Source: Saccharicrinis aurantiacus (GTDB taxonomy: Bacteria > Bacteroidota > Bacteroidia > Bacteroidales > Marinilabiliaceae). Taken from it: a stretch of 64,000 bases of DNA. Of this stretch, positions 1 through 64,000 are shown in pieces. A model generated the notes under the pieces. That model made no database searches. It saw only the letters and a list, made by a program, of their open reading frames with translations, and was not told the origin of the DNA. The number at the start of each line of letters is the position of its first letter. The first letter of the stretch is position 1. The stretch is taken from assembly GCF_001660705.2 (NCBI RefSeq), contig NZ_LYBV02000034.1, positions 124,001 through 188,000 on the forward strand. Reading direction: 5' to 3'. The position numbers and the translations under genes are program-made.

Positions 1-407
1 GTTTTGCTCACTTTACGCTTTAGCACTTTGGTTTCTACCACCAATTCTTTCTTCTCTTGTGCATTGCGCAGGGTAACCAACAGGCGATTTAAATCGAGTG
101 GTTTTTCGATAAAATCATAAGCGCCTTTTTTGATGGCTTCTACAGCAGTATCGATATTACCATGACCTGAAATCATGATAACAGGAATTTCTTGCGTTTT
201 TGCCACAATATGATCGAGTACTTCCATACCGTCCATATTTGGCATTTTTATATCACAAAGCACCAAGTCGTATTTATCTTTTCCAAAGAGCTCAACGCCC
301 TCTTCGCCATGTTCGGCCAAAACCACTTCGTGTCCTTCGTATTCAAGTATATCTTTTAAAGTATTTCTAATACTTCTCTGGTCGTCAATGACTAATATTT
401 TAGACAT
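1..407 (-). CDS. NtrC/AtoC-type response regulator, receiver domain (cut by window edge)
   Basis: The first 135 residues of a response regulator are visible and the 3' part lies outside the window. The receiver domain spans about residues 3-115: the acidic pair D8-D9, the phospho-acceptor D52 in VLCDIKMPNMDG, the T/S site in MISGHG (about 79-84) and K102 in EKPLD. The following helix (RNAQEKKELV) leads into what is normally a sigma54 AAA+ domain in NtrC-type regulators, but that part is not seen, so the output is inferred. The ATG at 405-407 follows the ppx stop by 12 bases, so the two are probably co-transcribed. Confidence 0.85.
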   Translation of the reverse strand, partial: MSKILVIDDQRSIRNTLKDILEYEGHEVVLAEHGEEGVELFGKDKYDLVLCDIKMPNMDGMEVLDHIVAKTQEIPVIMISGHGNIDTAVEAIKKGAYDFIEKPLDLNRLLVTLRNAQEKKELVVETKVLKRKVSK

Positions 408-419
408 AAATTAGAAAAT

Positions 420-1352
420 CTATTTATTGTTTTTTAGGATTTGATAAATCGCCCCTTCCTTCAGTGCATAAGCACATTGAAAAATTTTATCAAACTTATA
501 TTTTTCGATCACAAAATTAATAAATAAAGAGGTTAAAACCATCATTTCTACACGATGAGGTTCCATCTTCTTCATTTTTAACCTCTCATTAACAGTTGAC
601 TTTAGATATCGCTTGTGCAAACGAAGGTATAAATTATAATCAATCTCATAATTTGTTAGTTTGCTCATATCTAAATGCGGATGCTCTTCTGCCGCAATCA
701 TAGCCGCCAATGTATCAAAAGAACCCGAAGATCCTAATAATGTTTTAATTTGATGCTTTTTCATTTCCTCAAAAAGCAAAACTAACTCCTGTTCGGCATA
801 GGAATTCAGATATTCAATTTCGCAAGCATTAATTGGGTCGGAGGGTTTTATCAAATCCAACATACGTGCCGCCCCAACATTGAAGCTATGTTTCCAGATA
901 ACACCATCTTTATTGGCGATAATAAACTCGGTACTTCCGCCACCAATATCCATTATTAAAACCTTTTCTTCGCCAATTGGAACAACTTGTTTTACGCCAT
1001 CAAAAATTAACTCCGCTTCTTTATCACCTCTGATAACATTGATATCGAGATTGAATTTGTCTTTAACAGCATCTACAAAATCCTGCCCATTTGCCGATGA
1101 ACGTATAGCTGATGTAGCAAAGCAATTTATCGATTCTACATTATAGTCTTCAAGAGTTTTAAGATGCGTTTCTATACCCTTTAACCCACGTTCAAAAGCA
1201 TCGGGCATAATTACTTTTTTATTAATACCACCCTTGCCCAGTTTAGCAGGGTACTTACTTTCCAAAAGAATTTTATAATTGTTATCGCCCGTAACTTCTG
1301 TTACTAGTAGGTTAAAGGTATTAGTGCCTAAATCTATAATTGCTATCTGCAT
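420..1352 (-). CDS. ppx: Ppx/GppA family exopolyphosphatase/pppGpp phosphatase
   Basis: A 310-residue protein of the actin/HSP70-like Ppx/GppA fold. Phosphate-binding loop 1 is DLGTNTFNLL (residues 7-16), the ATSAIRSSANG segment is at 79-89, and loop 2 is DIGGGSTEF (135-143). It has only the two N-terminal domains, without the C-terminal HD-like extension of the longer E. coli enzymes, which is the usual short form. The family hydrolyses inorganic polyphosphate or pppGpp, and the sequence does not decide between them. It follows the ABC permease by 20 bases and precedes the response regulator by 12, so all are probably one transcript. Confidence 0.9.
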   Translation of the reverse strand: MQIAIIDLGTNTFNLLVTEVTGDNNYKILLESKYPAKLGKGGINKKVIMPDAFERGLKGIETHLKTLEDYNVESINCFATSAIRSSANGQDFVDAVKDKFNLDINVIRGDKEAELIFDGVKQVVPIGEEKVLIMDIGGGSTEFIIANKDGVIWKHSFNVGAARMLDLIKPSDPINACEIEYLNSYAEQELVLLFEEMKKHQIKTLLGSSGSFDTLAAMIAAEEHPHLDMSKLTNYEIDYNLYLRLHKRYLKSTVNERLKMKKMEPHRVEMMVLTSLFINFVIEKYKFDKIFQCAYALKEGAIYQILKNNK

Positions 1353-1372
1353 CTTACTATATTCTTATGGGA

Positions 1373-2692
1373 TTATTTGCCAGCTTGGATAAACCATTTC
1401 CAGATTTCCTTGTAGCTTACTTTTTTCCCGTACATTAAAATTCCGGTACGATATACCCTACCCGCAAACCATGTGAAAAACACGAATGAAACCATCATGA
1501 TAAACATAGATAATATGATTTCCCATGCCGGAACATCAAAAGGTATTCGTGCCATCATAACCACAGGCGAAGTTAATGGAATCATTGAAAACCAGAAAGC
1601 CAAATCGCCATGCGGATTTTGCATAGCAGCCATGGCCACATAAAATGATAATATAATAGGTATCATTACAGGCATTACAAATTGCTGTGTTTCTGTTTCG
1701 TTATCAATTGCAGAACCTATGGCAGCAAACAGCGTTGAGTAAATTAAATATCCACCAATGAAATAGAATAGGAAGAATCCGAATAAAGAGGCGATATTTA
1801 AATCCCCGATGATTCCCATAATATCATTAAACTTTGATTGTACCTCAGGATTACTACCGGCATCAATACCCGCTTGTTGCATTGCAATAGCATCTCCTCC
1901 GCCAAATACAAATGCTTGCATTACAAAAACAATAGCAACAGTTAAGCCTACCCACAATAAAAACTGTGTTAAGGCGACTAAGCCAATTCCTACAATTTTC
2001 CCCATCATTAACTGAAAAGGTTTTACTGACGATATGATAACTTCTACAATTCGATTTGTTTTTTCTTCGATTACACCGCGCATTACCTGCGTTCCGTAAA
2101 TAAGCATAAACAAATAAATAAGCAAAGCTGACACCATACCTATAACCATTGCAAACTCAGCACTGTTCCGCTTTTCGCTACCATCTTCATCTAACCTTAC
2201 GGTATCAATATTAACATGTATTTGATTTACTTCGGTAATTTTTTCTTTAATTCCTTCAATATCGTATGATTCTAATTTTTTATCGCGTAAGAAATTATTC
2301 AGCTGATTCTTGATATTATTGGTTACATCCATTGTTATCTGTCCATCAGAATACAACCTTAATTGCGACGGATTTTGCAATAAGTCACCCTCTATAACCA
2401 ATAATGCATCATATATTTCCTGAGTTACTACTGCATTTTTATCTGTAGCATCATTATGAACCAAAAATTTGTAGGTAATATTCTGATCCGATTTTAAAGC
2501 ATCTTGATAAAAACCCGTTGCATCATCAACCGCAACCACTTTATCCTTTTTATCATCCATGCTCATTAACCAACCTGGTACAACCATCATAGCTGCAAAA
2601 AGTAAGGGCCCCAAGGCGGTCATTATTATAAAACTCTTCTTTTTTACGCGAGTTAAATATTCGCGCTGAAGTACTAATAATATTTTATCCAT
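1373..2692 (-). CDS. ABC-2 type transporter permease (NatB-like)
   Basis: This 439-residue membrane protein has one N-terminal membrane segment (about 20-42), an extracytoplasmic domain of about 135 residues, then a cluster of membrane segments from about residue 181 to near the C-terminus. The cytoplasmic motif EEKTNRIVEV (209-218) is typical of NatB/ABC2_membrane_3 permeases. It starts two bases after the stop of the ATPase gene, so the two form an exporter. The family exports sodium, drugs or other small molecules. The substrate is not evident here. Confidence 0.88.
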   Translation of the reverse strand: MDKILLVLQREYLTRVKKKSFIIMTALGPLLFAAMMVVPGWLMSMDDKKDKVVAVDDATGFYQDALKSDQNITYKFLVHNDATDKNAVVTQEIYDALLVIEGDLLQNPSQLRLYSDGQITMDVTNNIKNQLNNFLRDKKLESYDIEGIKEKITEVNQIHVNIDTVRLDEDGSEKRNSAEFAMVIGMVSALLIYLFMLIYGTQVMRGVIEEKTNRIVEVIISSVKPFQLMMGKIVGIGLVALTQFLLWVGLTVAIVFVMQAFVFGGGDAIAMQQAGIDAGSNPEVQSKFNDIMGIIGDLNIASLFGFFLFYFIGGYLIYSTLFAAIGSAIDNETETQQFVMPVMIPIILSFYVAMAAMQNPHGDLAFWFSMIPLTSPVVMMARIPFDVPAWEIILSMFIMMVSFVFFTWFAGRVYRTGILMYGKKVSYKEIWKWFIQAGK

Positions 2693-2694
2693 GA

Positions 2695-3627
2695 TTAGTT
2701 TGTTTTAAGTTGGTTGGCGTTTTCAACAGCTTTAATAAATACTTCATCCATACTTGGGAGTACCTCTGAAAAGCTATGAATTTGATAATGTGTTAATATG
2801 GCTGATAGCAACTGATTAGAACTGGTTTCAGCATTTAAACTAACCAATGCATGTTGCATACCCTGCTTTACTTGTAAAGAATCTACATGACACAGCGCAT
2901 CAACTTCTTTTGTGAAATGGTCTGCATCGCCAGTAAAAGCAACCTCAATTTTATTAGATTTAAAAGATTGTTTGATATCGCCAACCTGACCTTTTAAAAT
3001 CGTTTTTGAATTGTTTACCAAACAAATTTCATCACATAGCTCCTCAACAGAACTCATATTATGGGTAGAGAATATAATGGTTGATCCCTTTTCTTTTAAT
3101 CCTAATATTTCTTGTTTTAGGATATTTGCATTAATAGGATCGAAGCCACTAAAAGGCTCGTCAAAAATAAGTAGTTCTGGTTCGTGCAAAACGGTTACTA
3201 TAAACTGAACTTTTTGCTGCATCCCCTTTGAGAGTTCTTCTACCTTTTTATCCCACCAAGAAATAATTTCGAACTTCTCAAACCAATACTTTAGTTTTTT
3301 TAAAGCATCGTTTTTACTCATCCCTTTTAGGCGAGCTAAATAAAGTGCTTGTTCGCCAACCTTCATCTTTTTATAAAGACCACGCTCTTCGGGCAAATAG
3401 CCGATGCGTCCAATATCGCTTGCTTTGAGGGGTTTTCCTTTAAAAAGGATTTCGCCTGCATCGGGCATGGTTATGTGATTTATAATTCTGATAAAAGTTG
3501 TTTTACCAGCGCCGTTGGGTCCTAAAAGTCCGAAAACTTTATTTTCGGGTACAGCAATATCAACATGATCTAGAGCGAGGTGGTTGGCATATTTTTTTAC
3601 CACCCCAGTTGCTTGGAGTAAATTCAT
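2695..3627 (-). CDS. ABC transporter ATP-binding protein (NatA-like)
   Basis: A 310-residue ATPase with Walker A GPNGAGKTT (36-44), signature LSKGMQQK (132-139), Walker B LLIFDEP (152-158) and the H-loop histidine at 189. A C-terminal domain of about 90 residues follows the nucleotide-binding domain, as in NatA/DUF4162-type exporters. It is first in the presumed operon ATPase-permease-ppx-response regulator. The ATG at 3625-3627 gives a normal N-terminus (MNLLQATGVVKKY). Confidence 0.92.
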   Translation of the reverse strand: MNLLQATGVVKKYANHLALDHVDIAVPENKVFGLLGPNGAGKTTFIRIINHITMPDAGEILFKGKPLKASDIGRIGYLPEERGLYKKMKVGEQALYLARLKGMSKNDALKKLKYWFEKFEIISWWDKKVEELSKGMQQKVQFIVTVLHEPELLIFDEPFSGFDPINANILKQEILGLKEKGSTIIFSTHNMSSVEELCDEICLVNNSKTILKGQVGDIKQSFKSNKIEVAFTGDADHFTKEVDALCHVDSLQVKQGMQHALVSLNAETSSNQLLSAILTHYQIHSFSEVLPSMDEVFIKAVENANQLKTN

Positions 3628-3686
3628 TAAGTCTATGGTATTATTTATCTACGAAAATAAGATTTTGTTTTAGTAATTGAAATAGC

Positions 3687-4100
3687 TTATGGTGTTCGTC
3701 CTCTATTTATTAAAACAATTCCATAACGCTTCTCAATAAAAAGGAAGTAATTATATAAACGATAGTTTAATTCAATATCGTAATCTTCTAGGGCATCGTA
3801 ATTAATTCTGGTCTCATAAAAATCGCCATACCTGAGTGCATCACTATGCCTCAAATTCCATTCTGCTACATAGCGCACATTCCAAGTTTGATAATAGTTA
3901 TTACTATAAAAGTTTATTGGTTGTGCCTGCGACAGTAGAAAAGTTTCATAGCCAGGATCTAAAACTATTAATTCATATACAGTTGAATCTTCTGCAGGAT
4001 GTTCAAGATAAGCTTTTGGAGATTTATCATCACCGAGTTTTTTGGTGGTGTTACACGAATAAATTAGACCCAATATTATTATAAAAGATAGAAAACGCAT
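3687..4100 (-). CDS. Small lipoprotein, DUF6146-like
   Basis: I take the start at 4098-4100 (MRFLSFIIILGLIYSC). It gives a clean lipoprotein signal with the lipid-modified Cys at residue 16 and a 137-residue product. A longer reading from 4160 would run through the crtI terminator hairpin, so I reject it. The mature part has the pattern YELIVLDPGYETFL, then NYRLYNYFLFIEKRYG near the end, which resembles the Bacteroidota-specific DUF6146 family as I remember it. Function is unknown. Location is predicted as periplasmic face or outer membrane. Confidence 0.7.
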   Translation of the reverse strand: MRFLSFIIILGLIYSCNTTKKLGDDKSPKAYLEHPAEDSTVYELIVLDPGYETFLLSQAQPINFYSNNYYQTWNVRYVAEWNLRHSDALRYGDFYETRINYDALEDYDIELNYRLYNYFLFIEKRYGIVLINRGRTP

Positions 4101-4146
4101 AACCCGATATTTTAGCAAACAAGTTACTAAAAATAAAGACACAAAA

Positions 4147-4167
4147 AATCCCGAGTTCATCGGGATT
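4147..4167 (-). terminator. Terminator of the carotenoid operon
   Basis: A perfect 8-bp stem (AATCCCGA/TCGGGATT) with a 5-base loop. On the minus strand it is followed directly by a run of six T. It lies 30 bases after the crtI stop and ends the crt operon before the DUF6146-like gene. Confidence 0.85.
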
Positions 4168-4196
4168 AATGTAGCAATATCTTAAGTTAAGATTTT

Positions 4197-5669
4197 CTAT
4201 TTATTATAGTTTACAACACGCTCTGTTACTAACTTAGAACTGATAACTGCCATAGGTAAACCTGCCCCTGGAACCGTGGAAGCGCCCACATAAAAGGTAT
4301 TATTAAAATGCTCATCTTTATTACTTGGTCGGAATCCTCCAATTTGATCCATAGAGTGCGAAAGGCCTAAACCTCCACCCTTGTATAAGTTAAATTTGTC
4401 TTGCCATGTTTGAGGCGTAAATGCCATACGAAATACAACATCTGATGTAATATCTTTCTCTATCCGTGTTGAGAAGTCTTCTAAAATACTATCTATAATC
4501 GTATCCTTATCAGACCAATCTTCTTTGTATAATAAGTTAGGAACAGGACATACGAAAAACAAAGCCTCGTGGCCATCCGGGGCACAATCTGTATTATGCT
4601 TTGAAACTACATTCACATAATAGTATGGTTTTTCAAGAGTTCCCGGATTCTTCATCACATCCCTAGAATAAGTTTCGTAGTTATTACCTAAAAAATAATT
4701 ATGATGTTCAACCTGAGGGAGTTTGGTTTTTAGTCCGATATAAAAAGTAAGGTAACCCATAGTCCAACTCTTCTTACTCATTTTGAGATCAGAATATTTG
4801 GCTCGTTTAAAAACTTTATTTCTAAAAAAGGCCGCATCACTATTAATAACAAAAATATCTGAAGTCCATTTATTCCCATTAGTATCAATAAGCGTTTTCA
4901 GCGCCTTCTTTTCACCAGTGTAATCAGCAATCTCAACATTAAAATTAAATTTGGCGCCACCCTTTATGAGTTCACGTACAAAACCATTTACTATCTCGTA
5001 CATGCCTCCTTTTACATTGTAATAACCATCATTCTGAAATTCAGTATATGACAATAGAGTATATACTGAGTTGGTATCAAAAGGTGTACGTCCTAGAAAA
5101 AAAGCCACCAATGAAATAATTTGTCGGGCCTCTGTTGATGAAAAATAGTTTTCTACCTGACTCCAAAATGTCTTCATCAAAACAGGTAAGTGAGCCGGAT
5201 TTACCTGCATCAATGCTAACAGATATTGAGGGATACTATCAAAGTTTCGCTTAATAACAATATCAACTGTATCGTTAAATAATGCATCACACTTTTTAAT
5301 GTAACGTAAAAACCTATTTTTAAAATCGGGTTCTATACCCTCAAACTGAGCCGAAAGCTTATCAATATCTTTGTATAGGTAGAATTTCTTATTGCTACCA
5401 CGAAAATTCACAGTATAAAGGGGATCGAGCTCTTCATACTCAAAAGGCATTTCTATACCAGAATCTTTCACAAGTTCTTTAAACTCATAAGACATTGAAA
5501 AGAAACTAGGACCTGTATCAAAGGTAAAACCATCTTTTTTTATTTGATTTAATCTTCCGCCTGCCTTTTCATTTTTCTCAACAAACTCAACTTCATAGCC
5601 TCTTTTTAAGAGCCTAAGGCCAGTACTTAATCCTCCTAATCCTGTGCCAACAATTAAAACTCTCTTCAT
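4197..5669 (-). CDS. crtI: Phytoene desaturase family FAD enzyme
   Basis: A 490-residue flavoprotein of the CrtI family. The dinucleotide-binding motif GTGLGG is at residues 8-13 and the acidic residue that contacts FAD ribose is in EFVEKNEKAGGR. The C-terminal FAD motif VGASTVPGAGLPMAV is near 460-475. It is the last gene of the crt operon and the only desaturase in it, so it most likely converts phytoene to lycopene. A CrtD-like 3,4-desaturase activity cannot be excluded. It acts at the inner membrane. Confidence 0.93.
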   Translation of the reverse strand: MKRVLIVGTGLGGLSTGLRLLKRGYEVEFVEKNEKAGGRLNQIKKDGFTFDTGPSFFSMSYEFKELVKDSGIEMPFEYEELDPLYTVNFRGSNKKFYLYKDIDKLSAQFEGIEPDFKNRFLRYIKKCDALFNDTVDIVIKRNFDSIPQYLLALMQVNPAHLPVLMKTFWSQVENYFSSTEARQIISLVAFFLGRTPFDTNSVYTLLSYTEFQNDGYYNVKGGMYEIVNGFVRELIKGGAKFNFNVEIADYTGEKKALKTLIDTNGNKWTSDIFVINSDAAFFRNKVFKRAKYSDLKMSKKSWTMGYLTFYIGLKTKLPQVEHHNYFLGNNYETYSRDVMKNPGTLEKPYYYVNVVSKHNTDCAPDGHEALFFVCPVPNLLYKEDWSDKDTIIDSILEDFSTRIEKDITSDVVFRMAFTPQTWQDKFNLYKGGGLGLSHSMDQIGGFRPSNKDEHFNNTFYVGASTVPGAGLPMAVISSKLVTERVVNYNK

Positions 5670-5675
5670 AGATTC

Positions 5676-6419
5676 TTATTTTGAATGATTATCTCTTTTT
5701 GCTTCTAACTCGGGAAATAGTTCTTTTTTAACCCAAACAAATTCTGGAGCAACAGCTAATGCTTTAGAACAATAGGTATCGGCCTTTTCGTGATTATCAC
5801 ATGCAATATTTGCTTGTATTAGTATTCCTAAAATATTCAGGTAATTCCAATCTTCTTTTACTTTTAAGCTATCTTGTTCAAACAACTCTAAAGCTCTTTC
5901 GTAATATTTAAGAGCTTCTGTTTTTGAGCCTCCAAACACTGAAGGCATATAATATTGAATATTCCCTTTTTGCTCATAAGCAAAGGCATTATCTTCATCT
6001 AACTCCAATGCTTTGTCTGCAAATGTTACACTATCAAAACCAATAAATGGTGCCTTGTAAGGACTTATACCTATCCGAAACCCGATGAATGCAGCTTTGT
6101 ATGCATACATTAACGAAGGTAAATAATCAGCCTTCAACATTGATTCAACGGTGTGTTCAGCTTTTTTTAAATACTGCTCCGCCTCTTTCTTTCGTTTATT
6201 ACCTATGCACCATCCAATATAACCATATTGATAATTAAGCAATTCTAACTGTTCCTCTTTATCTAAAGAAGTAGTGTTTTCAAGGCTGTCAATAATTAGT
6301 TTCCAATTTTGCATATCACTTTTTACATAGGCCTCAAATATTTTTTGTTTACAAGATGCTTGTACCATAGTTACAATAATTAGTAATAGACTTATTAAGA
6401 GATATTTCTGTCTTTCCAT
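5676..6419 (-). CDS. TPR lipoprotein encoded within the carotenoid operon
   Basis: A 247-residue protein with an N-terminal hydrophobic stretch ending in VQASC (Cys about 23), a plausible lipoprotein signal. Several degenerate tetratricopeptide-like helical pairs follow (for example ALELDEDNAFAYEQKGNIQYY and ALKYYERALELFEQDS). It lies between cruF and crtI, six bases upstream of crtI. A role as an assembly or scaffolding factor in pigment synthesis is only a guess from position. I recognise no enzymatic motif. Confidence 0.75.
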   Translation of the reverse strand: MERQKYLLISLLLIIVTMVQASCKQKIFEAYVKSDMQNWKLIIDSLENTTSLDKEEQLELLNYQYGYIGWCIGNKRKKEAEQYLKKAEHTVESMLKADYLPSLMYAYKAAFIGFRIGISPYKAPFIGFDSVTFADKALELDEDNAFAYEQKGNIQYYMPSVFGGSKTEALKYYERALELFEQDSLKVKEDWNYLNILGILIQANIACDNHEKADTYCSKALAVAPEFVWVKKELFPELEAKRDNHSK

Positions 6420-6489
6420 TACAAATATTTTTTAGTCCTATAAATTTTATTTTCAAGAAAAAACGAAAGAGTGATGTTTGATTTTGATA

Positions 6490-7140
6490 TCATAACACAT
6501 TAAATATTAAATGCAGCGACAGAAAAAATACAAACTGAACTATATAAATATATTTCGCTATTCGATTTATCGCATTAACCTTAAAACCTAATAAAATGGA
6601 TGTAAATAAACTTGCAATTACAAACCACCCTAAATAATTCTGCAGCGGAATTACATCATCTTGCCAATACCACATATCAAGTGTTGAGGCTACCTGCTCC
6701 ATAACCACATCATAAATTACCATTAACATTGGAGCAAAAAGATATTTTATTGAATTTGAGATTTTAAATTGCTGAACTATTGAAACAGAACAATATGATA
6801 GTACTAACCAATTTACGCCTATCAATAACGGTGTTTCGGCAATCTCTAAACCAAGTGCAGATCCATACCTATAATTTCCGAACAAGATGCCTGTTTTTAC
6901 ACCAATTGCTTCAATAATAATTGATGAAGTTATAATCCCAAAGAAAATAATAAGTGCTTTTGATCCCTGTTTATTGTAATCGAGCATCAATAAAAAGAAG
7001 CTAAGTAAAATAGCTACAGGAAAAATAGAAATAAACAATTCTTGCGTAATAGGTAATACAATTCCTATTACTCCCACAAGATAAAAAACGGCAATAAATA
7101 TCTTGATAATCTTAATTTTTATAGCGCTGAGTTCCATCAT
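6490..7140 (-). CDS. cruF: CruF-like carotenoid 1',2'-hydratase
   Basis: A 216-residue integral membrane protein with about seven predicted membrane segments. It matches the carotenoid biosynthesis family that includes CruF and bisanhydrobacterioruberin hydratase. Recognisable features are the segment GVKTGILFGNYRYGSALG and the following ETPLLIGVNWLVL, then YDVVMEQVA and MWYWQDDVIPLQNYLGWF. The family adds water to the 1',2' double bond of a psi end group. It starts six bases after the cyclase stop. With the cyclase and CrtZ it points to a monocyclic carotenoid. Confidence 0.82.
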   Translation of the reverse strand: MMELSAIKIKIIKIFIAVFYLVGVIGIVLPITQELFISIFPVAILLSFFLLMLDYNKQGSKALIIFFGIITSSIIIEAIGVKTGILFGNYRYGSALGLEIAETPLLIGVNWLVLSYCSVSIVQQFKISNSIKYLFAPMLMVIYDVVMEQVASTLDMWYWQDDVIPLQNYLGWFVIASLFTSILLGFKVNAINRIAKYIYIVQFVFFLSLHLIFNVL

Positions 7141-7146
7141 AAAAAA

Positions 7147-7833
7147 TTAGCTCTTATTAAAATATTCCTTAAAATACTCAGTTAGAAGAAGGTTCAGTAA
7201 AAGCATACTAAAGCCATACATAAAATCTTCAATCGGGATAGTCAGTATTCTTAATCCAATAATTTCATTAGGATTATACCAAACAATAGGTTCGCTAATT
7301 AATGAACCTGTTAATATCCCATCCACTATTATAAAAGGAATTAGAATTATTGTATATGTTGCATAAAATTTTGATAATAAGCCTTCAGCTTTGTAAGTAC
7401 CATAGATAATAACTCCCATAATTAGAACACAAGCATATCTGGTGTAAAATTTATCTACAAAAACGAACGTAAGAATCGATACCGCAATTATGAAAATGGA
7501 TAATACTCTGGTTCCCTTGGCAGGTAATTTAAATTGAGGGAAATAAAGAACCAACGAATAGTGAAGAAACATGCTTGCGTAAGGAATAACTATGAAAAAT
7601 AAATATTCTTCAATGGGCAATCCAAGTAATACAAGGTTGCTATGATATTTTGAATTAAACCCCCAAACGGACGCTTCTGTAATGAAAATATCAGGAATTA
7701 TAAATATCAGTGCGACTAAAATAATAGATAAAAGCACTTCCTTCCAACGCTTATAGTAAGCAAGTTTTTTATCAAATGATAAAACTACAGGGACTAGAAT
7801 AGACGTTAGCATCAGTAATAAGTAAAGGCTCAT
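7147..7833 (-). CDS. crtYcd: Lycopene cyclase, fused CrtYc/CrtYd type
   Basis: A 228-residue membrane protein made of two homologous halves. Each carries the cyclase motif: PIEEYLFF at 73-80 and PIEDFMYGF at 200-208. This corresponds to a fusion of the heterodimeric CrtYc and CrtYd subunits of actinobacteria. It forms beta-ionone rings on lycopene, and whether one or both ends are cyclised cannot be read from sequence. Its start overlaps the crtZ stop by four bases (ATGA), so translation is probably coupled. Confidence 0.87.
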   Translation of the reverse strand: MSLYLLLMLTSILVPVVLSFDKKLAYYKRWKEVLLSIILVALIFIIPDIFITEASVWGFNSKYHSNLVLLGLPIEEYLFFIVIPYASMFLHYSLVLYFPQFKLPAKGTRVLSIFIIAVSILTFVFVDKFYTRYACVLIMGVIIYGTYKAEGLLSKFYATYTIILIPFIIVDGILTGSLISEPIVWYNPNEIIGLRILTIPIEDFMYGFSMLLLNLLLTEYFKEYFNKS

Positions 7834-8312
7834 TTACTATCTTTTAGATATTTACTAGGAAAGATTAACAAGCCATACGACTCAAAATCCGTCTTATTCT
7901 TAGGTTTATGATGTCCTCTGTGCGCGCGTAAAACGGCTTCAAAATACTTCCCATGCTTTTTGTGTATAAACGACATCTTAATTCTCTTATGATACATAAC
8001 ATCATGAATTAAAAAATAGGTAATACCATAAAATGTGATTCCTATGGATATACTAAGCATAATCCAATTCTGTAGATTAATGCCCAGGATCATTAAAACA
8101 ATGGCTGGAAGAGCAAAAATTAAGAAGAACAAATCATTTTTCTCGAAGCCATTATTTTGCACAAGTTTATCAGGTCTTTTTAGATCGTGCATATGATGGC
8201 TTACATGCCAACTCTTTAATAAACCATGCATCAAATATTTATGACTCAAACCTGCAATCCACTCCATTAATAGATAGGCAAGTATCCCAAATAGTATATT
8301 ATAAAACCACAT
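7830..8312 (-). CDS. crtZ: Beta-carotene 3-hydroxylase
   Basis: A 160-residue membrane di-iron hydroxylase of the fatty acid hydroxylase superfamily. The histidine clusters are all present: H24/H29 (HKYLMH), H36/H39/H40 (HVSHH), H103/H108 (HDVMYH) and HRGHH at 131-135. It hydroxylates carbon 3 of beta-ionone rings using oxygen. It follows crtB by 17 bases and overlaps the cyclase gene. Confidence 0.92.
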   Translation of the reverse strand: MWFYNILFGILAYLLMEWIAGLSHKYLMHGLLKSWHVSHHMHDLKRPDKLVQNNGFEKNDLFFLIFALPAIVLMILGINLQNWIMLSISIGITFYGITYFLIHDVMYHKRIKMSFIHKKHGKYFEAVLRAHRGHHKPKNKTDFESYGLLIFPSKYLKDSK

Positions 8313-8329
8313 ACAATATCATTTTAAAA

Positions 8330-9172
8330 TTAAACCAATCGAAGCTTATACATCAGCATGGTTTTTAAGATTAAATAGTATTTACGAATATTAGAAATAC
8401 GCACGCGTTGATTAATTATTTTTTGAGGAGGTGTACGTTTAATTTTCTGAAGCAATCCATTATAATAATTAAAAGCCACTAAAACTGAGAGCTTTGAACG
8501 CCCAGGCAGATTTCGCAAGCCTATATATGCCGCTTCGAAATCTTCATCAATGGATTTCTCAATTTTTGCTTTTGTTTGTTCGTTAAAAGTAGCATTTGAT
8601 AATTCGGGAAAATAACTCCTACCTAGCACTTGAAGGTCATCATTTAAATCACGAAGAAAATTTACCTTTTGAAATGCTGAGCCCAATCTCATTGCAGAAC
8701 TCTTCAATTCATCATATTGAACTTGATTTCCATTACAAAATATTTTCAAGCACATTAAGCCAACCACATCTGCTGAACCATAAATATATTTATTCATATC
8801 ATCGGCAGTATGATAAGTGGTTTGTGTTAAATCAGCTCGCATACTATCCATAAAAGCGGTTATATTTTCAGATGAAATATTAAACCGCTCAACGGTATCT
8901 ACAAAAGAATACAAAACACCATTAGTACTTATTTTATGCTTTAATGCATAATCTAAATCGTCTTGTAACTTATTCAAAAGTTCTTCTTTATTATAGGGAT
9001 GAAAAGTATCTACTATTTCATCTGCCAATCTAACAAAACCATACAAAGCGTATATGGCCTCCTTTTTTTCATCTTCCATTAATGAAGTAGCTAGAGAAAA
9101 AGAGGTACTATAACTTTTAGTAATCAGCTTTGAAGTGTTATAACAAACTTCCCTATAAAGATTTAGACTCAT
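8330..9172 (-). CDS. crtB: Phytoene synthase
   Basis: A 280-residue all-alpha prenyl synthase that condenses two geranylgeranyl diphosphates to phytoene, the first committed carotenoid step. The two aspartate-rich motifs are DEIVD (51-55) and RDLNDD (174-179). It is the first gene of the crt operon. The 100-odd bases upstream contain several perfect dyads that may be operator sites (see separate entry). Confidence 0.94.
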   Translation of the reverse strand: MSLNLYREVCYNTSKLITKSYSTSFSLATSLMEDEKKEAIYALYGFVRLADEIVDTFHPYNKEELLNKLQDDLDYALKHKISTNGVLYSFVDTVERFNISSENITAFMDSMRADLTQTTYHTADDMNKYIYGSADVVGLMCLKIFCNGNQVQYDELKSSAMRLGSAFQKVNFLRDLNDDLQVLGRSYFPELSNATFNEQTKAKIEKSIDEDFEAAYIGLRNLPGRSKLSVLVAFNYYNGLLQKIKRTPPQKIINQRVRISNIRKYYLILKTMLMYKLRLV

Positions 9173-9195
9173 AAATTATGGTTTAGTACGTAAAC

Positions 9196-9276
9196 AAACA
9201 TGTTTATTAAAGAGTAATCATACTCTTGACTTTTGTCTAAATTAAACATAGAAAAGTTTAAACAGTTCAATTGAAC
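9196..9276 (-). promoter_or_regulatory. crtB upstream region with three perfect dyads
   Basis: Three perfect inverted repeats lie within 80 bases upstream of crtB: AAACATGTTT (9196-9205), AGAGTA-ATCA-TACTCT (9211-9226) and GTTCAATTGAAC (9265-9276). I see no TAnnTTTG -7 element here, so the promoter may depend on an alternative sigma factor or an activator. Carotenoid operons are often controlled by MerR/CarH-type or ECF-type regulators in other bacteria. None is encoded nearby. Confidence 0.45.
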
Positions 9277-9282
9277 CAATAA

Positions 9283-9318
9283 AAAAAGGCTAGCTGAAAT
9301 AAATCAACTAGCCTTTTT
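9283..9318 (-). terminator. carA terminator
   Basis: Stem AAAAAGGCTAG/CTAGCCTTTTT (9283-9293 with 9308-9318), 11 bp perfect, extended by three more pairs after one mismatch. The run of T lies on the minus-strand 3' side. It starts 20 bases after the carA stop and ahead of the crt promoter region. Confidence 0.88.
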
Positions 9319-9338
9319 ATGCAGTAGAGAAGTAATAA

Positions 9339-10421
9339 TTACTTCTTATAATCTTCTATATTTTTGATAAAATCATCAAATAAAAACTCTGTATCCGTTG
9401 GTCCACTTGATGCTTCAGGGTGGAACTGGGTAGAGAAGAAAGGTTTAGACTTGTGTCTGATACCTTCGTTACTTTTATCATTTACATTGATAAAATATGG
9501 CTCCCAATCATCAGTTAATGAATCATTATCTAAGGCGTAACCATGGTTCTGAGAAGTAATGTAACAACTATCAGTTCCTACTTTAATTACAGGGTGATTA
9601 TGTGCTCTGTGTCCATACTTTAATTTATAAGTCTTTCCACCAGAAGCCATACCTAGTAATTGATTACCTAAACAAATTCCGAAGATAGGTTTACCAATTT
9701 CAATAGCCTTTTTAATATTAGCAATTGTAGCTTCACACATTTCTGGATTACCCGGGCCATTTGACAACATTACACCATCGTAATCTTCTTGTGTAAAATC
9801 ATAATCCCAAGGTACAACAGTAACTGTAGTATCGCGCTTTAATAAACAACGTAGGATATTATGTTTCGCACCAGTATCAACAAGTACTACTTTATTTTTA
9901 CCATTACCGTAAGTCTTCTTTTCGGTAATACTTACTTGTGCTACTAAGTTATCGAAGTTTGGATCGTATTGCTCAATATCAGTATCATCAACTAATATTT
10001 TACCTAACATAGAACCTTTTTCACGTAACACTTTTGTTAAAGCACGTGTATCGATATCAAAAATTCCAGGAATTTCGTTTTTTATCAACCAGTCTCTTAA
10101 AGAGCCTTCTGCATTCCAGTGACTATACTCAAATGAATAGTCTGAAATAATTAAACCTGAAATATGAATCTGATCAGACTCATAAAATTTAGGAATACCA
10201 TTTTCCTCATCGCTTTTAGGCACACCATAATTTCCTATTAAAGGAAAAGTGGATACTAATATTTGTCCTTTGTACGATGGATCGGTTAAACTTTCAGGGT
10301 AACCAGTCATGGCTGTATTAAATACAACTTCACCAGCTATTGATTTATGGTATCCAAACGACTTTCCTTCGAAGACTGTTCCGTCTTCCAGCACTAATTT
10401 AATTTCTTTAATCTCAGGCAT
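9339..10421 (-). CDS. carA: Carbamoyl-phosphate synthase small subunit
   Basis: A 360-residue glutamine amidotransferase subunit that makes ammonia from glutamine for the CarB partner. The N-terminal CPSase small-chain domain is about 1-150. The class I GATase domain has nucleophile C250 in FGICLGNQ and the H334/E336 pair in FHPEAS. It has its own promoter and terminator and lies directly downstream of the gltA terminator. carB is about 15 kb away on the other strand. Carbamoyl phosphate feeds both pyrimidine and arginine synthesis. Confidence 0.96.
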   Translation of the reverse strand: MPEIKEIKLVLEDGTVFEGKSFGYHKSIAGEVVFNTAMTGYPESLTDPSYKGQILVSTFPLIGNYGVPKSDEENGIPKFYESDQIHISGLIISDYSFEYSHWNAEGSLRDWLIKNEIPGIFDIDTRALTKVLREKGSMLGKILVDDTDIEQYDPNFDNLVAQVSITEKKTYGNGKNKVVLVDTGAKHNILRCLLKRDTTVTVVPWDYDFTQEDYDGVMLSNGPGNPEMCEATIANIKKAIEIGKPIFGICLGNQLLGMASGGKTYKLKYGHRAHNHPVIKVGTDSCYITSQNHGYALDNDSLTDDWEPYFINVNDKSNEGIRHKSKPFFSTQFHPEASSGPTDTEFLFDDFIKNIEDYKK

Positions 10422-10438
10422 AAATCCATTATTTATCA

Positions 10439-10507
10439 GAAAAAATGCACCTTATCGAGATACTCGAAAAAATGCACATACTCTTTTACAATTCGGGCGC
10501 AAAGTTA
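10439..10507 (-). promoter_or_regulatory. carA promoter and structured leader
   Basis: A -7 element TAACTTTG (TAnnTTTG type) lies at 10500-10507 on the minus strand. No good TTTG -33 element is seen. The leader holds a 12-base direct repeat GTGCATTTTTTC (minus strand; plus positions 10439-10450 and 10466-10477, 27 bases apart) and the perfect dyad TCGAG-ATA-CTCGA at 10455-10467. The repeats each carry the left half of an ARG-box-like site, but no full site is present. Confidence 0.6.
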
Positions 10508-10591
10508 ATAAATAATTGTTAGCCACACTAATAAATGACATAAAATGCATAATTATTAATACGACTGTATATTTATACAACACCTCGCAAA

Positions 10592-10627
10592 AAAGGCTGT
10601 CTGATGTTTCCCCCACAGACAGCCTTT
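10592..10627 (-). terminator. Terminator of the argR-gltA block
   Basis: A perfect 12-bp stem AAAGGCTGTCTG/CAGACAGCCTTT with a 12-base loop, followed by T residues on the minus strand. It lies 23 bases after the gltA stop, so it ends the transcript that includes argH and gltA. Confidence 0.92.
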
Positions 10628-10650
10628 CATTACCCAATCAACAAAAACAC

Positions 10651-11991
10651 TTATCTCGATTCCAAAGGAAGATAAGTAGAACGATCAATTACACACTTAT
10701 AAGCCGGTCGGATAATACGACGACTAGAGAATGTAACCTCCTCAATACGATGCGCTGCCCAACCAGCGATACGGGCAACAGCAAAAATTGGAGTATATAT
10801 TTCTTTAGGGATTTTTATACATTGGTAAACGAAACCTGAATAAAAATCGACATTTGCACAAATTACTTTCGCATTTTCTCCTTTAAACTGATAGAATACT
10901 TCAGGAGCCAACTCCTCAATTAATTCATACAATTTAAATTCATCCATTCTATCTTTTTCAGCTGCTAACTCTCGCGCTTTTTCTTTTAATAAAACAGCTC
11001 GTGGATCAGACAAGGTATAAATAGCATGGCCTATACCATATATTTTTCCTGTTTTATCAAATGCTTGCTTATTAAGCATTTTTAAAAGATATTCTGTTAC
11101 TTCTTTTTTATCACCCCAATCTTTAACGTTTTCCTTGATATTATCCATCATATCAATAACCTTAAGATTAGCACCACCATGTAAACCTCCTTTTAGAGAT
11201 CCTAGAGCTGAAGCAATCGCTGAATAAGTATCTGTTTGAGCAGAACTCACCAAACGAGTAGTAAATGTAGAGTTATTACCTCCACCATGTTCAGCATGAA
11301 TAACTAAAGAAAGGTCTAATAAATCAGCCTCAAGCTTAGTGTAATCATTACCCTTAAGCATATACAAGAAATTCTCGGCTAAGCTTAAATCTTTTTGTGG
11401 GTGGCGAATGATTAATGACTTACGTTGGAAAGAATGACGCATTCCGTAGTATGCATAGGCTACAATCACAGGGAACTTAGCTATTAAACTCACTGCTTGT
11501 TTAATTAGATTAACCTCGTCAAAATTCTCAGCTTCCTCATCGGCAGCATATAAACCTAATACTGAACGAGCCAACATATTCATTACATCACGACCTCTGA
11601 GAGATAGTATCATGTTTTTTGAAAAGAATGGAGGTAACTCACTTTCTTCACCTAGTAGATCATTAAATGCACTAAGTTCATCAGCATTTGGCAATTGACC
11701 AGTTAAAAGAAGATATGCAGTTTCTTCGAAACCATGACGCCCTGCAGACATGAAACCATTAGCTAAATCCTTCAACTCATATCCACGGTAGTACAATTCT
11801 CCCTCACGAGGAACTAAGGCACCGTCTTTTTTATCGTATCCGACAACATTTCCGATATGGGTTAATCCAACCAATACACCAGAGAAATCGTCATTACGCA
11901 AACCTCTCTTCACTCCATATTCGTTAAAAAGTTGTTTGGGGATTTCACATGATTGTACAGCCTTCTTAGCTAAGTTTTCCAATAACGTCAT
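10651..11991 (-). CDS. gltA: Citrate synthase
   Basis: A 446-residue enzyme of the citrate/2-methylcitrate synthase family. The catalytic residues are visible: H271 (LHGGAN), H322 (GIGHAIY) and D382 (NVDFYSG). HAEHGGGNNSTFTTR at 232-246 matches the substrate-binding region. It condenses acetyl-CoA and oxaloacetate, and methylcitrate activity cannot be ruled out from sequence. It starts 11 bases after the argH stop and ends at a strong terminator, so it looks like the last gene of the arginine block. That fits supply of 2-oxoglutarate and glutamate as arginine and proline precursors. Confidence 0.93.
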   Translation of the reverse strand: MTLLENLAKKAVQSCEIPKQLFNEYGVKRGLRNDDFSGVLVGLTHIGNVVGYDKKDGALVPREGELYYRGYELKDLANGFMSAGRHGFEETAYLLLTGQLPNADELSAFNDLLGEESELPPFFSKNMILSLRGRDVMNMLARSVLGLYAADEEAENFDEVNLIKQAVSLIAKFPVIVAYAYYGMRHSFQRKSLIIRHPQKDLSLAENFLYMLKGNDYTKLEADLLDLSLVIHAEHGGGNNSTFTTRLVSSAQTDTYSAIASALGSLKGGLHGGANLKVIDMMDNIKENVKDWGDKKEVTEYLLKMLNKQAFDKTGKIYGIGHAIYTLSDPRAVLLKEKARELAAEKDRMDEFKLYELIEELAPEVFYQFKGENAKVICANVDFYSGFVYQCIKIPKEIYTPIFAVARIAGWAAHRIEEVTFSSRRIIRPAYKCVIDRSTYLPLESR

Positions 11992-12002
11992 ATATTCTTT
12001 TT

Positions 12003-13334
12003 CTAATTAATAAGTACTTCAATGGCTTTCTGAACTTTATCCATATTAAAGGATTGAATTAAGCCATCCATCTTTTGTTTTATCTCACTGGTGCATAAAT
12101 TACCAATGGAACCTTCGTGGGAATGATTCACCTCGATACTCGGTTCGAATTTTCCTTCCTCAATTTGTGCACCCACTTGCTTATAAGCATCTCTAAATGG
12201 AACACCTTGAAGAACTAATTTATTTACCTCTTCTACACTAAATGCGTACTTGTAAATATCATTACTAAGTACATCTTTACTAATAGTCATATTCTCAACG
12301 GCAAAAGTTGCCAAATCTAAACAACTGATTAAGTCATCGAATACAGGTAAAAAAGTTTCCTTAATTAACTGTAGATCTCTGAAATAACCCGATGGTAAAT
12401 TTCCGACAATAAGACCTATTTGTTCTGGCAAAGCTTGAATTACATTACACTTTGCTCTAATTAATTCAAATACATCTGGATTTTTCTTATGTGGCATAAT
12501 ACTCGATCCGGTGGTTAATTCTCCCGGTAGGGTTAAAAAACCAAAATTTTGGCTCATGTATAAGCAAGAGTCCATAGCAAATTTACCAACAGTACTAGCT
12601 ACAGAACTTAAGGCCATTGCCACGTTCTTTTCTGTTTTACCACGACCCATTTGCGCATAAACTACATTGTAGTTCATATTGTCAAATCCTAGTAAATCAG
12701 TTGTTAATTGTCTGTTTAAAGGAAATGAACTTCCGTATCCAGCAGCAGCACCTAATGGATTTTGATTTGACATTTTCCAGGCGGCATTTAACATCATCAT
12801 ATCATCAGTAAGGCTTTCGGCATAAGCACCAAACCATAATCCAAATGATGAAGGCATTGCTACCTGTAAATGAGTATATCCAGGAATTAAAACTTCCTTA
12901 TATTTTTCGCTTTGTGTTTGCAGTGCAGTAAAGAAATCGTTTACCGAAGCAACCACTTCTTGCAATTTATTTCTCACAAATAATTTAAGGTCGAGTAGCA
13001 CCTGATCGTTACGTGAACGTCCGCTGTGTACTTTTTTACCAACATCACCTAACTCAGCGGTTAGTAACATTTCAACCTGCGAATGCACATCTTCAACACC
13101 ATCCTCAATTACAAACTCTCCTTCTATAGCCTTTTTATACAAAGCTTTTAGTGCCTCTAATAATTGTGCTAACTCATCCTTCTCTAGTAAACCAACAGAT
13201 TCGAGCATAGTAATGTGAGCCATAGTACCTAATATATCAAACGGTGCTAAATAAAGATCCATTTCACGATCTTTTCCCACAGTAAAAGCCTCAACCTTAT
13301 CGTTTACTTTAATTCCTTTATCCCAAAGTTTCAT
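12003..13334 (-). CDS. argH: Argininosuccinate lyase
   Basis: A 443-residue member of the fumarase/aspartase superfamily. It has SGRSRND (104-110), the TH pair (154-155) and the signature GSSIMPHKKNP (276-286) with the catalytic serine loop. It splits argininosuccinate into arginine and fumarate. It has its own good promoter 115 bases upstream. gltA follows closely. Confidence 0.96.
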   Translation of the reverse strand: MKLWDKGIKVNDKVEAFTVGKDREMDLYLAPFDILGTMAHITMLESVGLLEKDELAQLLEALKALYKKAIEGEFVIEDGVEDVHSQVEMLLTAELGDVGKKVHSGRSRNDQVLLDLKLFVRNKLQEVVASVNDFFTALQTQSEKYKEVLIPGYTHLQVAMPSSFGLWFGAYAESLTDDMMMLNAAWKMSNQNPLGAAAGYGSSFPLNRQLTTDLLGFDNMNYNVVYAQMGRGKTEKNVAMALSSVASTVGKFAMDSCLYMSQNFGFLTLPGELTTGSSIMPHKKNPDVFELIRAKCNVIQALPEQIGLIVGNLPSGYFRDLQLIKETFLPVFDDLISCLDLATFAVENMTISKDVLSNDIYKYAFSVEEVNKLVLQGVPFRDAYKQVGAQIEEGKFEPSIEVNHSHEGSIGNLCTSEIKQKMDGLIQSFNMDKVQKAIEVLIN

Positions 13335-13350
13335 GTTAATTACATAAAGA

Positions 13351-13480
13351 AGTGTAGATTTAAAACTCTACACTGTTAAGTATTTGAGCTCCAAAATGGT
13401 GTAGATTACAGAATGTTAATGCAAATACTCTAAACCTTATAATTGAAGCAAATATATGTTTTTAAACTTATAATTTCAAA
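13351..13480 (-). promoter_or_regulatory. argH promoter, ARG-box-like site and leader hairpin
   Basis: On the minus strand a TTTG -33 element (13477-13480) is followed after 20 bases by the -7 element TATATTTG (13449-13456), a close match to the Bacteroidota promoter. Downstream is TGCATTAACATTCT (13410-13423), matching TGnATwwwwATnCA except for one W position and the final base, so a candidate ArgR site. A hairpin AGTGTAGA/TCTACACT (13351-13374) sits just before the start codon. The 180-base gap to argE' holds nothing else. Confidence 0.65.
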
Positions 13481-13516
13481 TTAATCATTCCGAAATGATG
13501 ATAATTATCACATTTT

Positions 13517-14590
13517 TTAACTTCTTATGTTTAGATTATTAAGCATCTCGTAATAAAGATGAATTCCCTCTTTAATTTCATCCAATTTAATATACTCATC
13601 AGCAGTATGTGAACGCGCAGAATCTCCAGGTCCCATCTTCAATGTTGTAAAACTCATAACAGCCTGATCTGATGTTGTAGGCGATCCATAATATTCTCTT
13701 CCCAATTCGATACCACGTTTTACCACCGGATGTTCTAATGGAATATACGAACTATTTAATCGAGTGCTTCGAGGAACAGCATCACATTTAACCTGTGCTT
13801 GTATCAACTTAGCAGCTTCTTTATTAGAATACTTTTCGTTTAGCCTAACGTCAACTACGAAAGAGCAAGTATCAGGCACTACATTATGTTGAGAACCAGC
13901 ATTAACTTGAGTAACGCTCATTTTCACAGGTCCAAACAAATCAGAAACCTCAGGAAACTGATACGTACGAAACCACTCAATATCAGCTAAAGCTTCATAG
14001 ATTGCATTAAGTCCCTCATTACGTGCAGCATGACCTGCTTTTCCTTTGGCCGTACAATCTAGAACCATTAAACCTTTTTCGGCAACAGCCATCTGCATTA
14101 AAGTAGGCTCTCCTATAATTCCTAGATCAATATTTCCTAATTCATCTAATATAGAACTTACTCCATTTATACCCGATATTTCTTCTTCGGCAGTGGCAGC
14201 AAATACCAAATTAAATGGCTGTTCGCTTTTTGACAATAATAAGAATGTAGCCATCAGTGAAACCAATGGTCCTCCGGCATCGTTACTCCCTAAACCATAA
14301 AGAACTCCATTTTCAACAGTTGGAGAAAACGGCTCGTAAGTCCATTTTGAAGATGCTTTTACAGTATCTAAATGCGAGTTTAGCAGCAAAACAGGTTTGC
14401 TTGGATCTTTCTGACCCGACCACACCCATACATTATTTCCTTTACGATTTACATCAAGGCCTTTTGATTGAAGGTAAGATTGCATTGCATCTGCAGCATC
14501 CTCCTCCTCTCTACTTAAAGACTTAATTGAAATCAATTGCTTTAATAATGCAACTGCTTCATCGTATTCTTGCTGATATTCAATCATCAT
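13517..14590 (-). CDS. argE: M20-family deacylase, probable N-succinylcitrulline/ornithine desuccinylase
   Basis: A 357-residue M20 metallopeptidase-fold enzyme. Metal ligands and catalytic residues are visible: H73 and D75 (SHLDT), D104 (GSNDAGGP) and the E136/E137 pair (TAEEEISG). The genes on either side are argB and argH. Because the transcarbamylase here is the succinyl-type, the natural substrate is probably N-succinyl-L-citrulline. That is inference from the pathway. The argB stop and this ATG share one base (TAATG), so translation is probably coupled. A second ATG directly follows the first. Confidence 0.85.
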   Translation of the reverse strand: MMIEYQQEYDEAVALLKQLISIKSLSREEEDAADAMQSYLQSKGLDVNRKGNNVWVWSGQKDPSKPVLLLNSHLDTVKASSKWTYEPFSPTVENGVLYGLGSNDAGGPLVSLMATFLLLSKSEQPFNLVFAATAEEEISGINGVSSILDELGNIDLGIIGEPTLMQMAVAEKGLMVLDCTAKGKAGHAARNEGLNAIYEALADIEWFRTYQFPEVSDLFGPVKMSVTQVNAGSQHNVVPDTCSFVVDVRLNEKYSNKEAAKLIQAQVKCDAVPRSTRLNSSYIPLEHPVVKRGIELGREYYGSPTTSDQAVMSFTTLKMGPGDSARSHTADEYIKLDEIKEGIHLYYEMLNNLNIRS

Positions 14591-15366
14591 TAATTACTTA
14601 AAATTGTTCCTGAGCCATCATTAGAAGCAATCCCCTGTGTATTGGTAATAATAACTTTAGCAACACCTTTACTTAGGGCTGCAAAACCATTATCCAATTT
14701 AGGAATCATACCTTCGTTAATAACTCCCGACTGCTGATATTCTTTAAACAAATCTTTTGTTAGATTAGAAATAACAGCATCATCGTCATTCGGATTGCTA
14801 AGTACGCCCTTTTTCTCGAAACAGTACATTAAGCTAACATTAAAAAATGGTGCTAATGCTGATGCCAAAGATGATGCCATGGTATCGGCATTGGTATTCA
14901 GCATATTTCCTTGTCCATCATGTGTTAAAGGTGCAATAACGGGAACAACATTCTGATTTAATAAAGCTGTTAATTCTTCTACCTGAACAGATTCAACATC
15001 GCCTACAAAACCATAGTCAATATCCTTTACTGGACGTTTTTTAGCTTTTATTAGGTTTAAATCTGCTCCGGTTAAACCAATCGCATTAGCGCCATTGGCT
15101 TGTAGTGAGGCAACAATTTTTTTGTTTACCAAACCACCGTAAACCATTGTAACCACATCTAAAGTTTCAGCATCTGTAATTCGGCGGCCTTCAACCATTT
15201 TAGTTTCAACACCCAACTTCTCTGCAATTTTAGTAGCTGAACGTCCTCCACCATGAACCAAAATTTTTAATCCTGGTATTTTCACAAAATCGCTTAATAA
15301 TTCACTTAAAGATTCAGGAGTCTCAACAACTTTTCCTCCAACCTTAACGATGGTTATATTTTGCAT
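14590..15366 (-). CDS. argB: N-acylglutamate kinase (acetyl/succinyl)
   Basis: An amino acid kinase family protein of 258 residues from the start chosen at 15364-15366 (MQNITIVKVGGKVVE). A longer reading from 15393 runs into the strong hairpin at 15383-15434, so I reject it. The motifs KVGGK (8-12) and HGGGRSATKIAEKLG (38-52) are typical of N-acetylglutamate kinase. It phosphorylates the N-acyl-glutamate gamma-carboxylate. In this pathway the acyl group is probably succinyl. Confidence 0.92.
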   Translation of the reverse strand: MQNITIVKVGGKVVETPESLSELLSDFVKIPGLKILVHGGGRSATKIAEKLGVETKMVEGRRITDAETLDVVTMVYGGLVNKKIVASLQANGANAIGLTGADLNLIKAKKRPVKDIDYGFVGDVESVQVEELTALLNQNVVPVIAPLTHDGQGNMLNTNADTMASSLASALAPFFNVSLMYCFEKKGVLSNPNDDDAVISNLTKDLFKEYQQSGVINEGMIPKLDNGFAALSKGVAKVIITNTQGIASNDGSGTILSN

Positions 15367-15382
15367 TTTATATAAAAAAGTT

Positions 15383-15434
15383 TTAGGCATCATTGTTTAC
15401 AAGAGATATATCGCTTGCAAACAATGATGCCTAA
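15383..15434 (-). terminator. Strong hairpin between argF' and argB
   Basis: A perfect 16-bp stem TTAGGCATCATTGTTT/AAACAATGATGCCTAA (15383-15398 with 15419-15434) with a 20-base loop. On the minus strand six T residues follow a few bases later, just before the argB start at 15366. It is strong enough to be an internal terminator, an attenuator or an RNA stability element inside the arginine block. Confidence 0.75.
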
Positions 15435-15445
15435 ATTGTTAGTAA

Positions 15446-16396
15446 TTATTTTAAAGATTCAAGCATACGCTTGATTACAGTTTGAGCGGATACTACTCTA
15501 TTGGCAGCCTCTTGAATAACCAAAGAATTTTCGCTTTCAATAACACCATCAGTAACAATCATATTACGGCGAACCGGAAGACAGTGCATGAATTTACCAT
15601 TGTTGGTTAACGCCATTTTTTCCTCGTCTACAGTCCAATCTTTATCCTCAGAAAGAACTTTGCCATAATCTGAAAACGACGACCAGTTTTTAGCATATAC
15701 AAAGTCAGCACCTTCAAATGCTTTACGCTGATCATATTCAACCGTAACACCTTCTGTAAATTCATCAGATAACTCATAACCTTTTGGATGTGTTACTACA
15801 AATTCTACATCAGCTTCTTTCATCCACTCGGTAAACGAGTTGGCTACTGCCTGAGGTAATGCACGTGGGTGCGGTGCCCAAGTTAAAACAACCTTTGGAC
15901 GGTCAACTGTTTTATGCTCTTCAATGGTTACTAAATCAGCAAATGATTGAAGCGGATGACGCGTAGCTGACTCTAAACTGATAACAGGCACACCTGAATA
16001 TTGAATAAATTGGTTGATGATCTTTTCTGAATAATCATCTTCTTTATTCTCAAAAGTAGCAAACGAACGAACCCCTATTAAATCGCAATACTGACCAATA
16101 ACAGGCACAGCTTCTTTGATGTGCTCAGGTTTATCACCATCCATAATTACGCCTTGCTCTGTTTCTAGTTTCCAAGCACCATTATTGATATCTAAAACCA
16201 TCACATTCATTCCCATATTCATTGCTGCTTTTTGGGTACTTAAACGCGTACGCAAACTTGAGTTAAAAAATACTAAAATGATGGTTTTATTTTTCCCTAA
16301 CTCCTGAAAAGCATAAGGATTCTTTTTTACTTCGAAGGCATCTTTTAAAGCTTGCTTTAAATCGCCAATATCATCTACTTTTAAAAATCTTTTCAT
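15446..16396 (-). CDS. argF': N-succinyl-L-ornithine carbamoyltransferase
   Basis: A 316-residue transcarbamylase from the start chosen at 16394-16396 (MKRFLKVDDIGD). It has SLRTR (47-51), HPLQ and HCLPVRRN. Unlike ordinary ornithine carbamoyltransferase it carries the AWKLE segment (74-78) and Pro90 in DGDKPEHI. In the Bacteroides fragilis enzyme Pro90 selects N-succinylornithine, and the Xanthomonas acetylornithine enzyme has Glu at this place (Glu92). It transfers the carbamoyl group to N-succinylornithine to give N-succinylcitrulline. It lies between proA and argB. Confidence 0.93.
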   Translation of the reverse strand: MKRFLKVDDIGDLKQALKDAFEVKKNPYAFQELGKNKTIILVFFNSSLRTRLSTQKAAMNMGMNVMVLDINNGAWKLETEQGVIMDGDKPEHIKEAVPVIGQYCDLIGVRSFATFENKEDDYSEKIINQFIQYSGVPVISLESATRHPLQSFADLVTIEEHKTVDRPKVVLTWAPHPRALPQAVANSFTEWMKEADVEFVVTHPKGYELSDEFTEGVTVEYDQRKAFEGADFVYAKNWSSFSDYGKVLSEDKDWTVDEEKMALTNNGKFMHCLPVRRNMIVTDGVIESENSLVIQEAANRVVSAQTVIKRMLESLK

Positions 16397-16409
16397 TTCT
16401 TTTAAATAT

Positions 16410-16460
16410 AGTATCAAGATTCAAGTATCAAGACATAAGATTTATTTACAAAACGTAAAT
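16410..16460 (-). repeat. Short tandem repeat and dyad in the argF' leader
   Basis: AGTATCAAGA occurs twice with a 14-base period (16410-16419 and 16424-16433). A perfect dyad ATTTAC-AAAAC-GTAAAT lies at 16444-16460. The 129-base gap between proA and argF' contains no clear TAnnTTTG promoter. Confidence 0.5.
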
Positions 16461-16525
16461 ATCGTATACCTATTTTTAAAATTAAATCATGATGATTTTA
16501 CACCTACAAAATTCAATGCTAATAC

Positions 16526-17770
16526 TTATGCTCTAGTATGACCATCACCCGTTACCAACCACTTATAACTTGTTAACTCGCGCAAAGCCATTGGTCCGCG
16601 TGCATGTAACTTTTGTGTGCTGATACCAATCTCGGCACCTAAACCAAATTGAGCACCATCGGTATAGGCCGTGGAAGCATTTGCATATACTGCAGCTGCA
16701 TCAACCTCATTAAAAAACTGAGTTATTACTGTTGCATCTTCTGCAATAATAGCTTCACTATGCTTTGAACTAAACTTATATATATGATCCAATGCCTCAT
16801 CAATATCAGACACGGTTTTTATAGACATTTTGTGCGCCAGGAATTCAGTTCCGTATGACTCTTCATCTGCTTTTTGAAGTAATTGGGTTGGATAATCTCC
16901 TGCAGCTTCAAAAGCATCCTCATCCGCAAAAACTTCAACATCAAATGCCTTCATTGGAGCTAATATTTGAGGCAAAAGAGATAGTTTGTCCTTATGAATA
17001 ACCAAACAATCTAATGCATTACACACACTAACCCTTCTTGTTTTGGCGTTTACAACCACATCAATGGCTTTTTTATCATCAGCAGAAGCATCTACATAAG
17101 TGTGTACAATACCCGCACCTGTTTCAATTACAGGTATATTGGCATTTTCACGAACTGAATTGATTAATCCCTGCGATCCACGTGGTATCAATATATCAAC
17201 ATAACCAATAGCATTCATTAGCTCCGTGGCTGCTGAACGATCGGGAGGCAATAATTGCAATACCTCTGAATTAAAACCTTTTGCTTTCAGCACACCATGG
17301 ATTAAAGAAACAATTGCTTTGTTTGAATACTCGGCATCGCTACTTCCCTTTAACACACAAGCATTTCCGGATTGCATACATAGTGCAAAAACATCAAATG
17401 TAACATTTGGACGCGCCTCGTATATTACGCCTATTACACCTAAAGGCACACGAACCTTTTTTAGTTTTAGTCCGTTATCCAATGTTTTTTCTTCGAGAAC
17501 CTCGCTAATTGGAAAAGGTAGCTGTGCTACATTTCGCATTTCTCCGGCGATCCCCTCAATTCTATCTTTGGTTAATTTTAACCTATCGTACTTGGGATCA
17601 TTAGAATCCATTCTATCCAAGTCTTTCTTATTTTCTATTAAAAGACTTTCAATATTCTTTTCAGCTTCATCGGCAACGGCATTTAATAAGTCAACGATAT
17701 CGGCTTTTTTAACTTGAGACATGCTGCGAGCAGCCTCTTTTACATTCTGAAATTGAGATAGACACTTCAT
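16526..17770 (-). CDS. proA: Gamma-glutamyl phosphate reductase
   Basis: A 414-residue aldehyde dehydrogenase-fold enzyme. The catalytic cysteine is C250 in NAKTRRVSVCNALD and the segment VIYEARPNVT (115-124) is characteristic. It reduces gamma-glutamyl phosphate to the semialdehyde in proline synthesis, using NADPH. It follows proB by 30 bases, so the proline genes form a sub-cluster (proC-proB-proA) inside the arginine block. Confidence 0.96.
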   Translation of the reverse strand: MKCLSQFQNVKEAARSMSQVKKADIVDLLNAVADEAEKNIESLLIENKKDLDRMDSNDPKYDRLKLTKDRIEGIAGEMRNVAQLPFPISEVLEEKTLDNGLKLKKVRVPLGVIGVIYEARPNVTFDVFALCMQSGNACVLKGSSDAEYSNKAIVSLIHGVLKAKGFNSEVLQLLPPDRSAATELMNAIGYVDILIPRGSQGLINSVRENANIPVIETGAGIVHTYVDASADDKKAIDVVVNAKTRRVSVCNALDCLVIHKDKLSLLPQILAPMKAFDVEVFADEDAFEAAGDYPTQLLQKADEESYGTEFLAHKMSIKTVSDIDEALDHIYKFSSKHSEAIIAEDATVITQFFNEVDAAAVYANASTAYTDGAQFGLGAEIGISTQKLHARGPMALRELTSYKWLVTGDGHTRA

Positions 17771-17800
17771 ATTTCTAATTTTTCAAGTTTCGATTTTAAA

Positions 17801-18877
17801 TTATTGGTTTAGATATAAATAATCGTAATGGATTAATGGTTGGAATTTAGAATCCTCCATATGTGAATCAGCTTCTTCTCTCCCATATTTAGCTTTACCA
17901 ATACCTATTGATTCACCAGTTTCGGTTGATATCCTTAATAAATCTCCTTTTTGGAAATTTCCAATCAACTTTACCACACCAGCCAATAATAAGCTTGTGG
18001 CCTTTTTTGAGATTAAAGCATCATAAGCACCTTGATTAACAACCACCTCAGCATTCGCAAAGTCTTCGGAATAAGCCATCCACTTTTTGACTGCCGGATA
18101 TTTATCGCCCGGTTTAAACTGTGTATGAATTACCTCTTGGTGATTTTTATTTAAGCTAGTTAATATATTATCGGTAGTTCCGTTGGCAATGTGCACCGAA
18201 ATACCCGAGGATGCAGTTTTCTGAGCCATCCTACATTTGGTTAACATTCCACCTCTACCAAAGTTAGACTTGGTAGTAGATATGTATTCTGATAAATCTG
18301 CGTTAGAACCATCAATAGATCGAATTACTGTGGCATCCGGATTAGTCGGGTTACCGTTATAAATACCATCTACATTACTTAAAATAAACAAGGCTTCAGA
18401 ACTCATCATAGTAGCCAATAAGCCAGCTAGCTCGTCATTATCAGTAAACATTAGAGCCGTAACTGAAACTGCATCATTTTCATTGATGATTGGAAGAATT
18501 CCATTATCCAACAAAGTAGTGATACAGTTTTTCATATTAAGATAATGTTCTCTAGAACGAAAATCTTGCTTGGTTACTAAAACCTGGGCACACTTTATTC
18601 CGTGCGCATCAAATAATTGGAAATAGGTATTTAAAAGTTTCACTTGACCTACCGAAGATAGTAATTGACGTTCAGAAACTGTATCTGTTTTTTTACAGAC
18701 CTTAACCATAGAGCGGCCTGCAGCAACTGCTCCTGACGAAACAAGAATTACCTTTTTTTTCTTTCGATGTAAGTCGGAAATCTGATCTACCAAATGAGAA
18801 ACCCTATTCTCATTCAACATTCCATCATTTCCAGTTAATACGTTGGAACCAATTTTTATTGTAATGGATTTAAACAC
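17801..18877 (-). CDS. proB: Glutamate 5-kinase
   Basis: A 358-residue protein with an N-terminal amino acid kinase domain (about 1-250: KIGSNVLTG near the start, SSGAVAAGR, LFILSNVDGIYNGNP) and a C-terminal PUA domain (about 265-345). It phosphorylates glutamate and is usually feedback-inhibited by proline. It follows proC by ten bases. Confidence 0.95.
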   Translation of the reverse strand: MFKSITIKIGSNVLTGNDGMLNENRVSHLVDQISDLHRKKKKVILVSSGAVAAGRSMVKVCKKTDTVSERQLLSSVGQVKLLNTYFQLFDAHGIKCAQVLVTKQDFRSREHYLNMKNCITTLLDNGILPIINENDAVSVTALMFTDNDELAGLLATMMSSEALFILSNVDGIYNGNPTNPDATVIRSIDGSNADLSEYISTTKSNFGRGGMLTKCRMAQKTASSGISVHIANGTTDNILTSLNKNHQEVIHTQFKPGDKYPAVKKWMAYSEDFANAEVVVNQGAYDALISKKATSLLLAGVVKLIGNFQKGDLLRISTETGESIGIGKAKYGREEADSHMEDSKFQPLIHYDYLYLNQ

Positions 18878-18887
18878 AGAAAATATA

Positions 18888-19685
18888 TTAGCCGTTTTGA
18901 ACCTTGTTGAATGAAGTAATCAAACCCTTAATAAGGGATGAACTAAAACCTTGGTGTTCCATTTCATTTAAACCAGAAATGGTAACGCCGCGAGGTGTAG
19001 TTACTTTATCAATTTCTTGTTCGGGATGTGTTCCTGATTGGATTAATAACTCTGCAGCTCCCTTTACTGTTTGGGCAGCAATTTTTAAAGCTAGATCTGA
19101 ACCAAAACCTATTTCGATACCACCTTGAGTAGCGGCTCTTACAAAGCGTAATGCATATGCAATTCCGCAAGCAGCAAGCACTGTTGCCGATGACATTAAT
19201 TCTTCAGGAATAATAAGTGCTTGCCCTACTTGGTTAAATAAAGTAAGTACCAATTGCTCTTGCTCCTCACTTGCATTTAATGCAGCAATACAAGTCATTG
19301 ACTCACCAATTGCAACGGCAGTATTTGGCATGGCTAAAAATAAAGCCAATTGCTTATCAAAATAGTTTTGTAAATCAGCCGTACTAACACCTGTTGCCAA
19401 TGAAATAATGATGGCATCACTACTTACAGCATCTTTTATTTCTGTAATAATACTTTCAACCTGATAAGGTTTAACGGCAAGAAAAATAATATCGGCACCG
19501 CTAACCGCTTCACTATTATCCGAAATAGTATTAATGCCTAAATCGGATAAATTCTGAATCAATTTTAAACGACGTCGTGTAACTGTTAAGTTGGCTGCTT
19601 CAATAATTTCAGAAGCCACAAGGCCTTTTGCTATTGCTTGGCCAAGGTTACCGCCTCCAATAATGGCTATTTTTTTGTTATTCAT
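18888..19685 (-). CDS. proC: Pyrroline-5-carboxylate reductase
   Basis: A 265-residue Rossmann-fold reductase with the dinucleotide loop IGGGNLGQAIAKGL (9-22). The conserved C-terminal region includes GVTISGLNEMEHQGF. It reduces pyrroline-5-carboxylate to proline. It is followed closely by proB and preceded by the HNH-like gene. Confidence 0.95.
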   Translation of the reverse strand: MNNKKIAIIGGGNLGQAIAKGLVASEIIEAANLTVTRRRLKLIQNLSDLGINTISDNSEAVSGADIIFLAVKPYQVESIITEIKDAVSSDAIIISLATGVSTADLQNYFDKQLALFLAMPNTAVAIGESMTCIAALNASEEQEQLVLTLFNQVGQALIIPEELMSSATVLAACGIAYALRFVRAATQGGIEIGFGSDLALKIAAQTVKGAAELLIQSGTHPEQEIDKVTTPRGVTISGLNEMEHQGFSSSLIKGLITSFNKVQNG

Positions 19686-19738
19686 AGTAAGTTAGTGACT
19701 TAAGCGTAAAATAGTAGCTCAAGTTATATAACTTACTA
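19685..19738. repeat. Inverted repeat between the HNH-like gene and proC
   Basis: A 10-bp perfect inverted repeat TAGTAAGTTA/TAACTTACTA (19685-19694 with 19729-19738) encloses the intergenic gap. One arm includes the stop codon of the HNH-like gene. There is no T-run, so it is more likely an mRNA structure than a terminator. Confidence 0.55.
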
Positions 19739-20323
19739 ATATTCTACGCCATTAATTTCTATTTTAACATGTCCCCAGTTTTCACCAGACTTAATACGAT
19801 ACAGTTGCATTTCGCTAATTCCAAATTGCTTTGCAATAATCTTAAGTCTTGACTTCCTATTGGGGTCAAAAATCTTCTTTTTTAATCTAATCACTTCTGT
19901 TGAAGTCAACTTGTGCCCTTGAACTGTTTTGCGTCCTTTAAGCTTTTGTCTGGCTCCAATTACAGCTGGATTACTTTGTTGGTGCTCATATACCTCATCC
20001 TTAGTGCTCCATTTTAAATTCTCGATGTAATTATTAGATTTATTATAATCTAAATGAATTACGAATGTAGCATCCTCGCTAGGTTGTTCTAAAAAATACT
20101 GTGCAACTAATTTATGCACGTAAAAAGTTTTTGATTTTCCGAATGGGCGAATAGGCAAAGTAGGATAACCACGTAGGACTCCTCCTCTAATTACATCACC
20201 TTCTTTTACAGAAGTAATGTAACTAACTATTCTTCCGTAATTCGAAATCGCATACTTTTTCTTAAGAGCGCCTTCTTCAAAATTAATCTCTTTCCACTCT
20301 TCGTTCCAGAAAGATTTAACCAT
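19736..20323 (-). CDS. NUMOD4/HNH-like protein with C-terminal helix-turn-helix
   Basis: A 195-residue protein that does not belong to any amino acid pathway. The N-terminus (EEWKEINF, then YAISNYGRIVSY) matches NUMOD4, a DNA-binding element of homing endonucleases. The middle has an HNH-like array (YVHKLVAQYFL, then VIHLDYNKSNNYIENLKW). The C-terminus (RLKIIAKQFGISEMQLYRIKSG) looks like a helix-turn-helix. It lies in line with argD (41-base gap) and proC (50-base gap). It could be a homing-type element or a co-opted regulator. Nuclease activity is not certain. Confidence 0.72.
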   Translation of the reverse strand: MVKSFWNEEWKEINFEEGALKKKYAISNYGRIVSYITSVKEGDVIRGGVLRGYPTLPIRPFGKSKTFYVHKLVAQYFLEQPSEDATFVIHLDYNKSNNYIENLKWSTKDEVYEHQQSNPAVIGARQKLKGRKTVQGHKLTSTEVIRLKKKIFDPNRKSRLKIIAKQFGISEMQLYRIKSGENWGHVKIEINGVEY

Positions 20324-20364
20324 AACCTAATGTCTTTATGTTTATAACATAGCATCAGGCACCA

Positions 20365-21489
20365 TTATATACAACGTGAGACCAATTTATCCATAAATAA
20401 ATCAGCTTCTTTCTTTGTTAAATTAAGGGGTGGTAATATCCGTATAATGTTGGTACCTGAGACTCCTGTGAAGATTTTATCTTCAAACAAAAGTTGCTTT
20501 CTCAAATCACCAATTGGATATGCAAATTTCAGACCAATCATTAGTCCGTTACCACTTATTTCACAATCTTTTAATTCTTTTTTTGCACGAGTAATTAAGT
20601 ACTCTCCTACCTCAAAAGAATTTTCAACTAGTTTTTCCTCTTCAATTACCTCTAAAACAGCTAATGCAGAAGCACAAGCTAGGTAATTACCTCCGAAAGT
20701 TGTACCTAACATACCAAACCATGGCTCAAACTTTTCAGAGATTAAAACGCCGCCAATAGGAAAGCCGTTACCCATCCCTTTTGCCATTGTAATTATATCG
20801 GGCTTAACATTACTATACTGAAAAGCGAAAAATTTACCTGATCTACCATATCCTGATTGTATTTCATCTAAAATAAGAATGGCATTGTACTTTTCGCAAA
20901 TGTCACCTAACCCTTCTAGAAATGAAGAATTAGGTACTACAATACCTCCTATTCCCTGAATACCTTCGATAATTACGGCGCAAACATCCCCTTTCTTCAG
21001 TTCTGCTTCAACTGCAGCAAGGTTGTTTAACTCCAAAATTACACTTTCGTGATTGGCATTTATTGGCGCTACAATCTTAGGATTATCAGTAATTGCAACT
21101 GCTGCAGATGTTCGCCCATGAAATCCCTTTTTAAAGGAAATCACTTTTTTATTACCCGTTTTGAAAGATGCTACTTTCAATGCATTCTCAACAGCTTCGG
21201 CTCCTGAATTACACAAAAACAGATCGTAATCAGGTAAACCCGATACTTCGCCAAGCTTTTGGGCTAAATCTTTTTGAAGTTGATTCTGAACAGAATTAGA
21301 ATAAAAACCAATATTATTTAATTGATCTGATATTCGTTTCACATAATGTGGATGCGTATGACCTATTGAAATTACCGCATGACCACCATATAAATCGAGA
21401 TATTTATTTCCTTCTTTATCCCATATATAAGAACCTTGTGCCTTTACTGGCTCAATATCGAACAATGGATATACATCAAACAACTTCAT
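20365..21489 (-). CDS. argD: Acyl-ornithine aminotransferase
   Basis: A 374-residue class III PLP aminotransferase. It has CNSGAEAVENALK (93-105), LDEIQSGYGRSGKF (207-220, with D208) and the PLP lysine K237 in TMAKGMGNGFPIGG. It converts N-acylglutamate semialdehyde to N-acylornithine, in this pathway probably N-succinylornithine. It lies between argC and the HNH-like gene, and a terminator-like hairpin separates it from argC. Confidence 0.93.
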   Translation of the reverse strand: MKLFDVYPLFDIEPVKAQGSYIWDKEGNKYLDLYGGHAVISIGHTHPHYVKRISDQLNNIGFYSNSVQNQLQKDLAQKLGEVSGLPDYDLFLCNSGAEAVENALKVASFKTGNKKVISFKKGFHGRTSAAVAITDNPKIVAPINANHESVILELNNLAAVEAELKKGDVCAVIIEGIQGIGGIVVPNSSFLEGLGDICEKYNAILILDEIQSGYGRSGKFFAFQYSNVKPDIITMAKGMGNGFPIGGVLISEKFEPWFGMLGTTFGGNYLACASALAVLEVIEEEKLVENSFEVGEYLITRAKKELKDCEISGNGLMIGLKFAYPIGDLRKQLLFEDKIFTGVSGTNIIRILPPLNLTKKEADLFMDKLVSRCI

Positions 21490-21547
21490 ATTTTAACTAC
21501 TTATACCATTTACGAAATGGCTTGTTTTTAATTGACAATTAATAAAA

Positions 21548-21578
21548 AGTCTTGCAATACTTTTTGTATTGCAAGACT
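21548..21578 (-). terminator. Terminator-like hairpin after argC
   Basis: A perfect 13-bp stem AGTCTTGCAATAC/GTATTGCAAGACT with a 5-base loop, followed on the minus strand by TTTTTATT. It lies 46 bases after the argC stop and 58 bases before argD. As a full intrinsic terminator it would split the arginine block or act as a partial terminator. I found no promoter for argD downstream of it. Confidence 0.82.
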
Positions 21579-21623
21579 CTCCAGCATTGTCTTTTACTAT
21601 TATTAACTTAATATCTAGGAAGC

Positions 21624-22589
21624 TTAGAATCCAACCGACTTTAAACGCAAGCCTGTTGTTTCCTCTAAACCAAACATTAAATTCATATTCTGAACCGCTT
21701 GTCCTGAAGCTCCCTTTATTAGATTATCAATCATACTAATGATTAATACCTTCCCATCATGCTTCTCTACATAAACAATACCCTTATTTGTGTTAACCAC
21801 CTGCTTTAAATGCGGGTTAACATCGGATACTATCACAAACGGATGATCTTTATAATAAGTCTTATATAATTTAATTACTTCTTCTTCTGATAAATCAGTC
21901 TCGGCATAAGCCGTAGCCATAATACCACGAGTAAAATTACCACGTACAGGGATAAAATTAACCGCCTCTGAAAAGCCTTCTTGCAATTGAGATAAAGATT
22001 GTTTTATCTCGCCTAAATGCTGATGTGCAAATGCTTTATAAACCGATACATTACTATTTCTCCAACTAAAATGAGAAGTCGCAGTAGGCTTTTGCCCCGC
22101 ACCTGTTGAACCTGTTATGGCATTTACGTGCACTTCGTTTAACGCTTTTGCCGAAGCTAATGGCAATAAGGCAAACTGAATAGCCGTTGCAAAACATCCT
22201 GGATTTGCAATTTTTGTTGACTTCTTAATCTCTTCACGATTTAACTCGGGCAAGCCGTAAATAAAATCGTTACCATCACGCTTTAAACGGTAGTCGTGAC
22301 TTAAATCCACAATTTTGATATGTGCAGGAATCGTATTCTCTGTTAAAAACTCAACAGATTTTCCATGTCCCATACAAAGGAAAATAACATCAACTACGCT
22401 AGTATCTAAATCAGCCACAAAACTTAGTTCTGTATCTCCCAACAAGTCTGTATGTACTGATGAAACAGCATTTCCAGCATTACTTGTACTTTGTATACAG
22501 GTAATATCTACTTCGGGATGACAAATTAAGATTCTCAATAACTCACCTGCAGTATAACCTGCTCCACCAACAATACCTACTTTTATCAT
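21624..22589 (-). CDS. argC: N-acyl-gamma-glutamyl-phosphate reductase
   Basis: A 321-residue enzyme with the NADP-binding loop VGIVGGAGYTAGELLRIL (4-21) and catalytic cysteine C132 in ANPGCFATA. It reduces the acyl-glutamyl phosphate made by ArgB. It follows argG after a 109-base gap that holds a long imperfect hairpin. Confidence 0.95.
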   Translation of the reverse strand: MIKVGIVGGAGYTAGELLRILICHPEVDITCIQSTSNAGNAVSSVHTDLLGDTELSFVADLDTSVVDVIFLCMGHGKSVEFLTENTIPAHIKIVDLSHDYRLKRDGNDFIYGLPELNREEIKKSTKIANPGCFATAIQFALLPLASAKALNEVHVNAITGSTGAGQKPTATSHFSWRNSNVSVYKAFAHQHLGEIKQSLSQLQEGFSEAVNFIPVRGNFTRGIMATAYAETDLSEEEVIKLYKTYYKDHPFVIVSDVNPHLKQVVNTNKGIVYVEKHDGKVLIISMIDNLIKGASGQAVQNMNLMFGLEETTGLRLKSVGF

Positions 22590-22607
22590 TTCTATATCTT
22601 AATAAAC

Positions 22608-22664
22608 GAGGTAGAAAATGATTCAGATGAATCCGTAGCAAAACCTGAATCACCTTCTAACCTC
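22608..22664 (-). repeat. Long imperfect hairpin between argG and argC
   Basis: Arms GAGGT-AGAA-TGATTCAG and CTGAATCA-TTCT-ACCTC pair around an 18-base loop, broken by one small internal loop and a one-base bulge. No T-run follows on the minus strand. It may be an mRNA processing or stability element of the arginine transcript. Confidence 0.6.
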
Positions 22665-22698
22665 TACTTAAAAACTTAATTAATGCACTAATGCTTGA

Positions 22699-23901
22699 TT
22701 AGTTAATATCTAAAGATCCTTTATTAACCTTGTTAAATATTTTTAGTTGATTACCTAATATTGATGTAAATCCTTTTACGTCATCACCAGACCAACCTTT
22801 GTTAATTTCGCCATAATCACCGAAACCAGAGTTCATTAAATCGTTATCCGATTCAATTCCTACCAACTCAAAACGATAAGGGTGTAATTTCATAATTACT
22901 TTACCATTTACGTTTTCTTGAGAGTTATCTAAGAATTTCTCTATATCGCGCATTACAGGCTCTGTATATTGTGCTTCGTGCAATAACATACCATACCAAT
23001 TACTCAATTGCTCTTTCCAGTACATTTGCCACTTGGTTAAAGTATGCTTCTCTAATAAGTGGTGTGCCTTTATTATTAACAATGGCGCTGCAGCCTCAAA
23101 ACCAACACGCCCTTTAATACCTATTATGGTATCTCCAACGTGAGTATCTCTTCCGATAGCATATGCCGAACCTATTTCTTCAATTTTTCTGATGGCATCA
23201 ATTCCTGTGGCAAAACTTTCTCCGTTAACTGTAGAAATTTCACCCTTTGCAAATTCAATAACCAACTCTTCAGAGTCTTCTTTCTGCAATTGAGATGGAT
23301 AAGCCTCTTCTGGTAAAGTTTCGTTTGTAGTTAAGGTTTCTTTACCTCCTATACTAGTTCCCCAAAGACCTTTGTTGATAGAATAATCCATCTTTTTCCA
23401 GTCCTTAACAACGCCATGCTTCTTTAAATAATCAATTTCCGCTTCGCGCGATAACGTTAAATCGCGAATAGGAGTAATTATTTCAATCTCAGGCGCAATA
23501 ATTTGGAATGTTAAATCAAAACGAATTTGATCGTTACCAGCACCCGTACTACCATGAGCAATATATTTTGCCCCAATTTTACGAGCATAATCAACAATTG
23601 CATAAGCTTGGAAAATACGCTCAGAACTTACTGATAATGGATAAGTATTGTTTTTTAAGATATTACCATAAATCATGTAGCGAATACAGTTTCTGTAATA
23701 CACATCAGTTACATCAAGAGCCACATGCTTAGTTACACCTAAATCATAAGCCCCTTTTTCGATATTAACCAATTCATCATCAGAAAAACCACCTGTATTG
23801 GCAATTGCTGAATAAATATCTAAATTCTTTTCGTGCTTTAAGTACTTTACGCAAAACGACGTATCTAAACCACCACTAAAAGCTAAAACAACCTTTTCCA
23901 T
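22699..23901 (-). CDS. argG: Argininosuccinate synthase
   Basis: A 400-residue ATP pyrophosphatase-fold enzyme with the PP-loop SGGLDTS at 9-15 and the conserved AHGSTGAGNDQIRFD segment near 115-130. It joins citrulline and aspartate. The order argR-GNAT-argG-argC-argD is uninterrupted on this strand. Confidence 0.96.
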   Translation of the reverse strand: MEKVVLAFSGGLDTSFCVKYLKHEKNLDIYSAIANTGGFSDDELVNIEKGAYDLGVTKHVALDVTDVYYRNCIRYMIYGNILKNNTYPLSVSSERIFQAYAIVDYARKIGAKYIAHGSTGAGNDQIRFDLTFQIIAPEIEIITPIRDLTLSREAEIDYLKKHGVVKDWKKMDYSINKGLWGTSIGGKETLTTNETLPEEAYPSQLQKEDSEELVIEFAKGEISTVNGESFATGIDAIRKIEEIGSAYAIGRDTHVGDTIIGIKGRVGFEAAAPLLIIKAHHLLEKHTLTKWQMYWKEQLSNWYGMLLHEAQYTEPVMRDIEKFLDNSQENVNGKVIMKLHPYRFELVGIESDNDLMNSGFGDYGEINKGWSGDDVKGFTSILGNQLKIFNKVNKGSLDIN

Positions 23902-23958
23902 TATATATATTTTTATCTATTGTATCTATTACGATACAAAACTGTATTCTCATTATTT

Positions 23959-24645
23959 TTAAAACAAGGCTATAAATTTAGCCTGCAATCTCTTTAGGTA
24001 CGAAAACTTATTTCTTTTAGAACCGCCCTTAAGAAAGATCGATTGCTTTAACTGCAACCACCTGTCATAAACACCAAGGCTTTTAGCAGGCTCATCTTTC
24101 TTATTATCCTTTTCAGGATCGAAAAGCATACCCGTGCACAAACAATGTCTTCGGTTGGTACGAACCAAAATATCGTAATTCACACAACTTTGGCAACCCT
24201 TCCAAAACATTTCATCATCCGTTAACTCAGAAAATGTAACGGGCTTATATCCTAACTCGGAATTAATCTTCATTACAGCCAACCCGGTTGTTAATCCGAA
24301 CAACTTGGCTTTTGGAAACATCTCACGAGACACTTCAAAAGCTTTCGCTTTAATGGCCTTCGCTAAACCTAAACCTCTAAAAGCATCAGCAACTATTAAC
24401 CCTGAGTTAGCCACAAATCGATTGTGCCCCCATGACTCTACGTAACAGAAACCTGCGAAAATACCATCCGGGTCAAGCGCAATAATGGCCTTCCCTTCAT
24501 TTATTTTCTGAATAATGTAACCCGGACTACGCTTCGCAATACCTGTTCCACGCACCTTTGCAGCATCAGCTATGGTTTGTAAAATTACATCCACATAATC
24601 TAAATGCTCCTTTTGGGCAACCTCTATATTAAACTCGCTAGACAT
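23959..24645 (-). CDS. GNAT acyltransferase, candidate N-succinyl/acetylglutamate synthase
   Basis: A 228-residue protein with a GNAT domain in the first 150 residues (acyl-CoA loop region RGLGLAKAIKAKAFE). It has a Cys-rich tail: WKGCQSCVNYD, then RHCLCTGMLF. It lies directly between argR and argG. The window has no ArgA or ArgJ homologue, so this is the best candidate for the first step, acylation of glutamate. That role is inferred from position and fold. The four cysteines may bind a metal. Confidence 0.75.
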   Translation of the reverse strand: MSSEFNIEVAQKEHLDYVDVILQTIADAAKVRGTGIAKRSPGYIIQKINEGKAIIALDPDGIFAGFCYVESWGHNRFVANSGLIVADAFRGLGLAKAIKAKAFEVSREMFPKAKLFGLTTGLAVMKINSELGYKPVTFSELTDDEMFWKGCQSCVNYDILVRTNRRHCLCTGMLFDPEKDNKKDEPAKSLGVYDRWLQLKQSIFLKGGSKRNKFSYLKRLQAKFIALF

Positions 24646-24668
24646 TATATATATTATATACCTAAACT

Positions 24669-25151
24669 CTACAACACTTTATTTTTCACTCCCGGGATAA
24701 ACATCGATAAGGCATCCACCACATAACCTTTTGCAATACCCTCTCTGGAGATTAGCAAAATAGTATCATCACCTGCAATTGTACCTAATATCTCATAGGG
24801 CTCATGACTATCAATCACCGAAGCAATACTTGCAGCAAACCCTGGTCGGGTTTTAATTACAGCCATATTACCTGAGAAATCAATGGATTCCACTCCCGAA
24901 AGCGGAAAATCCTCATGTAAATCCTCTTCCACTACTTTTGATGCAGCAGAATTGGGCAATTCATAAATATATCCCTTCTCCGAATCAGGCACCTTTGATA
25001 CCTTTAAAAACTTTAAGTCTCTAGATAAAGTAGCCTGAGTTGTCAGAAAACCAGATTCCCCAAGAAGAGATAACAATTCCTCTTGGCTACCCACTTTCTG
25101 ATTGTTAATGATATTTTTAATCTCAGATAATCGTTGTGCCTTTATCTTCAT
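24669..25151 (-). CDS. argR: Arginine repressor
   Basis: A 160-residue ArgR. The N-terminal winged helix binds DNA (SQEELLSLLGESGFLTTQAT, then LSRDLKFLKVSK). The C-terminal arginine-binding and hexamer domain includes GTIAGDDTILLISREG. It is the first gene of the arginine block, and its own promoter carries two ARG-box-like sites, so it is probably autoregulated. The stop is 23 bases from the GNAT start. Confidence 0.93.
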   Translation of the reverse strand: MKIKAQRLSEIKNIINNQKVGSQEELLSLLGESGFLTTQATLSRDLKFLKVSKVPDSEKGYIYELPNSAASKVVEEDLHEDFPLSGVESIDFSGNMAVIKTRPGFAASIASVIDSHEPYEILGTIAGDDTILLISREGIAKGYVVDALSMFIPGVKNKVL

Positions 25152-25153
25152 TT

Positions 25154-25207
25154 TGTATATTTATTCATATGCAATGCAAATTTATTCACTTTTTTAAAAT
25201 AATCAAA
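25154..25207 (-). promoter_or_regulatory. argR promoter with a pair of ARG boxes
   Basis: The minus strand shows TTTG (25204-25207), a 19-base spacer and TAAATTTG (25177-25184), a textbook Bacteroidota promoter. Two related sites, TGAATAAATTTGCA (25175-25188) and TGAATAAATATACA (25154-25167), match the ARG box TGAATwwwwATTCA at most positions. Their starts are exactly 21 bases apart, the spacing known for paired boxes bound by one ArgR hexamer. Box 1 covers the -7 element and box 2 covers the expected transcription start. Confidence 0.8.
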
Positions 25208-25227
25208 TAATAATTGATAATTATTTG

Positions 25228-25235
25228 TATTTTTG
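25228..25235 (+). promoter_or_regulatory. carB -7 promoter element
   Basis: TATTTTTG followed by CATC matches TAnnTTTG. A -33 TTTG is not seen at the expected distance. Transcription from about 25242 would give a leader of roughly 180 bases with no obvious open reading frame. Confidence 0.6.
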
Positions 25236-25386
25236 CATCCGATAAAGAAACAGGATTATCACAGAAGACTCTATTTTACAGCAACAAAGACAATTTAGAG
25301 CCTCTTTTTGTCATGTCCATTTCTGAGATTAACAGGTAAATTGAAGTTTACAACGGTGAACCTTTTTTGTTAATTTCCATTAAAGA

Positions 25387-25400
25387 TGCATAAGAATACA
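25387..25400 (+). promoter_or_regulatory. Candidate ARG box in the carB leader
   Basis: TGCATAAGAATACA fits TGnATwwwwATnCA apart from one G within the W positions. It is 23 bases upstream of the carB start codon, in the mRNA leader, so it could act as a roadblock site for ArgR. It is a single weak site. Confidence 0.4.
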
Positions 25401-25423
25401 TCAATTTCATAATAGCCAAAAAG

Positions 25424-28400
25424 ATGAACAAAGAGATTAAAAAGGTAATTATCCTTGGATCAGGCGCGCTTAAGATTGGAGAAGCCGGAGAGTTTGACTA
25501 TTCGGGATCGCAAGCCCTAAAAGCATTAAAAGAAGAAGGTATCGAAACGGTATTGGTTAATCCGAACATTGCTACCGTTCAAACTTCGGAAAACATTGCC
25601 GACAAAATTTACTTTTTACCAGTTACCCCTTATTTTGTAGAAGAGGTAATTAAAAAAGAAAAACCACAAGGTATATTATTAGCTTTTGGAGGTCAAACAG
25701 CTCTTAACTGTGGAACCAAGCTATATTTAGCTGGTACTCTTGAAAAGTACAACCTTGAGGTATTAGGTACGCCAGTACAATCTATCATTAACACTGAGGA
25801 TAGAGAGATTTTCGCCAACAAACTAAGAGAAATTGATGTAAAAACCCCTATTAGTGTAGCTGTAGGTTCGGTTGAGGATGCTTTAAAAGCTTCTGACGAA
25901 ATTGGCTTTCCTATTATTGTGCGCGCTGCGTTTACATTAGGAGGTATGGGTTCTGGTTTCTGTTACAACAGAGAAGAGTTGGTTGAACGTGCCGAAAATG
26001 CTTTCTCATACTCTGATCAGATATTGGTTGAAGAATCACTTAAGGGATGGAAAGAAGTTGAGTACGAAGTTGTGCGTGACCGCCACAACAACTGTATTAC
26101 AGTTTGTAATATGGAGAACTTTGATCCACTAGGTATCCACACCGGTGAAAGTATTGTAATTGCACCTTCTCAGACTTTATCGAACTCTGAATATCATAAA
26201 TTACGTGAGTTAGCTATTAAAATTATCCGTCATATCGGAGTAGTTGGTGAGTGTAATGTTCAATATGCATTAGATCCTTACTCTGAAGATTACAGAGTTA
26301 TTGAGGTAAATGCTCGTTTATCACGTTCATCGGCATTAGCCTCTAAAGCTACAGGTTACCCATTGGCATTTGTGGCTGCTAAATTAGGTTTAGGATATGG
26401 CTTACACGAGCTTAAAAACTCGGTAACTAAAACTACCTCTACATTCTTTGAGCCTGCATTAGATTACGTTGTTTGTAAAATACCACGTTGGGATTTAAAT
26501 AAATTCAACGGTGTAAGCAAGCAAATTGGTTCAAGTATGAAATCAGTTGGTGAGATTATGTCTATCGGTCGTACTTTTGAGGAGGCTATCCAAAAAGGTT
26601 TACGTATGATTGGACAAGGAATGCACGGTTTTGTTGCCAATCAGCCTTTAAAAGGAATTGATGTTAAAACAGAATTAGCAGAACCTACCGACCAACGTAT
26701 TTATGCTATTGCTGAGGCATTCCAAATGGGAATGACAGTTGAAGAAATTCACAAACTAAGTAGAATTGACCACTGGTTCCTTGAGAAATTAAAGAACATC
26801 AGCAACATTGAAACAGAATTAAAAGCATTTGATAAGCTTGAGGCACTTCCTTCGGACTTATTAAGAAACGCAAAACGTTCAGGTTTCTCCGATTTCCAAG
26901 TAGCACGTTCTGTATTTAAGAGCACAAGCGAAGTTATTGGCGACGACTTATTAAAAGTAAGAGCTGAGCGTAAAAAACGTAATATATTACCAGTAGTGAA
27001 GCAGATTGACACCATGGCTGGTGAATTCCCTGCACAAATTAACTACTTGTACTTAACTTATAGCGGTAGCGAGCACGATATCGATTACGAAGCTGATGGC
27101 AAATCAGTAATTGTATTAGGTTCGGGTGCATACCGTATTGGTTCTTCTGTTGAGTTTGACTGGTGTAGTGTAAATGCACTTAACACTATCCGCGAGCAGA
27201 AGCATCGTTCAGTTATGATTAACTACAACCCTGAAACGGTAAGTACTGATTATGACATGTGTGATCGTTTATATTTTGATGAGCTTTCGTTAGAGCGCAC
27301 ATTAGATATCATCGATCTTGAAGCACCAAAAGGTGTTATCGTATCTGTGGGAGGTCAAATTCCTAACAACTTGGCCATGAAGTTAGATGCTCAAAATGTA
27401 CCTATTTTAGGAACATCGGCACAAAACATTGATGGAGCTGAGAACCGTCAGAAATTCTCTGCCATGTTAGATGGTTTAGGAATTGATCAGCCACGTTGGA
27501 ACGAGTTAACATCTATTGAAGACATCTTCACTTTTGTTGATGAAGTAGGCTTCCCAGTATTGGTTCGCCCTAGTTACGTACTTTCGGGTGCTGCCATGAA
27601 TGTGGTAAGTAACAAAGACGAGTTAGAGCACTTCCTTACATTAGCAGCCAACGTATCTAAAGAATATCCTGTTGTAGTTTCTGAGTTTATCGAAGAAGCC
27701 AAAGAGATTGAAGTAGATGCTGTAGCTAAAGATGGTGAGTTAGTAGCTTACGCTATTTCGGAGCACGTTGAGTTTGCCGGAGTTCACTCTGGTGATGCGA
27801 CCATCGTATTCCCTCCGCAAAAACTATATATTGAAACGATGCGTCGTGTGAAGAAAATTGCTCGTGAGATTGCGAAAGCATTAAACATCTCAGGACCATT
27901 CAACATGCAAATTTTAGGTAAAAACAACGAACTTAAAGTAATTGAGTGTAACCTAAGAGCATCGCGTAGTTTCCCATTCGTATCTAAAATACTTAAGGTA
28001 AATCTTATCGATTTAGCCACTAAAGTAATGTTGGGTATGGAGGTTGAAAAACCAAGCAAAAACTTATTCGATGTTGATTATGTAGGTATCAAAGCCTCAC
28101 AATTCTCTTTTGCACGTTTAGCAAAAGCCGATCCTGTGTTAGGTGTTGATATGTCATCAACAGGTGAAGTAGGTTGTATTGGCGATAACTTCGACGAGGC
28201 TATCCTTACTTCAATGCTTTCTGTAGGTTATACAATTCCTGAGAAAAACGTATTAATTTCGGCAGGTCCACTACGTTCTAAAATGGAACTATTGAGCGCC
28301 GTTAAAATACTTAAAGAAAAAGGATACAACCTATTTGCCACTAGTGGAACACAGAAATTCTTTGCCGAAAACGGCGTAGAAACTGAGTTGGTTTACTGGC

Positions 28401-28648
28401 CAAGCGACGAAGGTAAAGAGCCAAATGCTTTAGAGTTAATTAGAGAGAAGAAAATGGATTTAGTTATTAATATTCCTAAAAATCTTTCTACTAACGAGCT
28501 TAACAACGGTTATAAAATCCGTCGTGGAGCTATCGATTTTAATATTCCATTGGTTACCAATGCACGTTTAGCGGGCGCTTTCATCAGAGCCTTTGCTAAA
28601 ATGGGTAAAGAGGATATTACCATCAAAAGCTGGCAAGAATATAAATAA
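25424..28648 (+). CDS. carB: Carbamoyl-phosphate synthase large subunit
   Basis: A 1074-residue protein made of two homologous ATP-grasp halves. The first begins KKVIILGSGALKIGEAGEFDYSG and the second KSVIVLGSGAYRIGSSVEFDW near residue 560. The C-terminal allosteric (MGS-like) domain is about 940-1074 (NVLISAGPLRSKMELL, then NLFATSGTQKF). It makes carbamoyl phosphate from bicarbonate, ammonia and two ATP. It is transcribed divergently from argR across a shared 272-base control region. A strong terminator follows. Confidence 0.97.
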   Translation: MNKEIKKVIILGSGALKIGEAGEFDYSGSQALKALKEEGIETVLVNPNIATVQTSENIADKIYFLPVTPYFVEEVIKKEKPQGILLAFGGQTALNCGTKLYLAGTLEKYNLEVLGTPVQSIINTEDREIFANKLREIDVKTPISVAVGSVEDALKASDEIGFPIIVRAAFTLGGMGSGFCYNREELVERAENAFSYSDQILVEESLKGWKEVEYEVVRDRHNNCITVCNMENFDPLGIHTGESIVIAPSQTLSNSEYHKLRELAIKIIRHIGVVGECNVQYALDPYSEDYRVIEVNARLSRSSALASKATGYPLAFVAAKLGLGYGLHELKNSVTKTTSTFFEPALDYVVCKIPRWDLNKFNGVSKQIGSSMKSVGEIMSIGRTFEEAIQKGLRMIGQGMHGFVANQPLKGIDVKTELAEPTDQRIYAIAEAFQMGMTVEEIHKLSRIDHWFLEKLKNISNIETELKAFDKLEALPSDLLRNAKRSGFSDFQVARSVFKSTSEVIGDDLLKVRAERKKRNILPVVKQIDTMAGEFPAQINYLYLTYSGSEHDIDYEADGKSVIVLGSGAYRIGSSVEFDWCSVNALNTIREQKHRSVMINYNPETVSTDYDMCDRLYFDELSLERTLDIIDLEAPKGVIVSVGGQIPNNLAMKLDAQNVPILGTSAQNIDGAENRQKFSAMLDGLGIDQPRWNELTSIEDIFTFVDEVGFPVLVRPSYVLSGAAMNVVSNKDELEHFLTLAANVSKEYPVVVSEFIEEAKEIEVDAVAKDGELVAYAISEHVEFAGVHSGDATIVFPPQKLYIETMRRVKKIAREIAKALNISGPFNMQILGKNNELKVIECNLRASRSFPFVSKILKVNLIDLATKVMLGMEVEKPSKNLFDVDYVGIKASQFSFARLAKADPVLGVDMSSTGEVGCIGDNFDEAILTSMLSVGYTIPEKNVLISAGPLRSKMELLSAVKILKEKGYNLFATSGTQKFFAENGVETELVYWPSDEGKEPNALELIREKKMDLVINIPKNLSTNELNNGYKIRRGAIDFNIPLVTNARLAGAFIRAFAKMGKEDITIKSWQEYK

Positions 28649-28674
28649 TGCCCTTCTTACAATAAATTTGTAAT

Positions 28675-28707
28675 AGCCGCTGCACATTATGTGTAGCGGC
28701 TTTTTTT
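28675..28707 (+). terminator. carB terminator
   Basis: Stem AGCCGCTGCACA/TGTGTAGCGGCT (12 pairs with one G-T) and a 3-base loop at 28675-28701, followed by seven T. It starts 26 bases after the carB stop. Confidence 0.93.
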
Positions 28708-28722
28708 ATGCCGAAAACTTAG

Positions 28723-28799
28723 AAGTTATAAATGATAAGTTATAAACGGAATTTACAGTATCAATATGCACAGTAATTCCCGTTTATCATTTATAACTT
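28723..28799. repeat. Inverted repeat, 15-bp arms
   Basis: Perfect arms AAGTTATAAATGATA and TATCATTTATAACTT (28723-28737 with 28785-28799). Inside are the nested complements AAACGG/CCGTTT and GGAATT/AATTCC. It belongs to the repeat-rich spacer downstream of carB. Confidence 0.7.
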
Positions 28800-28816
28800 A
28801 ACACTTATAATTTAAA

Positions 28817-29013
28817 CGATCTCAAAGCATAAACACAAACACTTCAGCCTTACAACTAATCCCTACAAATTATAAACACAGCACATTACTTATACAGGAT
28901 ACCTTGAGACAGCCACGTTCCTCGCTGTGACGAGGCGCCTACACGATATTACGTCATCGCGATGCAAGAAGCGATCTCAAGGCACAAACACAAACATTTC
29001 AGCCTTCTAACTA
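28817..29013. repeat. 43-bp direct repeat flanking a palindromic element
   Basis: Two copies of a segment of about 43 bp (28817-28859 and 28972-29013), starting CGATCTCAA and containing AAACACAAACA and TTCAGCCTT, differ at about five positions and lie 155 bases apart. The second copy begins inside the 3' end of the palindromic element at 28902-28982. This suggests two successive copies of the same repeat tail, the first without its 5' part. Confidence 0.7.
28902..28982. repeat. REP-like palindromic element
   Basis: The ends are the perfect complements CCTTGAGA (28902-28909) and TCTCAAGG (28975-28982). Inside is CCTCG-CTGTGA-CGAGG (920-935 of the 28 kb block) followed by GCGCC and TACGTCAT. 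It resembles the widely scattered motif CGTCATTGCGAGGAACGAAGCAATCTCAAGG in parts. A related, more decayed copy is at 32.2-32.3 kb. Confidence 0.65.
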
Positions 29014-29025
29014 AAAGCTATTTTC

Positions 29026-29152
29026 AGGGTGTGTCCCTCGTCAGCACATTTGTCAATAACTTCAGCGGTATTAAGCTCGGGCCGCGCTTTCCACTATATC
29101 TTTAGTCGCCATAATGGGCTCCCAAAGGATGCCGTTGCAATCGCTCACACAA
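29026..29152 (+). repeat. Interspersed repeat element, copy 1
   Basis: Begins CAGGGTGTGTCCCT. It shares a long core with the reverse complement of 33068-33199: CTTTCC-CT-TATCTTT, then CGCCATAATGGGCTC-CAAAGGATGCCG-TGCAAT-GCTCACACAA. I recognise this core as a type of repeat seen in many Bacteroidota intergenic regions, from memory only. This copy lacks the 40-base extension present in copy 2 and has extra bases near its 5' end. Confidence 0.75.
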
Positions 29153-29594
29153 AAATATTAACTATCTGTTGAAAAATATAATATCTTCTATAAAGTTATA
29201 AAACTGTAATAGATATCACTGTTCAAAACTTAGAACAATTGAAACCCTACATGATTAATAATATAATATTATCTTTCAATGGTTTCACTGTTAATATATA
29301 TGCAAGAATTTGGGTTAAATGGAAATAACCTCTCTTAAAAACTACTAATAGCCAAACGCGAATGTTTGATAACTACGTTTAAACAGAACATGGGTAAAAA
29401 TTCGGTTCTGCACTTATTAACAAGTCGATATACTAGTCAGGAACTACGAATAAATAGACAGCAGTAAACACTAATATATTGAGCACATTAGCTGCCTTTT
29501 TAAGATGGAGTGAGTAAGTAATACTACTTTATCAACAAAGCAAAAGAGCGAGACATTATCGGCTGCGATTAGGCATTTACATCACACGAAGTAA
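29153..29594. other. Spacer without a recognisable gene
   Basis: About 440 bases of AT-rich sequence with frequent stops in all frames. No promoter of the TAnnTTTG type, hairpin terminator or RNA gene was recognised. It may hold the decayed 5' part of the broken gene that follows. Confidence 0.5.
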
Positions 29595-30085
29595 AAATTT
29601 AGGCATATAATACAATTCGCAAAGCCTGCGACTAATCATATTGAAGAAGCTTTCTCGTTAATAAGACGCTTAAATGTTATGATAGACGTGAACTTTGATC
29701 CTGCTAGCGCTCAAGAGTGTTTAGATACCATTAGGTATCAAGAATTTTTTAGAGGTGTTACCAAAAAGCAGCAAGCAGCAACTATGGATTTGCTGAGTGC
29801 CATAAGCGAAAATCATGTATGGCTAAGCGATACATTTACTCAAATGGTTTAGATACCGAGGTTATCAATAAGCTTATTGCTTTAACTCCCAAAATTATTG
29901 AAGCCAATACGTCTCAGGAAGTAAAGAAAAACACTAAAAAACTTACCAATGAGCAGATAGAAGCCATTAATGATATTTATAAACAAGTGAGCGATATTTG
30001 TAAAATTGGCAAGGTTATTTATGCTGATGATGAGGCACAAAAACGAAATTATAATTTTAAAAAGGTTGTGGCAGGATTGAATTAA
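29595..30085 (+). pseudogene. Broken small gene of unknown family
   Basis: Two overlapping open frames read as one helical protein interrupted by a frameshift. The first frame is open from 29595 and, from the ATG at 29679, encodes 57 residues (MIDVNFDPASAQ, then WLSDTFTQMV) ending at 29850-29852. The second (29819-30085, 88 residues) continues with the same character (VINKLIALTPKIIEAN, then NYNFKKVVAGLN). A strong terminator follows, as for a once-functional gene. The 5' end has no clear start. Alternatively the 88-residue frame could be an intact small gene. Confidence 0.5.
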
Positions 30086-30106
30086 GTTGGCAAATTAATT
30101 GTTTTA

Positions 30107-30142
30107 AAGCAAGAACTCTAAAAATGGGGTTCTTGCTTTTTT
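30107..30142 (+). terminator. Terminator after the broken gene
   Basis: Stem AAGCAAGAACTC/GGGTTCTTGCTT (12 pairs with one T-G; 30107-30118 and 30127-30138), followed by T residues. It starts 22 bases after the end of the broken gene. Confidence 0.88.
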
Positions 30143-30514
30143 CGTTTAAGGAAATTGAGCAATTAAAGTGAAAGGGTGAGATTTATATTGACGCATATTC
30201 ACAAGGGAGATATTATTGTTTAATAGCATTTTATCAAGTGGATTTGTTACATTTGAATTTGTGATAAAATGGGAATACTACTCGAATGTTTTATTCTCAT
30301 GTTAGATTTCATGAAGATACATCCAAAATCATTAGTTAATATTATGGAAGACATCTGAATAAATGAAAAGACTAAAGTTTCGATAGAAATAATTCTCTAG
30401 GAACAGATTAGTTTTCATAATCACCTAATTGATATTTGATTTTAAGTAAAAACACATAAAAGAGTATTCTTGTTTTTTTTATTTTTACTCATATAAACTT
30501 TTAACTTTCAATAA
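30143..30514. other. AT-rich spacer upstream of the dUTPase-fold gene
   Basis: About 370 bases without a gene. The only promoter-like site is TATTCTTG at 30464-30471, one mismatch from TAnnTTTG, 44 bases before the next start codon. No matching -33 element. Confidence 0.4.
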
Positions 30515-31309
30515 ATGATACTAAGTAATACCGAAATCACGCATCGCGTATCTGCAAATCAATTAATTGAACCATTCGAAGCATCCAGCCTAAACAATAC
30601 ATCCTATAAAATCAGAATAGGAGAGATTATTGAACCAAAAAGTGGAAACATTTATAATGGCGATGGATACTTCTTGGAACCTGCAGAAGTCGTAATAATT
30701 AAATCTAAAGAGAAAGTGAAAATACAGCAGGATCTCACCGCATCGTATTCTGCATTACATACAATTTCATCGCAAGGTATATTACTCATTAATGCTAGTA
30801 TGATTGAGGCTGGTTACGAGGGCTACTTAAGTTGTATATTACTAAACTTTTCTGCAGAACCAATTGTCATTTATGAAAACCAAGAGATTGTAAGAATCAA
30901 TTTTTTTAAAACAAGTCAGATTCCACAAAACGCGTCTGCAATCAAGATTGAAGAAAACCGATACAGAAATGACCTTAAGCGTAGTGCTAGGAGATATCAT
31001 AATTCATTCTTAAATATAAAAGGCTTAGAAACTAAAATTTCGAATAAAGTATTTGGTAAAGTGAAATCACAAATTGTTTTAGGAAGCATACTTATTGGTA
31101 TATTGATTCTATTTTCAACATTAGAACCTCTTTTTTCTAAATGGATTTGGGAAAAAACAGGTCGAATATATAGATATGAACAATATGAGGTTAAAAAAGC
31201 AATTGAAGAATTTAAGAAGCTAAAAGAAGACAACAATAATTATATAAATTTGCAGAATCAGATTGATAGCTTAGAACAATTGATAAACACAGAAAACATT
31301 GACAAATAA
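30515..31309 (+). CDS. Membrane-anchored dUTPase/dCTP-deaminase-fold protein
   Basis: A 264-residue protein. Residues 1-150 follow the dCTP deaminase/dUTPase beta fold: ILSNTEI at the start, SSLNNTSYKIRIG (24-36), YFLEPAEVVII (52-62) and SMIEAGYEGYLS (95-106), the equivalent of the motif around the catalytic acid. The acid is Glu rather than Asp, the deaminase SxAR motif is SSQG (85-88), and the deaminase catalytic Glu position is Leu. One membrane segment (186-203) and a coiled coil (about 222-260) follow. Deaminase activity therefore seems unlikely. It overlaps the methyltransferase gene by 11 bases. The function is unknown. Confidence 0.75.
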   Translation: MILSNTEITHRVSANQLIEPFEASSLNNTSYKIRIGEIIEPKSGNIYNGDGYFLEPAEVVIIKSKEKVKIQQDLTASYSALHTISSQGILLINASMIEAGYEGYLSCILLNFSAEPIVIYENQEIVRINFFKTSQIPQNASAIKIEENRYRNDLKRSARRYHNSFLNIKGLETKISNKVFGKVKSQIVLGSILIGILILFSTLEPLFSKWIWEKTGRIYRYEQYEVKKAIEEFKKLKEDNNNYINLQNQIDSLEQLINTENIDK

Positions 31310-32003
31310 AAATTTAATATACTATTCAAAAGATGGTTACAACAAGGTTGCTGAACAATATGACTCATGGAAATGGCAAAAATTCTGGCATAAAAATGAG
31401 CTTCCACTTATAGAAAATTGGATAAGCAAATTAAATGTAGGTATAGGACTCGATGCTGGCACTGGTAGTGGAAATACATTGTTCCCTATACTAAAATTTG
31501 GACATAAGGTAATTGCTGTTGACAATAGTGATAAAATGTTACGTATCTGTAGTAGAAAGTTCGAATATTACATCCTTAACAAACAACTCACTTGTCGTGA
31601 ATTAGACATCTCTAAACAAAATTTTTACCATAACAATTTTGATTGGATAACTTGTAACAGAGTACTCTCAAATATTAAAAACATAGGGCTTGCATTTAAA
31701 ACCTTCTCTAATATCCTAAAAGAAAATGGCCAATGTTTTATCTCTGATATTCACCCCTTACATAATTATACAGATACTAATATTCCATTTGATAAAAGGA
31801 AAATTCATATAGAAACATATAAACACTCAATTAAAAGCATCAAAGACCATATTCATAATTATGGTTTTGAAATAATTGAATTTAAAGAGATATATGTTAA
31901 TCAATTATTAGATCAAACGCTTCTAGATGAATTCCCTAATTTACTATTTCAAGACACACCAATTTTTTACTATACAATAATAAAAAAATGCATAAGGATC
32001 TAG
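31299..32003 (+). CDS. Class I SAM-dependent methyltransferase, TTG start
   Basis: A 234-residue Rossmann-fold methyltransferase with motif I LDAGTGSGNT (51-60), the acidic residue D75 in VIAVDNSDKM, and post-I segments (NFDWITCNRVLSNIKN). There is no ATG before residue 80, so the TTG at 31299 is the likely start. It lies inside the 3' end of the upstream gene (11-base overlap), which suggests coupled translation. The substrate is not apparent. Its tight pairing with a membrane-anchored nucleotide-enzyme fold is unusual. Confidence 0.8.
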   Translation: MTNKNLIYYSKDGYNKVAEQYDSWKWQKFWHKNELPLIENWISKLNVGIGLDAGTGSGNTLFPILKFGHKVIAVDNSDKMLRICSRKFEYYILNKQLTCRELDISKQNFYHNNFDWITCNRVLSNIKNIGLAFKTFSNILKENGQCFISDIHPLHNYTDTNIPFDKRKIHIETYKHSIKSIKDHIHNYGFEIIEFKEIYVNQLLDQTLLDEFPNLLFQDTPIFYYTIIKKCIRI

Positions 32004-32396
32004 CGCGAATTTCTAATACGTGCAATAAGCGTTAAGTAAAGGATTAAGGATTTACATTTAAAAGAAGTTAGCAATTAAAATAAAAAGTAAGGGTTTGTAA
32101 CAGATAGTCTTTCAATATAAATGTTTCACGAATTACGCTGCGCTTAGTCCGCGCGAGCGAGGTAATGAATTTAACATGATTAAAGTTGAAATTATTCTGC
32201 AGTCACGAGCTAAAAGCTCGCGCTAGCAATGCGAGGACTCGTTCAGTAGCTTTAGCGAGGAACGAAACAATATTAAGGCATTTTGCATCTCGCCTCGCCA
32301 TGACGAGGCGCTTTTGGTCTTAATACGTCATACTGAAAATTAAGTAATACCCGCATTCAATGCAAAGTATTTATGATTTTGATATATTGGCACATA
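32004..32396. repeat. Repeat-rich spacer with decayed REP-like elements
   Basis: No gene is seen in about 390 bases. It contains CGAGCT-AAA-AGCTCG (32206-32220), CGCCTCG-CCATGA-CGAGGCG (32291-32310) followed by TACGTCAT, and GCGAGGAACGAAACAATATTAAGGCA-like sequence at about 32255-32280 (fewer than 20 contiguous bases match the other copy). Together they resemble the element at 28902-28982 in a decayed, rearranged form. Local base composition is richer in G+C than its surroundings. Confidence 0.55.
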
Positions 32397-32404
32397 TACT
32401 TTTG
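32397..32404 (+). promoter_or_regulatory. -7 element of the 208-residue barrel-like gene
   Basis: TACTTTTG matches TAnnTTTG and would start transcription about 8 bases before the ATG at 32419. No good -33 element. Confidence 0.5.
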
Positions 32405-32418
32405 AATAAACCTTAATT

Positions 32419-33045
32419 ATGAAGAAGATAGCATCAATATTAGTTTTGTGTTTCTGCCTTATCAATGTTGTATGTCAACAGAAAACACGGAGAAAGCAAG
32501 ATCTTAGTAATAATAAAGCCATACGGGATAGCTGCGCCATTAACTACTTTATAGCTTATGGATTAGGCGAAATGGCATTTAATCAATTTCAGAACTTTAG
32601 TGGTGAAATTGGACTAAGGTTTAAAAACCAACACATGCTAAGGTTTGTGTATAATAACATAAAGGCTACAGAAAAACACTTATCGAGTAATTTTGCAAAT
32701 GCCGTTGATGGCCATAATGTACGTGGTTTGATTAAAAGCTATGACCTGATTTACAATATACCCGTATATAAAGGTATTTATGCTGGCGCTCTTGGAGGCT
32801 ATGTTAATGATTATTATGAACACACTGAGTTAGATGAATCTGTTGAGCACTTCTCACCAACTTTGGGCTTCAGCGTTGGGTATAGAGATACCAATCTATT
32901 TAAAGTGAAAGGTCTTTACTATTATTTTGAACTCCCTTTTAGGTTTTACCTGAACCCGCTTGAAGAAACTAAACTAGGCGACTCAACAGTAAACCGCCAT
33001 TTTTTTGTGAATAATATTTGGTTCTTTATTGGCTTTCAGTTTTAA
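32419..33045 (+). CDS. Secreted protein of unknown function, possible outer-membrane beta-barrel
   Basis: A 208-residue protein with a signal sequence (MKKIASILVLCFCLINVVCQ). The mature part is rich in alternating aromatic and polar residues, and the C-terminus is NIWFFIGFQF. A terminal Phe is typical of outer-membrane barrels. No named family is recognised. It ends against the second copy of the interspersed repeat, convergent with pssA. Confidence 0.7.
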   Translation: MKKIASILVLCFCLINVVCQQKTRRKQDLSNNKAIRDSCAINYFIAYGLGEMAFNQFQNFSGEIGLRFKNQHMLRFVYNNIKATEKHLSSNFANAVDGHNVRGLIKSYDLIYNIPVYKGIYAGALGGYVNDYYEHTELDESVEHFSPTLGFSVGYRDTNLFKVKGLYYYFELPFRFYLNPLEETKLGDSTVNRHFFVNNIWFFIGFQF

Positions 33046-33067
33046 AATAAGGAAGCTGCACTCTTTT

Positions 33068-33199
33068 TCGTAATCACCACAAACCCCAATAAATCCCACT
33101 GCAGGTTCTTGTGTGAGCAATTGCAGCGGCATCCTTTGTGAGCCCATTATGGCGAAACAAAGATACAGCGGAAAGTGCGACCCGCAGGGGCACACCCTA
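33068..33199 (-). repeat. Interspersed repeat element, copy 2
   Basis: In minus orientation it reads TAGGGTGTGCCCCTGCGGG, then CTTTCCGCTGTATCTTTG, CGCCATAATGGGCTCACAAA, GGATGCCGCTGCAATTGCTC and ACACAAGAACCTGCAGTGGG, ending near ATTTATTGGGGTTTGTGG. It matches copy 1 over most of the core. The pssA stop codon (33197-33199, TAG) is formed by the first bases of this element. Confidence 0.78.
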
Positions 33200-33928
33200 T
33201 CTTTTAAATAAAAGTTTTACAAGAGAAAAAAGAACGTATAGGGCAATGGTAATGGCTATTCCGCCTACTCCGTTGGTGATTAAGAAGAAGAGACTCACGG
33301 CCAAAAGTAAATACTTATCAACATTATCTTTTAGAGAGAGGTTTTTGAATTTGAGCGAGAACATAGGTATTTCGGAAACCAATAGGAAACTGAATACGGG
33401 CACAAAAGCCAATAGCAACCATTGATTGTGAATAAGTGTGTGCAACCATCCATCGCCATTAGTAAAATCATAAGCTAAAGCAGACAAAAACAAGCCTGTT
33501 GCGGTGGTGGTTAACCCGATGAAGCTTTCGCTTTGGCGGGTATCTACATTAAATTTAGCCAATCGCAAGGCCGAAAAAACAGTCACTAAAAAAGGAGACA
33601 AGATAATAGCTATTTGAGCAGGCTGGGCAGCTAGGGTATCGGCAGAAAATGAACCTAGAATAATGTACTTCAGCATCATGTGCAGCAATACCATTGGGGC
33701 AAATCCGAAACTAAGCATATCGGCCAATGAATCGAGTTCCTTGCCCATTGGCGAATAGGCCTTAAGAGCACGGGCTGCAAGTCCATCGGAAAAATCGAAA
33801 AGCGAAGCCAAGAAAATAAGAATGGTAGCCTGGGGCAATAAACCTTGAAAGCCGGCGAAAGCCGCTAGTGCGCCGCATAATACATTAAGGCTGGTTATAA
33901 AATTTGGGATATGATTTTTGATTGTCAT
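33197..33928 (-). CDS. pssA: CDP-diacylglycerol-serine O-phosphatidyltransferase
   Basis: A 243-residue integral membrane protein with the CDP-alcohol phosphotransferase signature DGLAARALKAYSPMGKELDSLAD (DGxxAR, then GxxxDxxxD) near residues 47-70. It makes phosphatidylserine, the precursor of phosphatidylethanolamine. The coding sequence runs into the interspersed repeat at its 3' end. The last residues LLFKR may have been altered by that insertion. Confidence 0.93.
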   Translation of the reverse strand: MTIKNHIPNFITSLNVLCGALAAFAGFQGLLPQATILIFLASLFDFSDGLAARALKAYSPMGKELDSLADMLSFGFAPMVLLHMMLKYIILGSFSADTLAAQPAQIAIILSPFLVTVFSALRLAKFNVDTRQSESFIGLTTTATGLFLSALAYDFTNGDGWLHTLIHNQWLLLAFVPVFSFLLVSEIPMFSLKFKNLSLKDNVDKYLLLAVSLFFLITNGVGGIAITIALYVLFSLVKLLFKR

Positions 33929-33950
33929 GGGATGCTATTTTGTTTGCAGC

Positions 33951-33980
33951 AAATGTAAAAAGATATTGTGTAAGCACAAA
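33951..33980 (-). promoter_or_regulatory. pssA promoter
   Basis: On the minus strand TTTG (33977-33980), an 18-base spacer, and TACATTTG (33951-33958). The start codon is 22 bases downstream of the -7 element. Confidence 0.7.
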
Positions 33981-34059
33981 CAGTAAACACTATGTACAAT
34001 TGCAAGCGGACGATAGCTTAAACATTTTCTGAATAGTATTTATAGTGTTTGATTAAGAG

Positions 34060-34983
34060 TTAATCGACAAAATGGGTGTTTGGAAATTCACTTTTTAAAG
34101 AGTGCTCATAAATGGCTTTATTTTTATAATAATTATTTGCGTACAGATAGACTTCCTTACCCAACATTGAGGCTGTTATGGCCACATGCAAGCGATTGGT
34201 ACGAACCACACTGAATTTATTAATCAGGTTTACAAACTTGTAAGTAGAATAGTTTAATAAGCCTAAATTATGAGTTCCGAACATGTAAACCTGAGACAAA
34301 TCGATATTATTTACTGGCAGATCTATGTCTGTTTTTTCTTCATCCTCTCTAAAACACACGAGGGTATCTGGCGTTGATTTTTTAGTGAGTTGAATCAATT
34401 GTTGTTCATGATTTATACTCTGCACGTACTTGTTATAATTGGGGAGTTCGCTGCCTTTTTTGCTAGCTATTAACTTATAAAATACCTTTAAAAGAAGGAT
34501 ATGAATGGGTGATTTTGTTTTAAAGGAGAGGATTTTGTTGATATCGAGATGAAAAGCCATATCGTGCGACAAATAAACATTTGCGGCCATGTTGATATCT
34601 TTTAAATAGTTATAACTGATTTGCTCTCTAACGATAATATCAACTGTACTTGGCAGGTTTTCCAACAGTTCTTTATGATCGTTTACAGTGTGTGGCAGCA
34701 GCACAAACTTGTTGGCTTTTGCAGCATGTTTTGTAATAAACTTTTTAGCATGATTATAATTCTTCACCAAATTACCTCCACCACCATAAGCCACTAATTT
34801 ATTCTCGGAATTAAAACTTAATGGGTCGTTGATATATTCATATTTAATATTGTGCTTCTCGAAAAAATGAAAGGTACCCAAAGCAATGATTGCATCTCCT
34901 GCATTACCCGGATTTGGCGAGTAATACAACACTCCAAACTCTTTGTTTAACTGCTTTAGGTATTCTACTAAATTAAAATTCAT
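34060..34983 (-). CDS. Polysaccharide pyruvyl transferase family protein
   Basis: A 307-residue protein of the pyruvyl transferase family. It begins with SPNPGNAGDAIIALGTFHFF (22-41), followed by AYGGGGNLV and a C-terminal half with VVRTNRLHVAITASMLGKEV. The family transfers pyruvate from phosphoenolpyruvate to sugars of surface polysaccharides. No other sugar gene is adjacent, so the acceptor is unknown. Confidence 0.82.
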   Translation of the reverse strand: MNFNLVEYLKQLNKEFGVLYYSPNPGNAGDAIIALGTFHFFEKHNIKYEYINDPLSFNSENKLVAYGGGGNLVKNYNHAKKFITKHAAKANKFVLLPHTVNDHKELLENLPSTVDIIVREQISYNYLKDINMAANVYLSHDMAFHLDINKILSFKTKSPIHILLLKVFYKLIASKKGSELPNYNKYVQSINHEQQLIQLTKKSTPDTLVCFREDEEKTDIDLPVNNIDLSQVYMFGTHNLGLLNYSTYKFVNLINKFSVVRTNRLHVAITASMLGKEVYLYANNYYKNKAIYEHSLKSEFPNTHFVD

Positions 34984-35173
34984 ATCAGTATTGGCTTATA
35001 ATAAGAATTGCTAATATCATTATTAATTAGATTGCTTATGCATATTCTTTATAAATGGAGCTTTAAATTACATAAAGCACAGAAAATGTTTCTTAAAGCC
35101 TTTACCTATTAATGCTTTGGCGATTATAAACCGCAGAATGTAACGTATAATAGCTTGCCCGATAATAAATTCC

Positions 35174-37549
35174 TTAGATCTTCTTCCCTGCCCAACGTGT
35201 TGAAAAAGTAGTGAATACCACTACTGTTATAGAACTTACGGGCATTAAAATAGCTGCTACCACGGGCGATAAATTTCCGCTTATGGCAAATGCCAAACCA
35301 ATAAAATTATAACATATTGAAATAATAAAACTTTGCTTTACAATGCGCAAACTCTTTTGTGCATAACGCACAAACTGGTGCAAACGACTAAAGTGTTTGG
35401 CTTCGAGAATGGCATCGCCAGCAGGCGAAAAATGGTAAATATCGTCGGCTAAGGATAATGCCACATCGCTACTTAAGAAGGCTCCAGAGTCGTTTAGTCC
35501 ATCGCCAGTCATGAGCACTCGCCTACCCTCTTCTTTCAGTTGAAGTATAAAGTTTTGCTTGTCCTGCGGCTTTTGATTAAAACGTATTTTATCTGATTCG
35601 AAATAGCTAAGCAGGTTTTCTTTCTCACCATCGTTATCTCCCGATAGCAGGTATAAATCGTACTTTGATTTAAGAGCTGCAATTACCTCTTCAATGCCTT
35701 CGCGATACTGGTTGCTTACCTTAAAGTAACCGCGCAGTTGATTATTTATAGAGATATACACAGCCGAATTTTCTTGCTGTACCACTTCAGCTTCGCCACT
35801 AACATATTCTAAAGAACCCAATTTTATAGGCATCTGATTAATGGTAGCAAACAAACCACGTCCGGCTATTTCAGTAAAACCAATGGTTTGAAGGGCTTCT
35901 GTGGGCGAATAGTTGGCCGCAACAGCTGCACTCAAAGGATGGGTTGATTGTTTAGCAAGAGCCAACACCATATTGAGTTCGTGATCTGTTAAAGGATCGC
36001 CCACGAACTTAACGCTGCTTTCCTCGGGCTTGGTAAGCGTTCCGGTTTTATCGAAAACAATGGTATCAATAGTGGTGAGTTTTTCAATAACATCGATATT
36101 TTTAAGATACATGCCCTTTTGGCCCAATACTCGCATGGCGCTACCAAAGGTAAAAGGCAGCGATAGCGCAAGGGCGCATGGACACGCTACAATAAGCACT
36201 GAGGTTAATACCATAAGTGCTGTTTTAAAATCGGCATGAAGCATCCAATAGCTGAATCCTGCTACGGCAATAATAATTACAGCAATGGTAAATCGTCCGC
36301 TTATGCGATCGATAATAGACGTAAGGGTGCGCTTGCTTTTCGCCTGCTTTTCGCTTTGATTCCAAAGTTGGGTAAGGTGACTTTGCTCTACTTCTTTATC
36401 GATTTTAACCACAATGGCTCCGCCGGTTTGTATACCACCGGCATATAAAAAATCGTCTTTCTTTTTAATAACAGGAACTGACTCACCGGTAACAAAACTA
36501 TAGTCGATCAGTGCATTTCCGCTTACGAGAACAGAATCGGCAGGTATGAGTTCCTTATTTCGGATTAAAAGTTGATTCCCTACTTCAATATCTTTTAAAA
36601 GCACACTCTCTTCAACCTCATCGGTAATTCGAGTAACTGCCACCGGAAAATACGATTTATAATCTCTATCGAAAGCCAAGGCCTGATAGGTTTTACTTTG
36701 GTACCACCGCCCCAACAATAGAAAGAAAAGGAAGCCACTTAAGCTATCGGAATAACCTGGCCCAATGCCTAAAAGTACTTCGTAGGAAGTAACGGCAAAA
36801 AGCGCCAATATACCAATGGCAATGGGTAAATCGATATTCACGATTCCTTTGCGGAGATTTTTAAATGCTGAAATAAGGTAATCGCTTCCGCTATAAAATA
36901 CCAAAGGAATGGTAAGTACGTACATCAGGTAATACAGAAATACCCCAAAACTGCCATCGACAGCCTCGCCATTAAAATACTCGGGCAAACTGTAAAGCAT
37001 CACATTTCCGAAAACAAAACCTGCTACTCCAATTTTATAAATGAGGCTTTTATTCTGCTTGCTTCCGTGTTCTTTTCCATCAATATCTTGCAATGAAATA
37101 TCGGGGATATAATGAATAGATACCAATAGTTCCACCAATTGACGCAAACTGATTTGCTCTGTATCGAAACTTACAGTATAGGTTTTCTTTACGAAGTTTA
37201 CCGCGCCATACTTAACGCCTTCGTTTAGCTTATTTAAATGCTCGAGCAACCAAATACACGATGCACAGTGAATAGTTGGTATATAGAAAGTGACTTTGGC
37301 AATGCCATTATCGAAGAAATCGTATAGCTTTTCTTTAACCTCGTCGTTATCGAGATAGGCGTATTTATTTTGATGCGGCACTTCATTTAAGCGAATACCG
37401 GGCTGTTGTTCAAACTCGTAATACTGCTGCATTTCGCTGCCATTAAGCATCTCGAATACCGTTTGGCATCCGTTACAACAAAATAGATTTCCATTTTTTT
37501 CAATGGGATGTTTGCCACAATCGGCACCGCAGTGTACGCATTTATTCAT
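35174..37549 (-). CDS. ccoI: Copper-translocating P-type ATPase of cbb3 assembly
   Basis: A 791-residue P1B ATPase of the CcoI/FixI type. The N-terminus has a Cys-rich domain (C4, C7, C11, C24, C25, C28), then the metal-binding CASC at 95-98. The membrane CPC motif is in VACPCALALS. The phosphorylation loop is DKTGTLT, and MTGDGLNDS is the hinge. It supplies copper for the cbb3 binuclear centre at the inner membrane. It is the last gene of ccoG-ccoH-tauE/safE-ccoI. Confidence 0.93.
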   Translation of the reverse strand: MNKCVHCGADCGKHPIEKNGNLFCCNGCQTVFEMLNGSEMQQYYEFEQQPGIRLNEVPHQNKYAYLDNDEVKEKLYDFFDNGIAKVTFYIPTIHCASCIWLLEHLNKLNEGVKYGAVNFVKKTYTVSFDTEQISLRQLVELLVSIHYIPDISLQDIDGKEHGSKQNKSLIYKIGVAGFVFGNVMLYSLPEYFNGEAVDGSFGVFLYYLMYVLTIPLVFYSGSDYLISAFKNLRKGIVNIDLPIAIGILALFAVTSYEVLLGIGPGYSDSLSGFLFFLLLGRWYQSKTYQALAFDRDYKSYFPVAVTRITDEVEESVLLKDIEVGNQLLIRNKELIPADSVLVSGNALIDYSFVTGESVPVIKKKDDFLYAGGIQTGGAIVVKIDKEVEQSHLTQLWNQSEKQAKSKRTLTSIIDRISGRFTIAVIIIAVAGFSYWMLHADFKTALMVLTSVLIVACPCALALSLPFTFGSAMRVLGQKGMYLKNIDVIEKLTTIDTIVFDKTGTLTKPEESSVKFVGDPLTDHELNMVLALAKQSTHPLSAAVAANYSPTEALQTIGFTEIAGRGLFATINQMPIKLGSLEYVSGEAEVVQQENSAVYISINNQLRGYFKVSNQYREGIEEVIAALKSKYDLYLLSGDNDGEKENLLSYFESDKIRFNQKPQDKQNFILQLKEEGRRVLMTGDGLNDSGAFLSSDVALSLADDIYHFSPAGDAILEAKHFSRLHQFVRYAQKSLRIVKQSFIISICYNFIGLAFAISGNLSPVVAAILMPVSSITVVVFTTFSTRWAGKKI

Positions 37550-37646
37550 TTAATACTTTTATAAGGCGATTAGTGGTTTTGGTTAATCACAAGCAAGCTG
37601 CGAATCAGACTAATTTCTATTATCTAAATTCTAATGATCTTTTCAA

Positions 37647-38378
37647 TTAATGACAACAAGAGTTATCAACAGCTTCCATAGTATCTACTTGGGAATGGGC
37701 TGCTGGTGATAATTTACTCTCGGGTGGACTTAAATAAGGAATGCCCAAACTTAAACCTCGCAACACAAAAATAAGTCCGATTACCACAACCATTACTGGG
37801 ATCACTTTATTCATTTTATTACGGACTGAAAGACTCATCATATTACCCAATATAGAAATAGCCAACATTAAGGGCAGCGTACCTAAACCAAATAACAACA
37901 TAAATAGGGCGCCTTCTGCAACTCCTCCTGCACCAATGGCGCCGGCAATCGCAACGTAAACCAAACCACATGGCAATAGACCATTCAGTAAGCCAATAAA
38001 AAATAAGCCGCCGAACGATTTCTTTGCAAATAGGCGTTGAATGCCCTTTCGAACAGCTCCTGCGAATGGTATTTTCCCTGAATTCACCTTTTTAAATAGC
38101 GAGGGCACTAATACTGATATAATCATTAAAGCACCCATTGCAACGGATACCCATTTCTGAAATCCTACCAATGAAAGTCCTTGCCCCACTAGTCCGAAAA
38201 CCGCGCCCATAAGCGCATAGGTAACACTACGGCCAAGGTTATACAAAACCCCACCTGTGACTTTAACGGCATTATTGTTCCCGTTTAAAGGCAAAGCCAA
38301 GGCTATTGGCCCGCACATACCCGCACAATGGAAACTACCCATTAAACCAAGTACAAATCCTGATAATACAATATCCAT
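37647..38378 (-). CDS. TauE/SafE (UreH-like) membrane protein of the cbb3 cluster
   Basis: A 243-residue protein with about six to seven membrane segments. It begins SGFVLGLMGSFHCAGMCGP, the usual start of this family in cbb3 loci. The C-terminal tail ends in DNSCCH, which could bind a metal ion. Homologues next to ccoI are thought to help cytochrome or copper maturation. The exact role is not established. It follows fixH by two bases. Confidence 0.82.
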   Translation of the reverse strand: MDIVLSGFVLGLMGSFHCAGMCGPIALALPLNGNNNAVKVTGGVLYNLGRSVTYALMGAVFGLVGQGLSLVGFQKWVSVAMGALMIISVLVPSLFKKVNSGKIPFAGAVRKGIQRLFAKKSFGGLFFIGLLNGLLPCGLVYVAIAGAIGAGGVAEGALFMLLFGLGTLPLMLAISILGNMMSLSVRNKMNKVIPVMVVVIGLIFVLRGLSLGIPYLSPPESKLSPAAHSQVDTMEAVDNSCCH

Positions 38379-38380
38379 AA

Positions 38381-38821
38381 TTATCTAACGAAAAAATCTT
38401 TAGTAACCTCGTAAGGCTCTTGGTTGTATTCCCAAGATACAGTTACATTATATCTGCCGTGTTTTAGCTGACTCTTATCCACTAAAAACTGTGCATCACC
38501 TGCTGGCACATTGAGCTTTAAATCGTCTTTTTTGTCAGAAGCACGATAAAAATAGATTTGCTTCTCACCTTTTAACTCAGGGCAAACCTCTGCGAAAGCA
38601 AACAAAACATGACCCTCTTGATTCTTTATTGAGACACTATCTTTTAATGAATAAGATCTTTTTTGAATTTCCATATGATTAGAAAACTCAGCCCCTTTCT
38701 TATAGTAATCCTTAGTTACTAAATCGTTATTCTGTTTTAACGAAAACATTACAAACGACACCATCCAAGTGAAAAATAACACTAGAAAAACTATTACTCC
38801 ATGTCCCCAACTAAACTTCAT
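38381..38821 (-). CDS. ccoH: CcoH/FixH family cbb3 assembly protein
   Basis: A 146-residue protein with one N-terminal membrane segment (GVIVFLVLFFTWMVSFVMFS) and a periplasmic domain ending YEVTKDFFVR. Its size and position between ccoG and the TauE/SafE gene fit FixH. It aids assembly of the oxidase, possibly copper delivery with CcoI. Confidence 0.82.
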   Translation of the reverse strand: MKFSWGHGVIVFLVLFFTWMVSFVMFSLKQNNDLVTKDYYKKGAEFSNHMEIQKRSYSLKDSVSIKNQEGHVLFAFAEVCPELKGEKQIYFYRASDKKDDLKLNVPAGDAQFLVDKSQLKHGRYNVTVSWEYNQEPYEVTKDFFVR

Positions 38822-38834
38822 CTTACTATATAAT

Positions 38835-40193
38835 TTATTTTTTCTGATTAGGCCCTACAAAAGACGCACTAGCCGAATCAATCATTTTTCCATTCTCGAA
38901 AGCACCAATTTTTACTTTAGTACTTCTTTTAACAATAGCACTCTTGGCAAGTTTTATAATAATGATACCACTAAAATTATTACTTGCTTTTAACTCTACT
39001 GGATGATCAGACAGAAAGAAACTTCCTTCTTCGGGTTCCAGTAATTTTATTTCTATATCCTTAAATTCAGGTGTTTTATTAATAATCTTTAATTGATACA
39101 TATTTGATAATGTATCGGCACTTACCTCTTGATACAAAGTCCCAGGCATTCTTAACAACGAAGTATCCACTTCGGTTCGCTTAGATATTGCAATAATCAG
39201 TGTAATTAATAAGGCTGATAGAACTAATACATAACCCAAAGTTCTGTAATTCTTGATACTACTCTTACCTGTCTCTAGTTGATATTGTGAGGTAAATCTG
39301 ATTAAGTTTTCGGGTTTACCAATACGCGTCATTACCGAATTACACTCATCAATACACGATGTACAATTAACACATTCGAGCTGACTACCATTTTTGATAT
39401 CAATCCCCGTTGGGCAAACTTTAATACAAGCTCCACAATTGATACAGTCACCAGCTTCTTTTGATCCACGTGGCTCTCCTCTCTTATAATCGTAGGCAAC
39501 AGTAATTGATTTTTTATCGAGCAGTACACCTTGCATTCTACCATAAGGGCAAAACATAGTACAGACTCCCTCGCGCAAATAAGCATAAATCCAGAAGTAA
39601 AATATACTCACCGCAAACATCGCCCCGTACACTTGCCAATATTCTTCAATAGGACTATTCCATATTTCAAGTAAGTAATCTAATCCCGTAAACCAAAGAA
39701 TAAATACATTGGTAAAAAACAGCGTTACAATATAATACAATGCATATTTAAGAATTCGCATAGGAAGGGAAACTTCTCTTTCTTTGTTACGATAATTACC
39801 ATGAAACAGATATTCTATTCTTCGGTATAGGCCTTCCATAAAGACAGTGTGCGGACATGCCCAACCGCACCATATGCGACCAAATACTGCAGTAAATAAA
39901 ACGATGAATACAACAACACTGGCCATAACCAAGGCCATTATATTGGTATCCTGCGAATAAACAATTTGTCCGAACAAATAGAACTGCCTATTGAGCACGT
40001 CCAAACGCATAAACGGATGACCATTTATGGTTACAATTGGCGCTAGAATAAAAAAGAATAATAACAATGTAGAAACCAAAGTACGACGTCTGTACCACTT
40101 CCCTTGAGGTTGTCGCACCTTAAGCCATTTACGCACTCCTGTTTCATCAATATTATCAGGCCTGTCTCTAAATGTTTTTTCCATACTTTTCAA
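38835..40193 (-). CDS. ccoG: cbb3 oxidase assembly protein CcoG (4Fe-4S)
   Basis: A 452-residue membrane protein with about five N-terminal membrane segments (GRIWCGWACPHTVFMEGLYR is typical). Two ferredoxin-type clusters follow: CINCGACIKVCPTG and CVNCTSCIDECN. A C-terminal Ig-like periplasmic domain ends the protein (about 340-452). It reduces copper for oxidase assembly in the studied homologues. It is the first gene after the ccoP terminator. Confidence 0.93.
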   Translation of the reverse strand: MKSMEKTFRDRPDNIDETGVRKWLKVRQPQGKWYRRRTLVSTLLLFFFILAPIVTINGHPFMRLDVLNRQFYLFGQIVYSQDTNIMALVMASVVVFIVLFTAVFGRIWCGWACPHTVFMEGLYRRIEYLFHGNYRNKEREVSLPMRILKYALYYIVTLFFTNVFILWFTGLDYLLEIWNSPIEEYWQVYGAMFAVSIFYFWIYAYLREGVCTMFCPYGRMQGVLLDKKSITVAYDYKRGEPRGSKEAGDCINCGACIKVCPTGIDIKNGSQLECVNCTSCIDECNSVMTRIGKPENLIRFTSQYQLETGKSSIKNYRTLGYVLVLSALLITLIIAISKRTEVDTSLLRMPGTLYQEVSADTLSNMYQLKIINKTPEFKDIEIKLLEPEEGSFFLSDHPVELKASNNFSGIIIIKLAKSAIVKRSTKVKIGAFENGKMIDSASASFVGPNQKK

Positions 40194-40235
40194 TCTGGTT
40201 AGCTACTACTTACTAGCGGTAAATTAAAAATAAAA

Positions 40236-40276
40236 CACCCCTTTATTAAAAGCATAAAGCTAATAATAAAGGGGTG
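40236..40276 (-). terminator. Terminator between ccoP and ccoG
   Basis: A perfect 13-bp stem CACCCCTTTATTA/TAATAAAGGGGTG with a 15-base loop, followed on the minus strand by TTTTATTTTT. It ends the Fe-S/NrfD/cytochrome/cbb3 structural transcript and separates it from the assembly genes. Confidence 0.93.
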
Positions 40277-40299
40277 AAATCTCTTATCTGAAATGTATA

Positions 40300-40884
40300 T
40301 TATTTACATTCTTCGCCTTGCGGATCTTTAGGATTTGCTGGTGATGACCCTACTAACTCTTGCAATATGTAATTGGCTACATATTTGATTTCGTCTTCAG
40401 ACATCATAGCTTTGTAAGGAGTCATACCTTTGGTTGGCTTTCCTTCGCTAATAACTTTCATAATATCAGCTTCAGAGCAACCATTAATCCAGAACTTATC
40501 TGTTAAATTAGGACCAATTGCATTACCTTCTCCACTTTGACCATGACAGGCCATACAAGCGTTCTTGGTATAAAGCTCTTTACCTTTTGCAACCATATCA
40601 TTCATGGCCAACTCTGGTTTATTGCCCTGATTTTGTTCTTTCAACTCAGCCTGACTGGCTTCATAAGCAGCTACTGATGCAGCATATTCTCCATCCTGAC
40701 CTCTTCCGTTACCTGGGTATCCAAAGTAGTGAATTGTATAAAACAACGAGAAACCAATTGTTACTAAAAATAATAAAGTAATCCATAACGGAGCAGGATT
40801 GTTTTGCTCTTTAATGCCATCATAATCATGCGACTCGATATCGTCATGAAAACCATTGGCTCCAATATTTACTTCTTGGCTCAT
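40300..40884 (-). CDS. ccoP: cbb3 oxidase subunit III, mono-heme
   Basis: A 194-residue membrane-anchored cytochrome with one membrane segment (about 33-53). A single heme c site is CMACH (110-114), with the axial methionine in the GMTPYKAMM region. Proteobacterial CcoP has two hemes, so this is a shortened form. It accepts electrons and passes them to CcoO/CcoN. Confidence 0.92.
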   Translation of the reverse strand: MSQEVNIGANGFHDDIESHDYDGIKEQNNPAPLWITLLFLVTIGFSLFYTIHYFGYPGNGRGQDGEYAASVAAYEASQAELKEQNQGNKPELAMNDMVAKGKELYTKNACMACHGQSGEGNAIGPNLTDKFWINGCSEADIMKVISEGKPTKGMTPYKAMMSEDEIKYVANYILQELVGSSPANPKDPQGEECK

Positions 40885-40906
40885 AAATTATATATTTAGT
40901 TAATTA

Positions 40907-41092
40907 TTAACGCATCTCGGTTCCCTTATCATCTTCAAGTATTGCATTTTTATACTCATTCATCACCTCCTTTGGAGTGCGAATGGTTTTATATGCAATA
41001 ATGATAAAAAGAACAATAAAGATGAAGATACCTATTGAGTAATACCAATAGAGACCTTCAACATTTTTTAATACTTCACTTACAAATCCCAT
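40907..41092 (-). CDS. ccoQ: cbb3 oxidase subunit CcoQ-like
   Basis: A 61-residue peptide with one membrane segment (IGIFIFIVLFIIIAYKTI). Position between ccoNO and ccoP and its size fit CcoQ, a small stabilising subunit. Eight bases separate it from the ccoNO stop. Confidence 0.82.
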   Translation of the reverse strand: MGFVSEVLKNVEGLYWYYSIGIFIFIVLFIIIAYKTIRTPKEVMNEYKNAILEDDKGTEMR

Positions 41093-41100
41093 AAACTCTT

Positions 41101-43251
41101 TTATTCTGTAACAGATATATCGCGTCCTAGTTTATGTAAATACGCAATAATTGCAATTACTTCTTTAGTTGGCTCAACTTCTACACCCGAAGCTTTTAAA
41201 TCCGCTACTATCTTTTTAGCTTCTTTCATATATTCCTCAACGGCACGTTTATCAAAATCGGCATCATACGGAACACCCATCATTTGCATCACGCGAATCT
41301 TACGAGGAATTTCATCTAGATTAACATCATTCTCGGCTAACCAGCTATATTCAGGCATTATCGTTTGAGGATTCATCTCAAACGGATTCATAAAGTGATT
41401 ATAATGCCAAATCGCAGTTTTATAGGTAGTAGACCCTGCAATAGAGAAATCACCTAAATATCCTGCTCTAGATAAATCTGGCCCTGTACGACGAGATCCC
41501 CATTGGAATGGATGATCATATACGTACTCACCAATTTTATTATACTCACCATATCTATCCGTTTCCCAACGAAGCGGTCTAATTTGTTGCGAGTGACAGT
41601 TATAACAACCATTGGCAATATATACATCGCGCCCAGCTAATTCTAGAGGCGAATAAGGTTTTACTGATTCTATTTTAGGAACATTAGATTCAATTTTTAA
41701 TAATGGAATAATTTCTACTGCTCCACCAATAACCACTGCCACAAAAACCAATACGGCAAAACGAACACTTCTACGCTCTAACCAACGGTGCACTGTTTCG
41801 CCTGATGCATCACGCTTGCTAGGATTAACAAGAGCTGGTGCTTCTGCTTCCTCATTGGCAGTAATTTCACCCATCGCAAATGTTTTTATCATATTAAATA
41901 AGAACATTAAGAAACCTGCGAAGAATAATACACCACCTACAATTCTAAAAGCGTATAATGGTAATATCTGTATGGTTGTTTCAAGGAAATTTGGATAGGC
42001 CAAGCCACCTGCATCCGTATATTCTTTAAGCATTAACCATTGTGTAATAGCTGCCCAATATAATGGGATTGCAAACAACAGAATACCCAATGTACCAATC
42101 CAGAAATGTGCGTTGGCTAATTTCTCAGAATATAACTTTGTTTTAAATAACTTAGGAACCAACCAATAGAACATACCGAATATTAATCCGCCATTCCAGC
42201 CCATTCCGGCAATATGTGTATGTGCAATAGTCCAATCTGTAAAGTGACTAATTGCGTTTACAGATTTTAATGACATCATTGGGCCTTCGAAAGTAGCCAT
42301 ACCGTAGGCAATTAATGCCACTACAATAAACTTCAGGTCGGCTCTATCTCTCACCTTATCCCATGCTCCACGCAATGTTAATAATCCATTAACCATACCA
42401 CCCCACGAAGGCGCAATAAGCATTATAGAGAATGTAACCCCTAGCGCCTGTAACCAATCAGGTAAAGCACTATAAAGTAAGTGATGAGGGCCTGTCCACA
42501 TATATAAGAATATCAATGTCCAGAAATGTATGATGGATAACTGATATGAATAAATAGGACGATTTGAGGCCTTTGGTAAATAGTAGTACATTAAACCAAG
42601 CCACGGCGTAGTTAAGAAAAATGCTACTGCATTATGACCATACCACCATTGTACCAATGCATCTTGTGCACCTGCAAATATTGGATAACTCTTTACTAGT
42701 GAAACTGGAATACTCAATGAATTTACAATATGAAGAATAGCTACACCTAAGAAGGTTGCCAAATACCACCATACTGCAGCATAAATGTGTTTCACCCTAC
42801 GTTTTACGATGGTTCCAATCATATTCCATCCAAAAAGCACCCAAGATATTGCTATTAAGATATCAATCGGCCACTCTAACTCAGCATACTCTTTACCTGT
42901 TGTAAAGCCGGCTAATAAAGTAACTGCTGCCAAAACGATAACAAGCTGCCAACTCCAAAAATGAATTTTACTAATCCAATCGTTGAATAATCTTGCCTTT
43001 AAAACACGCTGCAAGGAATAATAAATTCCTGCAAACATCGCATTTCCGATAAATGCAAAAATTACAGCATTAGTATGTACTGGTCTTACTCTACCAAAAG
43101 TGGTATACTCAAGGCCAAAATTAAATTGTGGGTACGCCAACTGCAATGCAGCCAAAAGCCCAACAATTAAAGCAACTACTCCCCAAACAAGAGTGGCAAG
43201 AATAAAATTCTTAACCGTTGCATTGTCGTATTTAAATTTTTGTATTTCCAT
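41101..43251 (-). CDS. ccoNO: cbb3 cytochrome c oxidase, fused CcoN-CcoO
   Basis: A 716-residue fusion. The N-terminal part (about 1-460) is the heme-copper subunit I with many membrane segments and its histidine ligands (HTNAVIFAFIG; WWYGHNAVAFFLTTPWLG; HTHIAGMGWNG). From about 500 the CcoO part has a membrane anchor and one heme c site CYNCH (549-553) with SQQIRPLR after it. Fusion of the two subunits is common in Bacteroidota. It is the terminal oxidase with high oxygen affinity. Confidence 0.95.
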   Translation of the reverse strand: MEIQKFKYDNATVKNFILATLVWGVVALIVGLLAALQLAYPQFNFGLEYTTFGRVRPVHTNAVIFAFIGNAMFAGIYYSLQRVLKARLFNDWISKIHFWSWQLVIVLAAVTLLAGFTTGKEYAELEWPIDILIAISWVLFGWNMIGTIVKRRVKHIYAAVWWYLATFLGVAILHIVNSLSIPVSLVKSYPIFAGAQDALVQWWYGHNAVAFFLTTPWLGLMYYYLPKASNRPIYSYQLSIIHFWTLIFLYMWTGPHHLLYSALPDWLQALGVTFSIMLIAPSWGGMVNGLLTLRGAWDKVRDRADLKFIVVALIAYGMATFEGPMMSLKSVNAISHFTDWTIAHTHIAGMGWNGGLIFGMFYWLVPKLFKTKLYSEKLANAHFWIGTLGILLFAIPLYWAAITQWLMLKEYTDAGGLAYPNFLETTIQILPLYAFRIVGGVLFFAGFLMFLFNMIKTFAMGEITANEEAEAPALVNPSKRDASGETVHRWLERRSVRFAVLVFVAVVIGGAVEIIPLLKIESNVPKIESVKPYSPLELAGRDVYIANGCYNCHSQQIRPLRWETDRYGEYNKIGEYVYDHPFQWGSRRTGPDLSRAGYLGDFSIAGSTTYKTAIWHYNHFMNPFEMNPQTIMPEYSWLAENDVNLDEIPRKIRVMQMMGVPYDADFDKRAVEEYMKEAKKIVADLKASGVEVEPTKEVIAIIAYLHKLGRDISVTE

Positions 43252-43273
43252 TATTGTTACTCAATATGGTTTG

Positions 43274-43462
43274 TTATTTATCTGTTTTTGTCTTTTGCTC
43301 TTCAGTACTGCTGCCCGACTCATTGTCATCATCGAATAAAACACGAACTGAAGGTGTATATGTATCTTCATACTGTCCAGATTTTACTGCCCATACAAAA
43401 AGCCCTAAAAAAAATAGGGCTGCAAATAAGCTTACTCCGACTAGTAAATAAAGAATATTCAT
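43274..43462 (-). CDS. ccoS: cbb3 oxidase maturation protein CcoS
   Basis: A 62-residue peptide with one membrane segment and the family pattern FVWAVKSGQYEDTYTPSVRV followed by LFDDD. CcoS is needed for cofactor insertion in studied oxidases. It lies upstream of ccoNO here, not after ccoI as in many genomes. A C-terminal Ser/Lys-rich extension (GSSTEEQKTKTDK) is unusual. Confidence 0.9.
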   Translation of the reverse strand: MNILYLLVGVSLFAALFFLGLFVWAVKSGQYEDTYTPSVRVLFDDDNESGSSTEEQKTKTDK

Positions 43463-43471
43463 AAATATTTT

Positions 43472-44398
43472 CTAATAGATTACTTGCTCTTCATCCGATA
43501 CCTCATCCTTACCTAAAGCAAATATCTTTTTTAATGATAGTGCAACGTAAATAATAAAGAACCAAACGGTAATGACACCACCTAAATATGAAAACAAGAT
43601 CCAAAGTGGTGCTTTTTTAACAGTATTCCACATGGCTCGTTCTGCATTCAAAGCTGGTTTATTAGTGGCAACTGCAATTTTTAAATCTTTTGCTACAGTT
43701 AAATCGCCATAATTCTCAGTATCAACAAAACTAGCTGTTAATGCAACATTACCTATTGAATCTCCTGGAAGCTCATCGTTCCAATCGATATTAGCAATAC
43801 CATTGCCGTCAGTTGCTTTTGGCTCTCCGATTGGCAATTGACCAAAATATCTCTTGGCTACAATTTTAACATCTACTCCTGCTACAGGTATTTGTTCTCC
43901 TTCATTGTTAGCAATTACCTTAACAAATACTTTTTTTGCGTCAGCATCATAGGATAAATCCATAGCCAAAGTCGCACCTTCTGGGATATTCGTTTCTACC
44001 TTAGCAGCAACTTCTTGTTTATACCCTTTATGAAAACTGCGGATATAAGCAATCACATTCCAAGTATCAGTGGCACTTAGTGCACTCTTAAAAGATGGCA
44101 TTGTCACTCTTCCCTCTTGTATCTTATAATACAGCTCTCCGTCAGTATTATCACTAAACTTTGAACCAGCAGGATCTCCAGGGGATGGCATAAGAGGAAT
44201 AGGATTATTCTGCCCTGGCGTACCATGACAACTTACACAGTTATTTTTAAAAATATCAGCACCTAGCTTCTCCATGCTTGACGAGAAGGTTACGGTACTT
44301 AATTTTCCTTTTTTATCGGCAGGAACAATCCATTCTCCTTGAGCATAAACCCCTGTAGAAATTACAAAACCGATAATTAGTAATATATAATTCTTCAT
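43472..44398 (-). CDS. Mono-heme cytochrome c with a C-terminal membrane anchor
   Basis: A 308-residue protein from the start chosen at 44396-44398 (MKNYILLIIGFVISTGVYAQ, a signal peptide). A longer reading would overlap the NrfD gene. The heme c site is CVSCH (54-58), with GRVTMPSF supplying a possible Met ligand. A beta-rich periplasmic domain follows (about 130-250) and then one C-terminal membrane segment (about 273-298). It lies between the NrfD gene and ccoS and probably carries electrons from the Fe-S/NrfD complex to cbb3. Confidence 0.85.
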   Translation of the reverse strand: MKNYILLIIGFVISTGVYAQGEWIVPADKKGKLSTVTFSSSMEKLGADIFKNNCVSCHGTPGQNNPIPLMPSPGDPAGSKFSDNTDGELYYKIQEGRVTMPSFKSALSATDTWNVIAYIRSFHKGYKQEVAAKVETNIPEGATLAMDLSYDADAKKVFVKVIANNEGEQIPVAGVDVKIVAKRYFGQLPIGEPKATDGNGIANIDWNDELPGDSIGNVALTASFVDTENYGDLTVAKDLKIAVATNKPALNAERAMWNTVKKAPLWILFSYLGGVITVWFFIIYVALSLKKIFALGKDEVSDEEQVIY

Positions 44399-44408
44399 AA
44401 ATTCTTTA

Positions 44409-45749
44409 TTAGTGGGTTTCGTTCTCTTTATCTTCAACATGCTCTTCTGCCATTTCCCAAATAGGAATTACTGGGAATAATTTGGCTAACACTGAAAAAA
44501 TCATCACAGCCATAAGAATAGACCCAACTGTTACAGCAGTCTCAATAACTGTTGGTTGATAAACTACCCACTCATGCGGCAAGTTTTGCACTGGCAAGAA
44601 AGGATGTTCCATTGTTGGAATCACAATGATATATCTTTTAAACCAAGCTGCAACCAAAACAAACAGAGATATCACCATTAAGTTAATTGGGCTACGCATC
44701 TTTTTCCATAACAATAAAAAGATTGGAAGTATTAATCCGGCTAGTTGAGTAAACCAAAACATTACAGCATGTTTCCCTACAAATAATTCGTGAATATGAA
44801 TGGCATCAGCCCCTTTCATTTTGTAAGCTGGAACCAAAAATTCATTTAAGTTAAAATAGAAATAAACTACACATACAAGTTGTAATAACTTACCCATCTT
44901 ATCAAAAACATCATCATTTAAATACTCGCGTAATCTATATGAATTTCGAATTACAAATACTGCAATAACCAATGCAGCCATACCTGTTACGAAGGCTCCA
45001 GTTAGGAAATATGGTCCAAACACTGTGCTATCCCAACCTGCACGTGGTGTTACAGCCATTAACCATGATGTAACCGTGTGAATAGCAAACGCAGTTGGTA
45101 TTACCAATACTGTAAGTATTCGTATAGACTTAAATAATAGTTTATATTGTTTTGGATGATGTGTCCACTTAAATGACAATAGTTCGTATACCATACTTTG
45201 CCATTTCGGCATTTTATTATCCCTACCTCTAGCAATTGCTAAATCAGGAATTAATGGTAGTAAGTATAATAGTGAACTAATTACAAGGTAAGTTGTAACA
45301 ACGGTAACATCCCAAAGAATTGGAGATTGTACCCTACCGTATAAGAAAACATTTAGCAATCGCTCTGGACGCCCCATGTCTGATACAATCACAAGCCCTG
45401 CCACAGCGGCAAAGGAAACTGCGATCATTTCTGCAATCCTTGAAACAGGCTTAATCCACTTGTAACCTAACAGACCACAAACCCCACTGATTAACATACC
45501 AACTAAGGCAGTGGCTACAAAAAATACGAAGTTGGCAATATACATACCCCAACTTACCATATCTCTCATGCCTGTAACAATAAGACCTTTATCAAACTGG
45601 ATATAATAAGCATAAAGGCAAGCTACTAAAGCTACGGTTAAAAATGCCATCCAATTATGGAAACCCCTTGTAAAACCAACAGGCCTCAGAACATCGGTGG
45701 CAATTTTATCGAGCTTTGTTTTATTTAGTCTGAACTTCTCTCCCGACAT
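44409..45749 (-). CDS. NrfD/PsrC-family quinol-binding membrane subunit
   Basis: A 446-residue membrane protein with about ten membrane segments. It matches the polysulfide reductase NrfD family (also ActC, HybB), with characteristic segments MVSWGMYIANFVFFV and FAIHTVTSWLMAVTPRAGWD and the C-terminal HEWVVYQPTVIETAVTVGS. The family exchanges electrons with menaquinol. It lies 20 bases after the Fe-S gene and 10 before the cytochrome. Confidence 0.88.
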   Translation of the reverse strand: MSGEKFRLNKTKLDKIATDVLRPVGFTRGFHNWMAFLTVALVACLYAYYIQFDKGLIVTGMRDMVSWGMYIANFVFFVATALVGMLISGVCGLLGYKWIKPVSRIAEMIAVSFAAVAGLVIVSDMGRPERLLNVFLYGRVQSPILWDVTVVTTYLVISSLLYLLPLIPDLAIARGRDNKMPKWQSMVYELLSFKWTHHPKQYKLLFKSIRILTVLVIPTAFAIHTVTSWLMAVTPRAGWDSTVFGPYFLTGAFVTGMAALVIAVFVIRNSYRLREYLNDDVFDKMGKLLQLVCVVYFYFNLNEFLVPAYKMKGADAIHIHELFVGKHAVMFWFTQLAGLILPIFLLLWKKMRSPINLMVISLFVLVAAWFKRYIIVIPTMEHPFLPVQNLPHEWVVYQPTVIETAVTVGSILMAVMIFSVLAKLFPVIPIWEMAEEHVEDKENETH

Positions 45750-45769
45750 AAAATTAAAGTTTAAGTTTA

Positions 45770-46717
45770 TTAGCTATGATGATTATCTGGTTTCTCTGGA
45801 GTATCAAAAACTCTATCTTTTGGTGGTAGATAATACACTCTTGGCTTAGTTCCTAACTCTTCCATAAGTCTATAACCTGCTTTCTTCTCAAGAAGCTCAC
45901 TTAATACAACAGTTTCTTTTGTTGTACCATTAGTAACCGCATCTTCGTTCTCATCACCGAAATAAAATACACCATTCGGACATGAGCTAACACAAGTTGG
46001 TAAATCACCTTCTCTGAGGCAATCGGCACTAAATACACATTTACTAACTGTACCTTTCTTCTGTGGGATATTAGCTTCAATATCATATTCCATTGGTTGC
46101 TCCTTGTACATCTCAGCATGGAAAGGCTCTTCCCAGTTGAAAATACGCACTGAATAAGGACAAGCTGCCATACAGAATCTACAACCAATACAACGTTCGT
46201 TATCAATTAGTACAATACCGTCTTGACGCTTAAATGTAGCATCAACAGGACAAACTGAAACACACGGTGCATTATCGCAATGCATACATGGCTTAGGCAT
46301 ATTGTATGGTGCCGACTTAGGGCTATCCTGCATTACCAAAGTATTGATATGGAATTGATATGGGTGCAGGTGGTGATGCTTTTGGCACCCTTTAATACAC
46401 TCCCTAGCATTTCTACATTTGGCAAGGTCAATAACCATAACCCAACGCTTACCTTTAATACCAACACGTCCTCTTGACTGCAAAGCTTCTGTATCTAATT
46501 TAACAGCTTGCATCTGAGTTTTTGGCACTTCAACCATCACATGATCTGAAGTCATTACCTTAACGTATTCGCCTTGATTGCTATCTGAATATTTAAATCC
46601 CGAAGCAATTGCTCCAGTTGAAGCAGCACCCCCTACTAAACCAAGTTTACGTAGGAAAGCTCTACGAGAATCTTTCTGATTTTCACTCATCTCACTCTTT
46701 TGCTTATCAGAACTCAT
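45770..46717 (-). CDS. Tat-exported 4Fe-4S ferredoxin-type subunit
   Basis: A 315-residue protein with a twin-arginine signal ([17 protein letters not shown], about 17-33). Four Fe-S cluster regions follow: [37 protein letters not shown] and CVFSADC with CVSSCPNG. It is of the DmsB/PsrB/HybA type. There is no molybdopterin subunit nearby. It is the first gene of the oxidase transcript and probably works with the NrfD protein on the outer face of the membrane. Confidence 0.88.
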
Positions 46718-46740
46718 TAGTTATATTTTTATATTTTAAT

Positions 46741-47063
46741 TTCTTATTTGAACCTTAACTAACCCTAAACTATATTTCACAACAATAGCCTAATAAAAGG
46801 CTATTAATATAGCTATCAGAAAATTAGATAATCCGATGCTGAATATAGATATTTTAACATTTTATCGCACTAGAAAGTTTTAACAACAAGGCCCTTATTT
46901 TATCATTTATAATCATTCTAAATAAGACCCCAACATCCGAATTAATCAATAGTTCTAGTTTTCTTAGAATATCAAACAATCAAAATGCAATATGGTTCTT
47001 TTATAATCTGATACTAAACAGTGCAAATATCTTTTAAATTAACTATTATTTATCATTCATTTG
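46741..47063. other. Divergent control region between the oxidase and histidine operons
   Basis: AT-rich and without a gene. A perfect dyad AATAGCC-TAATAAAA-GGCTATT (46784-46805) lies in the leader of the Fe-S gene. I found no clear TAnnTTTG promoter for the minus-strand oxidase operon and no FNR-type site. Confidence 0.5.
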
Positions 47064-47094
47064 CTTGGATGTTTAAAAATAACACATACATTTG
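47064..47094 (+). promoter_or_regulatory. Histidine operon promoter
   Basis: TTG in CTTG (47064-47067), a 19-base spacer, and TACATTTG (47087-47094), a close match to the Bacteroidota consensus. Transcription would start near 47101, 13 bases before the leader peptide. Confidence 0.75.
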
Positions 47095-47113
47095 TATCCA
47101 AATAATAGAAACA

Positions 47114-47161
47114 ATGACATACATCACACATCATCACGGGCATCTTTATAAACTACCATAA
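47114..47161 (+). CDS. hisL: Histidine operon leader peptide
   Basis: A 15-codon frame, MTYITHHHGHLYKLP, with four His codons (three adjacent). It lies between a promoter and a terminator hairpin directly ahead of hisG. The HHH codons fall in the region that forms the first attenuator stem (TCACGG 47134-47139 with CCGTGA 47169-47174; ACACA/TGTGT extends it). When histidyl-tRNA is scarce the ribosome would stall here and prevent termination. Confidence 0.9.
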   Translation: MTYITHHHGHLYKLP

Positions 47162-47193
47162 ATGGGAGCCGTGACTGTGTATCATGATATTTA

Positions 47194-47228
47194 AGAGGGC
47201 TTACCGTTTGGTTAAGCCCTCTTTTTTT
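47194..47228 (+). terminator. Histidine operon attenuator terminator
   Basis: A perfect 10-bp stem AGAGGGCTTA/TAAGCCCTCT (47194-47203 with 47213-47222), then seven T. A mutually exclusive pairing is possible between GAGCC (47166-47170) and GGCTT (47198-47202), which would act as the anti-terminator. It sits between the leader peptide and hisG. Confidence 0.9.
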
Positions 47229-47294
47229 GTTTAAAATATTAGAATTGACCAGAAATTATTAGGTATCCAACCTATTTGATAAAAAGAACGAGAA

Positions 47295-48152
47295 ATGGAA
47301 AAACTTAGAATTGCATTACAGAAAAAAGGAAGACTTCATGATGATTCAATGAAGTTATTAAAAGAAGCAGGTATTAAATTTAATATTGGTAGCGGAAAAC
47401 TAGTAGCTCAATCACCTTCCTTTCCAATCGAAGTATTATTCTTACGCGACGATGATATCCCACAAACAATTGCTGATGGCGTTGCCGATCTTGGTGTTGT
47501 AGGAGAAAATGAAGTTGCTGAAAAAGACTTTGACATAGCTGTTGCAAAACGCCTTGGATTTAGTAAGTGTAGAATTTCATTAGCTATTCCTAAATCAGAA
47601 GAATATACAGGTAAAAAGCATTTCCAAAATAAAAAAATAGCCACATCATATCCGGTAATACTCCAAAAGTATTTCGATAAAGAAGGAATTGATGCAGATA
47701 TACATGAAATTACAGGATCTGTTGAAATTGCTCCTGGAATTGGTTTAGCTGACGGTATATTTGATATTGTTAGTTCTGGTAGTACATTAGTTGCCAACAG
47801 CCTTAAGGAGGTTGAAGTTGTAATGCAATCAGAAGCTTTGCTTGTAAAAGCCGATAATTTATCAACAGAGAAGCAGGCCTTATTAGATGAATTATTATTT
47901 CGCTTAAATGCGGTAATGACAGCAAACTCTAATAAATACATATTATTAAATGCGCCAAACGATAAAGTTGACGAGATTGTTAGTATTCTACCAGGAATGA
48001 AGAGTCCTACAGTTTTGCCTTTGGCAGAAGAAGGATGGAGCTCGATTCATTCGGTAATTTCAGAAAAGAAATTTTGGGAGATTATTGGCAAATTAAAAGA
48101 AAACGGTGCAGAGGGCATTATCACTTTCCCTATTGAGAAAATGATATTATAA
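47295..48152 (+). CDS. hisG: ATP phosphoribosyltransferase, long form
   Basis: A 285-residue HisG with the two periplasmic-binding-protein-like domains (RIALQKKGRLHDD at the start, SSGSTLVANSLKEVE) and the C-terminal regulatory domain of the long form (about 210-285, ending EGIITFPIEKM). It commits ATP and PRPP to histidine synthesis and is usually inhibited by histidine. It is the first gene of the attenuated operon. Confidence 0.95.
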   Translation: MEKLRIALQKKGRLHDDSMKLLKEAGIKFNIGSGKLVAQSPSFPIEVLFLRDDDIPQTIADGVADLGVVGENEVAEKDFDIAVAKRLGFSKCRISLAIPKSEEYTGKKHFQNKKIATSYPVILQKYFDKEGIDADIHEITGSVEIAPGIGLADGIFDIVSSGSTLVANSLKEVEVVMQSEALLVKADNLSTEKQALLDELLFRLNAVMTANSNKYILLNAPNDKVDEIVSILPGMKSPTVLPLAEEGWSSIHSVISEKKFWEIIGKLKENGAEGIITFPIEKMIL

Positions 48153-48228
48153 TAAAACACATAAGTAAGGGCAAAAACAAATCAATATGTTATTGCCTTT
48201 ACTTTACTCAACACAACTAAAGATTCAT

Positions 48229-49518
48229 ATGCAGGTATTTGAATATCCACAGAAAAACGAATGGTCTCAGTTACTTGAACGTCCAGAGAACGATTTAAGT
48301 AACTTGTATGAAACAGTTCAATCAATATTATCAGATATAAAACAGAATGGCGATAAAGTAGCCAAAGCCTATTCAAAGAAATTTGATGGTTATGCGGCTG
48401 ATCATCTATTGGTTTCTAAAACAGAAACTGATAAAGCATGCCTAGAAGTAGGTTCTGTTTTAAAAGAAGCTATTTACAAGGCTAAATTAAATATTGAGAA
48501 GTTTCATGAGGCACAAATTTCTTCTGAAAAGATAATTGAAACTTGCCCTGGCGTAGTTTGTCGTCAGAAAAGTGTTGCAATAGAAAAAGTTGGTTTATAT
48601 ATTCCTGGCGGAACAGCGCCACTTTTCTCAACGGTACTTATGCTTGCAGTACCCGCAATTATAGCCGGTTGTAAAGAAATAGTTTTGTGTACACCTCCAA
48701 ATGAAGAAGGCGAAATAAATCCAGCAATACTTTACACGGCTTCGCTTATCGGTATAAAAAGCATATACAAATTAGGTGGAGTTCAGGCCATTGGAGCTAT
48801 GGCATACGGAACCGAATCAATTACTAAAGTTGATAAGATTTTTGGACCTGGGAATAGCTATGTAACCGCAGCAAAACAATTGGTAAGTTTAAAAGATGTT
48901 GCCATTGATATGCCAGCCGGTCCTTCTGAAGTGGAGGTCATGGCCGACGAAAGTTGCATACCTTCGTTTATTGCTTCTGATTTATTAAGCCAAGCTGAAC
49001 ACGGTGTAGACAGTCAGGTAATATTAATTACTGATAATAAAAAAGTAATTGCTGAGGTTCAGGAAGAACTTACAAAGCAATTGAACCAATTACCTAGAAA
49101 AGAAATTGCTGAAAAGGCCCTACTAAATAGTAGGATTATCCTATTAAAGGATAAAAATGAAATGATTGAAATAACCAATCAATATGCTCCTGAACATCTA
49201 ATTATTGCGATGCGCGATGATGATGAAGTTGCCAACAAAATTACCAATGCAGGCTCTGTATTTATTGGAAACTACACCCCCGAAAGTGCTGGTGATTATG
49301 CTTCAGGAACCAACCACACTTTGCCTACGCATGGGTATGCACGAGCTTATAGCGGTGTGAATTTAGATAGTTATGTAAAGAAAATTACCTTTCAAAAAAT
49401 TTCACCTGCTGGCCTAAAAAACATTGGCCCGTCCATTGAAATTATGGCTGCTGCAGAACAGCTTGATGCCCACAAAAATGCAGTTACCATTCGTTTAGAA
49501 GCATTGAAAAATAAATAA
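48229..49518 (+). CDS. hisD: Histidinol dehydrogenase
   Basis: A 429-residue enzyme from the start at 48229 ([12 protein letters not shown]). An upstream ATG at 48187 gives 14 extra residues unlike the family. Conserved segments are [34 protein letters not shown] and [10 protein letters not shown], a zinc-ligand region. It oxidises histidinol to histidine in two steps. It follows hisG by 76 bases. Confidence 0.94.
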
Positions 49519-49524
49519 CTTGCC

Positions 49525-50562
49525 ATGAGAACACTAGAACAGTTGGTTCGACCAAATATAAAATCGCTTAAACCATATTCATCCGCACGCGATGAATACA
49601 GCGGTGCAGAGGCCATCTTTTTAGATGCCAATGAAAATCCGTTTAATGACCCTTACAATAGATATCCTGATCCCTATCAACGCAAGTTGAAAGCCAAAAT
49701 AGCAGAGCTTAAAAACATCGCAAGTGATTCTCTATTTTTGGGCAATGGAAGCGATGAACCTATCGATTTATCTTTCCGTGCTTTTTGCGAACCTGGAGTT
49801 GATAATATAGTATCTATTGATCCAACATATGGCATGTATCAAGTGGCTGCCGACATCAATAATATTGCAGTAAGAAAAGTGAAACTAACTTCTGAATTTG
49901 AGTTAGATGTTGATGCATTATTAAAGGCTACAGATTCAAATACTAAATTACTTTTCATTTGCTCGCCCAACAATCCAACAGGGAATAGTTTTAAGAAAAA
50001 GGATATTGAAAGAATCCTCAATGAATTTAATGGAATCACCATTTTAGATGAAGCCTACATTGATTTTGTTCCAGAAAAAAGCTTTTTACCAGAACTGAGT
50101 AAATATCCTAATTTAATTATCCTGCAAACTTTTAGTAAAGCTTGGGGTATGGCAGGTATTCGCTTAGGAATGGCTTTCGCATCGCCAAAAATTGTGAGTG
50201 TGTTTAATCACATCAAATACCCATACAACATTAATATTCTTACGCAACAAAAGGCCTTTGATTTATTACAAAATCCTGAAGCCAAAGACGAGTGGGTGAA
50301 CATTTTAAATAATGAAAAAGAAATCTTAAAAGAGAATCTTAGCCAGTTTTCTTTTGTTGAAAAGATATACCCTTCTGACGCCAATTACCTGTTAATTAAA
50401 ACAGAGAAACCTTTAGCCATTTATGATTTTTTAGTTGGACAAGGAATCATTATCAGAAACAGATCAACCGTATCACTTTGCGAAGGATGTTTAAGAATAA
50501 CCATCGGATCAGAAAGCGAAAATGCATCGTTACTTGATGCTTTAAAGAAATACAGCAGCTAA
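49525..50562 (+). CDS. hisC: Histidinol-phosphate aminotransferase
   Basis: A 345-residue class I/II PLP aminotransferase. It has CSPNNPTGN (146-154), LDEAYIDF (174-181) and the PLP lysine K205 in [12 protein letters not shown]. It starts six bases after the hisD stop. Confidence 0.95.
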
Positions 50563-50572
50563 AAAGAAACTT

Positions 50573-51706
50573 ATGAGTTTAAAGAGAGTACTTTTCATAG
50601 ATAGAGACGGAACGATAATTAACGAACCTCCTGTTGACTTTCAGGTGGACAGCTTGGAAAAATTAGAGTTCTACCCTAAAGCAATTTCTAACTTACAAAA
50701 AATTGCTGATAAGCTCGATTTTGAATTAGTGATGGTCACCAATCAAGATGGCTTAGGAACTGATTCATTCCCTGAAGATACATTCTGGCCTGCACAAAAT
50801 AAAATGCTTAAAACACTCAAAGGAGAAGGTATTATATTTGATGAAATTTTCATTGATAAATCTTTCCCTGAGGATAATGCTCCAACGCGTAAACCTGAAA
50901 CCGGACTACTTACAAAGTATTTTAATAAAGAGGAATATGATCTTAAAAACTCCTTTGTAATTGGAGATAGAATTACGGATATTATCTTAGCACAAAACCT
51001 TGGCGCTAAGGGTATTTTTATTGCTCCGGAAGGTAATGCTGAAAAAATAAAAGAAGCCAACCTCAATGACAGTTGTGGGCTGATTTCTGATGATTGGGAC
51101 AAAATATGTGCATTCCTCTTTGCTAAAGAACGCACTGCACAAGTAAAGCGCACTACATCTGAAACCGATATCGATATTAAACTCAACTTAGATGGAACAG
51201 GTAAATGTGATATATCAACAGGCCTGAACTTCTTTGATCATATGCTTGAACAAATAGGCAAACATGCAAGCTGTGATTTAAGTATCAAAGTAAAAGGAGA
51301 TTTACACATTGATGAGCACCATACTATTGAAGATACAGCCTTGGCACTCGGTCAGGCTTTTAAGGATGCATTAGGCGATAAAAGAGGAATTGAACGTTAC
51401 GGATTTTGTCTGCCAATGGATGATTGCAAAGCATTAGTAGCGTTAGATTTTGGTGGTAGACCCTGGCTCATTTGGGATGTAGAGTTCAAAAGAGAGAAGG
51501 TAGGTGACATGCCAACAGAGATGTTCCTTCATTTCTTTAAAAGCTTTTCTGATGCTTCTCTTTCTAATTTGCGCATTGAAGCCGATGGAGATAATGAACA
51601 TCATAAAATAGAAGGCATCTTTAAAGCTTTAGCTAGAGCTATAAAAATGGCCATCAGAAAAGATATTTTTAACAATACACTTCCCTCAACTAAAGGGACT
51701 TTATAA
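50573..51706 (+). CDS. hisB: Bifunctional histidinol phosphatase/imidazoleglycerol-phosphate dehydratase
   Basis: A 377-residue fusion. The N-terminal HAD phosphatase has nucleophile D10 and D12 in FIDRDGT. The C-terminal IGP dehydratase (about 190-377) has the metal-binding histidine motifs [15 protein letters not shown] and [13 protein letters not shown]. It performs two non-adjacent steps of histidine synthesis. It is the last gene of this operon. hisH, hisA, hisF and hisI are not in the window. Confidence 0.95.
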
Positions 51707-51722
51707 GATTTAAATCAAAAGG

Positions 51723-51755
51723 GCGATCTTAGTAATATTGTATTACTAAGATCGC
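51723..51755 (+). terminator. Hairpin ending the hisGDCB operon
   Basis: A perfect 15-bp stem GCGATCTTAGTAATA/TATTACTAAGATCGC with a 3-base loop, 17 bases after hisB. The T-run is weak (TATCTTT), but the stem is very stable. Confidence 0.85.
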
Positions 51756-51838
51756 TATCTTTAACCCATAGGGAGTTTGTTAACTCAGCCATATTTTACT
51801 ACCTTACACCATTAATTATCTCATAATCCTGATAAGAA

Positions 51839-53059
51839 ATGGCAAGTTCAATTGGCAATTCAGATTTCCCACTTTTTCATACCTCTCTTCTACCACAAGA
51901 AGAAATGCTTGAGGTAAAACATACTCAGAAAAAGTTAACAATTGGGATACCTAAAGAATTATCAAAATTTGAAAATAGGCTAGCTTTAACTCCACAAGGT
52001 GTTGAGTTATTAGCTGAAAATGGACATACCATTTTATTTGAATCAGGAGCAGGTGCACCTTGCAATTACACCGATCAACAATTTGCTGAATCAGGCGCAA
52101 GCATAGTTAAATCTCATGATGAAGTTTTTGAATGTGAAATATTACTTAAAGTATCTCCACTAACACCTGATGAAGTCAGCTTGGTAAAAAAATGCCAAAC
52201 TATAATTTCATTAGTTCAAGTGCAACAACAGTCGCGTGATTGTATGCTCAAACTCATGGCAAAAAAAGTAAATGCTATAGGTTTTGAGCTGATTAGAGAT
52301 GAGAATAGATGCTATCCGGTTTTACGAATTATGAGTGAAATTGAAGGTTATACATCTATTATGATAGCCAGTGAATATTTAAGCAAGGCACATAATGGTA
52401 AAGGGGTATTTTTAGGAGGTATAACGGGCATTGCTCCTGCGGAGGTTGTTATCCTTGGAGCAGGCATGGCAGGCGAAAATGCTGCTAGAGCTGCAATAGG
52501 CTTAGGAGCAACCGTTAAGGTATTTGATAATTCTTTTAAAAGCCTGCGAGAATTAGAATTGAACATCGGACAAAAAGTGTTTACATCAGTTCTATCTCCA
52601 AAGGTATTAACCAAAGCCTTAAAAACGGCAGAGGTTGTTATTGGCAACCTTAGGTATTTGCAATCAGGCATAAAATATATGGTTACTGAAGAACAGGTTA
52701 TGCAAATGAAACCAGGTTCTGTGCTTATAGACCTAAGCATGGGACAAGGAGGTTGTTTTGAAACCTCCATGTGTACTGATTTTTCACATCCCGTATTTAA
52801 AAAACATGGGGTTACGCACTATTGTGTACCTAATGTTGCATCACATGTTTCAAGAACAGCTACTATTGCTCTCAGTAATATATTCTCAAGAATTATACTT
52901 GATGTTGCAGAGGCTGGAAGTGTAGATAAGATTATAAAAGAAAATCCGGGAATTAGTGATGGCTTATATATTTACAAAGGCATATTAACAAATCACTATA
53001 TGGGAGAATTATTCTCATTACCATCAAAAGATATAGGGTTACTTATGGCTGCGTTTTAA
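51839..53059 (+). CDS. ald: Alanine dehydrogenase
   Basis: A 406-residue enzyme with an N-terminal extension of about 30 residues. It has GIPKELSKFENRLALTPQGV (the family's pyruvate-binding region, including K and R) and the NAD loop VVILGAGMAGENAARAAIG. It interconverts L-alanine and pyruvate plus ammonia with NADH. It is convergent with, and overlaps by 17 bases, the histidine kinase gene. Confidence 0.9.
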   Translation: MASSIGNSDFPLFHTSLLPQEEMLEVKHTQKKLTIGIPKELSKFENRLALTPQGVELLAENGHTILFESGAGAPCNYTDQQFAESGASIVKSHDEVFECEILLKVSPLTPDEVSLVKKCQTIISLVQVQQQSRDCMLKLMAKKVNAIGFELIRDENRCYPVLRIMSEIEGYTSIMIASEYLSKAHNGKGVFLGGITGIAPAEVVILGAGMAGENAARAAIGLGATVKVFDNSFKSLRELELNIGQKVFTSVLSPKVLTKALKTAEVVIGNLRYLQSGIKYMVTEEQVMQMKPGSVLIDLSMGQGGCFETSMCTDFSHPVFKKHGVTHYCVPNVASHVSRTATIALSNIFSRIILDVAEAGSVDKIIKENPGISDGLYIYKGILTNHYMGELFSLPSKDIGLLMAAF

Positions 53060-54395
53060 CTCTAGGAATAGACATTTTAAACAAAGCACCATTTTCCTTA
53101 CCCGATTCGGCCCATACTTGCCCATTCAGCATTTCTGCATATTTACTAACAATAGCAAGTCCAATACCTGTTCCACCAAACTCTCGTGTAGGATTTAGGT
53201 CTCCCTGCCTAAATAATTCAAATATTGATTTTTCTTTACCTTTCTCAATACCTATACCTGTGTCCTCAACAAAAAATTCAAATGAATCCTCCAGTTTAGT
53301 ATAGCCTATTCTGATAGTTCCTTTATTGGTGAATTTAACGGCATTTTCAATTAAATGCTCTAAAGACTTATATATCGCCTCTTTATAAGTTACGAGTTTT
53401 TCTTCCTCTGGTATTTCATCAATATAGACTTGAATCTCTATTGACTTAGATGCACTCGCAACTTCCTCCTGAAACTGCTGTTGTAAAGTAGCCAACATCT
53501 CCTCTATCAATATTTCATCTTTATCAACAGATATCGTTTGTGCCTGAAGTTTGGAAATATCAATTAAAGCATCCATCACACGCATTAATTGATTTCCGTT
53601 ATGATATACAATATTTAAATACTCTGTCTTTTCCTCATTACTAAGATTATCAGAACGCAATAATTCTGTAAACCCAATTATAGAATTCATAGGTGTTCTA
53701 ATCTCATGACTTAGATTAGCAAGAAATGAAGTCTTTAATTTATTACTCTCTTCTACATTTATTGATATAGTTTTAAGGTCGTTGTTGATTTGGTCTAATT
53801 CCTTATTTTTCCGAATCAATTCTTCCTTAAAAACTAACAATTCTAGATTTCTTCTTTTTAACTCTCGCTCTTTTTCAACATGCTCTAACTCTGATCCAAT
53901 ACGCGAAGAGAACATATACATAAGCGATTCTATTCGCTTTGAGGTATCTTTAGGACTAATGTACAAAGAAGCTAAAACTCCAATCACTTCACGTTTTGAA
54001 TTATACAAGGGAACTCCAAAATAAGCTTTAATCCCAAGCTCTAAAAACTTTGTATGATTAGGGTACGATAACTGAACGTAATCGTTAATTAAAACGCAAG
54101 AATTATTTAAAACCTCAGCACATGGGGCATTATCAAAGTTATACGAATAGTTCCCTAGGTTTTCAAACTTATTACAGAAGGCAACCTTTTCAACACGTCT
54201 ATCCTCTTTATTAAAAACTCCAATAAAAGTATAATCAGCTCCTATAAACTTATTCAACATTAGTACTGAATTAGCAAAAAAAGCTTCCCCTTTTATATTA
54301 GACTCCGGACTAAAAAGTTCGTACAGGCAATCTTCCCAACTTAAAAAGTCTGTCAGGTTATTTGCTATACTACTTTGTATAATATCGTGCTTCAA
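53043..54395 (-). CDS. GAF-domain sensor histidine kinase
   Basis: A 450-residue soluble kinase. A GAF domain is at about 25-165. A coiled coil (about 170-225) connects to HisKA with the phospho-histidine in SFLANLSHEIRTPMNSIIG. The ATPase domain has DTGIGIEKGK and GGTGIGLAIVSKYAEML. No response regulator or receiver domain is attached or adjacent, so its partner is unknown. The signal sensed by the GAF domain is also unknown. Confidence 0.88.
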   Translation of the reverse strand: MKHDIIQSSIANNLTDFLSWEDCLYELFSPESNIKGEAFFANSVLMLNKFIGADYTFIGVFNKEDRRVEKVAFCNKFENLGNYSYNFDNAPCAEVLNNSCVLINDYVQLSYPNHTKFLELGIKAYFGVPLYNSKREVIGVLASLYISPKDTSKRIESLMYMFSSRIGSELEHVEKERELKRRNLELLVFKEELIRKNKELDQINNDLKTISINVEESNKLKTSFLANLSHEIRTPMNSIIGFTELLRSDNLSNEEKTEYLNIVYHNGNQLMRVMDALIDISKLQAQTISVDKDEILIEEMLATLQQQFQEEVASASKSIEIQVYIDEIPEEEKLVTYKEAIYKSLEHLIENAVKFTNKGTIRIGYTKLEDSFEFFVEDTGIGIEKGKEKSIFELFRQGDLNPTREFGGTGIGLAIVSKYAEMLNGQVWAESGKENGALFKMSIPRVKTQP

Positions 54396-54573
54396 AATAT
54401 TACGTTTTTTAACTTATATCCGGTATACGCAATTAAGCAAAAAGGTTGGTTAAAGTCATTTCATTTTTGACGAAGCGATCTTTTTTATACTTTAATTAGC
54501 TAATTGAAGAAGATATAATTAAAACGATATCAATAATAAATTAGCAAGCAATTCACTATTGATTAGATTTTTG

Positions 54574-54581
54574 TAATTTTG
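54574..54581 (+). promoter_or_regulatory. cysS -7 element
   Basis: TAATTTTG matches TAnnTTTG. Transcription would start near 54588, which supports the start codon at 54611 over the earlier ATG at 54588-54590 or reading from 54581. Confidence 0.6.
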
Positions 54582-54610
54582 TGCCTCATGTCATCTTTAA
54601 AATTAACATA

Positions 54611-56086
54611 ATGCCAATTCCATTATTTATATATAATACTTTAAGTAGATCAAAAGAAGAGTTTAAACCCCTAATAGACAATCATGTTGGACTATATGTT
54701 TGTGGTCCTACTGTTTATGGGGATCCACATCTAGGTCATTCAAGGCCTGCTATCACTTTTGATCTTCTAACTCGCTTTCTGAAACATCAAGATTATAAGG
54801 TTAGATATGTAAGAAACATTACGGATGTTGGCCACTTGGAAAGCGATGGAGACGAAGGTGAAGATAAAATTGCAAAAAAGGCACAACTCGAGCAGCTTGA
54901 ACCTATGGAAGTTGTGCACTACTATACCGAGCGCTATCACGATTATATGCAGATGCTTAATGTGAATAGCCCAAGTATTGAGCCACGAGCCTCGGGCCAT
55001 ATTATCGAACAACAAGAGGTGATTAACTCTATTATTGAGAAAGGGTATGCCTACGAAAGCCAAGGTTCTGTTTACTTTGATGTTGAAAAGTATAACAATG
55101 ATCATCCATATGGCATATTATCTGGCAGAAAACTTGAAGACCTTTTAAGTAATACACGTGATTTAGATGGGCAATCGGAAAAAAGATGTCCTGCTGATTT
55201 TGCTTTATGGAAGAAAGCAGCACCTGAACACATTATGCGTTGGCCATCTAAATGGAGTGATGGATTTCCAGGATGGCACCTAGAATGTTCTGCAATGAGT
55301 AAAAAATATTTAGGCGAACAGTTTGATATTCATGGCGGTGGAATGGATTTACTATTTCCGCATCACGAATGTGAGATTGCTCAAAGCACCATTGATAATG
55401 GTAAAGCTCCTGCGAATTACTGGATGCACAATAATATGATAACCATTGATGGACAAAAGATGGGTAAATCACTAGGTAATTTCATCACTCTTGAAGAATT
55501 ATTTGCAGGTTCTCATCCTAAATTAGAGCAAGCATATAGTCCTATGACTATTCGTTTCTTTATTTTGCAGGCACATTATCGCAGTACACTTGATTTTAGT
55601 AATAGTGCACTTCAGGCATCAGAAAAAGGCTTAAAACGCCTAATGGAGGCTATCCAGAATATGGGTAATATTGAGGCTTCAGAAACATCTAATGTCAATA
55701 TTGATGAGTTAAAGCAAAAATGTTTTACTGCTTTGGCTGATGATTTAAATAGCCCAATCGCAATATCTTACTTATTCGATACTGTTAAAGTTATTAATAA
55801 CATACTAGCTGGCAATAACACCATTTCAAACGATGACCTTAGCGAGCTTAAGCTATTTATGAACACTGTTTGTTTTGACATTTTAGGCTTAGAAAACGAA
55901 TTTGGAGGAAGTGAAAACTCAGGTGACTCTAAAATAGATGATGTAATGCAACTAATCATTAAATTACGTGCCGATGCAAAATCTAATAAAGATTGGGGTA
56001 CCGCTGATAAAATACGTGATGAATTAGCAAACATTGGCATCAGTATTAAAGATGGAAAAGACGGAGCCGTTTGGGAAAATAATTAA
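54611..56086 (+). CDS. cysS: Cysteinyl-tRNA synthetase
   Basis: A 491-residue class I synthetase from the ATG at 54611 ([13 protein letters not shown]). It has the zinc cysteine in [18 protein letters not shown] with the HIGH-type [14 protein letters not shown], the zinc-binding [18 protein letters not shown] region, and the KMSKS-type KMGKSLGN. It charges tRNA-Cys in the cytoplasm. Confidence 0.96.
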
Positions 56087-56117
56087 TAACCACAGCTTAA
56101 TTTAATTAAAATTCACA

Positions 56118-57113
56118 ATGAGGAATATTGCCTTTATTTTTATAGTGATTGTATCACTAGCTTGTGCTAACAATAGTACAAAAGCTAAAACATCGAGTTC
56201 AGCTAAAAAAAAGAACCTCACTAAAATTGATGTTCCTCATTTTAATGCTGATTCAGCCTTTTCATTTGTTCAAACTCAGGTAGATTTTGGTCCGCGAGTA
56301 CCGAACACTGCAGAACATATTGCCTGTGCAAACTACTTATCTGAGAAGTTAACTTCCTTTGGTGCCGATGTGATTGTGCAAGAAGCTGAAGTTAGAGCTT
56401 TTGATAATACATTACTAAATGCGAAAAATATCATTGGCCAGTATAAACCCGAATTAAACAACCGGATTTTACTTTTTGCACATTGGGATACTCGTCCGTT
56501 CGCCGATCATGATGAAGACAAATCGAAACAGAAACAACCCATATTAGGAGCAAACGATGGGGCTAGCGGAGTAGGAGTATTATTAGAAATTGCTCGTAAT
56601 CTTCAAAATAAAGATCTTCCAATTGGAATAGATATTATCTTCTTTGATGCCGAAGATTATGGAACTCCAGACTTTGAAGGAGCACAATACAAGGCTGACA
56701 CCTGGTGTTTGGGCTCTCAATATTGGGGTAAAAATCCTCATAAAGAAAATTATTACGCACAATACGGAATATTACTCGATATGGTTGGTGCGCCAAATGC
56801 AACATTTAATCGCGAATTATATTCTTTACAATTTGCACCTCGTGTGGTTAAAAAAGTATGGAAAACAGCTGAGGCATTAGGCTATGGTAATTATTTTGTA
56901 TATGAAAAGGGTGGAATGATTACCGACGATCATGTATATGTGAATAAGTATTTAAACATTCCTTGTATAGATATTATCCAACACGATCCTAGTACTGATA
57001 GTAACTTTGGAAGCTATTGGCATACACACGACGACACTATGGAAAATGTGGATAGAAATACCCTAAAAGCAGTAGGACAAACTGTACTAGAGGTAATATT
57101 TAACGAAAATTAA
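56118..57113 (+). CDS. M28 peptidase/glutaminyl-peptide cyclotransferase-like lipoprotein
   Basis: A 331-residue protein with a lipoprotein signal (IVSLAC, Cys 16). The metallopeptidase core has FAHWDTRPFADHD, GANDGASGVGVLLEIAR, IIFFDAEDYG and HDDTMENVD. It resembles bacterial homologues of animal glutaminyl cyclase, which form N-terminal pyroglutamate on exported proteins. An aminopeptidase role is possible. It is placed between cysS and rnhB. Confidence 0.82.
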   Translation: MRNIAFIFIVIVSLACANNSTKAKTSSSAKKKNLTKIDVPHFNADSAFSFVQTQVDFGPRVPNTAEHIACANYLSEKLTSFGADVIVQEAEVRAFDNTLLNAKNIIGQYKPELNNRILLFAHWDTRPFADHDEDKSKQKQPILGANDGASGVGVLLEIARNLQNKDLPIGIDIIFFDAEDYGTPDFEGAQYKADTWCLGSQYWGKNPHKENYYAQYGILLDMVGAPNATFNRELYSLQFAPRVVKKVWKTAEALGYGNYFVYEKGGMITDDHVYVNKYLNIPCIDIIQHDPSTDSNFGSYWHTHDDTMENVDRNTLKAVGQTVLEVIFNEN

Positions 57114-57119
57114 TCAATA

Positions 57120-57728
57120 ATGAGTGGCAAACTAGCTTCGTACCTTAATAAAGATTTAATTGAAGCAGGCTGTGATGAAGCTGGAAGAGGATGTTTAGCT
57201 GGCCCTGTTGTTGCGGCCGCTGTTATTTTACCTCCAAATTTTAATCATCCGCTATTAAACGACTCAAAAAAACTAAGCGAAAAACAGCGAAACATTTTAC
57301 GTCCAATTATTGAAAAGGAAGCTATCGCTTGGGCTGTATCCTTTGTTGATAATAAAGAAGTAGATAAAATAAACGTATTAAACGCATCAATAACAGGAAT
57401 GAAAAGAGCAGCTGATGAATTAGCTATAACGCCTGAACATTTACTAATTGATGGCAACCGATTTAAAGCACATAAAACAATCCCCCATACTTGCATTATA
57501 AAAGGCGATGGTAAATACAGGTCAATCGCAGCTGCTAGTATATTGGCAAAAACACATAGGGATGAATTAATGCAAAAATATGCTGATGAATATCCAAATT
57601 ACGGGTGGTCAAAAAATAAAGGATATCCAACAAAAGAACACAAATTGGCATTAATAAAGTTCGGAGAAACTCCATTACACCGTAAAAGCTTTAAGCTTAT
57701 TGATACACAACTTTCCCTACAATTATAG
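57120..57728 (+). CDS. rnhB: Ribonuclease HII
   Basis: A 202-residue RNase HII. It has the [14 protein letters not shown] motif (D19, E20) and the later aspartates in LIDGNRF and HRDELM. It removes RNA embedded in DNA. It starts six bases after the upstream peptidase gene. Confidence 0.94.
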
Positions 57729-57889
57729 TTTTTACGTGCAACAAATTGGGTTATTATCATTGTTTTAGCTCAAAATTGTACTTTATTTTGCAATTCCCTT
57801 AAGTAAATAGAGGGTTCATAACAGAAAACATTAATATCCAATACAACATGCCTTGAGTGTGACTCGTTCAAGAGCATTATAAAACAAAG

Positions 57890-60046
57890 ATGATGAGAAA
57901 AATTACAATGTTAATTGTCGCTGCTTTAATCGCCTTTTCAGGAAGCGTTAAAGCTGACGAGGGGATGTGGCTTCTTCCTTTAATTTCGAAGTTAAACGTC
58001 AACCAAATGAATGACATGGGTCTTAAGCTTTCTGCTGAAGATATTTATAGCATTAATAACTCAAGTTTAAAGGATGCCGTAGTTATTTTTGGAGGCGGAT
58101 GTACAGGTGAGTTAATTTCAGATAAAGGATTAATTCTTACCAACCACCACTGTGGATATGGAAATATCCAGGCATTGAGTTCTGTAGATCACAATTACCT
58201 AAAAGATGGTTTTTGGGCAAAGTCATTAGAGGAAGAATTACCTTCTAAAGGCCTTGCTGTTACTTTCCTTAAATACATGAATGATGTTACCGAAAAAGTA
58301 TTAGAAGGTACAACTGATGCTATGGAAGAAGGCGAGCGTAACAAAATAATTGCTGAGAATAAAAAGGCACTTATTGAAGAAGCTTCTAAAGATAATAAGT
58401 TAACTATTACAGTTCAAAGTTACCTCGAAGGGAACCAATACTTCATTATTGCCTACCAAAAATATACTGATGTTCGTTTTGTGGGAGCTCCTCCATCATC
58501 AATTGGTAAATTTGGTTTTGATACCGACAACTGGATGTGGCCTCGTCATACTGGTGACTTCAGTATGTTTAGAGTTTATGCTGATAAAGATGGGAACCCT
58601 GCAGAATACTCTGAAGATAATGTACCCTTAAAACCAGTACATCACCTACCTGTTTCGCTTAAAGGAGTTGAAATGGACGATTTTGCAATGACTATTGGAT
58701 TCCCTGGAAGTACAAATCGTTATTTAACATCATGGGGAATTGAGGAAAGAATGAATATTGTGAATGATTCACGTATTATTCCTCGCGGTGCAAAACAAGA
58801 ATTATGGCACGAAGCCATGATGGCCGACGAAAAAACAAACATTCAATATGCCTCAAAATATAGCCGAAGTACAAACTATTGGAAAAACTCCATAGGTATG
58901 AACCGTGGCTTAAAAAAGCTTAAGGTAATTGATAGCAAAAGAGAAATTGAAGCCGAATTTGCTGCATGGATAAACGAATCTGACGAAAGAAAAGAACTTT
59001 ACGGATCTGTTTTAAGTGAACTTGAAAACGCTTATTCGAAAAGAGCAACTAATCTTAAGGCTCAATATTATATGATTGAGTGTATGTTTAGAGGTACTGA
59101 GATAATTAGCTTAGGTACAAAAACATCGCGCTTAGCAGATGCATTAGAAGAAGGTAACGAAGAAAAAGTTTCTGAAATTACCAATAGCATTAAAGCAAGC
59201 TTAGAAGCTTTTTACAAAGATTACAATGTTAATCTAGATCAAAAGGTGTTTGCAACAATGTTAAAGCTTTATCATGATTATATTGATGCACAGTTTTACC
59301 CTTCGTTTTACAACGATGTAGTTGCTAAGAAATACAAAAACGACTTTACAGCTTATGCCAACGTTGTATTTAAAAAATCTGTTTTCACATCTCAGGAGAA
59401 ATTTGAAACCTTTTTGGCAAAACCTTCTTTAAAAGTTCTTCAGAAAGATCCTGTTTACATTGCTGCAGTTTCTGCAATCGAGAAATATAAAGAAATTCAA
59501 GGAGGACTAACACAATATAACGAGGTTGAGGATAGAAATAATCGTCTTTTCCTTAAGGGACTAATGGCAATGAATCCTGATAAAGTTTATTATTCTGATG
59601 CTAATTTTACAATGCGTTTAAGCTACGGTAAAGTTGGAAATTACGAACCAAAAGATGCCGTTATTTATAAGCACTTTACTACACTTGAGGGTGTAATGGA
59701 AAAAGAGCAGCCAGGAAACTATGAGTTTGAAGTACCTGCAAAATTAAAAGAATTATACGAAACAAAAGATTATGGTCAGTATGCTGATAAGGATGGTTCT
59801 TTACATGTTTGCTTTACTACAAATAATGACATTACTGGAGGTAACTCTGGAAGTCCGGTTATAAATGCAAACGGTGAGTTATTCGGTTTAGCATTTGATG
59901 GTAACTGGGAAGCTATGAGTGGGGACATCGCATTTGAAACAGAATTACAGAAATGTATAAACGTTGATATCCGTTACGTATTATTTGTAATTGATAAATA
60001 CGCTGGTGCAACCAACTTAATTGAAGAGATGACACTTGTTAAGTAA
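57890..60046 (+). CDS. dpp7: S46-family dipeptidyl-peptidase, DPP7-type
   Basis: A 718-residue exported serine protease with a signal peptide (cleavage after about residue 22, KADEGMW). The catalytic His is in NHHCGYG (86-87) and the Ser in TGGNSGSPV (S653). The residue 18 positions after the Ser is Gly (G671, FDGNWE). In Porphyromonas DPP7 this is Gly (hydrophobic P1) and in DPP11 it is Arg (acidic P1), so DPP7-type specificity is expected. It degrades peptides in the periplasm. A terminator follows. Confidence 0.93.
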   Translation: MMRKITMLIVAALIAFSGSVKADEGMWLLPLISKLNVNQMNDMGLKLSAEDIYSINNSSLKDAVVIFGGGCTGELISDKGLILTNHHCGYGNIQALSSVDHNYLKDGFWAKSLEEELPSKGLAVTFLKYMNDVTEKVLEGTTDAMEEGERNKIIAENKKALIEEASKDNKLTITVQSYLEGNQYFIIAYQKYTDVRFVGAPPSSIGKFGFDTDNWMWPRHTGDFSMFRVYADKDGNPAEYSEDNVPLKPVHHLPVSLKGVEMDDFAMTIGFPGSTNRYLTSWGIEERMNIVNDSRIIPRGAKQELWHEAMMADEKTNIQYASKYSRSTNYWKNSIGMNRGLKKLKVIDSKREIEAEFAAWINESDERKELYGSVLSELENAYSKRATNLKAQYYMIECMFRGTEIISLGTKTSRLADALEEGNEEKVSEITNSIKASLEAFYKDYNVNLDQKVFATMLKLYHDYIDAQFYPSFYNDVVAKKYKNDFTAYANVVFKKSVFTSQEKFETFLAKPSLKVLQKDPVYIAAVSAIEKYKEIQGGLTQYNEVEDRNNRLFLKGLMAMNPDKVYYSDANFTMRLSYGKVGNYEPKDAVIYKHFTTLEGVMEKEQPGNYEFEVPAKLKELYETKDYGQYADKDGSLHVCFTTNNDITGGNSGSPVINANGELFGLAFDGNWEAMSGDIAFETELQKCINVDIRYVLFVIDKYAGATNLIEEMTLVK

Positions 60047-60070
60047 TCTAATTATATAAGATTTCATCAC

Positions 60071-60101
60071 AAGGCTGTCTCCTCAGAGACAGCCTTTTTT
60101 T
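60071..60101 (+). terminator. Terminator of the S46 peptidase
   Basis: A perfect 11-bp stem AAGGCTGTCTC/GAGACAGCCTT with a 4-base loop, followed by seven T. It starts 24 bases after the stop. Confidence 0.93.
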
Positions 60102-60159
60102 GTGCTCAATATCCAACTAAAATCATATTTCTATTTAGTGATTCATTGTACTTAATTAC

Positions 60160-60167
60160 TACTTTTG
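60160..60167 (+). promoter_or_regulatory. marC -7 element
   Basis: TACTTTTG followed by CAAAC matches TAnnTTTG. It starts transcription near 60174, ahead of the ATG at 60191. No -33 TTTG. Confidence 0.6.
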
Positions 60168-60190
60168 CAAACAACTTAAATCATAAAACA

Positions 60191-60790
60191 ATGCAAATTA
60201 ACTTTTTACAAATCGTTTCGGCCTTTATCGTACTTTTTGCAGTTATTGATATTTTAGGCTCTATTCCTTTAATTCTAGACCTAAAGAAAAAAGGCAATAA
60301 AATTAATGCCAGAGAAGCAGCTATTTATTCATATGTCATTCTTGTAGTTTTCTTCTTTGTAGGAGAACCCTTACTAGGATTGTTTGGTGTAGACATCTCT
60401 TCTTTTGCTATTGCTGGTTCATTTGTATTGTTAGTAATGGCTTTTGAAATGATATTTGGCATCCATATTTTCAAACACGATTCTCCGAGTGGTGCAAGTA
60501 TTGTTCCTATTGCCTTTCCCTTAGTTGCAGGCGCAGGCTCATTTACGACAATATTATCTTTAAGATCTGAGTTTGATACAATTAACATATTAATAGCTTT
60601 AACTCTAAATATAATTGTGGTGTATTTAGTTTTAAGATCAACAGGGAAGGTTGAAAAGCTAATTGGTGAAGGGGGCGTTTATGTACTTCAAAAGTTCTTT
60701 GGAATTATTTTACTCGCTATGGCTATCCGACTTTTCTTAACTAACTTTGCCAATCTAATCACTCAGTTTTTACCTGCGCTTAAAGGTTAA
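60191..60790 (+). CDS. marC: MarC family integral membrane protein
   Basis: A 199-residue protein from the ATG at 60191 (MQINFLQIVSAF). A reading from 60146 would start before the promoter. About six membrane segments and the family segments FAVIDILGSIPLI and PLVAGAGSFTTILSL are seen. The function of MarC proteins is unknown. Early links to antibiotic resistance were not supported. The rnhA start follows the stop by three bases. Confidence 0.9.
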   Translation: MQINFLQIVSAFIVLFAVIDILGSIPLILDLKKKGNKINAREAAIYSYVILVVFFFVGEPLLGLFGVDISSFAIAGSFVLLVMAFEMIFGIHIFKHDSPSGASIVPIAFPLVAGAGSFTTILSLRSEFDTINILIALTLNIIVVYLVLRSTGKVEKLIGEGGVYVLQKFFGIILLAMAIRLFLTNFANLITQFLPALKG

Positions 60791-60793
60791 TTA

Positions 60794-61426
60794 ATGGCTA
60801 AAAAGAATAAGTATTACGTTGTATGGAATGGTGATTCACCTGGCATTTATACTAGTTGGGACGAATGTCAGGTAAATATTAAAGGGGTAAGTAATGTTCG
60901 CTATAAAGGTTTTCCAACATTAAGTGAAGCAGAATATGCTTTTAACGATGATCCTGAGAAATATTGGGGTAAAAAATCTAAGTCAGAAAGCGTTTCATTT
61001 TTAGCCGACTCTTTTAATGATGATATTATTGCAAACAGCATTTCTGTTGATGCAGCATGTAGTGGAAACCCTGGTGTAATGGAGTATCAGGGTGTCTATA
61101 CAGCTTCAGGAACTCAAATATTTATCAAAAAATTTCCTTTAGGAACAAATAATATTGGTGAATTTTTAGCAATAGTACATGGCTTAGCCTACCAAAAGCA
61201 GCAAAAGATGAATCTTCCCATTTATACCGATTCTAAAATTGCTATGGGATGGGTAAAAGCAAAAAAATGTAGATCGAAGTTACCGCTTGATGCTAAAACA
61301 AAAGACCTGTTTGAAGTAATTAAACGTGCTGAAGAATGGCTCAAGAAAAACACCTACAAACAGGATATTTTAAAGTGGGATACTAAGAATTGGGGCGAAA
61401 TTCCTGCCGACTTTGGCAGAAAATAA
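60794..61426 (+). CDS. rnhA: RNase HI with N-terminal hybrid-binding (viroplasmin-type) domain
   Basis: A 210-residue protein. Residues 4-55 form the hybrid-binding domain (YYVVWNGDSPGIYTSWDEC, then YKGFPTLSEAEYAF). The RNase H fold has D86 (SVDAACSGNPG), E123 (GEFLAI), D146 (IYTDSKIA) and D206 (IPADFGRK). It degrades RNA in RNA-DNA hybrids. It is convergent with the next gene and shares a hairpin with it. Confidence 0.93.
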   Translation: MAKKNKYYVVWNGDSPGIYTSWDECQVNIKGVSNVRYKGFPTLSEAEYAFNDDPEKYWGKKSKSESVSFLADSFNDDIIANSISVDAACSGNPGVMEYQGVYTASGTQIFIKKFPLGTNNIGEFLAIVHGLAYQKQQKMNLPIYTDSKIAMGWVKAKKCRSKLPLDAKTKDLFEVIKRAEEWLKKNTYKQDILKWDTKNWGEIPADFGRK

Positions 61427-61434
61427 ATAGAATT

Positions 61435-61458
61435 AGCATTTAGTTTGAACTAAATGCT
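61435..61458. terminator. Bidirectional hairpin between rnhA and the LytS-type kinase
   Basis: A perfect 11-bp stem AGCATTTAGTT/AACTAAATGCT with two loop bases (61435-61445 and 61448-61458). It includes the stop codon of the kinase (61440-61442). T-runs are weak. Confidence 0.65.
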
Positions 61459-63320
61459 GGAATCGTAAACTCAACCTTTGTTCCCTGTTTGCCACTTACA
61501 GAACGGTCTTCAACCTTCAAATGTAATTTTGTTAACAGATTGGTTTTATTTATAATTTTCAATCGTTCTTTAGTTATTGATGTGGCTAATGATTTATGCC
61601 CTTTATCTGTTCCCTTACTTGAGTTGACTCCTACACCATTATCTTCAACAACTAACTTAATTTGTCCGTGACTATACTTTCTAAAACTAACTTCAATTAA
61701 ACCATTTTCCATTTTATTAAGCTCTCCATGTTCGAAAGAATTCTCTATAAATGGCTGCGCCAACATTGGTGGTATTTTATAGTTTGAATTTTTTAGTTCC
61801 TCTTCAATTTCAATTGTATAATTAATCCGTTCTCCAAAACGCTTATTCTGCAATGATAAATAGTATTGCAACAAATCATACTCTTGTTTTAAGGTTATAT
61901 ATTCTTCCCGCGAGTACTCCAGAACCATACGCATCAAACCCGCAAAATCAGCAAGAAAATCAACGGCATCAATTGCTTTATTATCCAATATATAACATTG
62001 TATAGCCGACAGTGAGTTAAATATGAAATGTGGATTCATTTGGGTGCGTAACACTTTCTGTTCCAACTGCAGCAACCTCTCTTTATTGCGCAACCTCCTA
62101 TATCTAAATCTAAAATAAACCAATATAATTCCTAGTGTTAATATTGATATTACAGCTATGAGAATTATATAATAGAATCGGTTCTTAGATTTTAGAACCT
62201 CAATTTCATTACGATTTTTATCTCTTTCATATTTTTTATCCAACTCTAAAAACTTATCTCTACTTTCTTTACTAAAAATACTATCATTTATAATGTGGTA
62301 TTTTTCAGAAACACGTAAAGCATTCTCAAAATCATTCATACTTTTATATGTATCTGATAGAGCTTTAAGATTCAGAACCTGAACATGCAATAAACCAATG
62401 CCATCATTAACTTCTTCACATTTTAAATAAGTTTCAATGGCTTTCGCCTTATCACCTTCAATCACATACAAATCGCCCCTACCTTGTAAAGCATGGATTA
62501 AACCAAACTTTTCGTTGATATCTTTAAAAATAGATATCGCATCATCAAAATATACCCTACTCTTATTATACTCTTTTGTACTAATGTGCAGATATCCCAA
62601 ATTTGTATAAATAGTGGCAATTCTACTTCGATTGTTTAGATTTTTGTATAAGTCAAGAGCAAATAAGTTTGAAGCTTTAGCTTCGTCATATTTCTTAAGC
62701 TCTACCTGAGTAAGTGCTAAATTAATTGAAATATCTGCCGCTCTCGTACTATCATTTAGTTCGTTAAATATAGCTAAAGCTTTATTGTAACATTCAGCTT
62801 CCATTTCTAATTTGCTATTGCAATTGAATATAACCCCCATGTTTAGGTAATCTTTTCCTTGTGATAAGGTATCACACAACTCAACATGCATTTGCAGCGC
62901 CTTTTCTGTATATTCATAAGCATCACCATATACTCCTAACCTTAACTTTATAGTACCAACATCATTATAACATTTGGCAATCATCTTCTTATTAGAAGCT
63001 TGCTCAAAATACTCCAATGCAATTAAAAAGTTTTCTTGTGAATCATGGTATCTTTCTTGATAGAATAAGGCTTCTCCTAAATCGTGATAACCCAAGCCTT
63101 TATATTTTATTGACTCTCCTGCATTCGCAATGAGCTTTTTGGATAAATCCTCTGCCAACTCAGACTGCTTAGATCTCAAACTAAATGCTAACTCATGCAG
63201 TTCTTCAAGATTTTCAGAATCAATAAGTTCTTCTGCAATTTGATAAATACTATCTGTAGTATTAATTGAATAAAGACTATTTGAAATTAAGAAAATAGCC
63301 ATTGCAATAAGTAGTCTCAT
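61440..63320 (-). CDS. TPR sensor histidine kinase, LytS-type
   Basis: A 626-residue kinase with a signal peptide and tetratricopeptide repeats in the periplasm (about 30-370). One membrane segment (about 384-404) and a coiled stretch follow. The His-kinase domain has LRTQMNPHFIFNSLSAIQ, the phospho-histidine, and the ATPase has PFIENSFEHGE and VVEDNGVGV. In this class the partner is a LytTR response regulator, but none is adjacent. A stable hairpin in the next spacer ends the upstream gene. Confidence 0.88.
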   Translation of the reverse strand: MRLLIAMAIFLISNSLYSINTTDSIYQIAEELIDSENLEELHELAFSLRSKQSELAEDLSKKLIANAGESIKYKGLGYHDLGEALFYQERYHDSQENFLIALEYFEQASNKKMIAKCYNDVGTIKLRLGVYGDAYEYTEKALQMHVELCDTLSQGKDYLNMGVIFNCNSKLEMEAECYNKALAIFNELNDSTRAADISINLALTQVELKKYDEAKASNLFALDLYKNLNNRSRIATIYTNLGYLHISTKEYNKSRVYFDDAISIFKDINEKFGLIHALQGRGDLYVIEGDKAKAIETYLKCEEVNDGIGLLHVQVLNLKALSDTYKSMNDFENALRVSEKYHIINDSIFSKESRDKFLELDKKYERDKNRNEIEVLKSKNRFYYIILIAVISILTLGIILVYFRFRYRRLRNKERLLQLEQKVLRTQMNPHFIFNSLSAIQCYILDNKAIDAVDFLADFAGLMRMVLEYSREEYITLKQEYDLLQYYLSLQNKRFGERINYTIEIEEELKNSNYKIPPMLAQPFIENSFEHGELNKMENGLIEVSFRKYSHGQIKLVVEDNGVGVNSSKGTDKGHKSLATSITKERLKIINKTNLLTKLHLKVEDRSVSGKQGTKVEFTIPAFSSN

Positions 63321-63341
63321 AAATTAGCGATTATTTAGGAG

Positions 63342-63349
63342 CAAAAATA
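63342..63349 (-). promoter_or_regulatory. LytS-type kinase -7 element
   Basis: Minus strand TATTTTTG matches TAnnTTTG, 21 bases upstream of the kinase start codon. No -33 TTTG; the region upstream is the terminator hairpin. Confidence 0.5.
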
Positions 63350-63365
63350 ACCTTTTAAACATAAA

Positions 63366-63395
63366 AAAGCCATCTTTATAAATAAAGATGGCTTT
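63366..63395 (-). terminator. Terminator of the Lys/Cys-rich peptide gene
   Basis: A perfect 13-bp stem AAAGCCATCTTTA/TAAAGATGGCTTT with a 4-base loop, followed on the minus strand by TTTTTT. It lies 22 bases after the stop of the upstream gene. Confidence 0.92.
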
Positions 63396-63417
63396 ATAAC
63401 TCACTTTAAACAAGTGA

Positions 63418-63615
63418 TTACTTTTTCTTACAACACTCTTTTTTCTCTTTAGTGCATTCTTTTTTGCAACAATCCTTTTTACATTCTTTGTCGCACTTCT
63501 TCTCTTCTTTTTTCTCAGTCTTTACAGGCTCTTGAATCATTTCTGTAGCCATTACAGGTGCGGCTAAAGCAACCATAAACATAAATAAAAACGATACTGC
63601 TAATTTCTTTTTCAT
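63418..63615 (-). CDS. Secreted Lys/Cys-rich small protein
   Basis: A 65-residue protein with a signal peptide (MKKKLAVSFLFMFMVALAAP, cleavage likely after VMA at 24). The mature part is almost only Lys, Glu, Asp and Cys: seven Cys in the last 24 residues (CDKEC, DCC, EC, ECC). The pattern resembles metallothionein-like or copper-binding peptides. Because of the signal it would act in the periplasm. I recognise no named family. Confidence 0.8.
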   Translation of the reverse strand: MKKKLAVSFLFMFMVALAAPVMATEMIQEPVKTEKKEEKKCDKECKKDCCKKECTKEKKECCKKK

Positions 63616-63734
63616 AATAAAATATTAATTGAGTGATTAAATTATTTCTTTTCTACTGACTGCAATTTATGACAATAATATTCCAACGGCTGTTAACAAC
63701 TTGTTAAATGTATAAAAAAGAACCTTTAATTCTT

Positions 63735-63742
63735 TATTTTTG
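63735..63742 (+). promoter_or_regulatory. -7 element of the final sensor kinase gene
   Basis: TATTTTTG matches TAnnTTTG. Transcription would start near 63749, 16 bases before the presumed TTG start codon. No -33 TTTG. Confidence 0.55.
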
Positions 63743-63764
63743 TCTCAAATAAAACATTATACAA

Positions 63765-64000
63765 TTGAGCAATAAACAACTAAATAAACATCTGGTGTTG
63801 GGTATTTCTACCTTTATAATACTATTAACACTAATAGTTATTCAAGTACTCTTTATGGTAAAGGCGAGTAAAATTGAGGCTCGAAACTTTAACCACAGAG
63901 TAGTAATGGCACTTAAAGAATCGAGAGATGAGATAGCTCGGGCAGCAAAAACTTGCAGCAACATGAACAAATATGTTTGTGGCCATAAATGCTCATCAGA
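63765..64000 (+). CDS. N-terminus of a sensor histidine kinase-like protein (cut by window edge)
   Basis: An open frame from a TTG at 63765 (SNKQLNKHLVLGISTFIILL, then IVIQVLFMVKASKIEARNF) with one membrane segment at about 11-32. A periplasmic segment begins FNHRVVMALKESRDEIARAA, with Cys residues (CSNMNKYVCGHKC). This is the usual opening of Bacteroidota sensor kinases. The stop upstream at 63750-63752 excludes a longer start. No ATG is present near the beginning. The kinase domains lie beyond the window. Confidence 0.7.
   Translation, partial: MSNKQLNKHLVLGISTFIILLTLIVIQVLFMVKASKIEARNFNHRVVMALKESRDEIARAAKTCSNMNKYVCGHKCSS

What the first reader, a model, noticed from the sequence alone, without database searches (positions are those of the whole stretch)
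30515..32003. Membrane-anchored dUTPase/dCTP-deaminase-fold protein overlapping a TTG-initiated methyltransferase
The first gene has a nucleotide-enzyme fold (SMIEAGYEG motif, LSNTEI start), one membrane segment and a coiled coil. The deaminase catalytic Glu and the SxAR Arg are missing, and the acid at the dUTPase motif is Glu. The next gene overlaps it by 11 bases, has no ATG and uses TTG. The pair lies between repeat clusters, away from metabolic genes. Nucleotide-sensing or nucleotide-depleting defence is one idea, because dCTP deaminase is a known antiphage enzyme. The membrane anchor and altered residues suggest a binding or sensing role instead.
Basis: partly seen in the sequence, partly recalled or inferred. 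Interest (0 to 1): 0.72.

Follow-up and report, generated by a model that had tools for sequence, protein, structure and literature searches.

The report
Membrane nucleotide-receptor gene paired with methyltransferase
Two overlapping bacterial genes, a membrane-anchored relative of dCTP-processing enzymes and a methyltransferase, recur side by side in distant bacteria and look like a compact nucleotide-signalling module for defence against phages, though this has not been tested at the bench.

Summary
Window 30515-31309 encodes a Dcd/dUTPase-fold domain, one hydrophobic segment and a long C-terminal helix ('DCD-TM'); 31299-32003 encodes a class I SAM methyltransferase that starts at TTG and overlaps by 11 bases. 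The pairing is not chance. Searches with the first protein alone gave 17 core loci; in 7 of 17 (Bacteroidota, Alphaproteobacteria, Actinomycetota) the next gene is the same methyltransferase family. The other 10 have another enzyme next door: TS-fold proteins nearest CMP 5-hydroxymethylase MilA (6), divergent dCMP-deaminase-like (3), HAD phosphatase (1). None of 26 control Dcd/dUTPase loci had a methyltransferase, TS or deaminase neighbour. The deaminase Glu is absent in 24 of 24 DCD-TM proteins aligned; the motif-3 acid is Glu only in the 7 methyltransferase-linked ones. Known defence genes lie near several loci (Gabija, PD-Lambda-2, NsnA, restriction). Best reading: the enzyme makes a modified pyrimidine nucleotide and the Dcd-fold protein is a receptor coupled to a membrane effector, working like Kongming (activation) or Panoptes (inhibition). 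Ligand, polarity, substrate and phage resistance are untested.

The parts
30515..31309 (+). DCD-TM: Dcd/dUTPase-fold domain (residues 1 to about 135), conserved linker (Y150, F165-L166), one hydrophobic segment, long C-terminal helix; 264 aa
   Evidence: ORF; Pfam DCD 4.6e-16; AF2 model and Foldseek to Dcd/dUTPase structures; alignment of 16 homologues
30797..30823 (+). motif 3, SMIEAGYEG (residues 95-103); S95, M96 and E98 are invariant in the 7 methyltransferase-linked homologues and absent from the 10 TS/deaminase/HAD-linked ones
31067..31123 (+). hydrophobic segment SQIVLGSILIGILILFSTL (residues 185-203), predicted single membrane span
   Evidence: hydropathy; more Lys/Arg in the 15 residues on its N side than on its C side in 14 of 17 core members, equal in 3, which weakly puts the Dcd domain in the cytosol
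31299..32003 (+). class I SAM-dependent methyltransferase, 234 aa, TTG start, overlaps the first gene by 11 bases; family hallmarks W-x-WQ-x-FW, H155-x-Y157 and K175-H176
   Evidence: Pfam Methyltransf_11 6.3e-14; 7-member family alignment; AF2 pLDDT 90; fold
32291..32310 (+). terminator-like hairpin 287 bases after the methyltransferase stop; possible end of the unit
   Evidence: consensus scan only

Best explanation
A two-gene nucleotide-signalling defence module. The methyltransferase methylates a pyrimidine (most likely deoxycytidine-type) nucleotide; the Dcd-fold domain, which lacks the deaminase Glu, binds the methylated nucleotide or its triphosphate; the bound state controls the membrane segment, which damages or depolarises the membrane and aborts phage infection. 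With no separate phage sensor in the pair, the trigger must come through the nucleotide pool: either a phage supplies the substrate or the kinase that turns the mark into the ligand (Kongming-like, activating), or the ligand is made all the time and holds the effector off until phage enzymes deplete it (Panoptes-like, inhibitory). Shown here: conserved gene pair, fold, loss of the deaminase Glu, exchange of the partner among nucleotide-type enzymes, defence genes near several loci. Inferred: substrate, ligand, polarity, membrane effect, phage resistance.
For: Searches with the membrane protein alone gave 17 core loci; 14 of 17 have a same-strand enzyme gene next, from a 29-base overlap to a 21-base gap (start of the L017 partner unsure), 3 of 17 a divergent deaminase gene. 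Partners by Pfam: methyltransferase (1 of 7 scanned), thymidylate synthase (4 of 6), dCMP deaminase (3 of 3), HAD (1 of 1); the rest by profile. A more distant member, L072, overlaps a ThyX gene by 4 bases. 0 of 26 control Dcd/dUTPase loci, none with a C-terminal hydrophobic segment, had a methyltransferase, TS or deaminase match in the flanks held (HAD and ThyX not looked for). The 6 TS-like partners match CMP 5-hydroxymethylase MilA at 1.5e-59 against 6.7e-26 for the best thymidylate synthase and have Asp where E. coli TS has Asn177 (numbering and its meaning, cytidine-nucleotide preference, are recalled). Three unrelated methylase folds beside one receptor family suggest a shared kind of product. 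Fold: Dcd/dUTPase, Foldseek E about 1e-11. Deaminase Glu absent in 24 of 24, present in 3 of 3 ordinary Dcd. The two proteins diverge together (r 0.86 over 21 non-independent pairs). Defence neighbours: GajB and capP (L009), PD-Lambda-2 B and C (L010), NsnA (L006), type II RM (L004, L011, L014); 52 PADLOC families among 85 neighbours against 2 among 100 matched controls. A distant relative lies 10 bases from a PADLOC dCTPase, E 1.3e-100 (L077).
Against: No experiment. The methyltransferase family has no invariant Cys, so it is not an obvious C5-pyrimidine methylase; the nearest solved enzymes methylate phosphoethanolamine, quinone-type or natural-product substrates (METTL6 and Trm9, tRNA enzymes, are also on the list), so a nucleotide substrate rests on the partner exchange alone. 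No PADLOC match for the membrane protein; only partial matches for the partner. By locus the defence comparison is modest: at least 4 of 11 test loci against 1 or 2 of 11 controls, and my own choice of neighbours. A full-length methyltransferase relative on a plasmid has no DCD-TM match in the 12.6 kb held (L104). TS-like relatives occur with other partners (4 of 40 plasmid records looked at). Two distant DCD-TM loci (L069, L070) show no partner in the ORF maps. The window's own neighbours were not scanned against PADLOC; Pfam of four of them showed no defence family above cut-off. The pair's first gene is absent from 60 of 60 relatives.
Confidence: 0.5

Rival explanations
1. Inhibitory signalling or toxin-antitoxin form: the membrane protein is toxic by default and the methyltransferase product (or the enzyme itself) keeps it off; phage depletion of the nucleotide releases it, as in Panoptes. 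This is the opposite polarity to an activating signal.
For: Two-gene layout without a phage sensor, enzyme plus membrane protein, overlapping genes. Panoptes (PMC12657230, abstract and start of introduction seen) is a proven example with a constitutive nucleotide and a membrane effector.
Against: No data on toxicity. In the 3 deaminase-linked core loci the enzyme gene is divergent and not translationally coupled.
Confidence: 0.3
2. Pool-cleaning pair: the membrane protein is an active NTP diphosphatase of the dUTPase kind that removes odd pyrimidine nucleotides, and the partner enzymes are salvage or modification enzymes; no immune role.
For: Closest solved relatives by profile, 8y1w and 9ln0, are titled dUTPases and lack the deaminase Glu in the printed alignments; motif-3 Asp is kept in 17 of 24 members.
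Against: Motif-3 acid is Glu in the window protein and all 7 methyltransferase-linked members; a hydrophobic segment (19-residue mean above 1.6) in 17 of 17 core members; scattered distribution (1 of 61, 2 of 395, own genome included) and defence neighbours are unlike housekeeping.
Confidence: 0.15
3. Metabolite biosynthesis: the pair tailors a nucleoside natural product, as MilA does in mildiomycin-type pathways (pathway recalled).
For: TS-like partners are closest to CMP 5-hydroxymethylase MilA; two TS-like relatives sit in Geobacillus and Streptococcus plasmid operons with PqqD, AAA and phosphotransferase genes.
Against: No shared set of biosynthetic or export genes is evident in the maps of the core loci (most ORFs not scanned); partners exchange between unrelated enzymes; RM, Gabija and PD-Lambda-2 neighbours.
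Confidence: 0.08

Closest known systems
Kongming (KomABC, dITP as immune signal; passages of review PMC12948488)
   Same: A small enzyme alters an ordinary deoxynucleotide; a receptor senses the altered nucleotide and triggers an effector.
   Different: KomA acts on dAMP (deaminase type, recalled) and the effector depletes NAD; here the enzyme is a methyltransferase (in sister loci MilA-like TS, dCMP deaminase, ThyX) and the receptor is a Dcd fold fused to a membrane segment. No homology tested or claimed.
Panoptes (mCpol + 2TMbeta; PMC12657230, abstract and start of introduction)
   Same: Two genes, nucleotide-making enzyme plus membrane effector controlled by the nucleotide.
   Different: Cyclic dinucleotide cyclase and a different membrane protein; signal is inhibitory. 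Polarity unknown here.
Dcd / bifunctional Dcd-dUTPase / archaeal dUTPase (PF22769; 4xjc, 2qlp, 8y1w)
   Same: Fold and sequence family.
   Different: Deaminase Glu and the Ser and Arg of RSSLGR are absent in the window protein, motif-3 Asp replaced by Glu, membrane segment and long helix added.
AvcD-type antiphage dCTP deaminase (PADLOC dCTPase; PMC10511110, abstract and passages)
   Same: A deoxycytidine-nucleotide theme in defence; one distant DCD-TM relative (L077) lies 10 bases from such a gene.
   Different: AvcD is itself a deaminase that depletes dC nucleotides; the L077 neighbour has a Pfam zinc-type dCMP deaminase domain, a different family from the Dcd fold.
DefensePredictor validated and predicted systems (PMC13092281, sections 5, 8 and legends read)
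   Same: Validated set includes thymidylate synthase and 5-hydroxymethyluracil kinase domains (dNMP kinase named in the figure legend); a dUTPase is among the unvalidated predictions; distant DCD-TM relatives sit in operons with such domains (L074, L105).
   Different: The DCD-TM + methyltransferase pair is not mentioned in the text seen; supplementary tables were not readable.

Membership tests
dCTP deaminase (Dcd) | Dcd/dUTPase fold and sequence family | tested here: met
   PF22769 4.6e-16; Foldseek 4xjc, 2qlp, 1xs4
dCTP deaminase (Dcd) | catalytic Glu (LEFYN) and Ser/Arg of RSSLxR | tested here: not met
   Ile and LHTISS in the window; Glu absent in 24 of 24 DCD-TM proteins, present in 3 of 3 ordinary Dcd; NCBIfam dCTP_deam 58.5 bits against cut-off 92.8
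dUTPase | motif-3 catalytic Asp | tested here: not met
   Glu98 in the window and in 7 of 7 methyltransferase-linked; Asp in the other 17 of 24; NCBIfam dut 18.3 bits against 102.55
dUTPase | dUTP hydrolysis | not testable with these tools
   needs purified protein
Class I SAM-dependent methyltransferase | SAM fold with glycine-rich motif I and acidic motif II | tested here: met
   invariant D52, G54, G56, G58, D75 in 7 of 7; Pfam above cut-off; fold
Pyrimidine C5-methylase | catalytic Cys | tested here: not met
   no invariant Cys in the 7 methyltransferases
CMP 5-hydroxymethylase (MilA-like), for the TS-like partners of sister loci, not the window gene | closer to MilA than to thymidylate synthase; active-site Cys and Asp | tested here: met
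   MilA 1.5e-59 against 6.7e-26; Cys150 and Asp181 invariant in 6 of 6; activity not tested
Kongming | KomA, KomB and KomC genes | tested here: not met
   two-gene pair of other Pfam families; analogy of logic only
Panoptes | mCpol + 2TMbeta genes | tested here: not met
   other Pfam families; analogy of layout only
antiphage defence system | confers phage resistance | not testable with these tools
   only genomic context available
antiphage defence system | location among known defence genes | tested here: inconclusive
   at least 4 of 11 loci against 1 or 2 of 11 matched controls; 52 families among 85 proteins against 2 among 100

The most novel reading that the evidence does not exclude
A new class of immune signalling in which a modified pyrimidine mononucleotide is the signal: a dCTP-deaminase fold without the deaminase Glu, fused to a membrane segment, is the receptor-effector, and unrelated methylases (SAM methyltransferase, MilA-like TS, ThyX) or dCMP deaminases have been recruited repeatedly to write the mark.
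Probability: 0.35. Interest if true: 0.87.

Novelty: new variant of a known kind. Interest (0 to 1): 0.72.

Why it matters
Base-modified nucleotides as immune signals are a recent idea; Kongming is the one example I met in the papers seen. This family would add a pyrimidine arm, a new receptor fold and a membrane effector in only two genes, with several interchangeable signal-making enzymes. It would also give a testable role to the recurrent operons of TS, nucleotide kinases, MazG and Dcd-like membrane proteins, some on plasmids, of which parts have been predicted or shown to defend but not explained.

Tried and rejected
Tried without result: single-sequence pattern scans of genome and viral collections and a profile scan of viral contigs found no relatives; tblastn of phages found none. 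The A1 scan of the phylum hit 181 of 395 genomes, but the matches listed are mostly short and weak, of ordinary dUTPase or Dcd size; I kept L020, L021, L022 and L046 as DCD-TM-like and used L023-L045, L047, L048 as controls.

Considered and rejected: (a) that the pair is a chance neighbourhood, because homologous pairs exist in three phyla; (b) that the flanking inverted repeat marks a mobile unit, since it is dispersed; (c) an empty-site proof in genus mates: carB was not found near pssA in the stretches fetched from 8 genus mates (one of them ends about 1 kb past pssA), so only absence of the pair can be stated; (d) that TTG is a mis-called ATG: none is available that keeps the N-terminus; (e) that motif-3 Glu alone proves inactivity: two ordinary Dcd proteins carry it; (f) a locus-level claim of strong defence-island enrichment: too few loci.

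Definition and dropped rows: 'core' is the 16 rows of alignment A2 plus L068; with the A2 profile these score 218 bits or more, all others 91 or less. Eight distant loci (L069, L070, L072-L077) were not counted as core: neighbours are ThyX (L072), radical SAM (L076), dCTPase (L077), TMK-like kinase (L074), unscanned genes (L073, L075), none seen (L069, L070). L070 was left out of the 24-row alignment. L005 is the same gene as L011 and counted once; L020, L021, L022, L046 are shorter fetches of L074, L076, L077, L075. L061/L078 (a second weak hit in the Blastococcus genome) has no C-terminal hydrophobic segment and was not pursued. In one search the tool scored at most 7 first-look candidates per genome, so misses are possible. 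PADLOC neighbours (30 proteins, some of them partners) were chosen by me; searches used complete ORFs of 180-1300 aa, called greedily, from 11 of the 17 core loci and 11 controls on the same contigs, about 50-100 kb away; only 25 of the 52 families were printed.

Literature: searches (open-licence PubMed Central only; listings and abstract starts seen) showed no paper that describes this pair; Burroughs 2015 (nucleotide-centric systems) is not held and no supplementary tables could be read, so it may be described there.
Full report
What is there. The window carries an ATG ORF at 30515-31309 (264 aa) followed by an ORF at 31299-32003 (234 aa) that starts at TTG and overlaps it by 11 bases. The first protein belongs to the dCTP-deaminase/dUTPase family (Pfam DCD 4.6e-16, above cut-off) but scores well under the NCBIfam cut-offs for dCTP deaminase and dUTPase. 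It adds one hydrophobic segment (residues 185-203) and a long C-terminal helix. The AF2 model, from an alignment of 14 sequences, has block-mean pLDDT 87-95 over the first 130 residues and about 48-72 along the helix 168-260; Foldseek puts it with Dcd and bifunctional Dcd-dUTPase structures at E about 1e-11. The second protein is a class I SAM methyltransferase (Methyltransf_11 6.3e-14; model pLDDT 90; generic SAM fold). The genome holds one copy of the first gene. GC of the two genes is 0.31 and 0.28 against 0.35 for the window and 0.39-0.41 for three neighbours.

Is the pairing real? The first protein is rare: found in 1 of 61 genomes of kin, its own, and 2 of 395 of the class sample, its own included. 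A profile search for it alone, with no reference to the neighbour, gave 13 loci in named genomes; two came from plasmids, and a sample of 385 Alphaproteobacteria gave 7 matches, one of them the query's own genome and one more a clear core member (L068, 3.0e-64). I define 17 core members: window, L003, L004, L006-L018, L068; with the A2 profile all score at least 218 bits and no other locus more than 91. In 7 of 17 (window; Prevotella MAG L006; Agrobacterium rubi plasmid L003; Rhizobium L009; Sinorhizobium kostiense L010; Sphingomonas L015; Blastococcus L008) the next gene is the same methyltransferase family, sharing an N-terminal W-x-WQ-x-FW motif and C-terminal H-x-Y and K-H residues beyond the SAM core. 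In this order the genes overlap by 11, 29, 4, 4, 4, 0 (abutting) and 4 bases. The two proteins diverge in step (Pearson 0.86 over 21 pairs, not independent). In the reciprocal test over the same 385 Alphaproteobacteria, 8 genomes match the methyltransferase profile at 1e-20; only one match is full length (3.8e-94, positions 1-220) and it is the one beside the DCD-TM gene; the other seven (1.6e-22 or weaker) lie within positions 31-195 and their neighbours were not examined. Against this, a Rhizobium leguminosarum plasmid carries a 37% identical, nearly full-length methyltransferase with no DCD-TM match in the 12.6 kb held (L104).

What the other members show. In the other 10 core loci the neighbour is a different enzyme: six TS-fold proteins (L007, L012, L013, L016, L017, L018), three divergent dCMP-deaminase-like proteins (L004, L014, L068) and one HAD phosphatase (L011). 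L007 has a deaminase-like gene on its other side as well. The TS-like set matches CMP 5-hydroxymethylase MilA at 1.5e-59 and the best ordinary thymidylate synthase at 6.7e-26; it keeps an invariant Cys in the active-site stretch and has Asp at the position of Asn177 of E. coli TS in 6 of 6. The numbering, and that this Asp favours cytidine over uridine nucleotides, are recalled, not from a call. Among 8 more distant loci, L072 overlaps a ThyX gene by 4 bases (Thy1 1.1e-47), L076 has a radical-SAM gene, L077 a dCTPase, L074 a thymidylate-kinase-like gene, two have neighbours I did not scan (L073, L075) and two show none (L069, L070). As a control, 0 of 26 loci of Dcd or dUTPase genes without a C-terminal hydrophobic segment had a methyltransferase, TS or deaminase profile match in the flanks held (about 1.4 kb each side, less for L034, about 7 kb for L071). 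The three profiles were made from the partners themselves, and HAD and ThyX were not looked for in the controls. A tree of the 17 core proteins plus L072 groups them by partner (0 of 200 shuffles as low); the three deaminase-linked are one group; the seven methyltransferase-linked are not one clade in the best tree, but that is not rejected (p-AU 0.376); the six TS-linked are rejected as one group (p-AU 0.00015), so partners were exchanged at least there.

Active-site state. On an alignment of 24 DCD-TM proteins (17 core and 7 distant) with three ordinary Dcd and one dUTPase, the dCTP-deaminase Glu is absent in 24 of 24 and present in the 3 Dcd. The motif-3 acid is Glu in exactly the 7 methyltransferase-linked proteins and Asp in the other 17; S95, M96 and E98 are invariant in the 7 and never seen in the 10 TS/deaminase/HAD-linked ones. 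So this part of the pocket changes with the partner, as expected if it reads the partner's product, although shared descent of the seven would give the same. It does not prove loss of catalysis: two ordinary Dcd proteins also have Glu there, and the solved dUTPases 8y1w and 9ln0 lack the deaminase Glu in the printed alignments.

Defence context. PADLOC finds known or candidate defence genes near several core loci: GajB 2.2e-175 and capP 9.2e-54 (L009), PD-Lambda-2 B 2.7e-67 and C 6.2e-25, divergent from the pair (L010), NsnA 3.8e-92 (L006), type II restriction-modification (L004, L011, L014) and PDC-S11 (L014). With complete ORFs of 180-1300 aa from 11 core loci (pair excluded) and from 11 stretches of the same contigs about 50-100 kb away, 85 test proteins matched 52 PADLOC families at 1e-40 and 100 control proteins matched 2, AbiEi and AbiEii. 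Family counts are inflated because one protein hits many models; by locus it is at least 4 of 11 (L006, L009, L010, L014) against 1 or 2 of 11. Cytosine-methylase, EcoRII-type or Vsr genes beside L004, L011, L014 and L017 hint at a 5-methylcytosine theme. The distant relative L077 lies 10 bases upstream of a gene matching PADLOC dCTPase at 1.3e-100, a protein with a weak P-loop match and a dCMP-deaminase domain. Other distant relatives sit in longer operons: L074 with TMK-like kinase, 5-hmdU-kinase helical domain, TS and MazG, and on plasmids L105-L107 with annotated IrrE and HTH genes and various of TS, nucleotide kinase, MazG and UDG; all three plasmid proteins have the C-terminal hydrophobic segment. 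DefensePredictor (sections 5, 8 and legends read) reports validated systems holding TS and 5-hydroxymethyluracil-kinase domains and lists a dUTPase among unvalidated predictions.

How it most likely works. The recurring design is one enzyme, mostly of a kind that alters pyrimidine nucleotides, next to one Dcd-fold membrane protein. The simplest common function is that the enzyme writes a mark on a nucleotide and the Dcd fold, whose known relatives bind pyrimidine triphosphates, reads it and drives the membrane segment. The pair has no separate phage sensor, so the trigger must act through the pool. Two precedents bracket the options: Kongming, where phage and host kinases complete an altered nucleotide that activates the effector (passages of review PMC12948488), and Panoptes, where a constitutive nucleotide holds a membrane effector off (abstract and start of introduction of PMC12657230). 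I cannot tell which applies. The methyltransferase has no invariant Cys, so N- or O-methylation is at least as likely as C5-methylation. Lys/Arg counts (more on the N side of the segment in 14 of 17 core members, equal in 3) weakly place the Dcd domain in the cytosol.

Local setting. The first gene is absent from all 8 genus mates and neither gene is found in the stretches around their pssA. In 6 of those 8, pssA and the heavy-metal ATPase gene lie 0.03-2.1 kb apart, and no match to the window's 34060-34983 gene, which lies between them here, was found in any of the 8 stretches; carB was not found in them either. The nearby 50-nt inverted repeat is one of 40 listed matches in the genome. This is consistent with lateral acquisition but gives no clean empty site.

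Verdict. A real, rare, widely scattered two-gene module, best read as a nucleotide-signalling membrane effector of defence type; a new variant of a known kind. I found no description of it in the listings. Confidence that the pairing is real is high; confidence in the mechanism is about one half.

Noticed in passing
   Followed up: partly
L003:9942-12252 and L010:9070-11369: Downstream of the pair in A. rubi and S. kostiense lies a P-loop domain fused to an adenylosuccinate synthetase-like domain, then a DUF7002 protein (domains scanned in L003 only); an unusual fusion that may be a separate nucleotide-based module.
   Followed up: partly
L074, L105, L106, L107: Longer operons with a DCD-TM protein plus various of TMK-like kinase, 5-hmdU kinase helical domain, TS, MazG, HTH, IrrE, C1 peptidase and UDG, three of them on plasmids.
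   Followed up: partly
L123:4495-7468 and L124:4477-7473: TS-like protein of the same profile followed by a conserved 304-312 aa protein without a predicted membrane segment (FGNHRKYESL stretch) and an IrrE peptidase: another kind of partner for the TS-like enzyme.
   Followed up: partly
L004, L011, L014, L017: Cytosine-methylase, EcoRII-type or Vsr genes beside DCD-TM loci, suggesting a 5-methylcytosine nucleotide theme.
   Followed up: partly
window 34060-34983: Polysaccharide pyruvyl transferase gene between pssA and the heavy-metal ATPase gene; no match to it in the stretches around pssA of 8 genus mates.
   Followed up: no
window 29106-29155 and 33106-33155: 50-nt inverted repeat, a dispersed repeat with 40 matches listed in the genome.
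   Followed up: yes
window 19736-20323: ORF resembling a NUMOD/HNH homing-type endonuclease (recalled resemblance, not scanned) inside the arginine gene run.
   Followed up: no
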